Below are positions 1-64,000 of a stretch of DNA of 64,000 nucleotides, in pieces. Each line of letters opens with the position of its first letter. The first letter of the stretch is position 1. The DNA is from Lentisphaerae bacterium ADurb.Bin242 (GTDB taxonomy: Bacteria; Verrucomicrobiota; Lentisphaeria; Victivallales; UBA1829), in assembly GCA_002069785.1 (NCBI GenBank), contig MWCA01000020.1, forward strand, positions 1-64,000, given 5' to 3'. Position numbers and translations under genes: made by a program. A model generated the notes under the pieces. It did no database searches and was not told the DNA's origin. It saw nothing but the letters and a program-made list of their open reading frames with translations.

Positions 1-1
1 C

Positions 2-664
2 TATCATACCATCGTGGACATGTACCGTCTCTGGGAACAGGGGCACAAGGTCATCATTCCGCACCGGATCAGCCGGGAGGACCCTCTTGCCAGCCGTCTG
101 TTCTCCCATTGCTTCTACTCGCTGATGAACCGTTTTTCGGAAGTGACCTATCCGGACGGCGGAGCGGACCTCTTCTTCATCGACCGCGAAGTCATCGACA
201 TCCTCAACACCCGGATTCATCCGATCAACACGGCCAGCATCGCGGAAGTCCTGCGGCTGGGATTCGATCCGTATTTTTACGGGTATGAACGGCCGCTCGG
301 CCTGAACCGCAGCAAATCCAGATGGTCATTCCGGAAAAAGCTCCGGCTTGCCAAGGACACCTTCTTTTCCTCGTCGACCTTCCCGATCCTGCTGATCAAC
401 CGGGTCGGGCTTTTCGCCTCGCTTCTTTCTTTCGGCATGATCATTTTCTATCTTTATATCACCGTCTTCGGCAACCACGAATTCTGGGGCCTCCAGGTGC
501 CCGGATGGGTGTCGATCATCCTGTTCATCACCTTTTTCGGAGGAATCATCATGCTTTCGCTCGGCGTCATCGCCGAATATATCTGGCGGATTTACGAAGA
601 AGTCAAGGCGCGTCCCGGCTACATTATCCGCCGGAAGGAAGAGGACAGAAAGCCCCGGGACTGA
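2..664 (+). CDS. Polyprenyl-phosphate glycosyltransferase, GT2 family (5' end outside window)
   Basis: This is the last ~220 codons of a membrane-bound family 2 glycosyltransferase, open at the window edge. The soluble part ends in a basic stretch (RSKSRWSFRKKLRLAKDTF). Two hydrophobic helices follow, at about residues 125-150 and 160-185, then the tail EYIWRIYEEVKARPGYII. That helix pair and tail are typical of GtrB/ArnC-like enzymes, which load a sugar onto undecaprenyl phosphate at the cytoplasmic membrane. It is followed after ~35 bp by sugar-nucleotide genes on the same strand, so a role in glycan precursor transfer fits. The sugar donor cannot be told, and the catalytic half is not in the window. 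Confidence 0.85.
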   Translation, partial: YHTIVDMYRLWEQGHKVIIPHRISREDPLASRLFSHCFYSLMNRFSEVTYPDGGADLFFIDREVIDILNTRIHPINTASIAEVLRLGFDPYFYGYERPLGLNRSKSRWSFRKKLRLAKDTFFSSSTFPILLINRVGLFASLLSFGMIIFYLYITVFGNHEFWGLQVPGWVSIILFITFFGGIIMLSLGVIAEYIWRIYEEVKARPGYIIRRKEEDRKPRD

Positions 665-698
665 TTTTTCAAACTTATCGATGGGAGATTGCGGTATC

Positions 699-1628
699 AT
701 GACGGAACCAACTTCTTTTTATCTTCATCCGCAGGGAATCGTGGAGAAAGGCGCTCAAATCGGGGCAAAAACACGGGTCTGGGCGTGGGCGCACGTCCTC
801 GGAGGCGCCCGGATCGGCGAGGAATGCAATCTCTGCGACCACACCTTCATCGAAAACGACGTGGTCATCGGCAACCGCGTGACCGTCAAATGCGGGGTTT
901 CCGTCTGGGACGGCATCACCATCGAGGACAACGTCTTCATCGGTCCGTCCGTGGCATTCACCAACGACAAGTTTCCCCGGAGCCGCCAATATCCGGAAAC
1001 ATTCGCCCGGACCACGATCTGCAAAGGGGCGTCCATCGGCGCGAACGCCACGATCCTTCCGGTCCGGATCGGCTCCAACGCCATGGTCGGCGCCGGGGCG
1101 GTCGTCACCAAAGACGTCCCCCCGAACGCGATCGTCGTGGGAAATCCCGCCCGGATCATCGGCTACTGCGGCGCCTCGAAAAAAACTGCCGCCGAGGAAG
1201 CCGCGTCCCCCGGAAAAAATGCGCAGGACAAGCGGGTCTATTCCATCCCGAGCTTTTCCGACGTGCGCGGGGAACTGAGCGTCCTCGAATTCGAAAAGCT
1301 CCTCCCCTTCCCCGTGAAACGGATGTTCTACACCTACGGCGTCGACTCCAACAACGTCCGGGGCGAACACGCCCACAAGACCTGCGAACAGTTCCTGATC
1401 GCCGCGGCGGGTTCGCTCCACGTCATTGTCGACGACGGCGACAACCGGGAGGAATATGTGCTGGACAGTCCGAAAATCGGGCTTCATCTGCCCGCCGGCT
1501 GCTGGGGAATCCAGTATAAGCATTCCGCCGACTGCGTGCTGCTGGTCCTCGCCTCGCATTCCTACGAGGCGGAGGATTATATCCGCAACTACGACGATTT
1601 TCTGCAATACAAAAAGACGGGAGTGTGA
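699..1628 (+). CDS. WxcM-like bifunctional sugar acyltransferase / dTDP-sugar 3,4-ketoisomerase
   Basis: Two domains are visible. Residues ~5-155 form a left-handed beta-helix acyltransferase with hexapeptide repeats (IGAKTRVWAW, IGNRVTVKCG, VGAGAVVTKDVPPNAIVVGNPA). Residues ~175-309 form a cupin of the FdtA/QdtA type (VRGELSVLEF, RGEHAHKTCEQFLI). WxcM proteins with this order isomerise dTDP-4-keto-6-deoxyglucose and N-acylate the 3-amino sugar made from it. The next gene encodes the matching aminotransferase. I chose the ATG at 699 because GGGAGA lies ten bases upstream; an in-frame ATG at 681 would lack a ribosome site. The exact isomer product is not deducible. Confidence 0.88.
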   Translation: MTEPTSFYLHPQGIVEKGAQIGAKTRVWAWAHVLGGARIGEECNLCDHTFIENDVVIGNRVTVKCGVSVWDGITIEDNVFIGPSVAFTNDKFPRSRQYPETFARTTICKGASIGANATILPVRIGSNAMVGAGAVVTKDVPPNAIVVGNPARIIGYCGASKKTAAEEAASPGKNAQDKRVYSIPSFSDVRGELSVLEFEKLLPFPVKRMFYTYGVDSNNVRGEHAHKTCEQFLIAAAGSLHVIVDDGDNREEYVLDSPKIGLHLPAGCWGIQYKHSADCVLLVLASHSYEAEDYIRNYDDFLQYKKTGV

Positions 1629-1633
1629 TTTCC

Positions 1634-2734
1634 ATGCAGTTTCTGGACATGAAGGCGCCCTACCTCGAACTGAAGGAGGAACTCGACGCCGCGTATTTCC
1701 GCTTCATGAATTCCGGCTGGTACGTCCTGGGACCGGAGGCAGACCGTTTTGAGGAGCTTCTTGCGGAATATTGCGGCACGGAACACGCCGTCGGCGTCTC
1801 CAACGGACTGGACGCCCTCTGCCTCGGGCTGGAAGCGGGCGGAGTCAAACCCGGCGATGAGGTCATCGTCCCGTCCAACACCTACATCGCCACCTGGCTG
1901 GCAGTTTCCCAGGTGGGCGCAATTCCGGTCCCCGTGGAACCGGAACTCCATACGTTCAACATCGATCCCGCCCGCATCGAAGCGGCGGTAACGCCCCGAA
2001 CCACGGCCATTGCGGCGGTCCACCTTTTCGGGACGCCCGCCGACATGGCGCCGGTCATGGAAATTGCGGAAAAACACCACCTGTTCGTATTGGAGGACAA
2101 CGCCCAGTCGCAGGGCGCCTTCTATCAGGGGAAACGCACCGGCAATCTCGGACACGCCGCCGCGTTCAGCTTCTACCCTGCCAAAAACATCGGAGCGTTC
2201 GGGGAAGCGGGAGCCGTCACGACCCATGACGCCGCTCTCGCCGACCGTGTCCGGGTCCTGCGCAACTACGGTTCCCGCGTCAAATACCGCAATGAAGTCA
2301 AGGGCTACAACCGCCGGATCGATGCGCTCCAGGCGGCGTTCCTCGCGGTCAAGCTCCCGAAACTGGACGAATGGAACGAACGCAGGCGCCAGATCGCCTC
2401 CCTTTATTTCAACGGACTGAAAGACATTCCGGGAATGCTTCTCCCTGAATCGCCGCTGGAAAAGAGCGTCTGGCACCAGTTCGTAATCCGGATTTCCAAC
2501 CGGGACGCCGTCAAGGACGCGCTTGCCGGACAGGGAATCCCCACGATGATCCATTATCCGATCCCGCCTCATCTTTCCGAGGCTTACGCGGATATGAAAT
2601 TCAAGCGCGGCGACTTCCCGATTGCGGAAGAGCTGGCCGACACGTTTTTAAGTCTCCCGATCGGCCCCCACATGTCCGAAGACGACGCGCGGACCGTGAT
2701 CGGAGAACTCCGGAAGATTTTACGGAGCTCTTGA
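1634..2734 (+). CDS. DegT/DnrJ/EryC1 family sugar aminotransferase (FdtB/QdtB-like)
   Basis: This is a 366-residue PLP-dependent transaminase expected to convert the 3-keto sugar nucleotide from the upstream enzyme into a 3-amino-3,6-dideoxy sugar. Family features are the N-terminal FLDMKAPY, the GVSNGLDAL cofactor-phosphate loop, EDNAQSQGA with the PLP-binding Asp, and FSFYPAKNIGAFGEAG carrying the Schiff-base Lys. The ATG at 1634 has GGGAG ten bases upstream. A GTG at 1625 overlaps the previous stop codon but leaves no room for a ribosome site. It is the last gene of the plus-strand glycan unit and converges on the next gene. Confidence 0.9.
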   Translation: MQFLDMKAPYLELKEELDAAYFRFMNSGWYVLGPEADRFEELLAEYCGTEHAVGVSNGLDALCLGLEAGGVKPGDEVIVPSNTYIATWLAVSQVGAIPVPVEPELHTFNIDPARIEAAVTPRTTAIAAVHLFGTPADMAPVMEIAEKHHLFVLEDNAQSQGAFYQGKRTGNLGHAAAFSFYPAKNIGAFGEAGAVTTHDAALADRVRVLRNYGSRVKYRNEVKGYNRRIDALQAAFLAVKLPKLDEWNERRRQIASLYFNGLKDIPGMLLPESPLEKSVWHQFVIRISNRDAVKDALAGQGIPTMIHYPIPPHLSEAYADMKFKRGDFPIAEELADTFLSLPIGPHMSEDDARTVIGELRKILRSS

Positions 2735-2752
2735 AACTCCCCCACGGCTTTT

Positions 2753-5137
2753 TCAGCGTTTCGGGACCAGATAAAGTTCTCCGAAACGGTCCGGGGCATG
2801 GTAGCCGGCGAACGTTGGAATCCAGCAGCCCGCCGCCTGGGTCTTCACCGAACGGATCACGTTGTAGTAAAGCGTTTCGCCCGGCTTGATTCCGCCCGCC
2901 ACGATGTCGCTCATGCGGACGGCGATCCGGACGCGCCAGAAGTCTTTCCCGGAAGAGACTTTCACGTTGCCCGGGAAATCCCACGAATCCGTAACCGTGC
3001 CGTCCCGGTTCGCCCCGACGATCTTTCCGGCGGGATCGACCGCGACTTGCTTATACGGCATGCCGCGCTGCCGGGCGAAGAAGCTCTCCCATTCATCGTT
3101 GAGCCAGACGATGTTGTTGCTGGCGAGGGAAGCCGGGTCCACCTTGCTTTCCAGATATTGGAAATAAACCCAGGTTCCATCGTGCGCAACCTTCACCTGA
3201 AGCTGTCTTTTCATGGGTTCCGCGCGCAGACCGCCGTACAGGTTCAGCTGCGCGGCCTTGTTCCAGTCGAGCCGGTCCGGATCGCCTGGTTCGGGATTCT
3301 CCACACACGGGACCGCGCACTGCTGCATAGAGGGCGACTTCAACGTTTCCAGTTCGTCGGCGCGTTTTTTCCCTTTCACCATATACTGCCAGACGCCTTT
3401 GTCGAACAATTCCACCCGCGATTTGAAAGGTTCGGCCGTCGCCAGCTTTTTCGCCTGCTCCATGAATTCGCCCAGCTTCTTCATCCGGGCGTCGGTGCCC
3501 AGGTATTTCCAGGCGATCTCGTCCGTCTGGTGAAGGACGCCTTTCGGATAATTGGCGCCGTCCGTGTAGATGGACTCCGCAAACCGGTAGAACTCCTTCA
3601 TCGGCTTTTCGGCGGGACCGTAATACTTCGCAAAGAACTCATCAAACAACTGTTTTGCATCCAGCGACTTGTCCCAGGCGAGCTTCCAGTTGATGTGGCC
3701 TTCCACCTGGTCGAACAGCACGCTGTGCTGGCTGAACGGCAGATAGGAAGGTTCCCAGAACATTCCCGTCACATGGACATCCATATATTTCTTGAAGTAG
3801 TCCCCGACATGCCCCGCGAAGAATCCCGGAAAGTAGCGGGTCTGCTGCTGGGTCGCGCTCAGAGACGGGAAACAGTAATACATCCAGACATACTTTTTCA
3901 TTTTCGGATACGCCTTGTCCCAGGCGGCCAATATTCGATCGTCGTTCCCGACCACCTTTTTGGAATAGACCATCCGCGAGTGCAAGCACATCATGACGAC
4001 GATGTTGTCCTCCAGCTGAACCTCGGTCGGGGGATAGGCGAACCCGGCATACGCGGCGGCTCCGATGAATTTGCCGGGGTGCGTCTTCTTCACTTCTTTT
4101 GCGACCGCGTTCACAAAGCGGAAGAAATAGTTGCTGGAGAAGTCGTTGGAAAAACATCCTTCGCCGCGCATGATTTTCTTCGGAGTGAACTTGCTGCATT
4201 CCGGACACTTGCAGAAGGAACGGTTGTCCATCGGGACCACGGCGAAGACATCGGATTGATAGTCGGCCGGCACGTTGCTGAGCACCTGATTGGCCTTCAC
4301 CTTGCCGTCGAAATAGTCCCGGGCGTCCTGGACCACCCGGGCGATGACCTCGGGATTCGTGTAGCAGAGCTGCATCGGCTTGTCATTGCCGTATCCCTTG
4401 GCGAACCAGTCCTTTCTGGCGGGCCAGAAGCGGTTGTAGAAAGTATACATGGAATGGTTGATGATCGCCCGTTTTCCGCCGTGACGGCGGCGCAGATACC
4501 AGAGCATCAAGTCGCGGCTGTTCAGCCGTTCGCGGTCGGCGGTCTGGACCGTGTCGCCGCAGAGGCTGGCGGGAATTCCCATGTAAAACATATCGCGCAT
4601 TTCCAGCGAAGGCGTGCGGCGGATTTCCATGTCCCCGATGCTCAGGTTTTTTGCCGGGGCATACGCGATTCCGAGTTCCGTCGGCAGATACCAGCGGAGG
4701 CCCAGAAGTTCCAGAAAATCGTAAACGGCATACGTCGTGGCGATTTTTTCCCAGAAGTTCGGAAACGTGGTACTCTTGTGGTAGTCCACCTTTCCTTTCT
4801 CCGGGCCGTCGCATCCCAGCAGGAAAATATCGTTTCCCTTCACCCGGACCAGATACTCCTGAAACCGGAAGTCTTTGATCCCGGCCTTCCGGGAGGCTTC
4901 CGTTTCCCCCACATGAATTTTCGTTTTTGCATCCGCCGGAGCTTTTGTGACGATCGGCAGCGTCGCTCCGGTCATTTTCTGAATATGATACTGAAGTTCC
5001 AATGCTCCGAATTGAGCCGGTTTCGAGGCGTTTTCATCCACCACGATCACGGCTTCGGGCTTTCCGTCCTTCACCAGTTCCGCGCCGAAAATCATTCCGG
5101 GCAGCAGCGCCAATGCAAACATCATTTTTTTCACCAT
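2753..5137 (-). CDS. Secreted DUF4838 protein, glycoside-hydrolase-like
   Basis: This is a 794-residue exported protein. The N-terminus MVKKMMFALALLPGMIFG is a signal peptide. Residues ~20-130 resemble the alpha/beta domain found before GH20 and GH67 catalytic domains (FGALELQYHIQKMTGATLPI). The central ~200-560 region matches DUF4838 in style, with a cysteine pair FCKCPEC that may bind metal. The last ~150 residues look like a CBM9-type beta-sandwich (FWRVRIAVRMSDI). DUF4838 proteins occur in polysaccharide-use regions, but their reaction is not established. It is last in a minus-strand unit after a LacI regulator and a prepilin-like gene. RBS AAAGGGAAG precedes the start. Confidence 0.8.
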   Translation of the reverse strand: MVKKMMFALALLPGMIFGAELVKDGKPEAVIVVDENASKPAQFGALELQYHIQKMTGATLPIVTKAPADAKTKIHVGETEASRKAGIKDFRFQEYLVRVKGNDIFLLGCDGPEKGKVDYHKSTTFPNFWEKIATTYAVYDFLELLGLRWYLPTELGIAYAPAKNLSIGDMEIRRTPSLEMRDMFYMGIPASLCGDTVQTADRERLNSRDLMLWYLRRRHGGKRAIINHSMYTFYNRFWPARKDWFAKGYGNDKPMQLCYTNPEVIARVVQDARDYFDGKVKANQVLSNVPADYQSDVFAVVPMDNRSFCKCPECSKFTPKKIMRGEGCFSNDFSSNYFFRFVNAVAKEVKKTHPGKFIGAAAYAGFAYPPTEVQLEDNIVVMMCLHSRMVYSKKVVGNDDRILAAWDKAYPKMKKYVWMYYCFPSLSATQQQTRYFPGFFAGHVGDYFKKYMDVHVTGMFWEPSYLPFSQHSVLFDQVEGHINWKLAWDKSLDAKQLFDEFFAKYYGPAEKPMKEFYRFAESIYTDGANYPKGVLHQTDEIAWKYLGTDARMKKLGEFMEQAKKLATAEPFKSRVELFDKGVWQYMVKGKKRADELETLKSPSMQQCAVPCVENPEPGDPDRLDWNKAAQLNLYGGLRAEPMKRQLQVKVAHDGTWVYFQYLESKVDPASLASNNIVWLNDEWESFFARQRGMPYKQVAVDPAGKIVGANRDGTVTDSWDFPGNVKVSSGKDFWRVRIAVRMSDIVAGGIKPGETLYYNVIRSVKTQAAGCWIPTFAGYHAPDRFGELYLVPKR

Positions 5138-5179
5138 GAATCTTCCCTTTCGATCATATATATATTCAATTCCTGAACT

Positions 5180-5890
5180 TCATTTCACTTCCGCGGTGAC
5201 GCGGACCGTTTCATAGCAGGCGCCCCAGGCGGCGATCCAGACGCTGTTCAGCATGACTCCGTCGAGCTTCACATTGTAGAGGGTCAGATACGGTTCCGTC
5301 TGCCCTTCCATGTTGAAGAAATCGATCTGTTTTTTCTCATGGTCGTAGACCAGAGTCCACGTGACCCATTTTTCCCGGGCGGTGAGAAGGTTGAACGGAG
5401 CGGTCGGACGCATTGCCTTCACCTGTTTTCCTTCCACCTGATACGCCAGAAAATTGGGAGTCTGGAGGTTGTGCGAGTATCCCTGTACCTGGAACCCGCT
5501 GTCGCGGAGTTTCCAGAAGGCCTGCCCGGCGTCGGCCGCCACGGTCATGCGGGAGGAAAGCGCCAGTCCGAGCGGATGCCCGCTGGAACCCTCCGGCTGG
5601 AACAAGGTCGCGGAAAGAGTGATCCTTTTTACCGTGTCATCGATCGTGATTCCCCGGGAGAGCTTGTGAGAGATTCCAAAATAGATTTTCGCCGTTTTGA
5701 GGAAAGTCTTTCCGTTTTCCGTGACGACCGAATACTGTTTCGGACCGGGCGGCGTTTTCTGATGGACATCGGTCCATCCTTTGAGTTCGGGATTTTTTGC
5801 GAAATCACTCTGGAACAGGACTGTTTCCTTTGCGGAAAGGGTCAGGCAACCGGCGGATATGACCGCGAAAAACCAATGCCTTGCGTTCAT
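5180..5890 (-). CDS. Small secreted protein of unknown function
   Basis: This 236-residue protein starts with a signal peptide (MNARHWFFAVISAGCLTLSA). The remainder is rich in alternating beta-strand-like segments and aromatic residues, and contains LFQSDFAKNPELKGWTDVH near the start. That pattern resembles a concanavalin-like or jelly-roll carbohydrate-binding fold, as in DUF1080-type proteins, but no catalytic motif is visible. It lies 42 bp upstream of the DUF4838 gene on the same strand and is preceded by GAGGTG. Joint action of the two on an extracellular glycan is an inference from location only. Confidence 0.65.
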   Translation of the reverse strand: MNARHWFFAVISAGCLTLSAKETVLFQSDFAKNPELKGWTDVHQKTPPGPKQYSVVTENGKTFLKTAKIYFGISHKLSRGITIDDTVKRITLSATLFQPEGSSGHPLGLALSSRMTVAADAGQAFWKLRDSGFQVQGYSHNLQTPNFLAYQVEGKQVKAMRPTAPFNLLTAREKWVTWTLVYDHEKKQIDFFNMEGQTEPYLTLYNVKLDGVMLNSVWIAAWGACYETVRVTAEVK

Positions 5891-5904
5891 TTTTCACCTC
5901 GATG

Positions 5905-6603
5905 TCAATATTTGATATTGTCAAATGCCTTGACCATATTGCCCATGGTCCAATACGCATAACCATCCGGCGTCTTCGGTTCCACATGGCCGTCCATGTA
6001 GAGGGTATTGGAACTGTTGGCCGCATGAACGTTGAGGTTCTGCAATTTAGTCCCGCCGATTTGCGTGCAGCGCATGAGGTAACACCCCGGCGGCGCGGAA
6101 TTTCTTGTCCGGTCCCTGGCGCCCAGATAGGTCATCTTGAATCCGCCTTCATAGTAATAGGTCATGGCGCCGTACCAGTAGGCGTCTCCAAGCGTCGGAT
6201 GCTTGTAGAGGGGCTGGGAGGTCGGACAGAAACAGGTCTTTTCCCCCTTCAGGTAACCGAAGGCGATATTCTTGCCGAAATTCGTCAGGTAGGCATTGTT
6301 TTTTACATACTGGGTGCGGATCAGGTTGGGCGAGCCGGTGAACCAGGTGTCGGTAAACGGGTCCATGGTTTTGTGGCCCGCGCTGGCCTCCCCCGCGTTT
6401 CCCGGTGTAAGATAGCCGTTATAGTCGCCGGTATACAGATGCACGGACAATCCGTTCTGCTTGAGATTGTTCTTGCAGGAGATGTCTCTGGCCTTTTCAC
6501 GGGCTTTGTTGAGGGCGGGCAGCAGCATCCCGGCCAGGATTGCAATGATGGCAATCACGACGAGGAGCTCGACTAAAGTGAAATCTCTTCTGTCTGGATT
6601 CAT
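5905..6603 (-). CDS. Prepilin-type N-terminal motif protein with H-X10-DG tail
   Basis: The mature N-terminus follows a short basic leader: [20 protein letters not shown], a class III (type IV pilin/pseudopilin) signal with the conserved Glu at +5. A hydrophobic helix and [18 protein letters not shown] come next. The C-terminal [14 protein letters not shown] belongs to the H-X9-DG type common in Lentisphaerota and Planctomycetota pseudopilins; here the spacing is ten. The first in-frame Met (6660) lies 57 bases further upstream, but AAGGAAG sits directly before the Met at 6603. It follows the LacI gene closely. Such proteins are probably processed by prepilin peptidase; their role is unknown. 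Confidence 0.85.
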
Positions 6604-6656
6604 TTTCTCTTCCTTCTGTAAAGGGTGAATAGGGTGCGGAATGATCGCGGCATGAT

Positions 6657-7739
6657 TCATTTTCTCCGTTTTGAGGAAACCGTATCCGGGCCCGGAGAAC
6701 TTCCGCGGGGAGCCGGACCGATGGACTCCCGGGAGACGAAACGGGCATTCAAAAGGATCTCTTTCGGGGGCTTTTCAAAGTCGGGTTCGGAAAGCTGTCT
6801 GAAAATGAAGTCCCAGCCGATGTCGGCAAACTGCGTGAAACACAATTCCACCGAAGAAAGGGAGGGCTGCGAGTAGATTCCCATATCCGTATTGCCGAAC
6901 CCGATCAGGGAAAAATCCTCGGGGACCCCGATTCCCTGCTCCTTCAGCCCGCGCATCAGGCCGTAGGCGAACCAGTCGTTCATGCAAAAACACGCGGTCG
7001 TGCCGGGTTTTTCCCGGAAGAGGAGCCTGGAAACCGCATATCCCGCCTCCATCGGCTTGCTGGGGTAATCGCTGTCATAGGGGAGCGAAGGATTCCAGTC
7101 CGTGACCCCGGCAGAGGCGAGAATGCCCCGGATCAGCTCGTCTTTCTGCCGGTACCAGCCCAGATCGACGGTCTGCTTCGGAACCGTCTGAACGATGCGG
7201 CGGTGTCCCAGCTTCACGAGCTTGCGCGTGACTTCGGAGACCGCCCGCAAAGAAGAAACGTTGATCGGAAGGATCCCCGGAGTCGGGACAAAATCGGGAG
7301 GCGGTCCGAAAAGAGCGACCGGGCGTTTCATCGAAGTAAAGTCCAGCAGGAGATCCTTCACGTTGCCATACAGGTACAGGAACGAGGCGATCCCGGCAAA
7401 TCCGGCCTGGAGCAGATGTTCGAAGGTGCGCCGGGCTTTCACCGGATCGGAGCTCAGATACATCAGAACCATTTCGTATCCCGCGTCCGAACAGAAGCCG
7501 CCGAAACGGGTGATCATTTCCGTGAAGCCGCTGTAGTCCGTGGTAAGGAACGCGATCCGCTTGTAACATCCCTTCTTGAGGGAAAGCGCGATCTGGTTGG
7601 GACGGTATCCCATCCGCTTGGCAAGGGTCTGCACACGCTTGCGGGTCGTTTCCTTCACGCTGGACTTGTTGCGCAAAGCCATGCTGACCGTGGTATGGCT
7701 CAGCTTCGCCTTTTCGGCAATGTCGTAGATCGTGACCAT
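6657..7739 (-). CDS. LacI family transcriptional regulator
   Basis: This is a 360-residue repressor. The N-terminal helix-turn-helix [20 protein letters not shown] and the hinge region [10 protein letters not shown] are typical of LacI. A periplasmic-binding-protein-like effector domain follows from residue ~60. It is first in a minus-strand unit with the prepilin-like, small secreted and DUF4838 genes, so it probably controls that unit in response to a sugar. A palindrome TGTTAgattTAACA lies just upstream (7754-7767), and two ATCGAT-centred palindromes lie further up at 7826-7854; either could be its operator. The ligand is unknown. Confidence 0.9.
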
Positions 7740-7825
7740 TTTCTACCCGGTGTTGTTAGATTTAACATCCCTGTTGTTTATAATTATAATCGGAAAAATG
7801 AAAAGTGCAAGGGGAAATCTGAAAA

Positions 7826-7854
7826 TTTTATCGATAAATTTTTTATCGATAAAA
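7826..7854. promoter_or_regulatory. Tandem ATCGAT-centred palindromes, candidate operator
   Basis: Two near-identical palindromes, TTTTATCGATAAA (7826-7838) and TTTTATCGATAAAA (7841-7854), have centres 15 bp apart in the divergent region between a LacI gene and a GntR gene. Palindromes with a central CG are typical of LacI-family operators. Assignment to either regulator is inference. Confidence 0.5.
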
Positions 7855-8032
7855 TTTCAGAATGCTTTCCGGACAACCATATCATGAAATACTCACGCCA
7901 CGAACCGCATTTCCTGCTTCACAAAAAAATAACGCAAAAAAATTTTTGTCCTTTGCAATTTGAAAAATAAGGTGATATATTGACACATATAAGACACTTG
8001 GACAGGTGGACACTATAAAAAAAGGGGCCGAA

Positions 8033-9106
8033 ATGACCGGAGATATTTGCGACGCGCTCCGCAGCGACATTGCCGCGGGCAAATTCCCGCCCGGGAAACG
8101 TCTGCCCGGATTCCGCGAACTGGCCGGGCAATACGATTGCAGCCGGGGGACCATCGAGAACGCGGTCCGGATTCTGGCGGACGAAGGACTTCTCCGCACG
8201 GTTCACGGCAAGGGAACTTTCCTTACGGACGCCGGGACGCCGCTTCCGCGGAAGGTCAACCGGATCGCCGGGGCGGTCCTGCTGCGGAACGGCTGGCTGG
8301 AAGCCATGGAGAAACTCCGCGACGAATATCTGAAAAAAGGCTGGTTCGTCTCCACCTACTGCTCTTCGGAAGACCTCCAGAATCCGGCGGCGGAAAAACA
8401 GTTTCTGGAACATGCGCTGGCACAGAATTTCGCGGCGGTGATCCTGGTCGGAACGCCGCTGGAGCCGCTGAATACGGAACTCTACCGGAAAATGCGCCGC
8501 GCCGGAATGAAGGTGCTTCACCTGACGCACTATAAGGACGACATGTCCGGGGAAGCCGCGATCCTGCCCGACTACCGCATGGCCGGGGCTCTGGCCTGTT
8601 CGGCGGCGGCCATGCGCGGCTGCCGCAACTTTGTATATGTCGCTCCGACGCCCGTTCTCTCCCCCAGCACGAGGTGGAGACAGATCGGCATGACGGAAAT
8701 GGCCGGAGCGCTGAAACTGAACCGTCTGAAAGACATGCTGATTCCGCGTCACAGCGGGGACATTGCGGACGCTGATTTTGCGAAGTTCCTCCCGTTCCTG
8801 AAAAAGCTTCCTCCCGGCACGGCGATCCTGGCGGATTCCTGTGAATTACTGCATGCGTTCCATCTTTTCCGGAACCGGGCGGGTCTCTCCGGAGAACCGC
8901 TTTTCGACCTTTCGCTGTCCGGGACCAGCCCGTTGGCCCCGCGGGTGAACCATGTCTCTTTCGACTACGAGGAAAGCATCCGCCTCGCCATGGAATATGT
9001 CATGGACAATAATCTCCTCCCGCTGTCGCCATTTCAGAAGAACCTTCCTCCAAAGCTGTTTCTGCGCGAAGACTCGGACAGCTCAAAAAAAGGATTGTCA
9101 CAATGA
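8033..9106 (+). CDS. GntR family transcriptional regulator
   Basis: Residues ~1-70 form a winged helix-turn-helix (CDALRSDIAAGKFPPGKRLP, then TIENAVRILADEGLLRTVHG). The remaining ~280 residues look like a LacI/periplasmic-binding-like effector domain, so this is a sugar-responsive GntR regulator rather than a short FadR type. I prefer the ATG at 8033, preceded by AAAGGGG, over the GTG at 8006. The stop codon overlaps the next start (ATGA at 9103), so it is translationally coupled to the CehA-like hydrolase and probably regulates it. Confidence 0.88.
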   Translation: MTGDICDALRSDIAAGKFPPGKRLPGFRELAGQYDCSRGTIENAVRILADEGLLRTVHGKGTFLTDAGTPLPRKVNRIAGAVLLRNGWLEAMEKLRDEYLKKGWFVSTYCSSEDLQNPAAEKQFLEHALAQNFAAVILVGTPLEPLNTELYRKMRRAGMKVLHLTHYKDDMSGEAAILPDYRMAGALACSAAAMRGCRNFVYVAPTPVLSPSTRWRQIGMTEMAGALKLNRLKDMLIPRHSGDIADADFAKFLPFLKKLPPGTAILADSCELLHAFHLFRNRAGLSGEPLFDLSLSGTSPLAPRVNHVSFDYEESIRLAMEYVMDNNLLPLSPFQKNLPPKLFLREDSDSSKKGLSQ

Positions 9107-10824
9107 ATTGGAAGATCGGGTATTTCGAGCATTGGAGCCAGCCGCCGTACAAGTTCGTCACATTCCTGAAGGAAGAAGTCGGGCTGGATGTTCAGAAGAT
9201 CGACTACACGAAACCGGACTATCTGGAACCGTTCGATGTCGTCCTCATCGAACAGAACGGCTTTAACGACTTCATTGAAAACGATGAAATCTATTTCAAG
9301 GAATTCATCCGGCGCGGGGGAATCTGCTGGTTCATGCATCAGGACTATCGCCGCTGGGCGCCGTATTTCCTGCCCCCGGAACTGGGGACTCCCATCCTGG
9401 TGCACCGTTACATAACCACCATCGAACCCGGTTCCGTCTACAAATGTTATATGATGCCGTTCATCGAACCCGCCGGAGAGCGTCTTTTCAACGATCCGAA
9501 CCCGATCACTCCGGAGGAAATGATCTACTGGCAGATCCGCGCGAATTCCTTCGGGCTCGTCCAAAGCGAGCAGGGAAAAACCGAAACCGTCAAAAGTTCC
9601 GCCCTCTCGTGCGCCATCGAATGCGAAAAATGGGAAATTCTCGGTTCCTACATGGACCCCGCGATCCGGAAAGGCGCACTGATCCTTCAGGCGGAATACG
9701 GCAAAGGGCTCTACTTCTGGAACCAGATTCTCTTTCCCGAGGAACTCGATGAAAATTCACCCCGGATTCTGGAATTCTGGAAAAAATACGCGGAAAATGT
9801 GCTCTGCCACTTTGAACGTTTTCTCCGGAAAGACACTTCTCCTTACACACCCGCGCCCCAAGGGAAGCTCCCCCTGAAGCGCAATTACAAAATGGCGATT
9901 CACCTTCACTCGCTGGAATGGTACGGCGGGGACAACCATCCCGGGACCATCCGCGCGATGATGCGTTACAAGGGAATCGACATTGCCTCGATCGCCGTGA
10001 AGGACGCCGTCCCGCACGGCGGAACGCTGGACCTGGCAAAATATTCGGACGACAAAGTATTTTTCCTTCACGGACAGGAATATCATCCGTTCAACTGGAC
10101 CGAAGTCAACGCGAAATCCTGCCACAACGCGTATCATATGCTGTCGATCGGGATCGACGCCGACGTCTATACGCCGGAATTCACCCGCAGTTTTTTCAGC
10201 ACATCCGACATTGACGCCTATCTGAAAAAAGCCATCCGCTACATTCACGACCACGGCGGGGCGGCCTGTGCCACGCATCCGTATTTCGACTATTGGAAGG
10301 AGTACGGATACGACGCGGTCGACAAGGAATATTTGACCTCCATCGCCGGTTCGGATTATGAGAAATTCTACGCCAGTGGCGGAAAGATCACCTTCATGAA
10401 CTCGGTCGATCTCTTCGGGGCGCAGCGCCTTCTGGACAATCCGGCGGTCAATTTTCTCTATCTCGACGGCGAGCCTAGCCGCGAATCCATTGTCGGGGCA
10501 ATCAAAAAAGGCCATTGCATCGCCGCGGCCTGGTTCAAAGAAGCGGACGTCACGCTGGACGGCAGGCTTCCCGGCGACACCTTGTCTTTGGAGGAAGCCG
10601 CAAAAAGTTCCCTGAAAATTACGGCGGAAATCGACGGCGGAAATGGGAAGGAAATCCGGGTGTATTCCGGCGGAAGGGAGATCGTCTCCCAAAAATTCGA
10701 CGCCGGTTCCATTGAGTGTGAAATTCCGCTGGCGGGCTTTTCCCTGAAAACCTATGTCCGTGTGGAAATCCAGGGGGAAACTCCGCGAAAAATCGCCGTC
10801 ACGACCCCGTTCTACCTGAAATAA
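9103..10824 (+). CDS. CehA/McbA-like PHP-type metallohydrolase with N-terminal amidotransferase-like domain
   Basis: This 573-residue protein appears to have two parts. Residues ~1-250 resemble a ThuA or class I amidotransferase-like fold used in glycan proteins (YFEHWSQPPYKFVTFLKEEV, FDVVLIEQNG). Residues ~265-480 resemble the PHP-type CehA/McbA family, with His-rich motifs MAIHLHSLEW, FLHGQEYHPF and CATHPYFDYW that could bind metal. A short beta-rich tail follows. No signal peptide is seen, so it is probably cytoplasmic. It is coupled by ATGA overlap to the GntR regulator. The substrate is unknown; a phospho-sugar or glycan-derived ester is only a guess. Confidence 0.65.
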   Translation: MNWKIGYFEHWSQPPYKFVTFLKEEVGLDVQKIDYTKPDYLEPFDVVLIEQNGFNDFIENDEIYFKEFIRRGGICWFMHQDYRRWAPYFLPPELGTPILVHRYITTIEPGSVYKCYMMPFIEPAGERLFNDPNPITPEEMIYWQIRANSFGLVQSEQGKTETVKSSALSCAIECEKWEILGSYMDPAIRKGALILQAEYGKGLYFWNQILFPEELDENSPRILEFWKKYAENVLCHFERFLRKDTSPYTPAPQGKLPLKRNYKMAIHLHSLEWYGGDNHPGTIRAMMRYKGIDIASIAVKDAVPHGGTLDLAKYSDDKVFFLHGQEYHPFNWTEVNAKSCHNAYHMLSIGIDADVYTPEFTRSFFSTSDIDAYLKKAIRYIHDHGGAACATHPYFDYWKEYGYDAVDKEYLTSIAGSDYEKFYASGGKITFMNSVDLFGAQRLLDNPAVNFLYLDGEPSRESIVGAIKKGHCIAAAWFKEADVTLDGRLPGDTLSLEEAAKSSLKITAEIDGGNGKEIRVYSGGREIVSQKFDAGSIECEIPLAGFSLKTYVRVEIQGETPRKIAVTTPFYLK

Positions 10825-10854
10825 GTTCCGGCGTCTTTCAGAATCCGAACCGGA

Positions 10855-11622
10855 TCAGTCTTTGAAGTACGGCAGGAACTGCGGGAGCAATGCCGGCGTG
10901 GCGGCAAGAATTCCTTTGGCCGGATAATCGTTCCCTCCGAAAATGTCACAGACGGAGGCGCCCGCGGTGAGCACGATGAAGGCGCCCGCGGCCACATCAT
11001 ACTCCTGGAGATTCAGTTCCCAGTAGGCGTCGTAGCGCCCGGACGCAACGAAGGCGAGGTCGAGCGCGGCCGAACCGCAGCGCTTGATGTCCCGGATCAC
11101 CGGCACCAGCCGGTTGAAATAATGCAGATTGTTGATCTCCAGCCGGGAGCGGAGACATGCAAACCCCGTGCAGCATGCGGCGGTCTCGATCGTCGAGCAG
11201 GAAGAGGGATGGATCGGCTCGCCGTTTTCAAAGGCCCCCTTCCCTTCCTCCGCGGAAAAGAGAAGGTTCAGCGCGGGCGCATACACGCATCCGGCGATGG
11301 CCCTGCCCTTCTTCTTGAGGGCAATCGAAATGGAAAAATAAGGGTGGCGCTTCACGAAGGATTGCGTGCCGTCGATCGGGTCGATGACCCAGCAGTATTC
11401 CGAATCCGTGTCGGCATGGCCGCTCTCCTCTCCGAAAATGCAATGGTCCGGATATTTTTCCCGGATCAGCCCGATGATCTTTTTTTCCACCGCGCGATCC
11501 GCCGTCGAAACCAGGTCGCGCGTGGTCGTCTTGTCGGACACGGTATTGGGTTTCATGCAATTGAAGTAATCCATTGCTTCCCTGCCCGCTTTCCGGGCAA
11601 CCGACTCGATAAAAGGAATCAT
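10855..11622 (-). CDS. Inositol monophosphatase family phosphatase
   Basis: This 255-residue protein shows the metal-binding motifs of the family: GEESG, then WVIDPIDGTQSFVKRHPYFS, and near the C-terminus a weaker second motif LNLQEYDVAAGAFIVLTAGA. Members dephosphorylate inositol phosphate, 3'-phosphoadenosine phosphates or histidinol phosphate. The ATG at 11622 has AGGAG nine bases upstream. It stands alone, convergent with the CehA-like gene. Which substrate it uses is not clear from motifs. Confidence 0.85.
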   Translation of the reverse strand: MIPFIESVARKAGREAMDYFNCMKPNTVSDKTTTRDLVSTADRAVEKKIIGLIREKYPDHCIFGEESGHADTDSEYCWVIDPIDGTQSFVKRHPYFSISIALKKKGRAIAGCVYAPALNLLFSAEEGKGAFENGEPIHPSSCSTIETAACCTGFACLRSRLEINNLHYFNRLVPVIRDIKRCGSAALDLAFVASGRYDAYWELNLQEYDVAAGAFIVLTAGASVCDIFGGNDYPAKGILAATPALLPQFLPYFKD

Positions 11623-11916
11623 CGGAACAAACTCCTGTGGTTGAAAAAACAAATACGGCCCGCGTTTCGTGAGAACGCCGCGCGGGATTTGCCGCAATCC
11701 GGTACAATAGCACCGGCCCGGTCCTTTTCAACCTTCCGGCAAGCCTTTTTCCGGAAAAGCCGCCGCCGGAGACAGCCGGAAACCAATCCCGGCTGACCGC
11801 GCGGGATTTGGTTTCCCGTTTGACTTTGCCGGAAAACAGTTCTATATTGACCGGAACCGTTTTTCCATCCCGGCGGGAAAAGTCCGCCGGGAATCACAAA
11901 AGCAAAGGAAGTGTCC

Positions 11917-13134
11917 ATGAATCCGCATATCGAAGAATGTCGCGCGCTGGCGCTCTCGATCCTGAAACCCACCCCGAAACAGCTGGAACACGGACTGGAG
12001 CTCCACCGCGACGCCCTGGTGTGGGACGCTTACAGTTTCATCCCGGGCGGCTGGACACGGGAAGCCATGGACAGCCTTGCGGCGCTTTCGGAAGCCGGAG
12101 CGGACCGGGATGAGATTTCCAATTGCAGGGAGGAGGAAAATCAACTGCGGTTCCTGGCCTCCCCGGAAGCGCTCCGGCAATTCAAGGAAACCTTCGACGC
12201 GGCGGGTGTGGATTGCGTCTTCCAGAATTCCGGGGAGGAAAGCAACGATATCGAACGGCTGATCCAGCGTCTTGCCCGGAGAAGCTACCTCTGCGATAAA
12301 TTCCGCGACGTCATGGCACGTTCCGTCTTCCCCGCCGACGTGGCGGCCGCCAAAAAAGCGGGCAAACATACGATCTACCTGACCACCAACGGCGTCCCGC
12401 TGCCGCACCCCATCTATTCCGTGGAGAACGCCCTGTTTTATCTCACGGTTTTCTATCAGCTCGGAGTCCGCATGATGCACCTGACCTACAACCGGCGCAA
12501 CCTGCTCGGGGACGGCTGTGCGGAACCGGCCGACGGGGGCCTCAGCGATCTCGGGCGCGCCGTCATCGCGGAGATGAACCGGGTCGGCATCATTCCCGAC
12601 GTGGCGCATTCCGGACTTCGCACCAGCCTGGAAGCCGCGCAATGCTCGAAAAAGCCGGTCGTCGCCAGCCATACGGTCGCCGGGTCGCTCAGCAAACACT
12701 ACCGCGGAAAGACCGACGAAGTCATCCGCGAAATCGTCAAGACCGGAGGCTATGCGGGCATCTGCACGATCCCGGAATTCTACCGGGGAACCGGGAAGAT
12801 CGACTCCTTCCTCGATCATATCGTCTATGTGGCGGAACATTTCGGGGCCGACCACGTGGCCATCGGCACGGACCGCGTGGCGGAATGTCTTTCGACGGAA
12901 GGCATCGTCTGGCCGAACCTCCGGCGGTCACGCCCGATCTTCGAACAGTTCTGGACGCCGGCCGTCGATCCGTTCGAGGCGACCGCTGAAATGCGCCTCT
13001 CGGTCGCCTGGACCAACTGGCCGCTGTTCACGGTCGGACTGGTCCAGAGGGGCTTTTCCGACGACGACATCCGCAAGATCATCGGCGGAAACGTGATGCG
13101 CGTGGCGCAAGCGACCCTCGAAGGCTGCTTCTGA
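11917..13134 (+). CDS. Membrane dipeptidase (M19) family protein, possibly catalytically altered
   Basis: The 405-residue protein matches M19 in its second half: QLGVRMMHLTYN, the His of DVAHSG, the His of VASHT, and HFGADHVAIGTDR. M19 enzymes normally start with a metal-binding His-x-Asp and have a bridging Glu in the middle. Here the corresponding N-terminal text is VWDAYSFIPGG, without HxD, and TTNGVPL lies where the Glu-containing motif usually is. It may therefore hydrolyse something else or have lost activity. AGGAAG precedes the ATG at 11917. Confidence 0.75.
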   Translation: MNPHIEECRALALSILKPTPKQLEHGLELHRDALVWDAYSFIPGGWTREAMDSLAALSEAGADRDEISNCREEENQLRFLASPEALRQFKETFDAAGVDCVFQNSGEESNDIERLIQRLARRSYLCDKFRDVMARSVFPADVAAAKKAGKHTIYLTTNGVPLPHPIYSVENALFYLTVFYQLGVRMMHLTYNRRNLLGDGCAEPADGGLSDLGRAVIAEMNRVGIIPDVAHSGLRTSLEAAQCSKKPVVASHTVAGSLSKHYRGKTDEVIREIVKTGGYAGICTIPEFYRGTGKIDSFLDHIVYVAEHFGADHVAIGTDRVAECLSTEGIVWPNLRRSRPIFEQFWTPAVDPFEATAEMRLSVAWTNWPLFTVGLVQRGFSDDDIRKIIGGNVMRVAQATLEGCF

Positions 13135-13152
13135 TCCGGGAATCCCGGAAGT

Positions 13153-16053
13153 TCACGACCGCCGGGATGCGGAGGAAATACGTCTCAGCGCGCGGAAAAC
13201 TTCGCCTCCCCAGAAGATCAGGGAAGTGAAGACAAGAATCAGGACCCATTCCCTCAGGCTCAGCGGCGTGGTCCGGAAAAGCCGGCCGCCGAACTGGACG
13301 AACACGATTTGCATGATGAGGATCGTCGCGGCGATCAGCGAAAACGCCTTGTTGTCGGCCAGATGTTTGAAAATGGAGTCGCTGCTTCCGAAGCATTTCG
13401 CATTGAAAAGGTTCCAGAACTGGAGCATTACAAAGATGCAGAAGAATATGGTCAGCCAGTTCAGATCCGAACCGAGATTCGCCTGTTTCATCCAGAAAAG
13501 GAGCGCAAGCAGAACCGCGATGAACACCGCTCCGACGCCGAAGATCGCGCCCCACATGCGCGGCGTCACGATGAACGCCGTGTTTTTGCGCGGAGGCAGA
13601 TCCATGACGGCGGGGTCCGGCGGATCGGTCGCCAGCGCCAGCGCCGCAAAGGTGTCCATGATCAGGTTGATCCAGAGCATCTGAATGACGGTCAGGGGCA
13701 GTTCGACGCCGATGAAGGGACCGCTCATGGCAATGCTCAGCGCGACCACGTTGACCGTCAGCTGGAAGAGAATGAATTTCTGGATGTTGCGGTAGAGGGA
13801 GCGTCCCCACATCACCGCGTTGACGATGCTGCTGAAGGAGTCGTCCAGCAGAATGATGTCGGAGGCCTCCTTGGCGATGGCCGTGCCGGTCTTGCCCATG
13901 GCGATTCCGACGTCCGAAAAGTTCAGGGCGGGGGCGTCGTTTGTGCCGTCCCCGGTCACGGCGACGATCTCCCCCTGCGATTTCAAGCACTTTACGAGAC
14001 GGAGCTTGTCATTGGGCCGCGCCCGCGCCATGATCTTGAGCTCTTTGGAGGCCGACAATGCCTCTTCGTCGGAGAGTGCGGCGAATTCAACTCCGGTCAG
14101 GAGACTGTATTTCGAGGCGTCTGAATCATCCCACAGATGGATCTGGCGTCCGATCTCCCGGGCGGTTTCCGGGTTGTCGCCGGTCACCATCTTCACCCGG
14201 ATTCCCGCCTTGCAGCAGGCGTCGACCGCGGCGGGAACATCCGCGCGGACCGGGTCGGCGATCGCGGCGAACCCCATCCACGTCATGCCCTGCGCCACTT
14301 CCAGGACGTCGGACTTGTCGGACGGCTTGTAGAGGCAGGCGAATCCGAGCGTGCGCATCCCGCGCGCCTGGAAAGAAAGCAGCTGGCGGTGCAGCTCTTC
14401 CCGGTCCTCTTCGGAAAGAGTCTGGCTCCCGTTCTTCGTCTCGAAATAAAGGCAGCGCTTCAACAGGATTTCCGGCGCACCCTTGGCAAACAGGATTTCC
14501 GAAGCGGAACCGTCCGTGAATCCTTTCGTGGCCATGAACTTGCGTTCCGTGGAAAAGGTCCACTGCGTAGTGATCCGGAACTTTTCCCGGAGCAGTTCGT
14601 AATCGAACCCCTGCTTGTGGAGCCAGAGCAGAAGCGCGCCTTCCGTGGGGTTGCCGATGGGCTGCGGCCCGGACGGGTCGACCAGGGAAAGGTTGGCCGT
14701 CGAATTGACGGCGATCGCCAGCGCGGAAAACGCGGGCGGCGCCAGCGGAAAGACCACTTCCTGTACCCGCATCTGGTTCATGGTCAGGGTGCCGGTCTTA
14801 TCGGTGCAGATCACGGTGGCGGCGCCGATCGTCTCGCACGCATGCATCTTGCGGACCAGATTGTTCGCCGCGGTCATCTTGCGCATGCTGTAGGCCAGGC
14901 TGAGCGTCACGCTCATGGCAAGGCCCTCCGGGACGGTCACCACGATCAGCGTCACCGCGACCATGAAGAACTGGATGAACTGCGCCATCGCCTCCGGGGC
15001 AATCCAGCCGGAGAGCTTTCCGGAAACCGACCCGCCGAAGTAAAGAAGCCCGCTTCCGCACAGCAGGATCAGGACCCCGATGCCGAAAGACAGCAGCCAG
15101 CCCCGCGTCCCGCCCTCGGCAAGCCATCGCGGCAGGAGGCTTTTCCCGGAAAGGAATTCCAGACCATCGAACAGGACCGGAAGCCAGATCCGCGAAAGCG
15201 CCGTCAGAACGGCGATCAGCAGAACGCCCGAGATCATCCACTGTCCGGCCGCCTGCCGGATTTCGCCGATGAAATATCCGTGAACCACCAGGGCACCGAA
15301 CGTGATCGCCGCCGCGGTGAATCCGACCACTCCGATCAGCCGGCTGAGACGTTCCAGCTGGTCGTTCAGCGGGGTATTGCCTTCCGGCTCCTCGACCGCC
15401 GCCGCGGCGGTCTTCCCGATCTCGGATTGGTCGCCGACCGCGGAGACCTCCGCGTAGCCGTGTCCATCCACCACCGGCGAGCCGCGCAGCAGCACGGAGG
15501 CGGGATACGTTTCCTCGGCGGAAGGCATCCCGGCCGCATCCTCAACACTGACCTTGCGGACCGGATCGGATTCACCGGTCAGTTTGGACTGGTCCACCTG
15601 GAGATTCACCGCTTCAAGGACCGTGCCGTCGGCCGGGACCTCTTCGCCCAGTTCGACGAACACGACGTCCCCCACCACCAGCTCCCATTTCGGAACCGTC
15701 CGGAACTTGGATTCCCGGATCACTTTCACCGGAACATCGTCGCTCACCCGGTTGAGAATGTCGAATTCCTTCTCCGCCTTGAATTCATTCAGGAAGGAGA
15801 GGACCGTCGCCAGCAGAATCGCGATAATGATTCCGGTTCCCTCGATCCATTCACCCGTGCAAACCGAAATCAGCGCGGCGATGATCAGAATGCGGATCAC
15901 GGGATCGTCGAATTTGGCGAAAAGAAGCTTCCACCACGGATGCCGCACCGGCGGAGACATCCGGTTTTCCCCGTGTTCCAGGCGGCTTTTCAATACTTCT
16001 TCTTCCGTCAAACCCGTATATCGGACCGTTGCCTTCAAAGCCGTGTCGTTCAT
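13153..16053 (-). CDS. Calcium-translocating P-type ATPase (PMCA/P2B-like)
   Basis: This 966-residue membrane pump carries the P-type signatures in order: actuator KLTGESDPVRK, membrane helix 4 VTVPEGLAM, phosphorylation site CTDKTGTLTMN, and hinge VTGDGTNDAPALNFSDVG. Helices are visible at both ends of each cytoplasmic loop, with about ten in total. The PEGL motif and a long segment between membrane helices 3 and 4 fit a calcium pump of plasma-membrane type, exporting Ca2+ from the cytoplasm. No calmodulin-binding tail is seen. It is a single gene, convergent with the dipeptidase. Confidence 0.92.
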   Translation of the reverse strand: MNDTALKATVRYTGLTEEEVLKSRLEHGENRMSPPVRHPWWKLLFAKFDDPVIRILIIAALISVCTGEWIEGTGIIIAILLATVLSFLNEFKAEKEFDILNRVSDDVPVKVIRESKFRTVPKWELVVGDVVFVELGEEVPADGTVLEAVNLQVDQSKLTGESDPVRKVSVEDAAGMPSAEETYPASVLLRGSPVVDGHGYAEVSAVGDQSEIGKTAAAAVEEPEGNTPLNDQLERLSRLIGVVGFTAAAITFGALVVHGYFIGEIRQAAGQWMISGVLLIAVLTALSRIWLPVLFDGLEFLSGKSLLPRWLAEGGTRGWLLSFGIGVLILLCGSGLLYFGGSVSGKLSGWIAPEAMAQFIQFFMVAVTLIVVTVPEGLAMSVTLSLAYSMRKMTAANNLVRKMHACETIGAATVICTDKTGTLTMNQMRVQEVVFPLAPPAFSALAIAVNSTANLSLVDPSGPQPIGNPTEGALLLWLHKQGFDYELLREKFRITTQWTFSTERKFMATKGFTDGSASEILFAKGAPEILLKRCLYFETKNGSQTLSEEDREELHRQLLSFQARGMRTLGFACLYKPSDKSDVLEVAQGMTWMGFAAIADPVRADVPAAVDACCKAGIRVKMVTGDNPETAREIGRQIHLWDDSDASKYSLLTGVEFAALSDEEALSASKELKIMARARPNDKLRLVKCLKSQGEIVAVTGDGTNDAPALNFSDVGIAMGKTGTAIAKEASDIILLDDSFSSIVNAVMWGRSLYRNIQKFILFQLTVNVVALSIAMSGPFIGVELPLTVIQMLWINLIMDTFAALALATDPPDPAVMDLPPRKNTAFIVTPRMWGAIFGVGAVFIAVLLALLFWMKQANLGSDLNWLTIFFCIFVMLQFWNLFNAKCFGSSDSIFKHLADNKAFSLIAATILIMQIVFVQFGGRLFRTTPLSLREWVLILVFTSLIFWGGEVFRALRRISSASRRS

Positions 16054-16162
16054 TCTGTGGAGCCTCGCGTTTGGTGACTGATTTATGGGAAACCATTACA
16101 ATACCGCCGGATTGCCGGATTGCAAGAAAAAATATTTTTTTCAAAAAAAATTCATTCCCCGC

Positions 16163-16208
16163 TTGCATCATAACCAGACCGGAGTTTATATTGAATAAAC
16201 AGACCGGA
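16163..16208 (+). promoter_or_regulatory. Promoter and candidate autoregulatory operator of the GntR gene
   Basis: TTGCAT (from about 16163) and a -10-like TTATAT/TATATT stand about 17 bp apart. The -10 region sits in an inverted repeat GTTTATattgaATAAAC (16184-16200), and CAGACCGGA is repeated directly on both sides (16175-16183 and 16200-16208). This arrangement suggests binding by the GntR protein encoded just downstream. Confidence 0.5.
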
Positions 16209-16224
16209 AGAGAGGAGATGGTCC

Positions 16225-17286
16225 ATGAAACCGCCGAAAATACGAAACCGGATCGCCGGAGATTTCCGCGCCCGGATTCTGAGTGGGGCTCTCGCGGAAG
16301 GGAGCCGCCTGCCCACCGAAAAAGAGATGTCGCATCATCTGGGAATCGCGCGGGAGACTCTGCGGGAAGTTCTGTCCCGGCTCGAAGAGGAAGGCCTGGT
16401 TGAACGCATTCCGGGGAAAGGGACGTTCGTCGCTTCCCGGAAAAGAGCCGGCAGCGTGCTCTCCTTCCTCCTGCCCTGCGCGGACATCCTTGCGGACCGG
16501 ATCGGATACGCGAATTCCGTGATCACGCGCGAGCTGCTGTGCGGCGTCATCACGGAGGGAGCCAAGCGGAACTGCCGGGTGGAAACGCTGGCGCTCTCCC
16601 CCGCTAACCGGAACGACGACATCGATCCGCGCGTGCTGGCCCATCTGGATTCCTCCAGCCGCGTCGTTGTCTTTTCCCTGTGGTACCGCACGATTTTTGA
16701 ACGTCTGGAGAAAAGCGGATGCCGCGCGGCCCTCCTCACGCTCGGAAATGAAAACGATGATCCGCCGCTCCGCCGTTACACGGACCAGTGGCTCCATTTC
16801 CGGAACGATGTCCCCGCCCTCCTGAAAACCGCCGACCGCTTCCTCCGCGCGGAATGCGACTGCCGGAAAACCGCCGTGATCGATCCGACCCTCCAGGGAC
16901 TCGACAAGGGACCCTTCGATCTCATGCCGCGGTTCCGCTATCCGAAACAATATTCCCTCTGGACCCCGGAAGACCGGGAACATTTCCGAAGACAGCTTGC
17001 CGCCTGCTGGAAAAAAGAACGTTTCGACGGGCTTCTCCTGAAAGTTTCGGAACTGCCCTCCGTCGATTTTTCCAGATCCCTGGCCTTCAACTGCGGACTG
17101 CCGGATTCGGTCCGGATCGTCACGTCCGGTGAGGGTCCCTACAACACAAGGCTCCTGCCGCACACGCCCGCCCTCCGCTGCGATTTCCGGAGCGCCGGAA
17201 CGCAAATCGTGCGGGAACTGACAAATCCGGAATACCATCCCCGTAAAATCCAGCTCGAATCGTTCCTCGATTCCTGCCAATCATAA
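16225..17286 (+). CDS. GntR family transcriptional regulator
   Basis: The N-terminal ~70 residues form a GntR winged helix (LSGALAEGSRLPTEKEMSHH, ETLREVLSRLEEEGLVERIP, GKGTFVASRK). The rest (to 353) looks like a LacI-type effector-binding domain. It starts with an ATG after GAGGAGA and ends 18 bp before the creatininase-family gene, so the two are probably co-transcribed and the regulator likely controls that pair. The inducer is unknown. Confidence 0.88.
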   Translation: MKPPKIRNRIAGDFRARILSGALAEGSRLPTEKEMSHHLGIARETLREVLSRLEEEGLVERIPGKGTFVASRKRAGSVLSFLLPCADILADRIGYANSVITRELLCGVITEGAKRNCRVETLALSPANRNDDIDPRVLAHLDSSSRVVVFSLWYRTIFERLEKSGCRAALLTLGNENDDPPLRRYTDQWLHFRNDVPALLKTADRFLRAECDCRKTAVIDPTLQGLDKGPFDLMPRFRYPKQYSLWTPEDREHFRRQLAACWKKERFDGLLLKVSELPSVDFSRSLAFNCGLPDSVRIVTSGEGPYNTRLLPHTPALRCDFRSAGTQIVRELTNPEYHPRKIQLESFLDSCQS

Positions 17287-17304
17287 AAAACAAGGAGTAT
17301 TGCA

Positions 17305-18159
17305 ATGAGAACGCACGCCATGGGCGAAATGACCGTGAAAGAAGTCCGCGAGTACCTGAAACACAACCAGACCGTCATCTTCCCGTACGGAGTCGTGGAA
17401 CAGCACGGCTACCATCTGCCGTTGAGCATGGACATCCACAACGCCGAAATCCTCGCCTGCCGAATGGCCGAGGAACTGGACTGTATCGTGGCGCCGTGCC
17501 TCAACTACTGTTTCTCCGGCGGACAGCTCCCCGGCACCATCAACGTCAAGCCCAACAACTTCTCCAACATGGTCTGCGACATCATGGAGTCCCTCGTCAA
17601 TCAGGGGTTCCTGAATATTTTCATCGTGCCCGGACACGGCGGCAGCGAAAGCCTGCTCCACCTCAAGGAATCCCTCCGCATCCTGAAATGGATGAACCCC
17701 GCCATGCAGAAGGCCATGATCCTTTTCATCCGCCGCAGCGATTACTCGAAAAAAGCCCTGGACAGCATTTACGGACGCGACTACCATGCGGGCGAATCCG
17801 AAACCTCCACGATGCTGGCCTGCCGTCCCGGACTCGTCCGCATGGAGGAACTGGAAATGGACACGCCCGAAATCGCCGAAATGATGCGCGAAGACCCCGA
17901 CGCCTATCAGCTCCGGACCAACTTCACCGGGCTTCATCAGGAGATCGTCAACACCGTCCAGCGCCCGGAAATCAAAGTCGGCGTCATGGGGTATCCGGAA
18001 CGCGCCAAGGCCGAAACCGGAGTGAAAAATCTGGACGATGCGATCCGGGGCATGATCCCCGTGCTGAAAAAAGCCATCGTTCAGGCCGAAAAAGCCCGCA
18101 AAACCGGTAAAATGGTCGAGATCGCGGACACGGAAAAGCTGAAAATGCTCAAGCTGTAA
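17305..18159 (+). CDS. Creatininase family protein (amidohydrolase)
   Basis: The 284-residue protein has the metal-binding motifs of the creatininase fold: FPYGVVEQHGYHLPLSMDIH (Glu, His and Asp ligands), PGHGGSES and DYHAGESETSTML. Family members open cyclic amides (creatinine, mycofactocin precursor, FAPy deformylase) in the cytoplasm. The neighbouring GntR regulator suggests a catabolic role. Substrate cannot be inferred; creatinine itself is not especially likely. Confidence 0.85.
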   Translation: MRTHAMGEMTVKEVREYLKHNQTVIFPYGVVEQHGYHLPLSMDIHNAEILACRMAEELDCIVAPCLNYCFSGGQLPGTINVKPNNFSNMVCDIMESLVNQGFLNIFIVPGHGGSESLLHLKESLRILKWMNPAMQKAMILFIRRSDYSKKALDSIYGRDYHAGESETSTMLACRPGLVRMEELEMDTPEIAEMMREDPDAYQLRTNFTGLHQEIVNTVQRPEIKVGVMGYPERAKAETGVKNLDDAIRGMIPVLKKAIVQAEKARKTGKMVEIADTEKLKMLKL

Positions 18160-18204
18160 CCGCTGCCGGGAGAAAGGATTCCGAGCCGTTTTCTTCCGTT
18201 CGGG

Positions 18205-18241
18205 TTGAAAAGTCCCTGAAACGGAGTATACTATCCGTTTC
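18205..18241 (+). promoter_or_regulatory. Promoter of the FKBP gene inside an inverted repeat
   Basis: TTGAAA (18205-18210), 16 bp spacer and TATACT (18227-18232) make a good sigma-70 promoter. The -10 box lies in the 8-bp centre of the inverted repeat GAAACGGA (18218-18225) / TCCGTTTC (18234-18241), which could be a repressor site. Confidence 0.6.
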
Positions 18242-18313
18242 ACTTTCATCGCCGGCGCATCGGTCCGTTCGGGGCGGATGCACGGGTGAATCCCAAAACA
18301 GGAATGACAGGAA

Positions 18314-18937
18314 ATGGCAAAGACCTTTCAGAACGACAATGAAAAAATGAGCTATGCAATGGGGCTGAACGTGGCCGAATATGTGGCGCATGCGCCCGTC
18401 GGCCTGACGCCGGAACTCGTCCTGGAAGGACTGAAAGACGCTCTCGCGGGCATCCCCGGAATCCCGCCCGAGGAATATGCCGCGGCCATGCGGATGCTCC
18501 AGACCCGGATGCAGGACGCCGCCCGCGATCAGGCGAAAAACGCCGGAGAAACCCACGCGAAGACCGGAAAGGAGTTCCTCGCCGCCAACAAGGCAAAGGA
18601 AGGGGTTTTCACCACGGCGACCGGGCTCCAGTATCAGATTCTTCTGGAAGGCAAAGGGACCCGGCCGCAAAGGGCGTCAACGGTCCGCGTCCATTATACC
18701 GGTTCGCTTCTCGACGGACAGGTCTTCGACAGCTCCGTTCAGCGCGGGGAGCCCGCCGAATTCGGGCTGACGCAGGTCATTCCCGGCTGGACGGAAGGCC
18801 TTCAACTGATGGCGGAAGGGTCCAAGTTCCGCTTTTTCATCCCGTCCGAACTCGCCTATGGCGAACAGGGCGCGCCGGGCGCGATCCCTCCGAACGCAAC
18901 CCTGATTTTCGAAGTGGAGCTCCTGAAAGTTCTCTGA
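18314..18937 (+). CDS. FKBP-type peptidyl-prolyl cis-trans isomerase
   Basis: The 207-residue protein has an FkpA/Mip-like helical dimerisation region at the N-terminus ([11 protein letters not shown]...[15 protein letters not shown]). An FKBP domain follows from about residue 105: [50 protein letters not shown]. These cover the usual active-site residues. It catalyses proline isomerisation during folding. No signal peptide is visible, which is unusual for the Mip/FkpA layout and suggests a cytoplasmic location. A strong terminator follows directly. Confidence 0.93.
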
Positions 18938-18952
18938 GGAATTTCCCGGATT

Positions 18953-19000
18953 AAAAAAATCCGTTTTGCCTCGTTCAAAGCGCTGCAAAACGGACTTTTC
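18953..19000. terminator. Bidirectional intrinsic terminator
   Basis: The 10-bp stem TCCGTTTTGC (18960-18969) / GCAAAACGGA (18985-18994) is followed by CTTTT on the plus strand and by ATTTTTTT when read on the minus strand. It serves the FKBP gene and the convergent oxidoreductase. Confidence 0.9.
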
Positions 19001-19050
19001 GCATCTGAAAAATTCTTACAAACTTACAAACTCCCCAACTTACAAACTCT

Positions 19051-20124
19051 TCAAACTCCCAGAGGGAGTTTGGAAAGCGGGTTCTGCCGGTGGCACTCCT
19101 CGATGACCGCGATCTGGCGGCGGACCTGTTCCAAAGTCACCTCCAATTTTCCGCCGTTGACCAGGGCGTCATAGAGATTCTCATACAGTTTGATGGTGCG
19201 GTAGGAAAAATCCATGCCCTGTTCGGAAGAGGTCCACTTTTCCGTGGTAAAGCTCAATTTTTCCGAGCAATATGCGCGATCGGGAAGAGGTTCACGGATC
19301 AGGTGATGCGCCGGGGCGTCGGCCGGATCGAAGAAACGCCATTCCAGTTCGCTGTGGGAACCGTGAAGGGTTCCGTTTGTGCCGTAAACCTCATAAACCC
19401 GCTGTCCCGGAGGCGCGCAGGAGGACACTTCCATGTCGATGACCGGATGTCCTTTCGCGGTCAGGATGACTTTCACATGATCCTCGGCGTCGCCCCAGGT
19501 GTTGGCGCGGTCCATCCGGCAGAAAACGGTTTCCGGGTCAACGTTTCCGAAAAACTGAAGCGCCTGGTCCAGCGGATGCGGACCGGTGTTCAGCAGGCTG
19601 CCCGCATTCATGTCCTGAAGCGTCTGCCAGTCCCAGCGGCGGGAGAAGCCGTTGAACACCACGCGAACCATGACGATCCGCCCGAGAACGCCGGAATTCA
19701 TGACCTCGAGAACCTTGCGGAAGGTGGGGGCGAAGCGGGACTGCTGGAAAACCGCGAAAAATTGTCCCGTGCGTTTGGAAGCGGCGATGACCCGGTCCGC
19801 CTCGGAAACCGTCCGGGCGAGAGGCTTTTCGCAGAGAACCGCGTGTCCGGCCTCCATCGCCTCGATGCTGAACGGAACGTGGTCCGGGCTCTGGGAGGCG
19901 TTGACAATGAGGTCGAGGGAGGAGTCTTTCAGCATTTCCCGGAAGTCCGTGTAAGCCTTGCATCCGGGGTTTTCCTCGCAGCTTTCCTTGCAGCGCGCAA
20001 TGTCGAGATCGGCGACGGCGGCCAGTTGGAATTTCTCTTTCAGCTTTTCGGTATTGAACACGACCGCATGGATATTGCGTCCGCTCCGGCCCTGTCCGAT
20101 GATTCCGACTCTGATTCTTTTCAT
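19051..20124 (-). CDS. Gfo/Idh/MocA family oxidoreductase
   Basis: This 357-residue protein has an N-terminal Rossmann fold (IRVGIIGQGRSGRNIHAVVF) and the family's EKP motif (LCEKPLA) contributing the active-site Lys. The C-terminal alpha/beta domain contains NTGPHPLDQALQFFG with the usual catalytic His. Family members use NAD(P) to oxidise or reduce sugars, inositols and their derivatives. It lies 24 bp downstream of a second member of the family, and both follow an AraC regulator on the same strand. Confidence 0.9.
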   Translation of the reverse strand: MKRIRVGIIGQGRSGRNIHAVVFNTEKLKEKFQLAAVADLDIARCKESCEENPGCKAYTDFREMLKDSSLDLIVNASQSPDHVPFSIEAMEAGHAVLCEKPLARTVSEADRVIAASKRTGQFFAVFQQSRFAPTFRKVLEVMNSGVLGRIVMVRVVFNGFSRRWDWQTLQDMNAGSLLNTGPHPLDQALQFFGNVDPETVFCRMDRANTWGDAEDHVKVILTAKGHPVIDMEVSSCAPPGQRVYEVYGTNGTLHGSHSELEWRFFDPADAPAHHLIREPLPDRAYCSEKLSFTTEKWTSSEQGMDFSYRTIKLYENLYDALVNGGKLEVTLEQVRRQIAVIEECHRQNPLSKLPLGV

Positions 20125-20148
20125 GGAATGCTCCCTGTTTTCGCCGCG

Positions 20149-21051
20149 TCAGTTTTGATAAACCGGCATGGTCCGGCCGTATTTGACGGAAAGATCGGCG
20201 GCTTCGAGCATGGCCATGATCTCATAGGATTCGTTCAGCGGCACACCGCCGCTCTCTCCCCGGAAGAAGCGCTGGATTTCACCGATCAGGCTGCGGTAAA
20301 GGTCGACACCTCCGACGAAATGGAAGAGGAATTCGCTCGGAACCGCGTTCCGGAGAACGCCGCCGTAGCGGTAGGAGTGGGAATTGAGCTCGACGACGCC
20401 GCGGCGGCCGTCGGCATACGCCACCGTGCAGACGACGCCCTGACGGTCGGGAACGGCCGTGACCGAAACCGCGCCGGTGCCCATGGTCCGTTCCAGCATC
20501 TCGAAGGCGTGGACGCCGTACCAGACGATGGAAGAACTGGCGGGCGCCTTTCCGAGCGGCCCCCAGATACAGGCGAACTGGGGCCTGGGACATTTCGACG
20601 CCGCGTCAATGAGGTTCGCGTCGTAGCGGAGGGAGGAAGCCGTGAAAAAGCGGATATTGTGTTCTTTGGCGGCGGCCATGATCTCGTTGGCGCTGTCCAG
20701 CGTGTCGGCAAACGGCTTGTCGAGGAAGATCGGCTTGCCGAGGACGGCGCATTTCTTGAAGTATTCCAGATGATAGGCCGGATCGTTGATTTCCAGATAG
20801 ATCGCGTCGCAGTCCGCCACCGCCTCGTCGAAATTCTGCGTGACTTTCACGCCGATGCTTTCGAGATAGGCCTGCCGCTTGTCCAGCCCCTCTTTGCTCT
20901 GGAACGGGGTGTCGAACCGCAGACAGCGCGTCACTTGCATTCCGCCGACCTGGTGTTCTTTCGGCAGGGACGGATCCTGCATGAATTTGGCGAATTCAAC
21001 GGAATGGCTCGTGTCGAGCCCCACAATGGCGGCCTTCAATTTCTTCTTCAT
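20149..21051 (-). CDS. Gfo/Idh/MocA family oxidoreductase
   Basis: The 300-residue protein starts with a Rossmann-like segment (LKAAIVGLDTSHSVEFAKFM) whose glycine pattern is weaker than in the downstream paralogue. It has the substrate-site Lys in IFLDKPFADTLDSANE and a His in WYGVHAFEMLERTMG. It is shorter than most family members. It forms an operon with the following oxidoreductase, behind a promoter bordered by two direct repeats that could bind the upstream AraC protein. Substrate unknown. Confidence 0.85.
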   Translation of the reverse strand: MKKKLKAAIVGLDTSHSVEFAKFMQDPSLPKEHQVGGMQVTRCLRFDTPFQSKEGLDKRQAYLESIGVKVTQNFDEAVADCDAIYLEINDPAYHLEYFKKCAVLGKPIFLDKPFADTLDSANEIMAAAKEHNIRFFTASSLRYDANLIDAASKCPRPQFACIWGPLGKAPASSSIVWYGVHAFEMLERTMGTGAVSVTAVPDRQGVVCTVAYADGRRGVVELNSHSYRYGGVLRNAVPSEFLFHFVGGVDLYRSLIGEIQRFFRGESGGVPLNESYEIMAMLEAADLSVKYGRTMPVYQN

Positions 21052-21104
21052 CTTCTGACTTTCCTGGTTGAAATATCGTAAACGAAATCTCTCTTACGCC
21101 GGAT

Positions 21105-21165
21105 AAAATAGCATTCTTCCCCTGGAATCCAATGGTCTTTTTGATAAAAGCATGATCTTTTTGAT
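21105..21165 (-). promoter_or_regulatory. Promoter of the oxidoreductase operon with AraC-type direct repeats
   Basis: On the minus strand TTGGAT (21132-21127), a 16-bp spacer and TATTTT (21110-21105) form a promoter. Directly upstream are two copies of tctttttgat (plus strand 21136-21145 and 21156-21165), exactly 20 bp apart and adjacent to the -35 box. This is the usual layout for activation by an AraC-family protein. Confidence 0.55.
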
Positions 21166-21169
21166 CATT

Positions 21170-22018
21170 TTACTGAATTCCGTAGCGGGACCGGAACAGG
21201 GAAGGCGAAACCGAGCCGTGCTTCTTGAATATGCGCGAAAAGTGGAATTCGTCGTTGAAGCGGCATTCCTGGGCGATCTCGCTGATCCGCATGTGCGTGG
21301 ACATCAGAAGTTTTTCCGCCCGCCGCAGGCGGCACTCCAGCAGGAATGCGCCCGGCGCCCAGGTGGTCACCTGCTTGAAAAGCCGTCGAAAATGAACGTA
21401 GGAAAGCGACATCCGGGCCGCCTCGCTCCGGAAATTCCAGCCGAGCGCCGGTTCGTGCGCGATCCGGTCGCGGAGCGCGAGCAGAGCCCCCGCGTAGTGA
21501 TTGTACAGCTTGTCCGCCATCGCCGGCTGTTCGCTGATTTCCAGCAGCAGTTCTTCGAGGAGAAGGACCGCGCGGGCGTGCTGGTTCAGCCCCGGCACCC
21601 GCAACAGAGTGAACACGCTCCGCAGCTTCCGCAGGAATTGTTCCGGGTCCCGGAGGCGTATGAAAAGATTCTTTTCCCGCAGCGGGATCAGACCGCTCTT
21701 GATATAGCGTTCCACGCGGGGACCGCGGAAGCACAGATGGGCCTGAAATCGGATCGTTCCCTCCGGCGAACCGTAGGAAAAAGGGATTCCCGGTCCTGTG
21801 ACAAACACGCCGGGCCCGGTCGAGACTTCGGGGGGATTGCCGCCCGTATGGACCTCGACGTCCCCCCTGTAAATGAACTGAATCCCGTAGTATCCGTCGA
21901 AAATACGGTTTTCCGCATAGGTGGATACGCCTTCGCATTGTCCGTGGTTGACAAACACCAGATCGTCGAAATAGTCCATGCCGCGCCCGTCCGCCTCCGG
22001 GTAAAAATCCGGAAGCAA
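21170..22018 (-). CDS. AraC family transcriptional regulator
   Basis: This 282-residue protein has an N-terminal cupin-like sensor (residues ~15-140; YYGIQFIYRGDVEVHTGG) and a C-terminal pair of helix-turn-helices (MSLSYVHFRRLFKQVTTWAP, then MRISEIAQECRFNDEFHFSR). It is encoded upstream of, and in the same direction as, two Gfo/Idh/MocA oxidoreductases and most likely activates them in response to a sugar. The start region is divergent from the DUF89 gene. Confidence 0.9.
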   Translation of the reverse strand: MLPDFYPEADGRGMDYFDDLVFVNHGQCEGVSTYAENRIFDGYYGIQFIYRGDVEVHTGGNPPEVSTGPGVFVTGPGIPFSYGSPEGTIRFQAHLCFRGPRVERYIKSGLIPLREKNLFIRLRDPEQFLRKLRSVFTLLRVPGLNQHARAVLLLEELLLEISEQPAMADKLYNHYAGALLALRDRIAHEPALGWNFRSEAARMSLSYVHFRRLFKQVTTWAPGAFLLECRLRRAEKLLMSTHMRISEIAQECRFNDEFHFSRIFKKHGSVSPSLFRSRYGIQ

Positions 22019-22238
22019 TGTATTATTTGTTCATTTTATCCGCATTCCCCGTACCATAGCATGCCCGTCCGGTTTTTCAAATTCTTCCTGTGATTTGTTC
22101 CCTTCCGGAAACGGCTCGGAACATCGCGGACGGAACGGAAAAAGCGGAAGATTTCCGCGTCATTTTTTCAAATGAACATGGACTTTTTCAGAAGGAGGGT
22201 GTATTGTTCCATTTCACAGGAGAAAACGGACTTTCCAG

Positions 22239-23105
22239 ATGAGAACTGAACTTGAATGTATTTTATGTTTCGGAAAAGGCGCCCTGTTTCTGACAAAACG
22301 GTTCGCCCTGTCTCACAAAGACAATGTGAAGCTGCATCAATCCATCCTGCGGGAGATCGCGGAGGCCGACTTCAATGAACCGCCGCCGCTCATCGCCCGG
22401 AAAATCTACCAGCTCATTTCGGAAAAAACCGGGGAAAAAGATCCCTTCCAGCAGGAAAAAGACCTTTCCACCGAACATGCGAAACGTCTGCTGAAACCCC
22501 TGCGGACGAAGCTGAAAACATTCAACGACCCGCTGGAGGGACTCGTCCGCCTCGTCATGGCGGGCAACATCATCGATTTCGGGCTGGACGCCGCCTTCGA
22601 CCTGAACACAACCCTGGAGCGGATCACCGAAACCTTTTCCGAAAAGATCGACCGGGCCGCTCTCGAAGTGCTGCGCAAAGCTCTCGAAAAAGCGAAAAAC
22701 GTGTTGTACATCACCGACAATTGCGGAGAAGCGGTGTTCGACGCGCTGCTGCTCGAACGCTACCGCTGCAAAATGACGGTGGCGGTCCGGGGCAGCCCCA
22801 TTTTAAACGACGTCACGCGCCGCGAGGCGGAGGCCTCCGGGCTGGCGGCGGCTTCCATACGCCTGATCGACACGGGCGACAACACGCCCGGCATCGACCT
22901 CTGCCGCTCCTCCGGCGAGTTTCTGGAAGCCTACCATTCCGCCGACTTGATCATTTCCAAAGGACAGGGCAACTATGAGACGCTTTGCGAAACCAGACGC
23001 CCGACCGTGTTTCTGCTGCGTGCAAAATGTCCGGTGGTCATGCATAAACTGGGCGGCGTCAAACAGGGAAGTTGCCAAATCCACCATGTCAACATCATTC
23101 CGTAA
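22239..23105 (+). CDS. DUF89 (ARMT1-like) family metal-dependent phosphatase
   Basis: The 288-residue protein has the DUF89 signature residues: ITDNCGEAVFDALLLERY, VRGSPILNDVTRREAE and SKGQGNYETL, with Asp and Asn ligands for a divalent metal. An N-terminal ELECILCFGKGAL cysteine pair is also conserved in the bacterial and archaeal branch. Members are proposed to hydrolyse damaged or excess phospho-metabolites. It overlaps the next gene, a 5'-nucleotidase-like protein, by 20 bp, pointing to co-translation. Confidence 0.88.
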   Translation: MRTELECILCFGKGALFLTKRFALSHKDNVKLHQSILREIAEADFNEPPPLIARKIYQLISEKTGEKDPFQQEKDLSTEHAKRLLKPLRTKLKTFNDPLEGLVRLVMAGNIIDFGLDAAFDLNTTLERITETFSEKIDRAALEVLRKALEKAKNVLYITDNCGEAVFDALLLERYRCKMTVAVRGSPILNDVTRREAEASGLAAASIRLIDTGDNTPGIDLCRSSGEFLEAYHSADLIISKGQGNYETLCETRRPTVFLLRAKCPVVMHKLGGVKQGSCQIHHVNIIP

Positions 23106-24576
23106 ATCCTGCCTGATCCTCTTTGCCGCCCTGCTCTGGGTTTCCGCTTCCGGGCAGACGGTCTCCTTGAAGGTGATCCAGACGACCGATGTCCACGGCT
23201 CCATCGAACAGGGAAAATTCGGGCGCATCGCAACGCTCATCCGGCAGGAATGCAAGGCCGCGGGCGGGTCCCCCAACACGGTACTGGCCGACTGCGGGGA
23301 CCTGATGCAGGGCTCGTTTCCCATGACGCTGGACCGCGGAGGCGTCATGATCCGCGCGCTGAACCTCCTTTCCTATGATGTTTTCGTGCCCGGAAATCAT
23401 GACTTTGAATTCGGGGCCGACTCCCTCCGGGATCATCTGAAGCAGTTCAGGGGAATCGTCTGCGCCCTCAACCTCGACTGGAAGGACACTCCTGTCCGGC
23501 GGTGGACCCTTCTGAAAAAAAGCGGGCTGGACGTCGCCGTGATCGGCATCACGTTTCCGGCGCTGGATACGCTGGTGTCCGGAGATCAACTGAAATCGGT
23601 GCGCCTCCTCGACGCGGAAAAGGAAATGGCGCGGATCATGCCGGAAGTGATGAACGTCCGGCCCGTCGTGATCATTCTCGCCGTCCATGCCGGCGAATAC
23701 ACCCCGGTTTCCGGCCGTCTCACGCTCACGCAGCTGATCCGGAAATATCCGCAGATCGATCTGGTCCTGGGCGGACACACCCACCAGGACATCCCGGGAA
23801 AGAGTCTCGGCGGACACGCCTGGTTCCTCCAGGCGCCCGCCCACGCCGGGGGGATTGCCGTCGCGGACATCCTTTACGATTCCCGGGAACGCCGGGTCGT
23901 TTCCCTCCAGAGCCGTCTGCTCCTCCTCGCCGACCGTGAAACCGCCCCCCTTCCGGAAATGGAAAAAGTCTTCTCGGAACAGCTGAAACGTTCCGCCCGG
24001 ACCGGCGCGGAACAGATCGCCCGTCTTCCGTTTCCGCTCGAACCGCTTTCCGGGACGGAACATTCCAACCGCCTGACCGGGCTGTTCGCAAACACCATTC
24101 ACGAATATACCGGCGCACCGGTCGTCTTTCACGGCACCCACGGGAAATTCGCGCAGGCTCCCGGCCCGCTGAACCGCCGGCAACTGTTCGCCCTGACGCC
24201 GTATGAAGACAAAATCGGCGTGCTGAAACTGACGCCGTCCGAATGCCGCATGGTCCTGGAGGAACAGCATGCAAAAAAACGGAGCGGCATGTTTCAGGCG
24301 CCTTCCGGAATCGTTTATTCCACGGGACGCGGCGGCCGGATCAAAGGGTCCCTGCGCCTGAAAGGAGAATCCGGCGACTGGACGGATGAAACACGGACGG
24401 TCGCCTGTGCGTTCACCACCTTTGCCCTGGCCGGAGCGGGAGGCCGTTTCCCGCTTCTCCGCTCTCTCGCGGAGCTGCATGCCGTCGAGGTTTACCCGGA
24501 CGGCATCCGGACCGTTCTGGAAAATCATCTGCGCAAAAATCATCCGATCCAAACACATCCCATCGAAAGGAAATGA
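23086..24576 (+). CDS. Exported 5'-nucleotidase/metallophosphatase family protein
   Basis: The start at 23086 gives a clear signal peptide (MSTSFRKSCLILFAALLWVS). The calcineurin-like metallophosphatase domain carries TTDVHGSIEQG, ADCGDLMQGS, VPGNHDFEFG and LGGHTHQD. The C-terminal ~200 residues form the nucleotidase specificity domain (QLFALTPYEDKIGVLKLTPSE). The 496-residue protein probably dephosphorylates nucleotides or related esters in the periplasm. It overlaps the DUF89 gene at its start and a lipoprotein gene at its end. Confidence 0.9.
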   Translation: MSTSFRKSCLILFAALLWVSASGQTVSLKVIQTTDVHGSIEQGKFGRIATLIRQECKAAGGSPNTVLADCGDLMQGSFPMTLDRGGVMIRALNLLSYDVFVPGNHDFEFGADSLRDHLKQFRGIVCALNLDWKDTPVRRWTLLKKSGLDVAVIGITFPALDTLVSGDQLKSVRLLDAEKEMARIMPEVMNVRPVVIILAVHAGEYTPVSGRLTLTQLIRKYPQIDLVLGGHTHQDIPGKSLGGHAWFLQAPAHAGGIAVADILYDSRERRVVSLQSRLLLLADRETAPLPEMEKVFSEQLKRSARTGAEQIARLPFPLEPLSGTEHSNRLTGLFANTIHEYTGAPVVFHGTHGKFAQAPGPLNRRQLFALTPYEDKIGVLKLTPSECRMVLEEQHAKKRSGMFQAPSGIVYSTGRGGRIKGSLRLKGESGDWTDETRTVACAFTTFALAGAGGRFPLLRSLAELHAVEVYPDGIRTVLENHLRKNHPIQTHPIERK

Positions 24577-24995
24577 AAATGAATAAAATCACATGGTGCT
24601 GTCTGCTCGCGGCTCTGCTTTGTTCCTGTTCGCGTGAATATATTTTCGCGGAAAAAGACCGTCTGACCCCGCAGGAGGAAGAGGCGGTCATCGTTTATGT
24701 CTGCAAGTTCCTCCGCCACGACAAGAAAATCAAACTCACCCCGGAGGAGCGTTCGATCATCCAGGACCAGAAACCGGATTTCGCCGTCCAATACCGGGGA
24801 TACAAGGAAGGGCTGCTGTCCATCCGCTGGAAACTCCCGAACTACCGGGTCCTTCTGCTTCAACGAACCGGGAAGCTTCTTGCGGAAGAACGGGCGGACT
24901 GGGTCATCCGGATCATTTCCGACACTGCCAGCGGGAAACTGCCGAAAGATTCTTTCGGTTCCCAAGGGGAAGACCTCTCTCTGCCGCCTCTTTGA
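24573..24995 (+). CDS. Small predicted lipoprotein of unknown function
   Basis: This 140-residue protein begins with a lipoprotein signal, ITWCCLLAALLCSC, with the lipobox Cys at about residue 20. The rest is hydrophilic with mixed charge (LTPQEEEAVIVYVCKFLRHD) and has no motif that I recognise. The start overlaps the stop of the nucleotidase gene (ATGA); an ATG at 24579 is an alternative. It is probably co-translated with and anchored near the periplasmic nucleotidase. Confidence 0.7.
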   Translation: MKMNKITWCCLLAALLCSCSREYIFAEKDRLTPQEEEAVIVYVCKFLRHDKKIKLTPEERSIIQDQKPDFAVQYRGYKEGLLSIRWKLPNYRVLLLQRTGKLLAEERADWVIRIISDTASGKLPKDSFGSQGEDLSLPPL

Positions 24996-25063
24996 AAACA
25001 GCCCCGGAATCCCGCTTTCTTCCCTGTTTTTTCCGGGAAATCCAAAAAAAGTTTTTCCTCCGC

Positions 25064-25091
25064 TTGACAAATCGGACTTGTGTGCTAGAGT
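25064..25091 (+). promoter_or_regulatory. Strong sigma-70 promoter of a small RNA
   Basis: TTGACA (25064-25069), a 16-bp spacer ending in TGTGC, and TAGAGT (25086-25091) form a near-consensus promoter. Transcription would start near 25099, exactly where the structured RNA begins. Confidence 0.75.
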
Positions 25092-25098
25092 AAGACTC

Positions 25099-25202
25099 AG
25101 GAAGCAGGCAGACGGGCTCCGAATAAGAAATGAATCAAGGCCGCAAAGCCTTAAAGGTACATTGTAAGTTGGAGCGAACAGTTCCCCCTGCTTCCGTTTT
25201 TT
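25099..25202 (+). ncRNA. Probable small structured RNA, about 104 nt, rod-like
   Basis: No ORF is present. The 5' end GGAAGCAGG (25100-25108) pairs perfectly with CCTGCTTCC (25187-25195), which is followed at once by GTTTTTT, so the molecule closes on itself and terminates. Inside, GCTCC (25116-25120) pairs with GGAGC (25171-25175). A large central bubble follows, then an apical hairpin AAGGC-CGCAAA-GCCTT (25137-25152). The closing stem, central bubble and end hairpin resemble a shortened 6S RNA, but a lineage-specific sRNA is equally possible. It lies upstream of a prepilin-like gene that has its own promoter. Confidence 0.6.
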
Positions 25203-25324
25203 ATTCCCTCTGTATTTTCCCCGCCATTCCCCGACCCGATGGATTCCATGCGGAAGTCGTGTTCCAACAGGGGATCGTCTGCTTCGGATGTCCAACAAAA
25301 ATCAAAAATAGGTTGCTTTGCCTA

Positions 25325-25352
25325 TTGCAAAACAAACATTTCTGTTTATAAT
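25325..25352 (+). promoter_or_regulatory. Promoter of the prepilin-like gene
   Basis: TTGCAA (25325-25330), a 16-bp spacer and TATAAT (25347-25352). An inverted repeat AATAGG (25307-25312) / CCTATT (25321-25326) touches the -35 box and may be an operator. The 25203-25324 stretch holds nothing else I can identify. Confidence 0.7.
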
Positions 25353-25394
25353 TAAAACGCAATGTTGATTTTTTTAAAAGGAGGAGGGCGTTGT

Positions 25395-26123
25395 ATGAAA
25401 ACGTCAATATCGGAACGGGAGGGTGCGCATTCGGGCCCGGTTTCAGGAAGGCGGGCGGGGAAATTTACATTGGTGGAACTTCTTGTCGTCATCTCGATCA
25501 TCGCGATCATCGCCGCCTTGCTGATGCCCGCGCTGGGCAAAGCGCGGGAAGCCGCGCGGAAAGCTTTCTGCCTGAGCCATCTCAAGGATATGGCGGTTTC
25601 CAGCCTGATGTATGCGGACAACAACAAGGAATACTTTCTCCCCGGTCACCGCTACAACTCCGGTGAGGCGAAAGACTTCTGGTGGTCCATTCTCACCCAG
25701 ATCGTGTATCCGAAGGTCATCGAAAAAAGTTACGGAATCCCCATGGACAGTTATTACAAGACGTTCCAATGTCCCTCGGAAAAGATTCCGACCGGGGGAG
25801 ACCCCTCCTTTCAATACACCCACTATGGGGTTAACGTCAAATTCACGCATTACAATGCTCCGGTAAGGAAACTGTCCACCGCCTTCAAACCGTCTTCCGG
25901 CGTGGTGTATATGGACTCGAATATCCGCACCAGCTATGCGGTCACGGATGAAAATGCGGCCAGCGAACGGCACGGAACCGGCCGTGCGAACACGTCGTAT
26001 CTGGACGGCCACTGCGACTTCAGAATCCTGGGCAGGGACCCCGCCCGCGACGAGAAACTGAAGGAAGGATACCGTTCCCCTTGCCTCAACGGCATCGGAA
26101 CCTGTGCGACCAACTGCAACTGA
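25395..26123 (+). CDS. Prepilin-type N-terminal motif protein with H-X10-DG tail
   Basis: This is a 242-residue protein. The prepilin motif [20 protein letters not shown] begins unusually late, after ~23 residues of hydrophilic leader ([16 protein letters not shown]). The usual leader is 6-10 residues, so processing may differ or the true start may lie closer to the motif. The C-terminal part has [14 protein letters not shown] of the H-X9/10-DG type. GGAGGAGG lies seven bases before the ATG at 25395. It has its own promoter downstream of the small RNA and is followed by the AT-rich island. Confidence 0.85.
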
Positions 26124-26189
26124 TCTGAAAAAATAGGTGCCATGACAGAATGTCGCCGTTTTCTATTCTGTTGACCACACCCAGAGGAC

Positions 26190-26212
26190 GTGGATTTTTA
26201 AGACGCATTCAA
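26190..26212. repeat. Dispersed repeat C, copy 1
   Basis: The ~20-bp string GTGGATTTtTAAGACGCATT recurs at 28815-28837 with one difference. This copy lies before the VOC gene remnant, at the left end of the AT-rich island. Confidence 0.7.
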
Positions 26213-26245
26213 GGATTAGTGTGAACAGATTCTAGGTATTCCAGT

Positions 26246-26268
26246 TGACAAAAAAAGTATTTTTGTCA
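26246..26268. repeat. Inverted repeat at the left edge of the island
   Basis: TGACAAAAA (26246-26254) and TTTTTGTCA (26260-26268) are perfect 9-bp arms around AAGTA. It could be an operator or a weak terminator. A TTGACA -35-like box overlaps its left arm. Confidence 0.5.
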
Positions 26269-26319
26269 TTATTATTGGTTGTGCTTAATTGGAAAAGATA
26301 TGACAGATGCTGTATAGTA

Positions 26320-26451
26320 TTCAATAAATTTTTCCCGGTCATGGAACCGACCACGGAATCGTGTGTCCAGCGCACCTATTACATCGCCGATCCCGAAGGC
26401 AACCTGATCGAAATCGGCTCTTTCATAAGTGAACATGCCTGTTGCACTTAA
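26320..26451 (+). pseudogene. C-terminal remnant of a VOC/glyoxalase-family protein
   Basis: The reading frame ending at 26451 contains RTYYIADPEGNLIEIGSF, the characteristic last strand of glyoxalase/bleomycin-resistance (VOC) proteins, including the metal-binding Glu. No N-terminal VOC half is found upstream; the DNA there is AT-rich and unrelated, and base composition changes near 26335. This is best read as a truncated gene left at a recombination junction. Confidence 0.65.
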
Positions 26452-26480
26452 TTGCCCGGGGAAATATGGAGAATTCAAAG

Positions 26481-27272
26481 ATGGATTTGTATATTCAGAA
26501 AATATGCTTTGACAAGAACGCCTGGCAGGAAGATAAAGAGAAAAACAAGCCGGGAGAGTCAATATCCGCGGACGATTCACTTTCCTATCCCTTCAGTATT
26601 CCGGCAATCAGACAATTCATGGAGACAGAATCCTTTTCTTTCAAATCGCCGGTTACGATTTTTATCGGAGAGAACGGCAGCGGCAAGTCCACCCTGATTG
26701 AAGCGATCGCCTGCTGCTTCGGGATAAACCCGGAAGGGGGCTCCAAAAACTTTAATTTTTCCACATACAAATCCCACTCCGGATTGGGCAATTACATGTA
26801 TTACACAAGGATAAGACGCCCGCGCGATTCCTACTTTCTCCGTGCGGAGAGCTTTTACAATGTGATCACTGAAATCGAAAGGCTGGACAGCGAACCGGAC
26901 TTTTCGCCACCGGTAAAAACGGGATATGGCGGAGTGAATCTGCATGAAAAATCCCATGGGGAATCCTTTTTTGCCGTATTGAAAAAGCGACTCAGAGGAA
27001 ACGGTTTATATGTCATGGACGAACCCGAGGCCGCGGTGTCGGTGACTCGACAGCTGGAAATGCTGCAAATCATTCAGCAATTGGTGAAGAAGGATTCGCA
27101 ATTTATCATGGCAACCCACTCGCCAATCATCATGGCATATCCGAAGGCGGACATAATCAAAATCGACGAACATGGTTTTTCTCGGATTGAGTATGAGGCA
27201 ACCGAACAATATCGGGTCATGCATGAATTCATGTGCGACTACAAAAAGCTCCTGAGCAACTACGGTCTGTGA
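26481..27272 (+). CDS. AAA family ATPase (ABC/RecF-like, stand-alone)
   Basis: The 263-residue protein has a Walker A motif (FIGENGSGKSTLIEAIAC, residues ~60-77), a reduced ABC-type signature SHGES, Walker B GLYVMDEPEAAVS and the H-loop MATHSPIIMAYP. That is the core of the AAA_21/AAA_23 families (SMC, RecF and OLD relatives) without a coiled coil or nuclease domain. I favour the Met at 26481, which has GGAG nine bases upstream, over that at 26466. Small members like this act in stress, nucleotide metabolism or phage defence, but no partner gene is adjacent. It lies in the AT-rich island and tandem repeats follow its stop. Confidence 0.85.
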   Translation: MDLYIQKICFDKNAWQEDKEKNKPGESISADDSLSYPFSIPAIRQFMETESFSFKSPVTIFIGENGSGKSTLIEAIACCFGINPEGGSKNFNFSTYKSHSGLGNYMYYTRIRRPRDSYFLRAESFYNVITEIERLDSEPDFSPPVKTGYGGVNLHEKSHGESFFAVLKKRLRGNGLYVMDEPEAAVSVTRQLEMLQIIQQLVKKDSQFIMATHSPIIMAYPKADIIKIDEHGFSRIEYEATEQYRVMHEFMCDYKKLLSNYGL

Positions 27273-27284
27273 AAAAAGCGGATC

Positions 27285-27324
27285 GAAGGAACCGTGCCAG
27301 TGAAGGAACCGTGCCAGTCATGAG
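27285..27324. repeat. Dispersed repeat A, tandem copies 1 and 2
   Basis: gaaggaaccgtgccagt occurs twice in exact tandem (27285-27301 and 27302-27318), and the second copy runs on into CATGAG. The core accgtgccagtcatgag recurs at 27917, 29977, 30062 and 30086, always just behind a gene of the island or before the leader RNA. Confidence 0.8.
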
Positions 27325-27356
27325 GAAAACTGGGAAAACTGTGCCGGAAAACTGTA

Positions 27357-27494
27357 TTTGACAACTGAATAGCATCATCACGGAGTGGTTAACCGTGATG
27401 GTCGATCAACTTGCCCGGAGGACGATGCCTTCCAGGCGAAGTTGATACAGGGATGGTCGGATGAAAATCAGGCTGAGCCGCCAAAAAAAAGCGG
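27357..27494 (+). ncRNA. Structured leader RNA, copy 1 (orphan)
   Basis: This is homologous to the element at 30208-30355. The 67-nt core 27382-27448 differs from copy 2 at only six positions, and the 5' TTTGACAA-TGAATA- segment and the 3' hairpin CCGC-(A-rich loop)-GCGG (27478-27494) are also shared. Stems seen: ATCAACTT/AAGTTGAT closing a hairpin GCCT-tcc-AGGC. Unlike copy 2 it is not followed by a ribosome site or a prepilin-like gene. The stretch 27273-27609 between two genes consists of this element plus repeats A and B. Confidence 0.6.
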
Positions 27495-27515
27495 TTTCAT
27501 AATTTATCTGTATCA

Positions 27516-27576
27516 TGTTGATTGATATATAGTTGCCATGAATGGAACCGTTTTTTTATGAATGGAACCGTTTTTT
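27516..27576. repeat. Dispersed repeat B, copy 1, with tandem duplication
   Basis: The block tgttgattgatat-t-gttgcca (from 27516) recurs at 27941. Here it is followed by atgaatggaaccgtttttt twice in tandem (27538-27556 and 27558-27576). The T-rich ends make it look like a decayed terminator. Confidence 0.65.
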
Positions 27577-27609
27577 CTCCAAACTGGTTTTCGGAAGGAA
27601 AATAGCTTT

Positions 27610-27939
27610 ATGAGAAATTCAGGGATAGTATTTCGAGAAGTAATTCAGCTTTCCATCATCATGTATGGTGTTCTTTCAGGCGTTTATTATTTGGGAATGA
27701 CAAACCTCACCTTTGCAAAACCCGATAGTTTACTGGGAGGTATTGGGTGTATTGTCGCCACATTATCGTCCAGCGTATCTGCTCTATTCTGTAGCATCAG
27801 CGGCAACCCTCTTGAATTTTTCAGCTATAATTACCTTTACTTTATGATGATACAGACATTTATTTATTACCTGTTGGCAAGATACATTGATTACTTTTTT
27901 CATATAAAAAAAGAAAACCGTGCCAGTCATGAGAAGTGA
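27610..27939 (+). CDS. Small integral membrane protein, unknown
   Basis: The 109-residue protein has about three hydrophobic helices (VIQLSIIMYGVLSGVYYLGM, then GGIGCIVATLSSSVSALFCS, then YLYFMMIQTFIYYLLARYID) and a short basic tail. GGAAGGAA precedes the ATG at 27610. The final codons (ENRASHEK) are encoded by a copy of repeat A, so the C-terminus seems to have been supplied by the repeat. No family recognised. AT-rich composition sets it apart from the chromosome. Confidence 0.6.
   Translation: MRNSGIVFREVIQLSIIMYGVLSGVYYLGMTNLTFAKPDSLLGGIGCIVATLSSSVSALFCSISGNPLEFFSYNYLYFMMIQTFIYYLLARYIDYFFHIKKENRASHEK
27917..27936. repeat. Dispersed repeat A, copy 3
   Basis: accgtgccagtcatgagaag overlaps the 3' end and stop codon of the small membrane protein gene. 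Confidence 0.8.
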
Positions 27940-27940
27940 T

Positions 27941-27990
27941 TGTTGATTGATATTTGGTTGCCATTCATGAATGGCAACGTTTTTTATGTT
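27941..27990 (+). terminator. Repeat B copy 2 containing an intrinsic terminator
   Basis: The block contains the perfect 22-bp palindrome GTTGCCATTC-ATGAATGGCAAC followed by GTTTTTT, a good intrinsic terminator for the small membrane gene. The flanking tgttgattgatat is shared with 27516. Confidence 0.8.
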
Positions 27991-28016
27991 TATTTTCTGA
28001 AATCTCAAATTCTGAC

Positions 28017-28044
28017 TTGAAAAATATAACTGGATAGTTATATT
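28017..28044 (+). promoter_or_regulatory. Toxin-antitoxin promoter with embedded operator
   Basis: TTGAAA (28017-28022), a 16-bp spacer and TATATT (28039-28044). The perfect inverted repeat AATATAACT-ggat-AGTTATATT (28023-28044) fills the spacer and -10 box, as expected for autorepression by the antitoxin. Confidence 0.7.
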
Positions 28045-28070
28045 ATGAATGGAACAAGGCGAGGAGAACA

Positions 28071-28415
28071 ATGTCAAACAGTATGAAGAAGAAGTTTTTC
28101 AAAGAGTTGCCGCAGGTCGAATCATTTATGGCGGCTCAATCCGTGGAAGTAAACACGGAATACAAAGACATTGTGGACGGACTTGAAAGAAACGGGCGGC
28201 TATCCATGCCGAATGGAGAAAAGGTGGATGCCAGTTTGTTTGCAATCAGGGTGATTCAAGCGGGCAATGTTCGCATATTTTATGTTTACGGCATAGGAAG
28301 CAATATTTACGGAATTCACGCATATGACAAAAAAATGCAGCAAATACCAGGAAAAGAACTGGACTTAGCGCATAAAGCAATTAAAATTTTGAGAAAGGGA
28401 GGTCGAGTGAAATGA
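28071..28415 (+). CDS. HigB/RelE-like toxin (phage Gp49-like family)
   Basis: The 114-residue protein has the compact RelE-fold pattern of the HigB/Gp49-like group: NGEKVDASLFAIRVIQAGNV (the usual LWELR region), RIFYVYGIGSNIYGIHAYDK and a basic end DLAHKAIKILRKGG. Such toxins cut mRNA on the ribosome. It precedes its antitoxin, the reverse of most TA operons but normal for higBA, and the two overlap by ATGA at 28412. GAGGAG lies before the ATG. It is on the AT-rich island. Confidence 0.8.
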   Translation: MSNSMKKKFFKELPQVESFMAAQSVEVNTEYKDIVDGLERNGRLSMPNGEKVDASLFAIRVIQAGNVRIFYVYGIGSNIYGIHAYDKKMQQIPGKELDLAHKAIKILRKGGRVK

Positions 28416-28759
28416 AAAAAATCAGCAAAGAAGATATAAGATTGGAAGCCGAAATAAATAATTTTCTGGAACACGAAGAGGAAGCATACGCCCGGCAAAG
28501 CGCGGCTCGGAAAACCGTCCTGAATGACCCGGCAAATGCTGAATTTCTTAAACAGTGCCGGGAACGCCGCGCCATCGCGGAAGCACTCTACAAGGCCCGT
28601 GTGGCTGCAAAACTGACCCAGGCGGAAGTAGCCGTCCGGATGAAGGTGACGCAACCCTATGTGGCGAAATTGGAACGCGCCACGGGAACAATCTGCTGGA
28701 CGGCGATTTCAAGATATGCCGCGGCTTGCGGGAAGAGGATTTCCATTGCATTGATTTGA
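28412..28759 (+). CDS. XRE-family antitoxin (HigA-like)
   Basis: The 115-residue protein is acidic and helical at the N-terminus and has a helix-turn-helix at residues ~65-105 (AKLTQAEVAVRMKVTQPYVA, KLERATGTICWTAISRYAAA). It should neutralise the toxin encoded just upstream and repress the operon through the inverted repeat at 28023-28044. Start and stop codons overlap as ATGA. Confidence 0.85.
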   Translation: MKKISKEDIRLEAEINNFLEHEEEAYARQSAARKTVLNDPANAEFLKQCRERRAIAEALYKARVAAKLTQAEVAVRMKVTQPYVAKLERATGTICWTAISRYAAACGKRISIALI

Positions 28760-28814
28760 AAAAAACTTCTTAATTTCGCTCTGATAAAGATAACGTCCGG
28801 AAAATTTCGCACAT

Positions 28815-28837
28815 GTGGATTTCTAAGACGCATTAAA
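28815..28837. repeat. Dispersed repeat C, copy 2
   Basis: GTGGATTTcTAAGACGCATT lies immediately upstream of the ribosome site of the next small gene and matches the copy at 26190. Confidence 0.7.
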
Positions 28838-28851
28838 TGGAGGAAATTAAT

Positions 28852-29286
28852 ATGAAACTCAAAATATTTATCCTTCTGGCATGTATAGTATTCTTTTCCT
28901 TTGGAATTATGGTTGGTTTACAATATCATAAACCTCAAAAATTGAACTCATTTACCAATCTCTTTGATCTGCGGAATGGTAGAATGCTTCAAGTCCATGA
29001 TGCATATCAAGAAGGAAATTCTGCACGAATAATAGTGTATGAAAAGAATAATAAAAATAATTATATTGATATTTGGTTTAATTATGATGGAAGTATTGAC
29101 TATTTCATCAAGAATAATTTAGAAAATTGTGTCATTACAAAGTATAGAAATGGACTATTATTGAAAGAAACAATAATTAACAAGAAAGACAATGAAATTA
29201 CTTGTATGGAGTATTTTCAAACAGACGACAAAATCATAAAAAAACAAATTGCGCCGGAACAAAATTTTGAATGGTTGAAATGGTGA
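28852..29286 (+). CDS. Small membrane-anchored protein, unknown
   Basis: The 144-residue protein has one N-terminal hydrophobic segment (KIFILLACIVFFSFGIMVGL) that can act as an anchor or uncleaved signal. A polar, Asn- and Lys-rich domain with beta-strand-like repeats follows (ARIIVYEKNNKNNYIDIWFN). GGAGG lies eight bases before the ATG at 28852. The gene is strongly AT-rich, unlike the flanking chromosome, and was probably acquired by transfer. No family recognised; toxin immunity or surface roles would be guesses. Confidence 0.6.
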   Translation: MKLKIFILLACIVFFSFGIMVGLQYHKPQKLNSFTNLFDLRNGRMLQVHDAYQEGNSARIIVYEKNNKNNYIDIWFNYDGSIDYFIKNNLENCVITKYRNGLLLKETIINKKDNEITCMEYFQTDDKIIKKQIAPEQNFEWLKW

Positions 29287-29337
29287 CATGATACCAAATT
29301 ATTGTTATACAGCTTCTCTTGTTGTAAAAAATTATCA

Positions 29338-29372
29338 ATGAGGCACCTTGTGATAGCAGTAAGGTATCTCAT
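29338..29372. repeat. Imperfect hairpin between two island genes
   Basis: ATGAGGCACCTT (29338-29349) pairs with AAGGTATCTCAT (29361-29372) with one mismatch and one G-T pair around an 11-nt loop. No T-tract follows, so it is not a standard terminator. Confidence 0.45.
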
Positions 29373-29393
29373 TCCAAAAAAGGATTAGAATTC

Positions 29394-29999
29394 ATGGAAA
29401 ATACTACGTATAATTTGATCACCCTTCATGGTGAGATTGACCAAAAAATGCATTCATTCAAAATTCAAAATTTGAATAAGAAAAACATTTCGCATATAAA
29501 TTCAATTCTTATAGATTTTTGGAATAAAACACCTTATGAGGGCGTAAGAAAATTTATCACAGATACATTTGTTATTCCATTTAAAATTAAAGAATTTCAA
29601 GAATTATTGATACATGAATATAACAAAACGAACGATGCAGAATTTCGCTGGTATATTGGGCAGGCTATCGCAGAGATAACACCACATACCCCATCAAATA
29701 TCCATATTATACATGAGTTGATTTGTTCACGTCAGGATTTAGGATGTGTTGCTTTAATTTTCTGGTTACAGAAAACATCTAATCAAGAAAGCCCCAATGT
29801 TCTAAAATGTGTTCTTGATCCTCATAACAATGCCGTAACTAATCCGGCCCTCAAGGTTTTGGGGAAAATTGGATGTTCTCAAACGATTGATGCAATTAAA
29901 CAATTATTGTTACAAAAACCAACTCCTGAAATAAAAAAACAGGCTTGTAAAGTATTAAAGTCTCTTGAACAGAAAAACCGTGCCAGTCATGGCGACTGA
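29394..29999 (+). CDS. HEAT-repeat-like protein, unknown
   Basis: The 201-residue protein is nearly all helical. Its second half shows HEAT-like pairs (FRWYIGQAIAEITPHTPSNI; NPALKVLGKIGCSQTIDAIK; EIKKQACKVLKSLEQK). It has no signal peptide. Small HEAT-repeat proteins of this sort often mediate protein contacts, and some are immunity proteins. The last residues NRASHGD come from a copy of repeat A, as in the membrane protein at 27610. It is AT-rich and has no clear promoter of its own. Confidence 0.6.
   Translation: MENTTYNLITLHGEIDQKMHSFKIQNLNKKNISHINSILIDFWNKTPYEGVRKFITDTFVIPFKIKEFQELLIHEYNKTNDAEFRWYIGQAIAEITPHTPSNIHIIHELICSRQDLGCVALIFWLQKTSNQESPNVLKCVLDPHNNAVTNPALKVLGKIGCSQTIDAIKQLLLQKPTPEIKKQACKVLKSLEQKNRASHGD
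29977..29991. repeat. Dispersed repeat A, copy 4
   Basis: accgtgccagtcatg overlaps the last codons of the HEAT-like gene. Confidence 0.75.
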
Positions 30000-30046
30000 C
30001 TTCTGACTAACGGCTAGAGGTATATACTTGAGAACGAAAAAAGTTA

Positions 30047-30105
30047 AGAAATCGTAAGAAATCGTGCCAGTCATGAGAACAGAAATCGTACCAGTCATGA
30101 GAAGG
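30047..30105. repeat. Dispersed repeat A, tandem copies 5 and 6
   Basis: aagaaatcgt is doubled, then agaaatcgtgccagtcatgagaac and agaaatcgtaccagtcatgagaag follow in tandem. They precede leader RNA copy 2 by about 100 bp, mirroring the order at 27285-27357. The stretch 30000-30369 has no gene and consists of these repeats, a short hairpin TGCTC/GAGCA at 30165-30183, and the leader. Confidence 0.8.
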
Positions 30106-30207
30106 GATTGAAGGTGAGTATAATACAGAGAAATTATGAAAGTTTTTCAGAGCCAGGCATTATATGCTCGATTTGAATGAGCACGATCCATACTGAACTC
30201 AAAGTTC

Positions 30208-30355
30208 TTTGACAATTGAATAACATAATCACAGAGTGATTATCTCGCGGAGTGGTTGACCGTGATGGTCAATCAACTTGTCCGAAGACGATGCCTTTCA
30301 GGCGAAGTTGATACTTGAATTATGGAAGAAACAATAAGCCGCAATAAAAAAGCGG
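30208..30355 (+). ncRNA. Structured leader RNA, copy 2, upstream of a prepilin-like gene
   Basis: It begins with a boxA-like TTCTTTGACAATT. Hairpins follow: ATAATCAC-aga-GTGATTAT (30225-30243); GGTTGACC-gtgat-GGTCAATC (30254-30274); ATCAACTT (30272-30279) with AAGTTGAT (30305-30312), enclosing a hairpin GCCT-ttc-AGGC (30293-30303); and CCGC-aataaaaaa-GCGG (30339-30355). The second stem and the long stem share bases 30272-30274 and so compete. The last hairpin abuts the ribosome site GGAAGGAGA of the prepilin gene. A duplicate is at 27357. Switch-like control of translation or antitermination is inferred. Confidence 0.65.
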
Positions 30356-30369
30356 AAGGAGATCAAGAA

Positions 30370-31035
30370 ATGAAAAGGATTTTTGAAACGGCAAACAGAA
30401 AGATTCAAAAAGAAAGAAGCAGGAACCGGTTCACACTGATAGAACTTCTCATTGTTATTGCAATCATTGCGATTCTCGCGGCCATGCTGCTGCCCGCGTT
30501 GAACAAGGCGAGGGAAAAAGCGAGAGGAGCGGAATGTGCGTCGAACCTGAAACAGTTGGGGCTGGCATCCTCCATGTACATCAATACCTATGACGACTGG
30601 GTATGGTGCGGAGACAACGGGGCTGGGTATGTTCCCCGTTTCTGGATCGGGCTTCTCGGACCGCTTGCCGGAATCAGGAAAGAGCCGCAGAATATTTCAG
30701 AGTTCGGACGGGACGGCGTATTGTATTGCAGAAGCCTGGACTCCAAAGCCAAGTATCCGAACCTGAGTTACGCTCCGGATTATCACTTGCATGGAAAACC
30801 ATACCAGAACCGCATCGGTGCATGGAAAAGTCCCGGTTCCCGTTTGAGCATGGTGGAAAGTACCGCCGATGGAAATGTGACCATCACACGCAATTATGCG
30901 AGGGATCGAAGCAACCCCGGAAGCTTCCCCTATCTCTTTTCGCCGCGGCACCTCGGATTCGGCAATGTGCTGTATCTGGACGGACATGTCGGCAAGCTCA
31001 AAGATGTATACCAGAAGGACCTCGGCTCCTGGTGA
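30370..31035 (+). CDS. Prepilin-type N-terminal motif protein with H-X9-DG tail
   Basis: The 221-residue protein has the motif [20 protein letters not shown] after a basic leader of ~20 residues ([14 protein letters not shown]). [20 protein letters not shown] follows, and the C-terminal [17 protein letters not shown] is a canonical H-X9-DG motif. GGAAGGAGA lies before the ATG at 30370 and is partly exposed to the last hairpin of the leader RNA. It is followed after 36 bp by the DUF4091 gene and is probably co-transcribed with it. It marks the right end of the AT-rich island. Confidence 0.88.
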
Positions 31036-31071
31036 TTCGAAAATCGAAGCAACATGGAAAGGATATTTCCG

Positions 31072-34000
31072 ATGCACTCAAAAAGGAATCTGTTTTTTTC
31101 AGCCTTGTTCGCTGTCATGACCGCAACGGCGGCGCAGCCCCCGGAATTCGAAATCATGTCGAAAGAAGTTCCCGCGGAAATCCCCAAGACCCCGGTGAAC
31201 GATGCAAAAGGCTTCTTCCTTCACAGCCAACCGGACGCCTCCGAAGAGAAACCCGGCTGGATGTTCGGCCGGATCGGGACGGAATGCACGGGCATCCCCG
31301 AAAACAAATACGAAAGTCCCCTCCGGGAAAAACGGCTGGACCATTTCGCGGCAGGCGGCCAGTATGTCACGATGGCGTTTGTCGTCCAGATCCTGAAAGA
31401 CCAAAAAAAATGGAGCATCACGCCGGAAGAGCTGACCAACGGCTCCGGACAGAAGATCCCGGCGGATCACATCAAGCTCCGCAGAATCATTTCGAAGCGG
31501 ACCCTTCAAACGTATTCCCAGGATATGCTGATCCCACCTGACCTCGAAAACGTCAGGAAGGGAGACATCCTCCACTATCTGTACCTGGCAAGTGTTCCGT
31601 GCGGGACCGTTCCCGGAATCTACCGGGGAAACATCCGGATTTCAAACGATGCCGGAACGGCTGAAATACCGGTCTCCCTGCGCATATTCGGATATGATCT
31701 GCCGAAAGCGGAAGGGGTTTTCGGCACTTATGTTGCCGGACATTTCGACACCACGGGTACGGGGTATAAAAGATTTTCTCCGGAAAAATTTTCTCCGGAA
31801 CAGCTGGACCCCCTGTTCCGTTTCTGGAAAACCCGCGGCTTGAACTCTCCGACCCTGACGCATCTGCTTCCCGAATATAAAAATGTCAATGGGAAAAAAC
31901 AGATCAGCTTCAAGACGGTCCGCCTGTTTGCGGACGCCATGAAACGCGCCGGGCTGGAAGGTCCCCTCTGCCTGGATTCCCGTTTCTGGGCATGGCATGA
32001 AGAGGCGCTTGAAAAAGCGGCTCCGGACAAATCGGCCGAGGAACGCTTCAAGGAACGGATCAAGACATTGATTCAGACCGCGGAACAGGAAAAATGGCCT
32101 GCCCTCAAAATCTTTCCGGAAGAGGAAGTCGGAAATCCCGACAACACTAAAAAACGCACGTATACACGTTTCCGGAAACCGCTGCGCGAAGCCGCCGGAG
32201 GACGCGACTACATTATCGACAACGACATCGGGTATAACCGCACGGATGCCGTCGACCGCGGCAACACGGACAATTTTCCCGTAATCCAGTATAACAGCTG
32301 GGAAGACAAAGCTCTGGACACGGCTCACAAGAATCACCGGGAAGTCTGGGCCTATAACTACGGCTTTCACCGCGCCTCCTTCGGTTTCCTTTTGACGCGG
32401 CTCGGTGCGACAGGCAACCATCAATGGGCGGAAATGTGGATCACTGATACCAAGCACTACTGGCAGACGCTGGCTTTCCTTCAGGACGGAGTCTGTTCCG
32501 GCATGAACTACGAATGGATGCAGGAGGGCATCAGCGACTATCGTTACGTCCAGCGGCTCCGGGAGAAAATCACCCGGCTCCGGCACGCTGGAAAAAACAA
32601 CGAAGCCCAAAAATTGGAGGAGGTCATCCGGCAGGTCTCGGCGGACATCCCCATCACCAGCGCGGAAGCGGGCGGATGGAATGCAAGGACAAAGGAATCG
32701 GAGCTCAACCGCAGACGCTGGCAGGTTGCCCTTGCCATTCAGGAAGCGGAACGGCTTCCGGGCGGCAAAGCCGAGAAAAAAGCTTCCCGTTCCCCGGATC
32801 AACTCAAACCGGAAATCGCGACCCTGCCGGCAAAAACGGAACCGTTCCAGTCCGCGGACAATTCCATTGCGCTTCCGATCCTGGAAAATCCGAAGCTCGA
32901 CGGGATGCCTGACCTCCGCGGCAAAAATACGACGGGAGCCTTGCGCGTTCGCGTTTCCGACGAAGTCAATGCGCGCGCTTATTCCAGCAGCCTGGAAGAA
33001 TTTCAAAAACGGATCGCCTGCGCCTGGACGGCTGTCTGGCTCACATACAGCCAGGAAGGACTCCTGATCTCCAGCATCGGAAACTTCGGCACCCCTTCCC
33101 CGAAAGCCAAACCGAGATATGAGGACGGCGATGGAAATCTCTGGCGGGAAATCTGCATGGAATATTTCTTCCAGAAGCCGGGGGACAAGGGATTTTATCA
33201 GCTGATTGTCAGCAATTTCGACAAAAAGGTCATGCTCGCGAACGGCAAAACTTCATTTCAAAGCATACAGGTCTGTTCCAAACCGAATGTCAACCCGGCC
33301 GCGGGGCTCGCACAGGAAGTCCTGATCCCGTGGTCCGAATTCGGACTCGACCGAATGCCGGAAGCGGGCACTGTCTGGAAGTTCAACGCCTGCCGTGAAC
33401 TCCATGGTTACCGCAATCCCCTGATGAGCTGGGGCCGCGTCATGACAGGATTCGCCGAGAGCGACCGGTGGGGAACCATCGTCTTCACGGGACAACCCGG
33501 CACGTCGGCTGTTTTTGACAAAATTGCATTCGATGCGCTGTATCCGGGAAAAAACACGATTTCAGGAACCTTGAAGGCCCTGAAACAGGCAGGTATTCTG
33601 ATGCTGACGGACGCAAAGGGAACCGTCGTTTGCAAAAAGGACATCCCCGCGGGAAATCCGGAAAACTTCACATTCCAGTTCGACATTCCCGGAGAGGTTC
33701 CTCCGGAAACATGGCGGTTGAAACTGACGGACACGACGGGAAAAGAACTCGAACGTTTTCTCCTTCCGATGGAAAGCGGAAAACCGTTGTCCGTCATGAC
33801 GGAAAGTCCGGTCGTCGCGGCGGGAGAACTCCTGCCGTTCCGCGCCCTGGTCCGGATCAGCAATGCAAGCATCCGGAACTACCCGCTTGAAGTCACGGCC
33901 CAATCCGGAAAAAACCGCATAATCTATCCGAAAGCCGGATTTCTCCGCGGCGGCGACAACCACGTATGGCTCACCACGCGCGGAATGAAGCCTGGAAAAT

Positions 34001-34080
34001 ACGAGTTTGAATTCCGGCTGGGGAAGCACTCCGAAAAAGTTCCCGTGGAAATCCTTCCGTCGTTTACGGACGGGGAGTAA
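31072..34080 (+). CDS. Large secreted DUF4091-type carbohydrate protein
   Basis: This is a 1002-residue exported protein with signal peptide MHSKRNLFFSALFAVMTATAA. Residues ~100-200 look like a beta-sandwich (GTVPGIYRGNIRISNDAGTA). The central part (~200-560) looks like a TIM-barrel glycosidase ending in a DUF4091-like region (WYNYGF-type text: WAYNYGFHRASFGFLLTR, then CSGMNYEWMQEGISDYRYVQ). A CBM9-like domain spans ~600-800, and a beta-rich tail follows. Glycan hydrolysis outside the cell is likely; the linkage cut is not known. RBS AAAGGA lies before the ATG at 31072. Confidence 0.75.
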   Translation: MHSKRNLFFSALFAVMTATAAQPPEFEIMSKEVPAEIPKTPVNDAKGFFLHSQPDASEEKPGWMFGRIGTECTGIPENKYESPLREKRLDHFAAGGQYVTMAFVVQILKDQKKWSITPEELTNGSGQKIPADHIKLRRIISKRTLQTYSQDMLIPPDLENVRKGDILHYLYLASVPCGTVPGIYRGNIRISNDAGTAEIPVSLRIFGYDLPKAEGVFGTYVAGHFDTTGTGYKRFSPEKFSPEQLDPLFRFWKTRGLNSPTLTHLLPEYKNVNGKKQISFKTVRLFADAMKRAGLEGPLCLDSRFWAWHEEALEKAAPDKSAEERFKERIKTLIQTAEQEKWPALKIFPEEEVGNPDNTKKRTYTRFRKPLREAAGGRDYIIDNDIGYNRTDAVDRGNTDNFPVIQYNSWEDKALDTAHKNHREVWAYNYGFHRASFGFLLTRLGATGNHQWAEMWITDTKHYWQTLAFLQDGVCSGMNYEWMQEGISDYRYVQRLREKITRLRHAGKNNEAQKLEEVIRQVSADIPITSAEAGGWNARTKESELNRRRWQVALAIQEAERLPGGKAEKKASRSPDQLKPEIATLPAKTEPFQSADNSIALPILENPKLDGMPDLRGKNTTGALRVRVSDEVNARAYSSSLEEFQKRIACAWTAVWLTYSQEGLLISSIGNFGTPSPKAKPRYEDGDGNLWREICMEYFFQKPGDKGFYQLIVSNFDKKVMLANGKTSFQSIQVCSKPNVNPAAGLAQEVLIPWSEFGLDRMPEAGTVWKFNACRELHGYRNPLMSWGRVMTGFAESDRWGTIVFTGQPGTSAVFDKIAFDALYPGKNTISGTLKALKQAGILMLTDAKGTVVCKKDIPAGNPENFTFQFDIPGEVPPETWRLKLTDTTGKELERFLLPMESGKPLSVMTESPVVAAGELLPFRALVRISNASIRNYPLEVTAQSGKNRIIYPKAGFLRGGDNHVWLTTRGMKPGKYEFEFRLGKHSEKVPVEILPSFTDGE

Positions 34081-34096
34081 GCTCCCGTTCCGTGGC

Positions 34097-34148
34097 AGGC
34101 CGGATGACCGGATCGCGGGATCAAGGCTTCCGGCCTTTCCGTTTTTTT
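34097..34148 (+). terminator. Intrinsic terminator after the DUF4091 gene
   Basis: AGGCCGGA (34097-34104) pairs with TCCGGCCT (34129-34136), followed by TTCCGTTTTTTT. The loop is long (24 nt), but the T-tract is good. Confidence 0.6.
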
Positions 34149-34170
34149 GACATTTTTCCATCCGGAGCAG

Positions 34171-34198
34171 TTGAATTTTCCTGAAACGGCTGTATTTT
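34171..34198 (+). promoter_or_regulatory. Candidate rpsB promoter
   Basis: TTGAAT (34171-34176), a 16-bp spacer ending in TG, and TATTTT (34193-34198) form an extended -10 promoter. It leaves a leader of about 160 nt before rpsB. Confidence 0.5.
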
Positions 34199-34301
34199 AT
34201 TCACTCATTCGTGTTCGTGCGCGGATTCCGCGGGGCGGAGTCTTCCCTTGCTTAACCAACCGAAAGGGCGCGCATTACACAAGAACAGCAAAGGTGTCTT
34301 G

Positions 34302-34326
34302 CCGGACAAAATCAAGGAAAGTCCGG
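34302..34326 (+). promoter_or_regulatory. Hairpin in the rpsB leader
   Basis: CCGGAC (34302-34307) and GTCCGG (34321-34326) close a 13-nt A-rich loop, 36 nt before the S2 start codon. It may be an S2 autoregulatory site, as ribosomal protein leaders often are; this is not proven by the sequence. Confidence 0.4.
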
Positions 34327-34362
34327 AGTAAAGCATCGAAAAAAAGAAAGGCGGCCTCCTAA

Positions 34363-35442
34363 ATGGCGCTCACAGTCAAGGACCTTCTCGAAGCGGGATG
34401 TCATTTCGGACATCAGACGAAACGCTGGAACCCCAAAATGAAAGACTTTGTCTACGGTTCCAAAAACGGCATCTCCATCATTGACATCACCAAAACCATT
34501 TATCAGATCGCCGACGCCTGCAACTTTCTGCAGCGCACCGTGGTCGGCGGCGGAAAAATCCTCTTTGTCGGAACCAAGCGCCAGGCCCAGCAGATCGTCC
34601 GAGAGGCCTCCGACGTCACCGGCATGAATTACATGACGGAAAGGTGGATGGGCGGCACGCTCACCAACAACACCACGATCCGCAAATCCATCCGCAAAAT
34701 GCAGGAAATCGACGAGATCATCTCCGCGGAAAATTCGCCTCTCAAGAAAAAAGAAATCGCGGTTCTCTCCCGCCAGTCGGAAAAACTCCACCGGGACCTC
34801 GACGGAATCGCCGATATGAAAAAACTGCCCGATGTGGTCGTCGTCGTGGACGTCTGCCACGATGAGATCGCCGTCCGCGAGGCCCACAAGCTCGGAATTC
34901 CGATCGTGGCCATCGTCGACACCAACGGCGACCCCGAAAACATCGATTACCCGATCGCCGCCAACGACGACGCGGTAAAATCCATCAAAGTCATCATGGA
35001 CACCTTCATGGAAACCATCAAGGACGCCGCCGAAATCTGGGGCCGCAAGGAAGCGGAAAACAAGGCCAAAGCCCAGGCGGTCGCCGCGGAAAAAGCCAAG
35101 GAAGAACCCAAGCAGCAGCGCGCGTCCCGCGGCGAACGCGGGGATCGCGGAGATCGCGGGGATCACCGTGGCGAACGCGGCAATGATCGCGGAGGAAGAC
35201 GCCCGTCCTCCGGCGGAGCCAGACGTCCCTCCCGCAAACCCGCGGCGGAAGGCATCCAGGTGAGTGAGGAAGACGTCAAGGCGAAAGTCGAAGGCGAAGC
35301 GGAAAACGCTCCCAGGAAAAAAGCCGCTCCCAAAAAGGCCGCCCCCAGGAAAGCGGAAGACAAGCCGGCCGAGCCCAAAGCCGAAGCCAAAGCGGAAGCC
35401 AAGCCCGCCGAAGCCAAAGCCGAAGAGAAACCCGCTGAATAA
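34363..35442 (+). CDS. rpsB: 30S ribosomal protein S2 with long low-complexity C-terminal tail
   Basis: Residues 1-~225 are standard S2: TVKDLLEAGCHFGHQTKRWN, VGTKRQAQQIVREAS, NYMTERWMGGTLTNN, and IPIVAIVDTNGDPENIDYPI. S2 is needed for 30S assembly and helps place S1. Beyond ~residue 240 the protein carries an added tail of ~120 residues: first Arg/Gly/Asp-rich (GERGDRGDRGDHRGERG), then Lys/Ala/Pro/Glu-rich (PKAEAKAEAKPAEAKAEEKP). Most S2 proteins stop near 240-260 residues. tsf follows after 12 bp, the usual order. Confidence 0.97.
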   Translation: MALTVKDLLEAGCHFGHQTKRWNPKMKDFVYGSKNGISIIDITKTIYQIADACNFLQRTVVGGGKILFVGTKRQAQQIVREASDVTGMNYMTERWMGGTLTNNTTIRKSIRKMQEIDEIISAENSPLKKKEIAVLSRQSEKLHRDLDGIADMKKLPDVVVVVDVCHDEIAVREAHKLGIPIVAIVDTNGDPENIDYPIAANDDAVKSIKVIMDTFMETIKDAAEIWGRKEAENKAKAQAVAAEKAKEEPKQQRASRGERGDRGDRGDHRGERGNDRGGRRPSSGGARRPSRKPAAEGIQVSEEDVKAKVEGEAENAPRKKAAPKKAAPRKAEDKPAEPKAEAKAEAKPAEAKAEEKPAE

Positions 35443-35454
35443 GGAGATCGAACA

Positions 35455-36261
35455 ATGGCAAATATCACAGCAGCAATGGTCAAGGAACTCCGCGACAAGA
35501 CCGACGCGGGGATGATGGACTGCAAAAAAGCGCTCGAGGAAACCGGAGGCGACATGGAAGCCGCCGTGGAATTCCTTCGCAAGGCAGGCATCACCAAAGC
35601 CGAAAAGCGTTCCGCCCGGACGGTCAAGGAAGGCAAAATCTACGCCCTCGTCGAAGACGGCAAGGCGGTCATGATCGAAGTCCTTTCCGAAACCGATTTT
35701 GTGGCCAAAAACGAAAAATTCTTCGAATACATCAAAGCCGCCGCGGCCCGCATCCTCAAGGAAACCGGAGGCGACGGCGATATTTCGGCCAAAGCCCAGG
35801 CCCTTGAAGCGGCCAACCTGACCCAGCTGATCGCCACCATCGGCGAAAACATGCAGCTGCGCCGCGCCTACCGCTTTGAAACGGCCGGCAAGATCGCCGC
35901 CTATCTCCACCTCGGAGGAAAGGTCGGCGTCATGGTCGATGTGGAAGGCGACATTCCCGCCGACCTCAGCCTCAATGACATCTGCATGCACATCGCGGCA
36001 TTCAAGCCCTCCTATGTCTGCTCCTGCGAAATTCCCGGGGAAGTCATCGCCAAGGAAAAAGAGATCGCCGCCGCCCAGATCACCGGCAAGCCGGCCGAGA
36101 TGGTCGAGAAAATCGTCGGCGGAAAAATCAACAAGTGGTTCACCGAGGTCTGCCTCGTGAGCCAGCCGTGGATCCGCGACGACAAAACCACGCTTGCAAA
36201 AATCGCTCCCGCGATGAAGGTCAAACGTTTCCTCCGCTGGGAAATCGGACAGGAACTCTAA
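35455..36261 (+). CDS. tsf: Translation elongation factor Ts
   Basis: The 268-residue protein matches EF-Ts throughout: ITAAMVKELRDKTDAGMMDC (with the TDAGMMDCKKAL helix), the UBA-like N-terminal domain, the core motif EVLSETDFVAKNEKF with the Thr-Asp-Phe-Val contact to EF-Tu, and the C-terminal dimerisation region. It recycles EF-Tu-GDP to EF-Tu-GTP. It sits directly after rpsB and is followed by a strong terminator. Confidence 0.97.
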   Translation: MANITAAMVKELRDKTDAGMMDCKKALEETGGDMEAAVEFLRKAGITKAEKRSARTVKEGKIYALVEDGKAVMIEVLSETDFVAKNEKFFEYIKAAAARILKETGGDGDISAKAQALEAANLTQLIATIGENMQLRRAYRFETAGKIAAYLHLGGKVGVMVDVEGDIPADLSLNDICMHIAAFKPSYVCSCEIPGEVIAKEKEIAAAQITGKPAEMVEKIVGGKINKWFTEVCLVSQPWIRDDKTTLAKIAPAMKVKRFLRWEIGQEL

Positions 36262-36284
36262 GAGTTTTTTACCGAAGTTTCATG

Positions 36285-36319
36285 CCTGTTCCCCCTGCCC
36301 GGAGGAACAGGTTTTTTTT
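36285..36319 (+). terminator. Intrinsic terminator of rpsB-tsf
   Basis: CCTGTTCC (36285-36292) pairs with GGAACAGG (36304-36311), followed by eight T residues. Confidence 0.92.
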
Positions 36320-36355
36320 CATTTTCAACCGTTCCGGAATTGGCGGGAGGCCTCT

Positions 36356-37618
36356 ATGAACTCGAAAAAAGTCATCGTCATCGGCTCAGGCCCGGCCGGA
36401 CTCTCCGCCGCGCTCGCCCTCGCGGAACAGGGAGTCCGTCCGCTGATTCTGGAACGCCTCGACCGCCCTGCCCTCAAACTGCTTGGCAGCGGAGGCGGCC
36501 GCTGCAACTTTTCCAATGCACTCGAACCGGAGGACTTCATGCGGAAATTCGGCCGGAACGGAGCTTTTATGCGCGATGCCCTGCGGTCCGCGCCGCGTGA
36601 ATGGCTTCTCGATTTTCTGGAATCCCGGAACGTCCGCGCGGTTTTGACGGATTCCTTCTTCTATTTTCCGGCCTCCGGACGCGCCCGCGATGTTTTCGAC
36701 GCCTTCGCCTCGGCCTCCGATGCGGAAATCCGGACAGGGGCGGAAGTCACCGGAATCCGGGTGGAAAACGGCGCGGTCCGGGGCGTCGAGCTTCCCGGCG
36801 GCTTTCTCCCTGCGGAGAGTGTGGTTCTCGCATGCGGAGGGTGCGCGTGGGCGGGCCTCGGAACTTCCAAAGGCCTGGAACTGGCCCGGAAAACGGGACA
36901 CACCCTCCGGCCTCCGCTTCCGGCAGTCGCCCCGCTTCTGATCGAAGAAAAATGGGTCGGTTCGCTCGCCGGAGTCACGCTGGAAAATGCCGCGCTCACC
37001 CTGCGGTCCGGACGGAACACGCTCCGGACGGAAGGCAGTCTGCTTTTCACTCATGACGGCTTATCCGGATTCCCGGCCATGGACTTGGCCGGGGAGGTCT
37101 CTGCACTCTGTCTCGAAACAGGAACCGCGCCCCTTTCGCTTTCCGTAAAGGCCTCCATGGACAAGGCGGCATGGACACAAGAGTTCGAACGCCGGCGGAA
37201 GGAAAACGGAGCGAAGGGAATCCGTTCCCTGCTGGCAAGACACCTCCCGCATTCGCTGGCGGACATCCTCTGCGAGACGGGCGGCTGTGCGGACGCCAAA
37301 GCCAGCACGCTTTCCGCGTCCGCCCGGGAACGCCTCACGGAAATGCTCTGCGGCGTGAAACTCACGGCGACCGGAGCCGGACCGATGGAAAAAGCCATGG
37401 CCATGCGCGGCGGCGTTTCACTCAAGGAGGTCCGCCCGGATACGCTGGAAAGCCGGATCGTCCGGGGACTGTTCTTCGCGGGAGAGGTTCTGGACCTGGT
37501 CGGTCCGTGCGGCGGCTACAATATCCAGTGGGCGTTTTCCAGCGGACGCCTGGCCGGAACTTCCGCCGCCCGGAATTCTTACAGGGAACAGCCGATCATC
37601 CGTAACGGATTGGAATAG
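36356..37618 (+). CDS. HI0933/BaiN-family NAD(P)/FAD-dependent oxidoreductase
   Basis: This 420-residue flavoprotein has the dinucleotide-binding fingerprint VIVIGSGPAGLSAALALAEQ, the family marker LLGSGGGRCNFSNA, the middle VVLACGGCAWAGLGTSKGLE, and the C-terminal FFAGEVLDLVGPCGGYNIQW. HI0933/YhiN proteins are widespread; the BaiN branch has been linked to reduction of bile acid intermediates in gut bacteria, but most members lack a proven role. Its 3' end overlaps that of the convergent NagA-like gene by 40 bp. Confidence 0.9.
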   Translation: MNSKKVIVIGSGPAGLSAALALAEQGVRPLILERLDRPALKLLGSGGGRCNFSNALEPEDFMRKFGRNGAFMRDALRSAPREWLLDFLESRNVRAVLTDSFFYFPASGRARDVFDAFASASDAEIRTGAEVTGIRVENGAVRGVELPGGFLPAESVVLACGGCAWAGLGTSKGLELARKTGHTLRPPLPAVAPLLIEEKWVGSLAGVTLENAALTLRSGRNTLRTEGSLLFTHDGLSGFPAMDLAGEVSALCLETGTAPLSLSVKASMDKAAWTQEFERRRKENGAKGIRSLLARHLPHSLADILCETGGCADAKASTLSASARERLTEMLCGVKLTATGAGPMEKAMAMRGGVSLKEVRPDTLESRIVRGLFFAGEVLDLVGPCGGYNIQWAFSSGRLAGTSAARNSYREQPIIRNGLE

Positions 37619-38496
37619 GAAACCATTTCGATCTCCTCGTCCGTCAGAATTCCCAACGAGGAGAGGAATTTCACGCAGTCCTTCATGCACGCTGAGGAAC
37701 CGGCGAGGCAATCCTTGTCGAGACAGCGAAGCAGGCCGTCCGGTTCAAGAACGACTTCATTGCCCAATGTGCGGTAGCGCCCCGGCGGAAGTCCGGCGAT
37801 CGGGGCGGCGTCGCTGGTCACAATCACGTTTTCCGCTCCCTTGGCGCGAAGGATGCACTTCACGAGTTCGCCCGGCAGATGGTGCCCGTCGGTGATGATC
37901 ATCGCCGTCAGGTCGTCGCAGGCCATGCCCGTCCAGATGATGTTCCGGTGACGGTTGATCATATTCGGACAGCCGTTTCCGAGGTGGGTCAACAGTTTGG
38001 CGCCCGCGGCGGCCGCGGCAAAGATCTGTTCCGTGTCCGCGAGCTGATGCCCGCAGGAAACCACCACGCCCCGGGAAACCGCCAGACGGATCAGGGCATC
38101 CACGCCTTCAGCTTCCGCGGCGACCGTCAGAATCTTGACATAGCCCTCCGAACGGTCCATGATTTCATTGAAAAAGGCGCAGTCCGGCTTCAGCACGAAC
38201 GCCGGATTGTGGGCGCCGACCGCCCCCGGCTCGGGGGAGATGAACGGGCCTTCCAGATGAACCCCGGGAATCTGTTTGAGCAATCCGTGCGTCTCCGCCG
38301 CTTTGCGGATTACGGACAGATTGCGGAGATACACTTCCTTCGGGCTGGTCACGATGGTAGGAAGAAACAGAGCCGTGCCGCTTTCAAAAATACGATCCGC
38401 CGTGCGGAGAAACATTTCTTCCGTAAGCGCCGGATCGGAAAAATCCACTCCGAAATAACCGTTGATCTGAAGATCGACATACCCTGGAATCGACAT
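37579..38496 (-). CDS. N-acetylglucosamine-6-phosphate deacetylase-like amidohydrolase
   Basis: The 305-residue protein lacks the N-terminal beta-sandwich of full NagA (380 residues) and starts directly with the barrel motif GYVDLQINGYFGVDFSDP. Catalytic features follow: GVHLEGPFISP (metal Glu), VVVSCGHQLADTEQ and LLTHLGNGCPNM (metal His residues), and VIVTSDAAPIAG with the catalytic Asp. Loss of the first domain may change oligomerisation or substrate. A LacI regulator upstream and a DapA/NanA-like aldolase nearby suggest amino-sugar catabolism. Confidence 0.85.
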   Translation of the reverse strand: MSIPGYVDLQINGYFGVDFSDPALTEEMFLRTADRIFESGTALFLPTIVTSPKEVYLRNLSVIRKAAETHGLLKQIPGVHLEGPFISPEPGAVGAHNPAFVLKPDCAFFNEIMDRSEGYVKILTVAAEAEGVDALIRLAVSRGVVVSCGHQLADTEQIFAAAAAGAKLLTHLGNGCPNMINRHRNIIWTGMACDDLTAMIITDGHHLPGELVKCILRAKGAENVIVTSDAAPIAGLPPGRYRTLGNEVVLEPDGLLRCLDKDCLAGSSACMKDCVKFLSSLGILTDEEIEMVSYSNPLRMIGCSL

Positions 38497-38594
38497 GATG
38501 AAAAGTCCTCTCTTAAATTATGAACAGGGCAACTTACCCCGTTTTTGAGTGTATTTCAAGTCAAAAGGAGAAGAAAAACATGGAAAAAGCGGTC

Positions 38595-39602
38595 TCAGGG
38601 AATCTCCTCTCCCGGAATCAGGATCGGATTCACGATCACCGAAATATTTTCTTCCATGGAATCGTTCTGCAAGGCGCTTTGCAATTTCTCCAGCGCCAGC
38701 CTGGCCACCAGCTCCGGATTCAGGTTGACCACCGCCGGACGCGGATACAGGCCGGAAAAATATTCCGGACAGCTTCCACAAGCGACCAGCCGCGGAAAAT
38801 CCTTCCGGTTCCGTCGGGCAAGGCCCCGGTGGAAAAGCGTCGCCATCCGCTCGTCGGGAATGAAAATTCCATCGTAATTCTCCCGGAGAACCTCCGGCAG
38901 AAGCTCCTCTGACGTCTTTTCCAGTTCCTGGGCGGAACAATTCTCGAAATTCCGGTTTTCAGGTGTCTTCCACTCCAGAACGGCGCAGGGGAGCCCCAGG
39001 GAAAAATACCGGAAACGGAAACCGTCCACCTTGGGGGAAAGTCCCGGATTGCCGCTCCGGAACGCCAGAACGAGCGGCTTTTTCGTCTGTTTCCGGATCA
39101 GGAAATCGGCCGCCATGCGTCCGGCGAACTCATTCCCCATCAGAACCGTCGTTCCGCCGGGGCCCAGATTGTGGGAATTCAGCCACACATGCGGAATTTT
39201 CGCCAGCGCCCGGACCAGTTCATTGCGGTGCTCTCCCGCGTATCCGGTCAGGATCAGCCCGTGCAATTCCCCTTTCAGGAAAGAGGCCTCCAGCGAAAGC
39301 GGATGAATTCCCTGCCGCACCAGAAACAGGGTCCAGCCCTCCGGCAGAAACTTCAGCAGGGCGTTCTGCTTCCGGATGATCACCGCCGGTTCCGTCTCCG
39401 AACCGTCCAGCTGGAGGAAACCGATCAGGGTCTTGCGTCCGCGCCGCTTCGGGCTTTCACGGACCGTCATTCCCAGTTCCTTGAGAACTTCCAGAATCCG
39501 CGCCCGTTTCTCCTCCGAGACGGAATGATCCCCGTTCATCACGCGGGATGCGGTGGACTGCGAAACCCCGGCCTTTCTTGCAATTTCGGTTGTCGTCGCC
39601 AT
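38595..39602 (-). CDS. LacI family transcriptional regulator
   Basis: This 335-residue repressor has the N-terminal helix-turn-helix TTTEIARKAGVSQSTASRVM and the hinge KELGMTVRESPKRRGRKTL. A sugar-binding-like domain follows (LHGLILTGYAGEHRNE; YDGIFIPDERMATLFHRGLA). It is upstream of the NagA-like gene on the same strand and divergent from the DapA-like gene, so it probably controls both. Confidence 0.9.
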   Translation of the reverse strand: MATTTEIARKAGVSQSTASRVMNGDHSVSEEKRARILEVLKELGMTVRESPKRRGRKTLIGFLQLDGSETEPAVIIRKQNALLKFLPEGWTLFLVRQGIHPLSLEASFLKGELHGLILTGYAGEHRNELVRALAKIPHVWLNSHNLGPGGTTVLMGNEFAGRMAADFLIRKQTKKPLVLAFRSGNPGLSPKVDGFRFRYFSLGLPCAVLEWKTPENRNFENCSAQELEKTSEELLPEVLRENYDGIFIPDERMATLFHRGLARRNRKDFPRLVACGSCPEYFSGLYPRPAVVNLNPELVARLALEKLQSALQNDSMEENISVIVNPILIPGEEIP

Positions 39603-39662
39603 TCATTTCCTCCGGTTTTCATTCCAGTGGGATTCATATAGTACCCCTTCGGGCGCCTTTCC

Positions 39663-39725
39663 GGTAGGTTCGGCAGTCCTCTGCCGGACTGAATTTCAGT
39701 TCGGGAACGGAGTCCCGAACCTACC
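39663..39725. repeat. 63-bp palindromic (REP/MITE-like) element
   Basis: Perfect 11-bp ends GGTAGGTTCGG (39663-39673) and CCGAACCTACC (39715-39725) enclose two further hairpins, GGCAG-tcct-CTGCC and TTCGGGA-acggag-TCCCGAA. It lies between divergent LacI and DapA-like genes. It looks like an inserted palindromic unit; no second copy was seen in the window. Confidence 0.7.
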
Positions 39726-39841
39726 TGTTCTTGCGTCCAGCTCATAGATAAACCTGATCCGAACAAGATTTTTATTCAGGAAATATAATGAATAATTCTT
39801 TGTAATTCAAGAATAAAATGAAAAAATTCAGGCGAAAATTA

Positions 39842-39869
39842 TTGAATCCGGAAAAGAATCTCCTATAGT
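39842..39869 (+). promoter_or_regulatory. Promoter of the DapA/NanA-like gene
   Basis: TTGAAT (39842-39847), a 16-bp spacer and TATAGT (39864-39869). An imperfect inverted repeat TTATTCA/TGAATAA at 39772-39795 may be an operator. Confidence 0.65.
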
Positions 39870-39905
39870 AATGCCGGAAAAACAACCGGAAAAGCGAGGG
39901 GTGCC

Positions 39906-40808
39906 ATGCCGGAAAAACTGAAAGGGATTGTGCCGCCGGTCATTACGCCGTTGACCCGAGACGGCCGGATCGATTGCCGCGGATTGAAAAAATTGCTCGA
40001 ACATATCCTTGCCGGAGGAGTCCACGGACTTTTCATTCTGGGCACCACCGGGGAAGGTCCCGTCCTGGGATATGAACTCCAGAAAAAAATGATCGGGGAA
40101 ACCTGTGCCATCGTAGGCGGACGCGTTCCGATTCTCGCGGGAATTTCCGCCGCCGCGATGAACGATTCCGTGAAACTGGCGGAAATTGCCCGCGAAAACG
40201 GGGCCTTTGGAGCGGTGGCCGCGCCTCCATATTACTTCTCACTCGGTGAACCGGAACTGATCGACTACTATGAGACCCTCGTCCGGAAAATTCCCTTGCC
40301 GCTTTTCCTCTATAACATGCCGGCCATGACGAAAGTCTGCCTCAAACCCTCCACGGTGATCCGTCTCGCGGGTGTTCCCGGAATCATCGGCTACAAGGAC
40401 AGTTCAGGCAGCATGCCGGACCTCCATGAAGTCCTGCTGGCCTTGCGGGGCCGGGATGATTTTTCCATTTTCGTCGGTCCCGAGGAACTGCTCGGCGAAG
40501 CGGTCCTTTTCGGTGCGGACGGCGGCGTCTCCGGCGGAGCAAACCTGAATCCGTGCCTGTTCGTGTCCATGTACGAAGCCGCGGCACGGGGCGACATTCC
40601 GGAAATGCGGCGGCTTCAGGAACAGATCTACCGTCAGCGCAAACTCTATTTCATCGGACACTATCCGTCCAGCATCGTCAAGGGAATCAAATGCTCCCTT
40701 TCCTTGAGGAACATCTGTTCCGAATATCTGGCGGAACCTTTCCATTTCTTTGAGGAAAAAGAAAGAAACGAAGTCCGGAAAGTCCTCGAGACACTCCCGA
40801 TTCTCTGA
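39906..40808 (+). CDS. DapA/NanA-family aldolase (N-acetylneuraminate lyase or dihydrodipicolinate synthase superfamily)
   Basis: The 300-residue TIM barrel shows LFILGTTGEGPVLGYE (the GTTGE pyruvate carboxylate site), FLYNMPAMTKVCL with the proton-relay Tyr, and IIGYKDSSGSMPD with the Schiff-base Lys. Members join or split pyruvate and an aldehyde. Position opposite a LacI and NagA-like pair favours a catabolic sugar-acid or sialic acid lyase over lysine synthesis, but this is inference from neighbours. Confidence 0.88.
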   Translation: MPEKLKGIVPPVITPLTRDGRIDCRGLKKLLEHILAGGVHGLFILGTTGEGPVLGYELQKKMIGETCAIVGGRVPILAGISAAAMNDSVKLAEIARENGAFGAVAAPPYYFSLGEPELIDYYETLVRKIPLPLFLYNMPAMTKVCLKPSTVIRLAGVPGIIGYKDSSGSMPDLHEVLLALRGRDDFSIFVGPEELLGEAVLFGADGGVSGGANLNPCLFVSMYEAAARGDIPEMRRLQEQIYRQRKLYFIGHYPSSIVKGIKCSLSLRNICSEYLAEPFHFFEEKERNEVRKVLETLPIL

Positions 40809-40829
40809 AAAACTCTTTTCAAACGACAA

Positions 40830-40875
40830 AAAATCCCGGTGAAACGGTCTGGAGAACACGATTCACCGGGATTTT
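40830..40875. terminator. Bidirectional intrinsic terminator
   Basis: AAAATCCCGGTGAA (40830-40843) and TTCACCGGGATTTT (40862-40875) form a 14-bp stem with T-rich outer ends on both strands, between the convergent aldolase and pyrophosphatase genes. Confidence 0.92.
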
Positions 40876-40898
40876 CTGTGAGATACCGGACAGTAAAA

Positions 40899-43337
40899 TT
40901 ACTGACGGATCAGAATTCCAAGGGATTCCTGGATCACGGGCGAGTACTTGACAATGATCGGAGTGAAGACGATCGCGACCATGCTCATGAGCTTGATCAG
41001 GATGTTCAGGGACGGACCGGAGGTATCCTTGCAGGGATCGCCGACCGTGTCGCCGATCACGGCCGCGCCGTGAACCGGATTCTTGCTTCCGTCGGCCAGT
41101 TTCTTGCCGCCGTAGTTGCCTTTTTCAATGTGCTTCTTGGCATTGTCCCAGGCGCCGCCGGCGTTATTGAGCATGCAAGCCAGGGAGAACCCGGCCGCAA
41201 GACCGCCCGCGAGCAGTCCCATGATGCCGGCCACACCGAGGATCAGTCCGGTCAGAAGAGGAACTGCGATGGCGAGAAGAGAGGGGACCATCATTTCACG
41301 CTGGGCGCCTTTGGTGGAGATTTCCACGCAGCGGGCGTAATCCGGACGTTCCTTGCCTTCCATGATGCCGGGTTTTTCCTTGAACTGACGGCGGACTTCC
41401 TCCACCATGTTTCCGGCGGCGCGTCCGACCGCTTTCATGGTCAGGGCGCAGAAGATGAACGCCATCATGGCGCCGATGAACATTCCGCAAAGGAGCAGCG
41501 GGTTCATGATGTCGATGTTAAAGGCGGAGATGAATACTTTGATATTGTCGACGGCCTTGTCATTGAGTTTGGCAAGGGTGTCGGCTGACAGAAGATTGAG
41601 CTTGCGGGTCCAGACTTCGACTTCCTGAATTTCCGCGGCCAGAAGAGCCATGGCGGTCAGAGCGGCCGAACCGATGGCAAAACCTTTGCCCGTGGCGGCC
41701 GTGGTGTTGCCGAGCATGTCAAGCGCATCGGTGCGTTCCCGGACATGCGGGGGCAGGCCCGACATTTCGGCATTGCCGCCGGCGTTGTCGGCGATCGGTC
41801 CGTACGCATCCGTCGCCAGCGTGATTCCGAGGGTGGCGAGCATACCGACCGCGGCAAACCCGATTCCATACAAGCCGTAAATCGTCCCCTGGGTGAAGCC
41901 GCCGGAGAACGCATACGCGCAGACGATGGCGATCACGGTGGCGATCACCGGGATTCCGGAAGAAAGCATTCCGAGAGCAAGACCGTCGATGATCGTGGTG
42001 GCCGGGCCCATCTGAGCCTGGCCGGCCAGTTCCTTGGTCGGCCTGTTTTCATCGGAAGTGTAATATTCGGTGGAATATCCGATCACGACACCGGCAATCA
42101 GACCCGCGACGATCGCCCCGAAGATTCCCCAGGTGATGATGTCGAACAGAACGAGGACAGCGCACGCGACAAGGATCAGGATGGAGCTTCCCCACGTGCC
42201 GATGCGCAATGCCCGCAGAAGGGTGCTCATGTTGGCGCCTTCCTTGCACCGGACCGAGAAGATGCCGATGATCGAAAGGATAATACCGATTCCGGCAACA
42301 ATCATGGGAGCGTTGATGCGGACAACGACATCCTGAGCGGCAATCGGAAGAGCCGCGCCGAGAGCCGCGGTCGCAAGGATGGCGCCGCAGTAGGATTCGT
42401 AGAGGTCGGCGCCCATGCCGGCCACGTCGCCCACGTTGTCGCCCACGTTATCCGCGATGGTGGCCGGGTTGCGGGGATCGTCTTCCGGGATGCCCGCTTC
42501 CACCTTGCCGACCAGGTCCGCACCCACATCCGCCGCTTTCGTATAAATACCGCCGCCGACACGCGCGAAAAGCGCCTGGGTGGAGGCACCCATCCCGAAG
42601 GTCAGCATCGTGGTGGTGATTTCCATCATGCGGTGATCGGCGGCGATCGCTCCCGCCTTCACCAGCTGGATTCCGAAGAGGGAGAATCCGTTGGCCATGT
42701 GCTCGGGCGTGTAAACCAGACGGTCAAGGATGAAATACCATGCGGAAATGTCCAGCAGACCGAATCCGACCACGACCAGCCCCATGACCGCTCCGGAACG
42801 GAAGGCCACCTGAAGGCCGCGGTTCAAGCTCTCGCTCGCGCCCTGCGCCGTACGGCTGGAGGCGGCGGTCGCGGTCTTCATGCCGAGGAATCCGCAGAGG
42901 CCGGAGAAAAATCCGCCCGTCAGGAACGCAACCGGAACAAATGGATTCTGAACGCCGATAATCGCCAGGACGGTAAACACCAGGAAGAGAATAACGAAGA
43001 CCAGTCCCACGCGGGAATACTGTTGGCGAAGATAGGCCATGGCGCCTTCTCTCACATAACCGGCAATTTCCTCCATCGTCGAATTGCCCTTGGGCGCCTG
43101 GATCATCAGACGGTAGCAGATGAATGCGGCGAACAACGCGAACAGCGCGCAAAGGGGAGCGATCCACCACATCGGAGTAATCCCGCTGGTTACAATGGCG
43201 TCGGAAGCTGCTTTCCCGGCAGCCGCCACCTCCGTTGCTTTTTTCAGTACGGCATCCTTATTCTGTGCGAACATTGGAAGTATTCCGGAACATAACATTC
43301 CTCCGGCGATCCATTTGGAAACAGCGGATGTTTTCAC
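40899..43337 (-). CDS. hppA: Membrane-bound ion-translocating pyrophosphatase
   Basis: This 812-residue protein has ~16 membrane helices and the hallmark pyrophosphate-binding text [20 protein letters not shown] and [19 protein letters not shown], with a second Asp cluster near the end ([19 protein letters not shown]). It couples PPi hydrolysis to H+ or Na+ export. The motif [10 protein letters not shown] has Ala where K+-independent enzymes have Lys, which predicts K+ dependence. An extra N-terminal hydrophobic segment resembles a signal peptide. The start is read as GTG at 43337, with a rather distant AAAGGA, so the true start is not certain. Confidence 0.95.
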
Positions 43338-43408
43338 TTTACGTCTACCAATCCTTTCTTTTCTTGTTGGATGTCTAAAAATAAAAAAAACAAAATCCTC
43401 ACTCTATT

Positions 43409-43436
43409 ACCATAACTTTCAAAATGAAAATGTCAA
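43409..43436 (-). promoter_or_regulatory. Promoter of hppA
   Basis: On the minus strand TTGACA (43436-43431), a 16-bp spacer and TATGGT (43414-43409). The rest of the 43338-43677 gap shows no gene or structure I can support. Confidence 0.65.
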
Positions 43437-43677
43437 GCAGGAAACTGGAAAAATTATGGTTTTCCGGAATCGTTCCCGGGAAGGGCGAAAGCCTCCGCCC
43501 GCATAACTGGCGGAACAAAAGAGACTTCCGGCTGCCGCGGAGGGAAAGGAACAATCCGGCCCGAAAGAAAAAACAATCTTCCGGATGGAAAAAGAACGGA
43601 AAAACAGGATGGAAGGACGGAGAAAAATCTTTCTTTCGCCGGAAAGAAGAACAATCCGGAGAAACGGTTCCGGGGTC

Positions 43678-44664
43678 TTACCAGCGGACCAGCATGGCGC
43701 CTTTGCTCAGCCCGGCGCCGACCGCGGCCAGCAGCAGAAGCTGTCCGGGCTTCAGCAAGTCGCGTGCGCGCATATCCGCCAATGCGATGCCGATCGTCGC
43801 CGCACAGGTGTTGCCGTAATTTTCCACATTCCGGAACACCTGTTCCGAGGGAATGGCAAGACGTTCCGCCGTGGCGTCCACGATCCGGACGTTCGCCTGG
43901 TGCGGCACAAACCAGTCGATCTTTTCCGGAGACAATCCCGCCCGCTCCAGCGCGATGTTGGAATACTCGGTCATGCCGGCCACCGCCAGCTTGAAAATCA
44001 GCTTGCCGTCCATGTGCAGGAACTGCTGTCTTTCGTCCAGCAGCGCGGTGGTGAGGGGAAGTCTCGAACCGCCGCCCGGCAGAAGAAGGCTTTCAAAATA
44101 AGCGCCGTCCACTCCCAGGTGAGCCGGGAAAAGCGCATCGGGGGTTTCCTGAAAATCGTTTTCCAGAAGCACCGCGGCCGCGCCGTCGCCGAACAGGACA
44201 CAGGTATCGCGGTTTTCCCAGTCGACAATCGCGGACATTTTTTCGGATGCGACCACGAGGATATACCGCATGGACGGGTTCCCTTTCAGGATGCAGCGGG
44301 CGTTTTCCAGAGAAAAAACCATTCCGCTGCACGCCGCCTGAATATCGAAACTGAAGGCGTTTTTCGCCCCGAGTTTTTCCTGGACAAGACATGCGGAGGC
44401 GGGAAAAAGGCATTCCGGAGACGTGGAACTCAACAGGATCGCGCCCAGTTCGGAGGGGGAAACGCCCGCTTCTTCCAGAACTTTTTTCGCCGCGGAACAG
44501 CCCATGTCGGACACTTGTTCCTCCGGCGCGGCAATATGACGCTGCCGGATTCCGGTTCGGGTATATATCCATTCATCGTTGGTATCTAAGAACTTGCTCA
44601 AGTCATCGTTGGTGAGAATTTTTTCCGGGACGTAAGAGCCGATATTTCGAATGCGGATTCCCAT
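43678..44664 (-). CDS. fabH: 3-oxoacyl-[acyl-carrier-protein] synthase III
   Basis: The 328-residue thiolase-fold enzyme carries the Cys-His-Asn triad: DIQAACSGMVFSL (Cys ~112), WFVPHQANVRIVDA (His) and NVENYGNTCAATIG (Asn). The end GAGLSKGAMLVRW and the start RIRNIGSYVPEKILTN match FabH. It starts fatty acid synthesis by condensing acetyl-CoA with malonyl-ACP. AAGGAA precedes the ATG. No other fab gene is next to it. The 44665-45021 gap upstream holds only a likely promoter and nothing else I can support. Confidence 0.95.
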   Translation of the reverse strand: MGIRIRNIGSYVPEKILTNDDLSKFLDTNDEWIYTRTGIRQRHIAAPEEQVSDMGCSAAKKVLEEAGVSPSELGAILLSSTSPECLFPASACLVQEKLGAKNAFSFDIQAACSGMVFSLENARCILKGNPSMRYILVVASEKMSAIVDWENRDTCVLFGDGAAAVLLENDFQETPDALFPAHLGVDGAYFESLLLPGGGSRLPLTTALLDERQQFLHMDGKLIFKLAVAGMTEYSNIALERAGLSPEKIDWFVPHQANVRIVDATAERLAIPSEQVFRNVENYGNTCAATIGIALADMRARDLLKPGQLLLLAAVGAGLSKGAMLVRW

Positions 44665-45021
44665 AACGCGTTCCTTCTATATTCTGTTGCACCATCGCCC
44701 GGCAGGATTGGTCCGGAATCCACTTTTGTCATGCGTCAACAAAACCGGATTCCGTCATCCCTTTTTTCACAACGGGTCTCATGCCGGGCTTCGACTCCAT
44801 TGCTGAACTGAACTCCCGTCCCCGGGAAGAGACGCAAGACAGAAAACAAACACTTTTTGACCGTTATGAACGGCTCCGGCCGCAAAGTATCCATCGACCG
44901 GAGCAAACAATCAAAAACAGCCGTCTTTCCGGAAAGACAACAAAAAAATCATACCTTCGTAACAAATTCCAAAATATTATTCCTTGTTAGAATGAGTTAC
45001 GCCGGAACTAATATTCATTAA

Positions 45022-45098
45022 TGGTGGGTATAACTGGGCTCGAACCAGTGACCTTCACGATGTCAACGTGACGCTCTAACCAACTGAGCTATACACCC
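45022..45098 (-). tRNA. tRNA-Val (anticodon GAC), CCA encoded
   Basis: The reverse complement folds as a full cloverleaf. The acceptor is GGGTGTA/TATACCC, the D arm GCTC-AGTTGGTTA-GAGC, the anticodon stem TCACG/CGTGA with loop TTGACAT (anticodon GAC), and the T arm ACTGG-TTCGAGC-CCAGT. ACCA is encoded at the 3' end. It is 77 nt including CCA. Confidence 0.97.
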
Positions 45099-45167
45099 TA
45101 TTCTTGAACGAACGGGGTATACTATACGATCACTTTTCCGGTTTTCAAGGTCAAAAGCAAAAAAAAC

Positions 45168-45887
45168 TCATTTTTCGACCAATTCGCCGTTTTCCCATTT
45201 CCGGTTCAACAGATTGATGTTGATCTCCAGGACCGGATACAGCCAGACCAGATTTTCCGCATTGTCTTTATTGTTCCACTGGAAGGCTTTCTTTTTGCCG
45301 TTGAGCGGCGTCAGCTGGATGGTCTCTTCATTGCGCGTGTACTTGCAGAGGATCACCGTAGCCGGATTCCGGAGTTTCCCGACAACGATGTCGCCGTCCT
45401 GCGCATATTCCCCGCCCGCGACCAACATCACGGTTCCAATGGGAAACATCGGACATAAGTCGCTGGAATCCACCTTCAATGCGAAATAAGAATCTTTTAC
45501 GGGATTTGCGAAAAAGGCAACCCGGTCGCCCAGGCGTTTTGCAAATGCGGACGCCGATTCCAGCGTGGAATCGAACCCCAGAATCTCCGTAAAAGTAACC
45601 AGCGGAGCCCGCTTGCTTTCCAGTTCCGGCATTTTCCTTCTGTACGGCTCCTGGTCTTCGCGGAGCATGTACCCGAAATGCCGGTCCTCGGGTTCATTCA
45701 TGAAGTTTTTGAGTTCACGGCGAATCTTTGCAACCCAGATATGTCCGCTGATGTTGGAAGTCTTTCCACTCAGCCAGAACAATACCGTGCTGTGCGCGAT
45801 TCCAACATGCTTGGCAAACTGGGAAGTGTTGCCGTAATGTTCGATTGCCAATCGCAAAGCATTCAATATTTCAGGCGTCAGTTTCAT
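45168..45887 (-). CDS. XRE/S24-like repressor, probably non-cleaving
   Basis: The 239-residue protein has an N-terminal helix-turn-helix (SQFAKHVGIAHSTVLFWLSG) and a C-terminal S24/LexA-type beta domain (PMFPIGTVMLVAGGEYAQDG, then DIVVGKL). In active LexA/CI proteins the Ser lies in a DSM-P motif; here the text is SSDLCPMFPIG, with no Ser directly before Met. Self-cleavage is therefore doubtful. The Met at 45887 has AAGGA eight bases before it. No phage genes are nearby, so its target is unknown. Confidence 0.8.
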   Translation of the reverse strand: MKLTPEILNALRLAIEHYGNTSQFAKHVGIAHSTVLFWLSGKTSNISGHIWVAKIRRELKNFMNEPEDRHFGYMLREDQEPYRRKMPELESKRAPLVTFTEILGFDSTLESASAFAKRLGDRVAFFANPVKDSYFALKVDSSDLCPMFPIGTVMLVAGGEYAQDGDIVVGKLRNPATVILCKYTRNEETIQLTPLNGKKKAFQWNNKDNAENLVWLYPVLEININLLNRKWENGELVEK

Positions 45888-46195
45888 ATTCGAAATCCTT
45901 TCCATGTTAAATCAAAATTCATTGTTTTATATGAGAAGTGCTTTTCACAAAACTGAAATATATCCAACCACACGGATTGTTTCAGCCTTTCAACGCTTGA
46001 TTCACGGTATTTACAGACCAAAGCCTTTCTAATTTATAATAGCATCGCAAAATGCAAAATCAACATTTTTTTTTCAACGAATCTTTTTTTTTTATAATTT
46101 TTTTTATTTCATCCATTCTCCTCACAATCCATGGAAGTAGACAATTAAAAATGCAAAAAGTTGTTGATTTTTCTTATGAATCATTTCTTTTCGCC

Positions 46196-46223
46196 TTGCT
46201 TTCGTTTGAAATTCCGGTAAATT
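46196..46223 (+). promoter_or_regulatory. Promoter of the WbuC-like gene
   Basis: TTGCTT (46196-46201), a 16-bp spacer and TAAATT (46218-46223). The rest of the 45888-46195 gap is very AT-rich, with long T-runs near 46070-46110, and shows no gene. Confidence 0.5.
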
Positions 46224-46244
46224 AATCAATCGGGAGAAACCATA

Positions 46245-46664
46245 ATGAAAATCATTGACCATGAAAAACTCGAGGAACTCGGCGCCCTTGCGGTTCAAGC
46301 CCCCCGGAAACGGACCCATTGCAACTTGCATGAATCCCTGGACGCACCGATCCAGCGTCTTTGCGTGACCGGTGAGAAGGAAACCGTTTTTCCGCCGCAC
46401 CGCCACCGCGACAAATGGGAGTTGTCCGTCATTTTGAAAGGCCGGGCCTCCGTTTATATTTATCATGAAGACGGCTCCGTAAAGGAATCGTTCGAAATGA
46501 TCCCGGGGGGAGAGGCATTGTCCGCCATTGAAATCCCGGAAGGAATCTGGCACAACTATGTCTTCCGCGAATCGGGGACCACGCTTCTGGAAGTCAAAAA
46601 AGGACCGTTTACTCCGATCGCCCCGGAAGACACCGCTCCGTTCGCCGGAGTCAAGCCCGCCTGA
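46245..46664 (+). CDS. WbuC-family cupin protein
   Basis: The 139-residue protein has the WbuC pattern: an early RTHCNLHESLDAPIQRLCV, then FPPHRHRDKWELSVILKGRA (cupin metal His residues), IPEGIWHNYVFRESGTTLLE and the end VKKGPFTPI. WbuC proteins are found in O-antigen and other polysaccharide loci as small metal-binding cupins of unproven reaction. Here it lies alone with queH, not in a glycan cluster. RBS GGGAGAAA. Confidence 0.85.
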   Translation: MKIIDHEKLEELGALAVQAPRKRTHCNLHESLDAPIQRLCVTGEKETVFPPHRHRDKWELSVILKGRASVYIYHEDGSVKESFEMIPGGEALSAIEIPEGIWHNYVFRESGTTLLEVKKGPFTPIAPEDTAPFAGVKPA

Positions 46665-46679
46665 GGAGGGAATGTGCGC

Positions 46680-47237
46680 ATGAGCGGCCGCGACTCCGAT
46701 ATTCTCCTTCTCCACGTATGCTGTGCGCCTTGCGCATCCGCATGCGTGGAGCGTCTGTTGGCGGAAGAAAGAAAAATCCGGCTGTTCTTTTCCAATTCAA
46801 ACCTTTGCAGCGAAGCCGAATACAGCCGGCGGCGGGAGTCGGTCCGCCGCCTGGCTTCCCTCACCCGGACGGAACTGGTCGAGGATCCGTATGATCATGC
46901 TTCGTGGCATGCCGCGGTTTCCGCTTCGCTGCCCGGATATGCCCGATATCCGGAAGGAACGGAACGGTGCCGTCTCTGTTTTTCCTTTTCGCTGGGACGG
47001 GCGGCGGAGCATGCCCGGCAAAACGGAATGAGTTTCACCACTTCCCTGACCGTGAGTCCGCACAAAAATTCAAAACTGATTTTTGAGGTCGGGTCCCGGT
47101 GGTCTTTTTTTGAGGCCGTCGACTTCAAGAAAAAAGACGGCTTCCGGCGTTCCATTGAACTTTCAAAGCAATACGGATTCTACCGGCAGGACTTCTGCGG
47201 CTGTGAATTTTCACAGAAACAAAGGGATGTTTCCTGA
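46680..47237 (+). CDS. queH: Epoxyqueuosine reductase QueH
   Basis: The 185-residue protein matches the DUF208/QueH family: ILLLHVCCAPCASACVERLL near the start, FFSNSNLCSEAEYSRR, GTERCRLCFSFSLGRAAEHA, SLTVSPHKN and the end YRQDFCGCEFSQ. The paired cysteines hold an iron-sulphur cluster and a second metal. It reduces epoxyqueuosine to queuosine in tRNA, replacing QueG. I chose the ATG at 46680, with GAGGAGGG nine bases before it, over the GTG at 46674. Confidence 0.93.
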   Translation: MSGRDSDILLLHVCCAPCASACVERLLAEERKIRLFFSNSNLCSEAEYSRRRESVRRLASLTRTELVEDPYDHASWHAAVSASLPGYARYPEGTERCRLCFSFSLGRAAEHARQNGMSFTTSLTVSPHKNSKLIFEVGSRWSFFEAVDFKKKDGFRRSIELSKQYGFYRQDFCGCEFSQKQRDVS

Positions 47238-47492
47238 AAGACAAACAGGGAACCTCGCGACGGAACGGAAATATACTGTCCTGTCCCCGTGCTTTTTAAA
47301 CCGCCGGACGGAAAACACCCGCAGCCACCGATTTGTCTTCGGCGGTTCCTCCTTGGATTTGAAAAGGAGTGTTTTTTGCAGCCTTTTCATTCAAAAAAAG
47401 TTGAAAAAAAACAAAAAGACGGTATTGTAAGGGTCGTTTATTTTCGGAACACAATTCATTGCAATATTCCGGATTTGGAATGGGGATCATCG

Positions 47493-48530
47493 ATGTTCGA
47501 TTTGCATAAATTTGACTTTTCCGATGAAGAGATCCGGAAAGCCGCGGCGGAAAACCGGCTGCTTTCCATGGAGATCGAGTTCAGCCGGGCATGCAATTAT
47601 CATTGTCCCTACTGTTACGCCGCGGAAGAGAATCCGGAAGCGGACGAGCTTCCTTCGGGCAAGCTGAACTCGGCAATCTTTCAGGCGGCGGAACTCGGCG
47701 CCCGGAAAATCGTGATTCTGGGCGGGGAGCCTCTCCTGTACAACCGTCTGGAAGAGAAGATCCGGATGATCACAACCCTGGGAATGGGAGCGGAGATTTT
47801 TACAAACAGCTCGCTGGTCACGCCGCATCTTGCGGAATTCTTTTTCCGGCACGGATGCCGGGTGGTGGTCAAATTCAACTCGCTGAATCCGGAAATCCAG
47901 GATTCCATGACCGGTGAAAAAGGGTCGCTTCCCGTCCTCCTGAAAGCGATAAAAACTTTACAGAAAGCCGGCTACACGATTCCGGGCATGCTGTGCGGCG
48001 CATCGGTCATCTGTTCCGAAAACTTCGACGGCGTTCTGGAGCTTTGGAAATACATGCGCGAAAACAACATCCAGCCGTATTTCGAGATGCTGACGCCGCA
48101 GGGACGCCTTCTTAAAAATAAACATCTGCTGGTTCCGAAACAGCGGGTCCGGGAGCTGTTCGACAAAATCGCCTCTCTGGACCAGAGTTTCGGGCATCAC
48201 TGGATGCCGCAGCCGCCGCTGGTCGGAGGACAATGCTTCCGCCACACGTATTCCTGCGTGGTCAACGCCCGGGGGGAAGTCAAACCCTGCGTCGGGGTCG
48301 ACATCGTCATCGGCCGCCTGGACGAAAAACCGCTGAAAGAAATCCTGGCGCAAAGCAAAGTCATCCGTGACCTGAAGAATTACCGCAATACCATGAAAGG
48401 AGCCTGCCGGACCTGCGAAAAAGCCGAATCCTGCTACGGCTGCCGCGGAGCGGCCTATCAGGTCACGGGGGATTATCTGGCATCCGATCCGTTCTGCTGG
48501 CACAACCCGGACGGCTGCGACTCCCTCTGA
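47493..48530 (+). CDS. Radical SAM protein with SPASM-like C-terminus
   Basis: The 345-residue protein has the radical SAM cluster motif CNYHCPYC (residues ~31-38), then VILGGEPLLYNRLEEKIRMI for SAM binding. The C-terminal cysteines GQCFRHTYSCVVNARGEVKP and ACRTCEKAESCYGCRGAAYQ are SPASM/Twitch-like sites for extra iron-sulphur clusters. Such enzymes modify peptides or act as sulfatase maturases. I see no precursor peptide ORF in the 255 bp upstream, so the substrate is unknown. The ATG at 47493 gives a sensible length; the frame is open further upstream without a better start. Confidence 0.85.
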   Translation: MFDLHKFDFSDEEIRKAAAENRLLSMEIEFSRACNYHCPYCYAAEENPEADELPSGKLNSAIFQAAELGARKIVILGGEPLLYNRLEEKIRMITTLGMGAEIFTNSSLVTPHLAEFFFRHGCRVVVKFNSLNPEIQDSMTGEKGSLPVLLKAIKTLQKAGYTIPGMLCGASVICSENFDGVLELWKYMRENNIQPYFEMLTPQGRLLKNKHLLVPKQRVRELFDKIASLDQSFGHHWMPQPPLVGGQCFRHTYSCVVNARGEVKPCVGVDIVIGRLDEKPLKEILAQSKVIRDLKNYRNTMKGACRTCEKAESCYGCRGAAYQVTGDYLASDPFCWHNPDGCDSL

Positions 48531-48561
48531 CGGCACACCGCATTCTCCGCGGGACGGGCTT

Positions 48562-48593
48562 GGAAAGGGACGGCGGAAACGGCCGCCCTTTCC
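48562..48593. terminator. Strong hairpin between convergent genes
   Basis: GGAAAGGG-a-CGGC pairs with GCCG-CCCTTTCC (12 bp with one bulge). There is no T-tract on either side, so it is a probable but atypical terminator. Confidence 0.45.
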
Positions 48594-48596
48594 GAA

Positions 48597-49922
48597 TCAG
48601 ACTTCGATCCCGCTGGAATGGAGAATCTTCTGGACTTCTTTCACATCGACGTCCCGCGGCAGCACGTTGTCACGGACGGCCACCGCCGCCGCAACGCCGA
48701 CGCCCTGCCCGATGCTCGCGCAGATTCCCATGACCCGGTAATTCGAGTGCGCCTTGTGGGTTCCGGAAATGTTGCGTCCGGAAAGCAGCAGGGAATCGAT
48801 TTTCGCCGGAACGCAGGCCCGGTAGGGGATCGTATAGACGCCCTTGGACTGGAAATGCTTCTGCGCGCCGTTCTTGTCGAGGCCGGGCCCCGAAAGGGAA
48901 TGGATGTCGAAGTTGAAGAAGTTCCGGGTGGCGATCCAGTCATCGAACACGCGCGCCTCCACGATATCGTCGGGCGTCAGCGTATAGACTCCTTTGAAAT
49001 GGCGGGTCTCCCGGACGCCGACGTTGCTTGCGGAAGCCACCAGATAGCAGTTTTCATATCCGGGAACGAATTCCCGCAGGAACAGGATGATCCTGTCCAT
49101 CTGTTCGCGGCAGACGAGCTCGGCCTTCGTCAGGTCGCGGACGTTGGTACCGTCGATCCCGATGACGTTGGTCATGTTGACGCAGACCTCGCCCGGAAGA
49201 CGGCACTTGTACAGCAGGACGTGTCCGGCCGGATGCGGCAGATGGGCTTTCCCGAGCGCCTGAACCTCCCCTTTCGGGATGTCCATATATGATTCGAAAC
49301 TGCCGGGGAAAATGGCGCGGGAGTAATCCACGCCGCCGATCCGGAACATCAGCGTCACGGGCTGGCAGATGTGATCGTCCTCGCGTCCGAGCAGATAACC
49401 GGCCCCGGCGAAAGCCGCCGCGTCGCCGTCGCCGGTGGAGTCGATCACGACTTTCGCCAGGATCGCCTCCCGTCCGGACTTGCTTTCCGTGATGATCCCG
49501 CGGACCCGGTTCCCTTCCAGGATTGTCCCGACGACCAGCGTATGAAGCTGAACCGTCACGCCGGCCTCCTTCATCATCCGGAACAGGACGCTCTTCTGGC
49601 ACTCGTGGCTGATCACCCACCGTTTATCATAATCGGTCAGATTTTCGTTCCATTTCAGGGGAAGCGATTCACTGGCCGCCATGCGGTCCACGATCTCATG
49701 CATGAGAGGCGAATGGATCGAACCGCTCCAATGGGACATCATTCCCATGGTCGCCATGCCGCCGAGGGCGTTATCCTTTTCGATCAGCATCGTTTTCGCG
49801 CCCGCCCGGGCCGCCCCGAGCGCCGCTCCGACGCCGGCAGGTCCTCCGCCTGCCACCAGGACTTCCGTTTCCGCCGCCACCGGAATGTCCCGGGCCGCTT
49901 CTCTGTACATTTTCATTTTCAA
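48597..49922 (-). CDS. FAD-dependent oxidoreductase (FAD_oxidored family)
   Basis: The 441-residue protein has the Rossmann motif EVLVAGGGPAGVGAALGAAR, IEKDNALGGMATMGMM, VVIDSTGDGDAAAFAGAGYL and the end IGQGVGVAAAVAVRDNVLPR. This family is frequent in polysaccharide-degrading bacteria and is largely uncharacterised. No signal peptide is present. It is co-directional with and 25 bp downstream of the M14 peptidase gene. AGGAG lies ten bases before the start. Confidence 0.88.
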   Translation of the reverse strand: MKMKMYREAARDIPVAAETEVLVAGGGPAGVGAALGAARAGAKTMLIEKDNALGGMATMGMMSHWSGSIHSPLMHEIVDRMAASESLPLKWNENLTDYDKRWVISHECQKSVLFRMMKEAGVTVQLHTLVVGTILEGNRVRGIITESKSGREAILAKVVIDSTGDGDAAAFAGAGYLLGREDDHICQPVTLMFRIGGVDYSRAIFPGSFESYMDIPKGEVQALGKAHLPHPAGHVLLYKCRLPGEVCVNMTNVIGIDGTNVRDLTKAELVCREQMDRIILFLREFVPGYENCYLVASASNVGVRETRHFKGVYTLTPDDIVEARVFDDWIATRNFFNFDIHSLSGPGLDKNGAQKHFQSKGVYTIPYRACVPAKIDSLLLSGRNISGTHKAHSNYRVMGICASIGQGVGVAAAVAVRDNVLPRDVDVKEVQKILHSSGIEV

Positions 49923-49946
49923 AGGTCTCCTTTCGCCCCATCGGGT

Positions 49947-51062
49947 CTATTTCTTGATTTCTTGTGAAAACCGGATCATTGCGCGTGCGATGCATCGTCC
50001 GAAATTCCGCATCATCCGGGGTTCAAATGTCGTTTCTCCGGCATTTGCATAAGGGATTTCCATCGAAGCGCCGAAACGGTTGAAGGGCTGCCGGATCGCC
50101 CAGTCGCGCATCGGGGAACCCTGGATGTAGTTGGCGCCGGTGTTCCAGCTCGTGCCGTAGAGCAGAATCTCTCCGTCATACGGGACAATTCCTTCGGCTT
50201 CCTTCCGGAGAAATTCCGCAAATACTTTTGTTTTTTCCTCCATGCTCCGGAGGGGCGGCCCGACAAAATAAATGGCTTCATTATCCTTGCCGTGAATCCA
50301 CGGACAGTGCAAATCCAGACAGAAGTCGATTGATTCCTCCTTCATGAGCTTCATGATGGACGCCGTTTCCGGATAAATGGGCGATTCGCCGTAGTCGCGC
50401 GCATGGTCGTGCGGAGCGCGCCCCTTTCCCTGATCTCCGTCCACAACGCCGTCCTTGTCGGCGAACGGGACCGCGAAAACCTCGAAGGTCCGCCGGACTT
50501 CCGCATTCTCCAGCGCCTCCAGAAGAATCCCTTCCAGCACATAGGTGGCCATCATTTCGCAGCAGTGGTGACGGGAGGTCAGCAACAGTTTGTGCGGGCT
50601 TTTCACGCCCGGCTCCCGGATCGTCAGAAGTTCCACCTCCCGTCCTTTCCGGGTTCTGCAAAGGATTTCCTTCCGCAGAAACGGCGAATCCGCATGGGCT
50701 TCCAGAAAACGGTCCAGATGAACCGGCTGATACTGCATTCCCATGCAGAAAATCACCGGGCCTCCCTTGCCGTCATGCGAATAAACGAAGGAACATCCGG
50801 AATCATCCACACAGGCGCGGCCGAGCCATTCCCACGTGATCCCGTTGTCATAGCTGACCGCCGGACCGCGGGTTCCGATCTTATTCGGCTGGTCGAACCG
50901 GAAACGATACTCCCCTTTTTCCTGGAAAGCCGCCCGGAAACACCAATAGAACCACGGGCTCGGAGTATCCCGCTGGTCCACGGCCACCACCGCCTCCCCC
51001 GCCCGAATCTCTTTCACAAGGAGGTTTCCACCCGGAAAATCTGTGTCGATCCGCATGTTCAT
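49947..51062 (-). CDS. M14-family zinc carboxypeptidase-like protein
   Basis: Starting at 51062 (AAGGA eight bases before), the protein has 371 residues. The N-terminal ~140 form a beta domain as in M14 cytosolic-type proteins (PSPWFYWCFRAAFQEKGEYR). The zinc site is SRHHCCEMMATYVLEG (His-x-x-Glu), with the third ligand in CLDLHCPWIHGKD. The likely catalytic Glu is in FGASMEIPYANAGE. It is probably cytoplasmic. It shares a divergent promoter region with a PocR-AraC regulator. The physiological substrate is unknown. The open frame runs far upstream, but that part is antisense to other genes. Confidence 0.82.
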   Translation of the reverse strand: MNMRIDTDFPGGNLLVKEIRAGEAVVAVDQRDTPSPWFYWCFRAAFQEKGEYRFRFDQPNKIGTRGPAVSYDNGITWEWLGRACVDDSGCSFVYSHDGKGGPVIFCMGMQYQPVHLDRFLEAHADSPFLRKEILCRTRKGREVELLTIREPGVKSPHKLLLTSRHHCCEMMATYVLEGILLEALENAEVRRTFEVFAVPFADKDGVVDGDQGKGRAPHDHARDYGESPIYPETASIMKLMKEESIDFCLDLHCPWIHGKDNEAIYFVGPPLRSMEEKTKVFAEFLRKEAEGIVPYDGEILLYGTSWNTGANYIQGSPMRDWAIRQPFNRFGASMEIPYANAGETTFEPRMMRNFGRCIARAMIRFSQEIKK

Positions 51063-51163
51063 CCGACGAATCCTTTCTGTTTGTCCGGCATTTCTTCCGC
51101 CGTACGGTTGTTCTCCATTTCTGGACTTCATTCGTAAAAATATCATAATTCTTCCATAAAACC

Positions 51164-51191
51164 TTGAATTTTTCAGCAATAATACTATAAT
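51164..51191 (+). promoter_or_regulatory. Promoter of the PocR-AraC gene
   Basis: TTGAAT (51164-51169), a 16-bp spacer and TATAAT (51186-51191), in the AT-rich divergent region with the M14 gene. Confidence 0.7.
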
Positions 51192-51224
51192 TATCTCACA
51201 TTTCGCAGAAAAAACGGGGATCGC

Positions 51225-52049
51225 ATGATTCTTTCGGAATTGCTTCGTCTTCTGGAACGGAAAAACTCCGCCTCGATCAGCCTCGAGGTCCGGCATCCCG
51301 CATTCTACCGTGCGAACGCGCTCAAACTTGCGCCGGACCAGTATCTCCACCACAGCTCCTTCTGCCGCGCCGCCAAGATGTCCGACGCCAACTTTCTCTG
51401 TTCGGCCAACAAACACCGGAGTCTTCAGATCGCCTCGTTCGGACGCTCCTTCTGCGGGTGCTGTCCCCACGGGATCTGGGAGCTGGCGCAGCCGCTGCTC
51501 CTGAACGGCGAACTTGCCTGCGTCCTTTATCTGGGCAACTTCCGGGAGCAGCGGCCGCCGACGCTCTCCGGAGTCTCCTGGAACGGGGTTCTTCCGCCGG
51601 AGATTACGCCGGAAAAAAAGCTCCGGCTCCGGAAATGCGCCCGTTTCCTTGCGGAGTTCATCCGCTGCGAAATCGAACTTTTCGCCGGAACCGGCGCCAT
51701 GGACGGCAAGCAGCGCGACGAATCCTTCTACCTTGAAAACTGCCGGAGATTCATCGACTGTCATTATCTGGAGAACATCGCTCTCTCCGATCTGGCGGAC
51801 CTGCTGAAGATCCATCCGAACTACCTGGGGGCCCTCCTCAAGAAGCAGACCGGGCAGACCTTCCGCGGACTCCTGAACTCCCGCAGGATCGACGAGGCGA
51901 AAGTCTACCTGAAACTCCACAAGAATCTCTCCGTCTCGAAAATTGCGCGCCTGTGCGGTTTTTCCGACAGCAATTATTTCAGCGCCGTTTTCCATAAGCT
52001 TTCCGGCGTTTCCCCCGGTCAATACCGGAAAAATGAAAAAACAGAGTGA
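51225..52049 (+). CDS. AraC-family regulator with PocR-type sensor
   Basis: The 274-residue protein has an N-terminal PocR-like domain with a cysteine-rich core, SFGRSFCGCCPHGIWELAQP followed by LLNGELACVLYLGNF. The C-terminal AraC domain has both helix-turn-helices (LSDLADLLKIHPNYLGALLK and LSVSKIARLCGFSDSNYFSA). PocR domains bind small hydrocarbon-like ligands. It is divergent from the M14/FAD-oxidoreductase unit and upstream of an aldo-keto reductase, and may control either. Confidence 0.85.
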   Translation: MILSELLRLLERKNSASISLEVRHPAFYRANALKLAPDQYLHHSSFCRAAKMSDANFLCSANKHRSLQIASFGRSFCGCCPHGIWELAQPLLLNGELACVLYLGNFREQRPPTLSGVSWNGVLPPEITPEKKLRLRKCARFLAEFIRCEIELFAGTGAMDGKQRDESFYLENCRRFIDCHYLENIALSDLADLLKIHPNYLGALLKKQTGQTFRGLLNSRRIDEAKVYLKLHKNLSVSKIARLCGFSDSNYFSAVFHKLSGVSPGQYRKNEKTE

Positions 52050-52118
52050 CTTTCCGGAAAAACAGGCTACAGTAACAGGATATCGAATCCATGAACCATC
52101 AAAGAAAAGGAACAGACC

Positions 52119-53108
52119 ATGTATCAGGCCGATGAAAAACGGTACGAAACCATGAAATGGCGCCGGTGCGGGAAAAGCGGAATCCAGCTTCCGATGATCT
52201 CCCTCGGTTTGTGGCACAACTTCGGCAGTGTCGACGACTTTGCCAACGCGGAAAAAACAGCCCGGACCGCTTTCGACCTGGGCGTCACCCATTTCGACCT
52301 CGCCAATAACTACGGTCCGGAACCCGGCTCGGCGGAAACCAATTTCGGACGCATCCTCCGGAACGGGCTTGACAAGTATCGCGACGAGCTCATCATCTCC
52401 TCGAAGGCCGGATATCTGATGTGGCCCGGACCCTACGGCGAATGGGGGTCCCGCAAGAACCTGATCGCCAGCTGCGAACAGAGCCTGAAACGCCTCGGCC
52501 TGGAGTATGTCGATATTTTCTATCACCACCGGCCGGATGAAAACACCCCGCTGGAGGAATCCATGGGGGCGCTCGCCGATATTGTCCGTTCGGGCAAGGC
52601 GCTCTATGCGGGGATATCGAATTATCCGCTCGACCGTGCGCGGCAGGCGATTACAATGCTCCGGGAAATGAAAGTGCCGTGCCTGATCCACCAGATCCGC
52701 TACAACATGCTGAACCGCACCTGCGAACAATGCGGCATGTTCGATTTTCTGGCCGATGCCGGAGTCGGAGCCATCCTTTTTTCGCCGCTGGCGCAAGGGC
52801 TCCTGACCAACCGTTATCTGAACGGGATTCCCCAAGGTTCCCGGGCAACCCGCAACCACTTCCTCAAAGCGGAAAGCATCACACCGGAACTCCTCCGGAA
52901 AATCGCCGCCCTCGATGCGCTGGCGCACGAACGGGATCAATCGCTGGCGCAAATGGCGATCGCATGGATTCTGCGTCTCTGCGGCACGACCTCCGCGCTG
53001 GTCGGAGCCAGTTCGCCGGAACAGCTCTGCGACACGCTGAAAGCGCTGGACAACCTGGAGTTTTCCGCCGGGGAACTGGAGAAGATCGAGGCTGTCCTGG
53101 CCCCATGA
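52119..53108 (+). CDS. Aldo-keto reductase (YghZ-like)
   Basis: The 329-residue (alpha/beta)8 enzyme shows the tetrad of the family: Asp and Tyr in THFDLANNYGPEPGSAE, Lys in LIISSKAGYLMWPGPYGEWG, and His in IFYHHRPDENTP. The insertion WPGPYGEWGSRKNL is typical of YghZ/AKR14, reducing L-glyceraldehyde 3-phosphate and methylglyoxal with NADPH. The C-terminal TTSALVGASSPEQL binds the cofactor phosphate. It follows the PocR-AraC gene by 70 bp. Confidence 0.9.
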   Translation: MYQADEKRYETMKWRRCGKSGIQLPMISLGLWHNFGSVDDFANAEKTARTAFDLGVTHFDLANNYGPEPGSAETNFGRILRNGLDKYRDELIISSKAGYLMWPGPYGEWGSRKNLIASCEQSLKRLGLEYVDIFYHHRPDENTPLEESMGALADIVRSGKALYAGISNYPLDRARQAITMLREMKVPCLIHQIRYNMLNRTCEQCGMFDFLADAGVGAILFSPLAQGLLTNRYLNGIPQGSRATRNHFLKAESITPELLRKIAALDALAHERDQSLAQMAIAWILRLCGTTSALVGASSPEQLCDTLKALDNLEFSAGELEKIEAVLAP

Positions 53109-53118
53109 TCCGTTCCGG

Positions 53119-53736
53119 TCACGGACGCAAGTCGTGATAGACGCAGAGGGCGTCCGTCCACCGGACCAGCTGCTTCCGGTATTCGGCGCTGAACGGAGGC
53201 TCCGGGCATTCCAGGGAAAGCGCATACTCCAGAAGCGCCGCCAGAGCGGCCGCCTGTCCGGGGTCTCCGGCGTCCGCTTCCGGCACGAATCCGGACTCCT
53301 GAAGAAAGACGAGCTTCGCCGCCGCCACGGAAAACGTGCCGTCCACGATCCCGGCGAGCCGTCCCAGGAGGACGCGCAGCGACCGATAGGTTTGCGGCAG
53401 TTCCAGCATGGAGTGGGTGTGCTTGAGCAGAAACCGGGCGTAGTCGCACGCTTTCAGATAATTTTCCGGCCGGTTGGCGATCGCATCGAAACACGCCTTC
53501 GGCTCATGCGACTTCATGTAGAACAGACTGGAATTCCCGGTATTTTCCCGGAATTCGATCGTGAGTTCGCGGAAGAGTCCCGCGAACGGAAACTTTTTTG
53601 CGCCGGTCCCGCAAGCGCCCTTCAACAGGAAATCCAGCCGTCCGAAGCCGGGACTGAGCCCGTTCACGATCAGGCTGGTTTCCTGAAACGGAGTTTTGCG
53701 CAAAATGATGTAATCGGTTTTCAGCACGGCAAACAA
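53119..53736 (-). CDS. recO: DNA repair protein RecO
   Basis: The 205-residue protein starts with the RecO OB-fold pattern (TDYIILRKTPFQETSLIVNG, GRLDFLLKGACGTGAKKF). A helical domain follows (ENYLKACDYARFLLKHTHSM) and VFLQESGFVPE, where the zinc-binding cysteines of some RecO proteins are missing. It is shorter than E. coli RecO (242 residues). RecO loads RecA onto SSB-coated DNA with RecR. It lies directly downstream of nadA on the same strand. Confidence 0.8.
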   Translation of the reverse strand: MFAVLKTDYIILRKTPFQETSLIVNGLSPGFGRLDFLLKGACGTGAKKFPFAGLFRELTIEFRENTGNSSLFYMKSHEPKACFDAIANRPENYLKACDYARFLLKHTHSMLELPQTYRSLRVLLGRLAGIVDGTFSVAAAKLVFLQESGFVPEADAGDPGQAAALAALLEYALSLECPEPPFSAEYRKQLVRWTDALCVYHDLRP

Positions 53737-53773
53737 CTCCTTGCGGTCCGGTATCCGTGTTCGGGCGGGACGC

Positions 53774-54697
53774 TTACTTCGACATTTCCAGCATTCTCCG
53801 GATCGGAATGCGCGCGCGGTCCATCAGTTCCCGGGGAAGCTCCACCTTGTATTCCATATTTTCGAGAGACCGGAGGACATCCTCCAGCCGGATCAGCTTC
53901 ATGAAGGGGCAGACGGCCTGGACGGAAGCGGGAATGAAGACCTTGCCGGGGTTTTCCTTTTGAAGACGGTGCAGGATTCCGATTTCCGTCACGATGATGA
54001 ATTCCTTCGCCAGACTTTTCCGTGCGTAGGCGCAGATGCCGCCCGTGCTCAGGAATTCGTCCACCAGCGGCGCAATCTCCGGATTGCACTCGGGATGCGC
54101 CAGAACGACCGCATTCGGAAACTCGCGCTTGCGCCGTTCCAGTTCGGCGTTTTCGATCCGCCGGTGCGTGGGGCAGAAGCCCGGCCACAGGATCATTCTG
54201 CGGCCGGTGCGGTTTATGATGTTCTGTCCGAGATTCCGGTCCGGAACGAACAGAATCTCCTTGCCGACGGGAATCCGGGAAACGATTTTTTCGGCGTTGG
54301 CGCTGGTCACGCAGATGTCGGATTCCGCCTTGACCTCGGCCGTGCTGTTGACATAGGTGACCACCTCGGCGCCGGGATGCCGGGCCTTGAGATCGCGCAG
54401 TTCCGCGGCGTTCGCCATATCCGCCATGGGACATCCGGCGGCAAGGACGGGAAGAAGGACCGTTTTCGAGGGGGAAAGGATCTTGGCCGTCTCGGCCATG
54501 AAAGTCACGCCGCAGAAAACAATTACCCCGGCTTCGGTTTCGGCGGCGCGGATGCTCAGTTCGAGGGAGTCCCCCGTGAAGTCGGCGATGTCCTGCACCT
54601 CGGCCAGTTCATAGTTGTGCGCGAGGATGACGGCGCGGCGTTCCTGTTTCAGGCGGGCGATCTTCTCGATGAGCTTGTTCTGGTCCATGTCTGCCAT
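53774..54697 (-). CDS. nadA: Quinolinate synthase A
   Basis: The 307-residue protein matches NadA: AVILAHNYELAEVQDIADFT, GDSLELS, IVFCGVTFMAETAKILSPSK, LAAGCPMADM (cluster Cys), WPGFCPTHRRI (cluster Cys), AHPECNPEI and FIPASVQAVCPFMKLI (third cluster Cys). It makes quinolinate from iminoaspartate and dihydroxyacetone phosphate for NAD synthesis, using a 4Fe-4S cluster. The start at 54697 follows GGAAAGGG. nadB and nadC are not in the window. Confidence 0.95.
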   Translation of the reverse strand: MADMDQNKLIEKIARLKQERRAVILAHNYELAEVQDIADFTGDSLELSIRAAETEAGVIVFCGVTFMAETAKILSPSKTVLLPVLAAGCPMADMANAAELRDLKARHPGAEVVTYVNSTAEVKAESDICVTSANAEKIVSRIPVGKEILFVPDRNLGQNIINRTGRRMILWPGFCPTHRRIENAELERRKREFPNAVVLAHPECNPEIAPLVDEFLSTGGICAYARKSLAKEFIIVTEIGILHRLQKENPGKVFIPASVQAVCPFMKLIRLEDVLRSLENMEYKVELPRELMDRARIPIRRMLEMSK

Positions 54698-54719
54698 GAG
54701 GTCGGGCCCTTTCCGTTTT

Positions 54720-55874
54720 TCAGAGTTCTGCTTTGAGAACGAGGTCCAGCACTTCGGCGGCCTCGCCTCGGGAAACATCCGTCTGCCAGAGCGCGGCAAA
54801 ACCGGCGCGGATGGCTTCCGGATCGTTTCCGAATTCGCGGCGGGCGGCCAGCAGGGCGCCCTTGGCGAAGTTCACGGGGCGCACCCCCTGGCTCAGGGCC
54901 AGACGCATGGTCCCGATGACGCGGTCGTCCCAGGAGAGCTTCCGCGGGATGTCCCGGATCACGCGGTCGATGGCGTCGGAAAGATACACGTTCTGCATGC
55001 GGGCGATCAGCCCCTCGGCATATTTGCGCATGCCTTCCGGCGTGAACATCTCGTCGACCCCGGCGTATTTGCGGCAGAGCGCCGCGCCGGACTCTTCGAT
55101 GAAGGCCTTGCGCCCGATCGCCACCAGCTCCGGATGTTCCGCCAGTTCGGCCATGGTGCGAAGTCCTTTGATGGAGCCCAGCATGCCGAGCAGGAAATGA
55201 GTGGCGTTGTGACCGTAGAGCTTGGCGAATTCAAAGGGGAAGAGATCGTTCTTGACGTAAAGATTCTGAACACGCCGGTTCTCGATGCCGGGCGCATGGG
55301 AGATCAGAATCCAGTTGAATTCCTCCACCAGATGGGCGCGGTCGAGACCGGGCGCCAGCGGGACGAGGGAGCGTTTCTGGCAGTCTTCGCCGCGGGCGAC
55401 GTCGCTCATCTTCCCGATCACGGTGTTCAGGTAAAAGGTATGCGGGAAAGCCTCGCCGACTTCCTTTTCGAGCTTTTCGGCGGCGTGGTTGTCGTTTTCG
55501 GCCGTATAAATGTAGCGGGTGGCGTTCGGGTTGCGGCGGAAACCTTCGCGGAGCCATTGCGCGGTGGCTCCGAAAAATTTCACGCTCGGAAGCGCAGTGG
55601 CGATCTCGGCCGCATTCGCCGCGGCGTCGATGAGTTTCTCCAGCTCGTCGGGTTTCGCGGGACTGTAGAGTTCCAGATTCGGACAGGTTTCCTGATAAAC
55701 GCGGTCGGGAGCGGCGATGTTGACCGTGATGACGCCTCCGGTGGAATTCACGGTGTTCTTGACCGCCTCGTCGACCTCCGCCACGATAATTTTGTCAAAG
55801 CCTCCCCGGGTCGCGCCCGAAACAAAGATTCCCGTCTGGATGGGGCCCAGCCCGATGCCGAGAAAGATTTTCAT
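54720..55874 (-). CDS. Mannitol dehydrogenase-family protein (mannitol-1-phosphate 5-dehydrogenase-like)
   Basis: The 384-residue protein begins with a Rossmann-like strand (IFLGIGLGPIQTGIFVSGAT) and has the polyol dehydrogenase body: YTAENDNHAAEKLEKEVGEA, NTVIGKMSDV, and LYGHNATHFLLGMLGSIKGL with the catalytic Lys/His region. Family members interconvert fructose 6-phosphate and mannitol 1-phosphate, or hexuronates. No mannitol transporter is adjacent. It precedes nadA by 22 bp in the same direction, perhaps only by chance of order. Confidence 0.75.
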   Translation of the reverse strand: MKIFLGIGLGPIQTGIFVSGATRGGFDKIIVAEVDEAVKNTVNSTGGVITVNIAAPDRVYQETCPNLELYSPAKPDELEKLIDAAANAAEIATALPSVKFFGATAQWLREGFRRNPNATRYIYTAENDNHAAEKLEKEVGEAFPHTFYLNTVIGKMSDVARGEDCQKRSLVPLAPGLDRAHLVEEFNWILISHAPGIENRRVQNLYVKNDLFPFEFAKLYGHNATHFLLGMLGSIKGLRTMAELAEHPELVAIGRKAFIEESGAALCRKYAGVDEMFTPEGMRKYAEGLIARMQNVYLSDAIDRVIRDIPRKLSWDDRVIGTMRLALSQGVRPVNFAKGALLAARREFGNDPEAIRAGFAALWQTDVSRGEAAEVLDLVLKAEL

Positions 55875-55995
55875 GAAAAACCCCTTTCAATATGGATTTG
55901 GATTTCCGCAAAAAATTTTCCGGGGTAATATACCTTTTTTCCTCTGTTTTTACAATAGCGGATCGTGAAAATTCGTTTTCCGGCGTCCCGCCGAT

Positions 55996-56024
55996 TTGCC
56001 CCGGCCGCTTTTCTGTAGTATATT
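55996..56024 (+). promoter_or_regulatory. Promoter of the UDP-sugar pyrophosphorylase operon
   Basis: TTGCCC (55996-56001), a 17-bp spacer and TATATT (56019-56024). Confidence 0.65.
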
Positions 56025-56058
56025 ACCGGGGAAAAGCAACAAGGAGTCTCTCGAAATC

Positions 56059-57468
56059 ATGATGGAAACGCTGAAACAACCGAAACAGGATTTTATCGCC
56101 CGGACCCTTTCCCGTCTCACGGGAGATTCCCGGAAAAATCTGGAAAAACAGCTCTCCGAAATCGATCCGGAGGAACTTGATGCGCTGATCCGGGATTATG
56201 TGCTGAAAAAACCCGAAACCAGAATTCCCTCCGACCTGACCCCCGCGCCGTTCTTCCGGCTGAAACCCGAAAACGGCCGACAGGCGGCCTATTACCGGCA
56301 GGCGGAGCAAAAAGGGAAAGAACTTCTCTCGGACGGCAAAGTCGTCCTGCTGGTGGTCGCGGGCGGACAGGGCACCCGGCTCGGCTTCGACGGTCCCAAG
56401 GGAACCTACCCGATCACGCCCGTGAAAGGGAAAACGCTGTTCCAGTATTTCGCCGAGGAGATCGCCCGCGTATCCGAGAAATACGGAGCGGTCATTCCGT
56501 GGTACATCATGACCAGCGAGCTCAACGACACCGCCACCCGCGCCTTCTTCAAAGAACACGCCTTCTTCGGGCTGCCCGTGAAATCGGTCCGTTTCTTCAC
56601 GCAGGGAACCATGCCCGCCATTTCTTATGACGGCAAACTCCTGCTAGGAAGCCCCGACTCCCTCGCGCTCTCCCCCAACGGACACGGCGGCACGCTGCTG
56701 GCACTGAAAAAATCCGGCGCACTGGCGGAAATGAAGTCCGAAGGCGTGGAATACATCTCCTATTTCCAGGTGGACAACCCGCTGGCGCCGATGGCCGATC
56801 CCCTCTTCCTCGGGCTTCACTGTCTGGAAGGCTCCCAGATGAGCTCCCGGATGCTCCCCAAAACCAATCCCCATGAAAAGCTCGGCAACTTCTGCATGTC
56901 CGGCGGTAAACTCCGGATCATCGAATACAGCGACATGCCCGACGCCCTTACGGAAAAAAAGAATCCGGACGGTTCGCTCGCGTTCCTGGCCGGTAGCCCC
57001 GCCATCCACGTCATCAGCCGCGATTTCGTCGAGGAGCTCACCCGCGACGGACGCCTGAACCTTCCGTGGCACCGGGCCGACAAAAAAGTTCCGTTCATCA
57101 GTGAAAACGGCGAGCTGGTCAAGCCCGAGACGCCGAATGCCGTCAAGCTCGAGTCCTTCATTTTCGACGCCCTTCCGCTGGCCCGGAAAACCATGATCCT
57201 CGAAGGCTGCCGCGCCGAACACTTCTCCCCCACCAAGAACCCGACCGGAGTCGATTCCGTGGAATCCTGCCGCGAAATGCTCAGCGTCCGCGACGCCCGC
57301 CGTCTGGAACTGGCCGGAATCCGCGTCCCGCGCAAGAGCGACGGCTCCCCGGACTGCGTCGTGGAAATATCGCCCCGCACGGTCTGCGACGACGAAGATG
57401 CGAAACAACGTCTCAACCCAGCCCGGCACGCCGCACCGCAAGCCGGGGGAAAGGCCTATTATGAATAA
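56059..57468 (+). CDS. UDPGP-family (eukaryotic-type) UDP-sugar pyrophosphorylase
   Basis: The 469-residue protein has the signature VVAGGQGTRLGFDGPKGTYP, then PNGHGGTLLALKKSG, YFQVDNPLAPMADPLFLG and FIFDALPLARKTMILEGCR. This is the UAP1/UDPGP type common in eukaryotes and in planctomycete-verrucomicrobial relatives, unlike bacterial GalU or GlmU. It makes UDP-GlcNAc, UDP-GalNAc or UDP-glucose from UTP and the sugar phosphate; which one is unclear. The next gene starts inside its 3' end. A first ATG at 56059 follows AAGGAG. Confidence 0.9.
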   Translation: MMETLKQPKQDFIARTLSRLTGDSRKNLEKQLSEIDPEELDALIRDYVLKKPETRIPSDLTPAPFFRLKPENGRQAAYYRQAEQKGKELLSDGKVVLLVVAGGQGTRLGFDGPKGTYPITPVKGKTLFQYFAEEIARVSEKYGAVIPWYIMTSELNDTATRAFFKEHAFFGLPVKSVRFFTQGTMPAISYDGKLLLGSPDSLALSPNGHGGTLLALKKSGALAEMKSEGVEYISYFQVDNPLAPMADPLFLGLHCLEGSQMSSRMLPKTNPHEKLGNFCMSGGKLRIIEYSDMPDALTEKKNPDGSLAFLAGSPAIHVISRDFVEELTRDGRLNLPWHRADKKVPFISENGELVKPETPNAVKLESFIFDALPLARKTMILEGCRAEHFSPTKNPTGVDSVESCREMLSVRDARRLELAGIRVPRKSDGSPDCVVEISPRTVCDDEDAKQRLNPARHAAPQAGGKAYYE

Positions 57469-57790
57469 AATCGTACAGGTGGACATCGAAGACATCATTT
57501 TCGATCCGGAGGACGTCGGCAGCATGCTAACCAACTGCCTGAAGCGTCCGCGCAAGGTCCGGCTCGCCGGAGCTTGCGACACGGGCGGAATCCTGGTCGT
57601 CTCGTTCGAGGATTCGCCGGAACGGTCGGAATCGCAGATTGTCCTGGCGCCATTCCCGGAACCCGGCGCGGACGAGATCGCCAGCGAGATTTCCATGCGC
57701 TACCAGAAGGGCTTTACGCTGCGTTCCTCTTTCCGGGCGGGCGACAGCCTCTGGGGGCTCTTCGAATACAACAAGCCGCCGAAGGCGTAA
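57461..57790 (+). CDS. Conserved small protein, unknown
   Basis: The 109-residue cytoplasmic protein starts at an ATG overlapping the previous gene by eight bases, with GGGGGAAAGG upstream. The start MNKIVQVDIEDIIFDPEDVG and the mixed alpha/beta character give no family that I recognise. Translational coupling with the pyrophosphorylase and the following yraN suggests an ordinary housekeeping operon. Confidence 0.65.
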   Translation: MNKIVQVDIEDIIFDPEDVGSMLTNCLKRPRKVRLAGACDTGGILVVSFEDSPERSESQIVLAPFPEPGADEIASEISMRYQKGFTLRSSFRAGDSLWGLFEYNKPPKA

Positions 57791-57797
57791 CGCGCCG

Positions 57798-58241
57798 ATG
57801 AAACGTCTCCGCCGAGGAAAAGCCGCACACCTCCGTCTGGGCGCCGCCGGGGAAACGGCCGCCGTGCGGATGTTCGAGAACATGGACTGCGATGTCCTGA
57901 TGCGGGACTACCGGATGAAAAACGGCGAGATCGACCTGATCGTCCGCGACGGTCTGAGCCTCGTTTTCGCGGAAGTCAAGACCCGCCGGACCAAGACGCG
58001 CACACAGGCGGACGAATCCCGGCCCGCGGCTTCGTTGAAAACGCCGCAGAAACGGCGAATCTACCGGGCCGCCTTCACCTATATGCGGGAGATCGGCAAA
58101 CCGGCGGTCCCCTACCGCTTCGACCTGGTGGAAGTGGTGTTCCTGAAGGCAAGACTGTATAAAATGTTTCACTGGAAATCCCATTTCGGGATCCGGACGC
58201 TCCGCCGCGGAACCGGAAACGTACCCAATCTTTTCAAGTAA
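57798..58241 (+). CDS. YraN/UPF0102-family endonuclease-like protein
   Basis: The 147-residue protein has the RecB-type nuclease-like core of the family: LGAAGETAAVRMFENMDCDV, the motif GEIDLIVRDGLSLVFAEVKT (Glu/Asp ... Glu-x-Lys) and TPQKRRIYRAAFTYM. Its function is unproven in most bacteria; Holliday-junction-like resolvase or repair roles are proposed. It starts seven bases after the previous stop. Confidence 0.9.
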   Translation: MKRLRRGKAAHLRLGAAGETAAVRMFENMDCDVLMRDYRMKNGEIDLIVRDGLSLVFAEVKTRRTKTRTQADESRPAASLKTPQKRRIYRAAFTYMREIGKPAVPYRFDLVEVVFLKARLYKMFHWKSHFGIRTLRRGTGNVPNLFK

Positions 58242-58256
58242 AAAAGGAGGGAAGGC

Positions 58257-59315
58257 ATGGAGAAAATCGGAATTTTCTTCCATAGGTTGCGGGAACACTT
58301 TCTCTGGTTCCGGAAACGTTTCTTCCCTCTGCGTCTTACCATCCTTCTGGCGCTTCTGGCGGTACCGCTCGTGGAACGGGGCTGCGGTCCGCATCCGAGC
58401 GGACACCCTTTCTCGTGGATGATTCAGGAACTGGTGTATATCGCAAGCGAAAGCATCCGCGCCGCAAGCGAACCGAAAGTCGTGCATTCCCAGCTGGTTT
58501 TCAACAAAGCCGGGGAATGCGCCAAACTGAAACAGATTCTGGCGCCCTGCCTCGCCCAGCTTCCGCCGGGACTGCTGGACAAAAAGCCCATGGACAGCGA
58601 CTTGCAAGCACTGTATGCGGAGGCGGCACGTCTCAAGATCGAGCCTTATGCTTCACAAGACTATAAGACCTTCCGCCGGAAGCTGTTCACCGATGCGCAG
58701 TCCGAAACAAACCGGATGCTGGCATCCTCCTGGGCCGAAGTGAAAGAGGACATTTTCCGTTTCTACGGCTGGAATCTGAAAGATTCTTTTTCTTTTCTCA
58801 TCGGGATATTCTGTTATATGTTCCCGCTTTATTTCATTTTTCAACTGGGGCTTGCGGCATTGGCCGGATACGTCCTGTATTATAAAAAAAGCCGTTTGAT
58901 TGCATGGGGACTCCCTCTCGGAATATTCCTGTATTTCATAATATTCCCTCTGCACGGATTGCCCCCCTGGGTTCTCATGAAAACCGTTTCCATGATGGAC
59001 GTCGTCTTTGTCTATATTCCGAAGCCGTGCATGGCCGCCGCAATGACGATGACCGGAATCCGATGCCGGGAGAAAGGGGTATCTCCGGGAAAATTCCTCG
59101 GCTGGCTGGCTCTTCTGGCGGGACTCCTTGCGGTTCTTGTCAATCTGTATCCATACAGCCTGTGGGAAGTCCCGTTCCACTCCGGACGCTGGACTCCCTA
59201 CTGGATTCTCGGAGGGATTCTTCTCCTTCTCCTGCCTCTCGTCCTCCGGGAACAAGCCCCGTTCCGGGGAAATACGGAAGACGCCCCGAACGAAACGATG
59301 AGGAAAGAAGATTGA
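58257..59315 (+). CDS. Multi-pass membrane protein, unknown
   Basis: The 352-residue protein has one membrane helix near the N-terminus (LTILLALLAVPLVERGC). A polar ~120-residue region likely outside the cytoplasm follows, then five or so helices in the C-terminal half (SFLIGIFCYMFPLYFIFQLG; GLPLGIFLYFIIFPLHGLPP; LGWLALLAGLLAVLVNLYPY; ILGGILLLLLPLVL). No enzyme motif is visible. It follows yraN after 15 bp with AAGGAGGG before the ATG, and the aroA promoter overlaps its stop codon. Confidence 0.7.
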   Translation: MEKIGIFFHRLREHFLWFRKRFFPLRLTILLALLAVPLVERGCGPHPSGHPFSWMIQELVYIASESIRAASEPKVVHSQLVFNKAGECAKLKQILAPCLAQLPPGLLDKKPMDSDLQALYAEAARLKIEPYASQDYKTFRRKLFTDAQSETNRMLASSWAEVKEDIFRFYGWNLKDSFSFLIGIFCYMFPLYFIFQLGLAALAGYVLYYKKSRLIAWGLPLGIFLYFIIFPLHGLPPWVLMKTVSMMDVVFVYIPKPCMAAAMTMTGIRCREKGVSPGKFLGWLALLAGLLAVLVNLYPYSLWEVPFHSGRWTPYWILGGILLLLLPLVLREQAPFRGNTEDAPNETMRKED

Positions 59316-59340
59316 CTTTTCGGAATTCCGGTCGTATATT
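59312..59340 (+). promoter_or_regulatory. aroA promoter
   Basis: TTGACT (59312-59317), a 17-bp spacer and TATATT (59335-59340), a near-consensus promoter. Confidence 0.8.
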
Positions 59341-59375
59341 ACAGCACATTCTTTTTTTATCGAAAGGCATTGCAA

Positions 59376-60656
59376 ATGGAAATATCGGTCAAAAAATCGA
59401 AGATAAGCGGACAGGTTGAAATCCCCGGATCCAAGTCCCATACGATCCGGGCGATCCTCATCGCCTCCCTTGCCGGCGGAACGTCCACCATCAAAATGCC
59501 GCTGGTTTCGGAGGATACCATTGCATGCCTGAGCGCGGCCTCCGTACTGGGCGCCTGGATCAAGCGCGGAGATGACTCCATCTGGCGGATCTCCGGAACG
59601 GGCGGACACCTTCTCCAGCCGGCCGGGACCATCAACATGGGCAACTCCGGCACGGGCCTGCGGTTCTTCACCGCGCTGGCCGCCATCGCCGACTTCAAGG
59701 TCTCGTTCGACGGCGACAGCTCCCTCCGCACCCGCGAAATGGCGTCCCTGCTGGAAGCTCTCGCCGCCATGGGCGCGAAAACGGGGTCCGCCGACGGGAA
59801 ATGCCCCCTCTCCGTCACCGGTCCGATCGACGGCAAGGACATCCTCGTGGACGGAAAGACCTCCCAGTTTCTTTCGGCGCTGCTTCTCACGGCTCCGCTG
59901 CTGAAAAACGACACCGTCATTCATGTTTCCAAACTGAACGAACGCCCGTATGTCATGCTCACGCTCGACTGGCTCGACCGGGAAGGCATCCGTTATGAGA
60001 TGGACAAGAACCTGATCCGGTTCAAAGTCTTCGGCGGGCAGAAATACGTGCCGTTCTCGACGCGGATTCCGGTAGACTTCTCCACGGCCGCCTTCCCGCT
60101 GCTGGCCGCCGCCATCACCGGCGGCGACGTCAAGATACCGAATCTCGACTTCGACGATTCCCAGGGAGACAAGGCGGTGTTCGGCTACTTCTCCCAGATG
60201 GGCGTGAAAATTTCCACGGACAACCATATCACCACGATCCGCGGACCGAAACGGCTGAAACCGTTCGACCTCGATTTGAACGCCACTCCGGACGCCCTTC
60301 CGGTTCTCGCCGTCGCGGGCGCCTGCGCCGAGGGCGTCAGCTATCTCCGGAACGTGCCGCAGGCCCGGATCAAGGAAACCGACCGCATCGGCTGCATGGC
60401 ATCGGAACTCCGGAAAATGGGTGTCGCCGTGGAAGAACTTTCGGACGGAATGGTCGTTACCGGCGGAAAACTCAAAGGGTCCTCGGACCTCAGCAGTTTC
60501 AAGGATCACCGGATCGCCATGGCTCTTTCCATCGCCGGACTCGCCGCCGAAGGGGAAACCATTGTCCGCGACAGCGATTGCGCGGCAATCACCTATCCGT
60601 CTTTTGTGGAAGATTTCAAGAGGATGGGGGCAAACTTCATGGAAATGACCATCTGA
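59376..60656 (+). CDS. aroA: 3-phosphoshikimate 1-carboxyvinyltransferase (EPSP synthase)
   Basis: The 426-residue enzyme has IPGSKSHTIRAILIASLAGG, NMGNSGTGLRFFTALAA (PEP-binding loop), FDGDSSLRTREMASLLEAL, KTSQFLSALLLTAPLL, the catalytic Asp region PDALPVLAV, RIKETDRIGCMASELRKMG and DHRIAMALSIAG. It forms EPSP in the shikimate pathway. The loop NSGTGLR differs from the class I NAGTAMRP sequence, so it is class II-like or divergent. The ATG at 59376 has GAAAGG eight bases before it; TTG at 59370 is less likely. Confidence 0.95.
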   Translation: MEISVKKSKISGQVEIPGSKSHTIRAILIASLAGGTSTIKMPLVSEDTIACLSAASVLGAWIKRGDDSIWRISGTGGHLLQPAGTINMGNSGTGLRFFTALAAIADFKVSFDGDSSLRTREMASLLEALAAMGAKTGSADGKCPLSVTGPIDGKDILVDGKTSQFLSALLLTAPLLKNDTVIHVSKLNERPYVMLTLDWLDREGIRYEMDKNLIRFKVFGGQKYVPFSTRIPVDFSTAAFPLLAAAITGGDVKIPNLDFDDSQGDKAVFGYFSQMGVKISTDNHITTIRGPKRLKPFDLDLNATPDALPVLAVAGACAEGVSYLRNVPQARIKETDRIGCMASELRKMGVAVEELSDGMVVTGGKLKGSSDLSSFKDHRIAMALSIAGLAAEGETIVRDSDCAAITYPSFVEDFKRMGANFMEMTI

Positions 60657-60679
60657 CGCCGGAAGCCTCCCGGAGACCG

Positions 60680-60716
60680 GGGAGCCGTCTGAACCGGCGG
60701 CTCCCTTTTTATTTTT
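60680..60716 (+). terminator. Intrinsic terminator after aroA
   Basis: GGGAGCCG (60680-60687) pairs with CGGCTCCC (60698-60705), followed by TTTTTATTTTTT. Confidence 0.92.
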
Positions 60717-60737
60717 TCGACATATCGCATTTCCTGC

Positions 60738-60766
60738 TTGACAAATATTCCGCCGCCGCGTACATT
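60738..60766 (+). promoter_or_regulatory. Promoter of the pilT-like operon
   Basis: TTGACA (60738-60743), a 17-bp spacer and TACATT (60761-60766). Confidence 0.75.
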
Positions 60767-60814
60767 GTCTGGAAAGCTGTTTCAAAATTGAAGTGAGGAA
60801 GGAGGAACTGAAAA

Positions 60815-62377
60815 ATGCAACTCGATGTCCAGTGGTTCGTCAGCGCCTTGCTTGACAACGAGATGATCACCCTCGAAGAGGCGGTGAATCTCGACAATGA
60901 ACTCGGCAGCAATGCTCCCTTGCAGACCTATGCACAGACCCTTCTCGAACGAATGGCCGCCAACATGAGCGAGGAAGACGCCAACAATCTGGTGGGAATG
61001 ATTCAGCAGGTTTATGACTTCGCCGCGGAACAGGCGGCCACAGGCGTCGTCCCGGATATTTTCATTCAGGAAGTGGAGCCGGAACCCGCTCCCGAACCCG
61101 CCCCCGAACCAAAACGCCCGAAGACCGTCGCCAAAAAGATTGCCGCGGGAAAGCTGCCGGGCTCTTTCTCCAAGGACGGGATCGCCGCCACCGCGGATGT
61201 CGCCGGCAACGGTTTCCCCTGTTTCGACATCATGACGAACCTCAACGACCAGCAGCTTGGCGAAATGATGAAATCCCTCCTCCTCCAGCTGAACGACTAC
61301 GGGGCGAGCGATCTGCACATTTCCGCCAACAGCCGCCCGTTTGTCCGCCGGAACCTGAACATCGAACGGATTTCCGACGTTCTCATCACCCCGGAATACG
61401 CCGAGCGGCTGAATACGGTCCTTCTCACGGAGGAACAGAAGAAAAAGTTCAAAGAGGAGCTTGAAATGAACTTCGCGCTGGAATTCCGGAAGAGCCGGTT
61501 CCGCGCATCGCTGATGCATCAGAAGGACGGAGTGTCCGGCAGTTACCGGATCGTCCCCGAGGAAATCCGGACGCTGGAGGAACTCGGGTTTCTGCCGAAG
61601 GACGTCGACACCATCAAGCGTCTGGTCGACTTTCCCAACGGCCTGCTCCTGGTGACGGGCCCCATCGGAAGCGGAAAAACCACGACCCTGGCCGCGCTCG
61701 TGGACATCGCCAACCGGAAACGGGAGGATCACATCATCACGGTGGAAGACCCCATCGAAATCCTCCAGGAATCCAAGAAATGCCAGGTCACCCAGCGCCA
61801 GGTCGGAATCCATACGAACAGCTACAGCCGCGCTCTCCGGGCGTCCCTGCGCGAAGACCCGGATATCATCATCATCGGGGAAATGTTCGACCTCGAAACC
61901 ATTGAAAACGCCATCACTGCCGCGGAAACGGGGCACCTGGTCATCGGAACCCTCCACACCTGCGACGCCGCCAACACGATGAACCGTCTGCTCGACGTCT
62001 TTCCCCCGAACCAGCAGTCTCAGATTCGTGCCATGACCGCGGGCAGTCTCCGGGGAATCATCTGCCAGCGCCTGGTCCCCTCTTCGGACGGAAACCTCAC
62101 GATCGCCTATGAAATCCTCGTCAACAACATGGCGGTCGCCAGCATCATCGCGGACGGAAAAACCTTCCAGCTCAAGGGTACCATGCAAATCGGGCAGAAG
62201 AGCGGCATGTGCACCCTTGAAAACACCCTTCTGGAAAAATACAAGATCGGCACCATCACGTATGAGACCGCGCTGGCGAACATGGCCGATCCCATCGTCA
62301 TTCAGCTTCTCAACACGGAAATGGCCAAGCGCGAAGCACAGAAGCTCTCCGCCGCGGCGCAGGCCAGACAACACTAA
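60815..62377 (+). CDS. PilT-type twitching ATPase with ~170-residue N-terminal extension
   Basis: The 520-residue protein is about 170 residues longer than PilT. The extension is helical, followed by a Pro/Glu linker (VEPEPAPEPAPEPKRP). The PilT core starts near residue 150: YGASDLHISANSRPFVRRNL, Walker A VTGPIGSGKTTTLAALVDIA, the Asp box ITVEDPIEIL, Walker B DPDIIIIGEMFDLETIENAI and the His box HLVIGTLHTC. The usual GEMRD is GEMFD here, losing an Arg. It is a hexameric retraction motor for type IV pili or a related secretion pilus. A second PilT follows 24 bp later. Confidence 0.9.
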   Translation: MQLDVQWFVSALLDNEMITLEEAVNLDNELGSNAPLQTYAQTLLERMAANMSEEDANNLVGMIQQVYDFAAEQAATGVVPDIFIQEVEPEPAPEPAPEPKRPKTVAKKIAAGKLPGSFSKDGIAATADVAGNGFPCFDIMTNLNDQQLGEMMKSLLLQLNDYGASDLHISANSRPFVRRNLNIERISDVLITPEYAERLNTVLLTEEQKKKFKEELEMNFALEFRKSRFRASLMHQKDGVSGSYRIVPEEIRTLEELGFLPKDVDTIKRLVDFPNGLLLVTGPIGSGKTTTLAALVDIANRKREDHIITVEDPIEILQESKKCQVTQRQVGIHTNSYSRALRASLREDPDIIIIGEMFDLETIENAITAAETGHLVIGTLHTCDAANTMNRLLDVFPPNQQSQIRAMTAGSLRGIICQRLVPSSDGNLTIAYEILVNNMAVASIIADGKTFQLKGTMQIGQKSGMCTLENTLLEKYKIGTITYETALANMADPIVIQLLNTEMAKREAQKLSAAAQARQH

Positions 62378-62401
62378 CCCCGGGAACAGGAGGACAGGAA
62401 C

Positions 62402-63490
62402 ATGCCCGTCATCGATAAATATCTGACCGACATGCTTGAGAAAAAGGGTTCCGATCTTCACCTTGCCATCGGACAGCCTGCCAAATATCGTATTCACGGC
62501 GGAATCGTCAACGCCGACGACAAGATCATCTCCCCTGAATTCATGGAAGAGATGCTCAAGGGGATCTGTCTGCCGGAATCCCGCTGGAACACCTTTCTCA
62601 AGGAACACGACATGGACCTCGCCTACGAGATCCCCAATGTGGCGCGTTTCCGCTGCAACCTTCTCTACAATTACCACGGAATGGGCGGGGTCCTGCGGCA
62701 GATCCCCAGCAAAATCCTGACCATGAAGGACCTCGGCCTCCCGGACACCCTCCTGGAGCTCTGCAACACCAAAAGCGGGCTGGTCCTCGTGACCGGCCCC
62801 ACCGGCTCCGGAAAGTCCACCACGCTGGCCGCCATGGTCGACTACATCAACGAAAACATGAACAAGCACATCATCACCCTCGAAAACCCGATCGAGTTCG
62901 TTCACAGGAACAAGCTCTGCACCATCGTCCACCGGGAAATCGGTATCCACAGCCATTCGTTCCCGAGCGCCCTCCGCAGCGCCATGCGCTCGGACCCCGA
63001 CATCGTGCTCATCGGCGAAATGCGCGACCTCGACACCATCCGCCTCGGCCTCACCTGCGCCGCCATGGGAATGCTGGTTTTCAGCACGCTCCACACCAAC
63101 AGCGCCCCCAAAACCGTGGACCGCATCATCGACGCCTTCCCCGCCAACGAACAGATGCAGATCCGCACCCTCCTGGCGGAATCCCTCCGCGGCGTGGTCT
63201 CCCAGCTCCTCTGCCGGAAGAAAACCGGCGGACGGGTGGCCTGCCTCGAAATCCTTCTCTGGGCGGACGCGCTTCCGAACACCATCCGCGAAGGCCAGAT
63301 CTCCAACATCCGCACCATCATCGAGGCCAACAAGGGACGCGGCATGTGCTCCATGGACAGCAATCTCATGCAGCTCCTCGACAACGACATCATCACGGCG
63401 GAAGAAGCCTATATGAAAGCCACCGATAAAAAGGATTTCCAGGCGCGCCTCGAAGCGGAAGGCGGCACCACCTTCGACACGCAGACCTGA
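62402..63490 (+). CDS. PilT/PilU-type twitching motility ATPase
   Basis: The 362-residue protein has standard PilT length and motifs: KKGSDLHLAIGQPAKYRIHG, Walker A VTGPTGSGKSTTLAAMVDYI, ITLENPIEFVHRN, REIGIHSHSFPSALRSAMRS, Walker B DPDIVLIGEMRDLDTIRLGL, His box LVFSTLHTNSAPKTVDRIID and QIRTLLAESLRGVVSQLL. It has the canonical GEMRD lost in the upstream paralogue. The two may act as a PilT/PilU-like pair, one carrying most of the activity. AGGAGGACAG precedes the ATG. Confidence 0.93.
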   Translation: MPVIDKYLTDMLEKKGSDLHLAIGQPAKYRIHGGIVNADDKIISPEFMEEMLKGICLPESRWNTFLKEHDMDLAYEIPNVARFRCNLLYNYHGMGGVLRQIPSKILTMKDLGLPDTLLELCNTKSGLVLVTGPTGSGKSTTLAAMVDYINENMNKHIITLENPIEFVHRNKLCTIVHREIGIHSHSFPSALRSAMRSDPDIVLIGEMRDLDTIRLGLTCAAMGMLVFSTLHTNSAPKTVDRIIDAFPANEQMQIRTLLAESLRGVVSQLLCRKKTGGRVACLEILLWADALPNTIREGQISNIRTIIEANKGRGMCSMDSNLMQLLDNDIITAEEAYMKATDKKDFQARLEAEGGTTFDTQT

Positions 63491-63526
63491 AAGAGTCTTC
63501 CGGAACGCGCTCTTTCCCGCCTTTTC
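63489..63526 (+). terminator. Possible terminator after the pilT pair
   Basis: GAAAGAG (63489-63495) pairs with CTCTTTC (63510-63516), followed after CCGCC by TTTT. The T-tract is weak. Confidence 0.4.
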
Positions 63527-63548
63527 GCCCGAAAACCGGACCCGCATC

Positions 63549-63576
63549 CTTGCATCCGGGTGTATTTCATGTATAT
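63549..63576 (+). promoter_or_regulatory. Promoter of the last gene
   Basis: TTGCAT (from 63549), a 16-bp spacer and TATATT, about 40 bp before the start codon at 63613. Confidence 0.6.
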
Positions 63577-63612
63577 TACGCTTCGAATTGAACAGAAAAA
63601 AGGGGTGCAGAC

Positions 63613-64000
63613 ATGGAGATTTCCGGTGGGGTTCCGTCCGACGGCAGAGCCGATCTCATCGCCTCCCTTTACGCACAGGCCGATCTGGTTCCGGAACCGT
63701 TTCCGCAAATCACGGACGCCTCCTCCTTTCATCGGGCGGTCCGCGACTTTGCTCAGGCCGCACGCTCCCGCTCCCATTCCGAATCCGACGGACAATGGCT
63801 TCTGAAAATCGACGGTCTCCTCCGGACGGTCCTCCAGACGGAACTGCGGAACATGGCGGGAAAATCCGGCACGAACTGGGGCGCGGATGCGGCGGAACTG
63901 GCACGGTGGCACGACAACCGGCTGCTGTTCCAGGCTGTCGCGGAAACCGCGCCGGACAAAATGAAGCATCTGGTCCTGGAAAAACGCCCGGCCTCCAGAG
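63613..64000 (+). CDS. Hypothetical protein, 3' end outside window
   Basis: An open frame runs from the ATG at 63613 (AAGGGG about eight bases before) through the window edge, giving 129 residues. It is hydrophilic and mostly helical, starting MEISGGVPSDGRADLIASLY, with no signal peptide or motif that I recognise in this part. A good promoter upstream and unbroken coding character argue that it is real. Confidence 0.7.
   Translation, partial: MEISGGVPSDGRADLIASLYAQADLVPEPFPQITDASSFHRAVRDFAQAARSRSHSESDGQWLLKIDGLLRTVLQTELRNMAGKSGTNWGADAAELARWHDNRLLFQAVAETAPDKMKHLVLEKRPASR

Follow-up and report, generated by a model that had tools for sequence, protein, structure and literature searches.

A small RNA gene with its own promoter and terminator

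Between a small lipoprotein-like gene (24573-24995) and a pilin-like gene that starts near 25396 lies a gene for a structured RNA of about 104 nt. Here and below, the window is the whole 64-kb stretch of DNA that was analysed. The features of the locus are as follows.

25064-25069, + strand: -35 element TTGACA, read from the sequence
25086-25091, + strand: -10 element TAGAGT, preceded by TG, read from the sequence, with a promoter at the same place in homologues
25097-25202, + strand: RNA gene, ~104 nt, matched by model R1 at 25097-25201; putative 5' end at about 25097-25099 and putative 3' end within the T run
25100-25108, + strand: 5' strand of the closing stem, GGAAGCAGG, with double changes in 8 of 9 pairs across 73 sequences
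25116-25122, + strand: 5' strand of the P2 helix, GCUCCGA, from folding and covariation; CUCUGA in most relatives
25123-25136, + strand: 5' side of the central bubble, AUAAGAAAUGAAUC, marked by its conservation; function putative
25137-25152, + strand: apical hairpin AAGGC-CGCAAA-GCCUU, with strong covariation
25153-25168, + strand: 3' side of the central bubble, a putative '-10'-like face read from the sequence
25169-25175, + strand: 3' strand of the P2 helix, UUGGAGC, from folding and covariation
25187-25195, + strand: 3' strand of the closing stem, CCUGCUUCC, with covariation
25197-25202, + strand: tract of six T after a G, a predicted terminator jointly with the closing stem

The two promoter elements are separated by a 16-nt spacer, agree with the consensus at 10 of 12 positions and carry a TG ahead of the -10; the pair TTGACA-16-TAGAGT occurs only once in the window and in none of 100 shuffles. 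An earlier note, made from the letters of this DNA, had read a near-consensus promoter here, leading into a segment whose ends pair for 9 bp and run into a T-tract and whose interior holds a second stem, a bubble and an apical hairpin. All of these parts are present as described, with 25100-25108 pairing with 25187-25195 ahead of the six T. A further promoter-like site just downstream of the RNA, TTGCAA-16-TATAAT at 25325-25352, probably serves the pilin-like gene. An automated terminator scan that takes loops of 3-8 only did not list the RNA's terminator site, because the closing stem here encloses the entire RNA.

Promoter and terminator are both conserved among homologues. Of 98 homologues, 88 have a TTG/TANNNT promoter pair where one is expected, against 3.6% in shuffles and 1.2% at random positions of the same loci, and 81 have TTTT at the terminator site; since homologous copies are related, they do not count as independent cases. 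Together, these comparisons of sequence strongly support an independent gene with a conserved sigma-70-type promoter and a T run. Strong expression of the RNA is putative, being suggested by the quality of its promoter.

Covariation supports a rod-shaped fold

Positions 25064-25202 fold with an MFE of -41.6 kcal/mol, and shuffled versions average -33.4 (z -2.3; equalled by 2 of 200 shuffles). Folding energy by itself is thus modest, and it is the comparative evidence that settles that the RNA is real. In an alignment of 73 homologues fitted to a covariance model, 93.3% of cells hold standard pairs, double-sided changes occur in 18 of 23 base pairs, and 165 double-change cells are observed versus 42 ± 5 in shuffles. 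The stems are therefore conserved in relatives, with the covariation that the earlier note had proposed looking for. The 9-bp closing stem and the apical hairpin also emerge when 48 sequences are aligned by MAFFT without reference to structure, with double changes in 12 of 15 predicted pairs. RNAalifold missed P2 on this widest structure-free alignment, probably through misalignment, as the length of the 3' bubble is variable; P2 is recovered on a 14-sequence structure-free alignment, and its support comes chiefly from the model-guided one. The resulting rod has a covarying closing stem, a central bubble and an apical arm, in the order found in 6S RNA. The 5' strand of the bubble is very highly conserved in sequence (GAAYAA...GCAUC), and the 3' side varies among relatives in both length and sequence.

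The RNA is found almost throughout the Lentisphaeria, where the 6S model finds nothing

BLASTN against 60 relatives gave matches in 15 further genomes, mostly of the same family. Model R1 was built from a 14-sequence alignment of the oriented loci, from which L022 was excluded because its match spans the promoter side only, and it matched 85 of 120 relatives, in nearly every genome with a single full-length hit. In one draw of 289 genomes, covariance model R2 matched 90 of 99 Lentisphaeria genomes and none of 190 other Verrucomicrobiota, a split that is our own tally from the genomes' kinship classification; model matches are 91-110 nt long, with a median of 100 (98 homologues). A scan of named genomes with the core pattern returned records labelled Lentisphaeria, Lentisphaerae or Victivallales, unlabelled bacteria and one Kiritimatiellota record, which appears to correspond to a genome classed as a relative from the same order. 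Judged by these searches, the RNA is a real gene that is class-wide, or nearly so, in Lentisphaeria, usually with one copy per genome. Covariation, class-wide conservation and the conserved promoter and terminator together bear out the structured, independently transcribed small RNA that the earlier note had proposed.

In the same 289 genomes the Rfam 6S model, RF00013, behaved in the opposite way, matching 0 of 99 Lentisphaeria and 147 of 190 others. Because so many 6S genes were detected outside the class, the absence within it is not easily blamed on the general sensitivity of RF00013. This model also gave no match in the 120 relatives, at the locus or elsewhere in the source genome, and nothing above cut-off in 29 Lentisphaeria genomes searched with laxer filters; the two weak matches that these filters let through (E 0.7 and 3) resemble chance hits. 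A clear 6S gene elsewhere, which the earlier note had named as a finding that would count against its reading, thus did not appear.

Tandem copies of the RNA were seen in two genomes, at G057:C1:367906-368005 and 368085-368183 and at 1895-1993 and 2001-2098 of locus L128; a further genome, G281, holds two copies, each on a contig of its own. The Bacillus cereus group is likewise known to have 6S genes in tandem (PMC7726162). Sister-class 6S genes (loci L145-L164) often lie between an upstream pheT and a downstream rarA/mgsA-like ATPase gene; this arrangement was not seen around the Lentisphaeria RNA, whose neighbours change between families. At locus L106 (G037), pheT lies divergently on the opposite strand, with its start about 189 bases ahead of the RNA; this adjacency is at about chance level and may be either a remnant of the gene order of the sister classes or a coincidence.

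Comparison with ordinary 6S RNA

The great majority of bacteria are reported to have 6S RNA, a brake on RNA polymerase. The Lentisphaeria RNA shares with it the order of closing stem, P2 helix, bubble and apical arm, and shares with the 6S of its sister classes an apical arm that opens with a G-rich strand. Both are products of their own gene, usually one per genome, within the same phylum and with complementary distributions, so that in being widespread and single the RNA resembles 6S. In the Rfam alignment of sister 6S, P2 and the bubble edge lie at CUCUGACCC, with UCAGAG as partner, followed by a bubble strand of 16-18 nt and an apical arm starting GGGAGC. The corresponding parts of the Lentisphaeria RNA are CUCUGAACA(A)...GCAUC, a hairpin starting (A/G)(A/G)G, the 3' bubble and, in more distant families, CAGAG. 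A CUGA-type motif is accordingly present at the P2/bubble edge in each case: cCuGAgCC in RF00013, CUCUGACCC in sister 6S, and CUCUGAACA or CUCCGAAUA here. Among 20 copies from distant families, CUCUGA and CAGAG stand beside the bubble in 13 and 14, respectively; at the matching place in 20 sister-class 6S genes, drawn from the stronger RF00013 matches and not at random, the counts are 10 and about 9.

The differences are equally clear. The RNA has a median length of about 100 nt, versus about 182 nt for sister 6S, and so falls well below the roughly 180-200 nt of 6S; the earlier note was right to call it short. The apical arm takes up about 80 nt in 6S and 16-18 nt here, as a hairpin of 5-6 bp, and a '-35'-like region is absent. 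The closing stem is shorter than that of sister 6S and different in sequence, and the sequence conservation of the 5' bubble strand is unusual for 6S. Rfam, searched at gathering and permissive thresholds, gave no convincing family at the locus and nothing at the RNA in 17 divergent homologous loci, and the 6S and SRP models, which the earlier note had suggested searching, had no match at the RNA. Run on sister-class 6S loci with filters off, R2 gave chance matches only, none of them at the 6S gene. Because RF00013 and R2 each miss the other's genes, homology to 6S is not demonstrated by model, and for this reason we leave the RNA outside RF00013. No description of a 6S RNA from Lentisphaeria was found in the openly accessible literature.

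The earlier note's suggestion of a 6S-like RNA therefore stands in part. Its support is indirect and comes from the arrangement of the parts, from the P2 motif held in common and, most of all, from the way in which this RNA and RF00013 exclude each other across genomes; a match to the 6S family itself did not materialise.

Other reduced or lineage-specific 6S systems

Ms1, about 300 nt long, is a longer RNA than the one described here. Found in Actinobacteria, it binds core polymerase (PMC4191392, PMC9130861) and, like the Lentisphaeria RNA, is a rod resembling 6S that stands in for it within one lineage. 6S-Flavo RNA (RF01685) of Bacteroidetes (PMC2864571) offers another likeness, as a lineage-specific short 6S of 108 model positions that required its own model. 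RF01685 had no match at the locus under permissive filters and none in 61 genomes, the latter a weak search in which the genome-level control was also silent.

The closest parallel in plan is a laboratory construct, 6S78, a 78-nt B. subtilis 6S-1 without the '-35' region, which binds polymerase about 10-fold more weakly but still produces pRNA and is released in vitro (PMC8876501). Common to 6S78 and the Lentisphaeria RNA is a bubble between two short helical arms and no '-35' region; the latter would be a natural, class-wide form. It is because of this reduced plan that we think the RNA acts as a 6S.

A proposed 6S-type mechanism, and its rivals

Our best reading is that the RNA works like 6S yet falls outside RF00013. 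That it is the stripped-down 6S-type RNA of Lentisphaeria, predicted to bind polymerase and to be released by pRNA synthesis, we consider probable. In 6S, the 3' bubble contains a '-10'-like region and the apical arm a '-35'-like one; as pRNA is made, P2 is unwound and the RNA is set free (PMC8876501). By analogy, the short rod of Lentisphaeria would imitate an open promoter, with the closing stem and P2 in the role of downstream DNA, the bubble as a mimic of the melted -10 region, and the 5-6 bp hairpin instead of the long '-35' arm of ordinary 6S. During slow growth the RNA would bind the active site of RNA polymerase carrying the housekeeping sigma and block promoters. When nucleotides return, the polymerase would start at U25124, the conserved pyrimidine of the 5' bubble strand, and make a predicted pRNA 5'-AUUCGGAGCCCGUC...; synthesis would pass through P2, and the opened RNA would fall off. 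We infer polymerase binding, pRNA synthesis and the physiological role alike.

At the proposed start, the 88 copies with the motif have C in 71, U in 17 and a purine in none; with a pyrimidine on the template, the pRNA would begin with a purine. The pRNA of E. coli starts AUCGGCUC and that of B. subtilis 6S-1 starts GUUCGGUC. Refolding with the pRNA site blocked gave new 3'-side hairpins in several sequences and no consistent helix, and we therefore do not claim a release hairpin.

The alternative that weighs most is a class-wide RNA of another kind, either an sRNA that would base-pair through CUCUGAAC(AA) and GCAUC or an RNA with some protein partner besides the sigma-70 holoenzyme, much as Ms1 partners core polymerase; in that case 6S would have been lost from Lentisphaeria or would be present unrecognised. 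That the 5' bubble strand is so highly conserved, that RF00013 fails and that synteny with sister 6S is lacking would all fit such an RNA. It would have to coincide, however, with a replacement of 6S that follows the class boundary exactly among the genomes drawn, and with agreement in part order and P2 motif; moreover, the most conserved CUC sits in a covarying helix, unlike a free seed. We regard it as an unlikely, if serious, explanation. In a related form, which strikes us as rather improbable, an unrelated housekeeping RNA replaced 6S and would act through its strictly conserved single-stranded 5' bubble on a form of polymerase, a protein or mRNAs. A divergent true 6S may also exist elsewhere in Lentisphaeria.

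Two further identities have next to nothing in their favour. A length near 100 nt and the string GGAAGCAGGC, reminiscent of the SRP apical motif, recall a divergent small SRP (4.5S) RNA, but this string sits in the outer stem and covaries; RF00169 (bacterial small SRP RNA) does not match the locus, 29 of 31 genomes searched do have a match to the SRP model, and the source genome has a separate SRP gene (G000:C175:3469-3565, 48.8 bits), on which grounds we reject this exceedingly improbable identity. A mechanical ORF of 73 aa (25130-25351) overlaps the RNA and could suggest part of a coding gene, with an mRNA leader or a chance hairpin and terminator as variants. Frame-breaking indels amid a structure conserved class-wide, the RNA's own promoter and terminator and its varying neighbours speak against coding or leader function, and covariation and class-wide distribution refute this group of readings, to which we give a negligible probability.

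Significance

The RNA is absent from Rfam, and if it is a 6S, it fills the Lentisphaeria gap with a defined alignment and model. The 6S-type reading, if true, would also mean a natural, class-wide 6S without the '-35' arm; to our knowledge, a 6S lacking this arm is otherwise known only as a truncated laboratory construct. The need for '-35'-like arm contacts in 6S function would then become directly testable.
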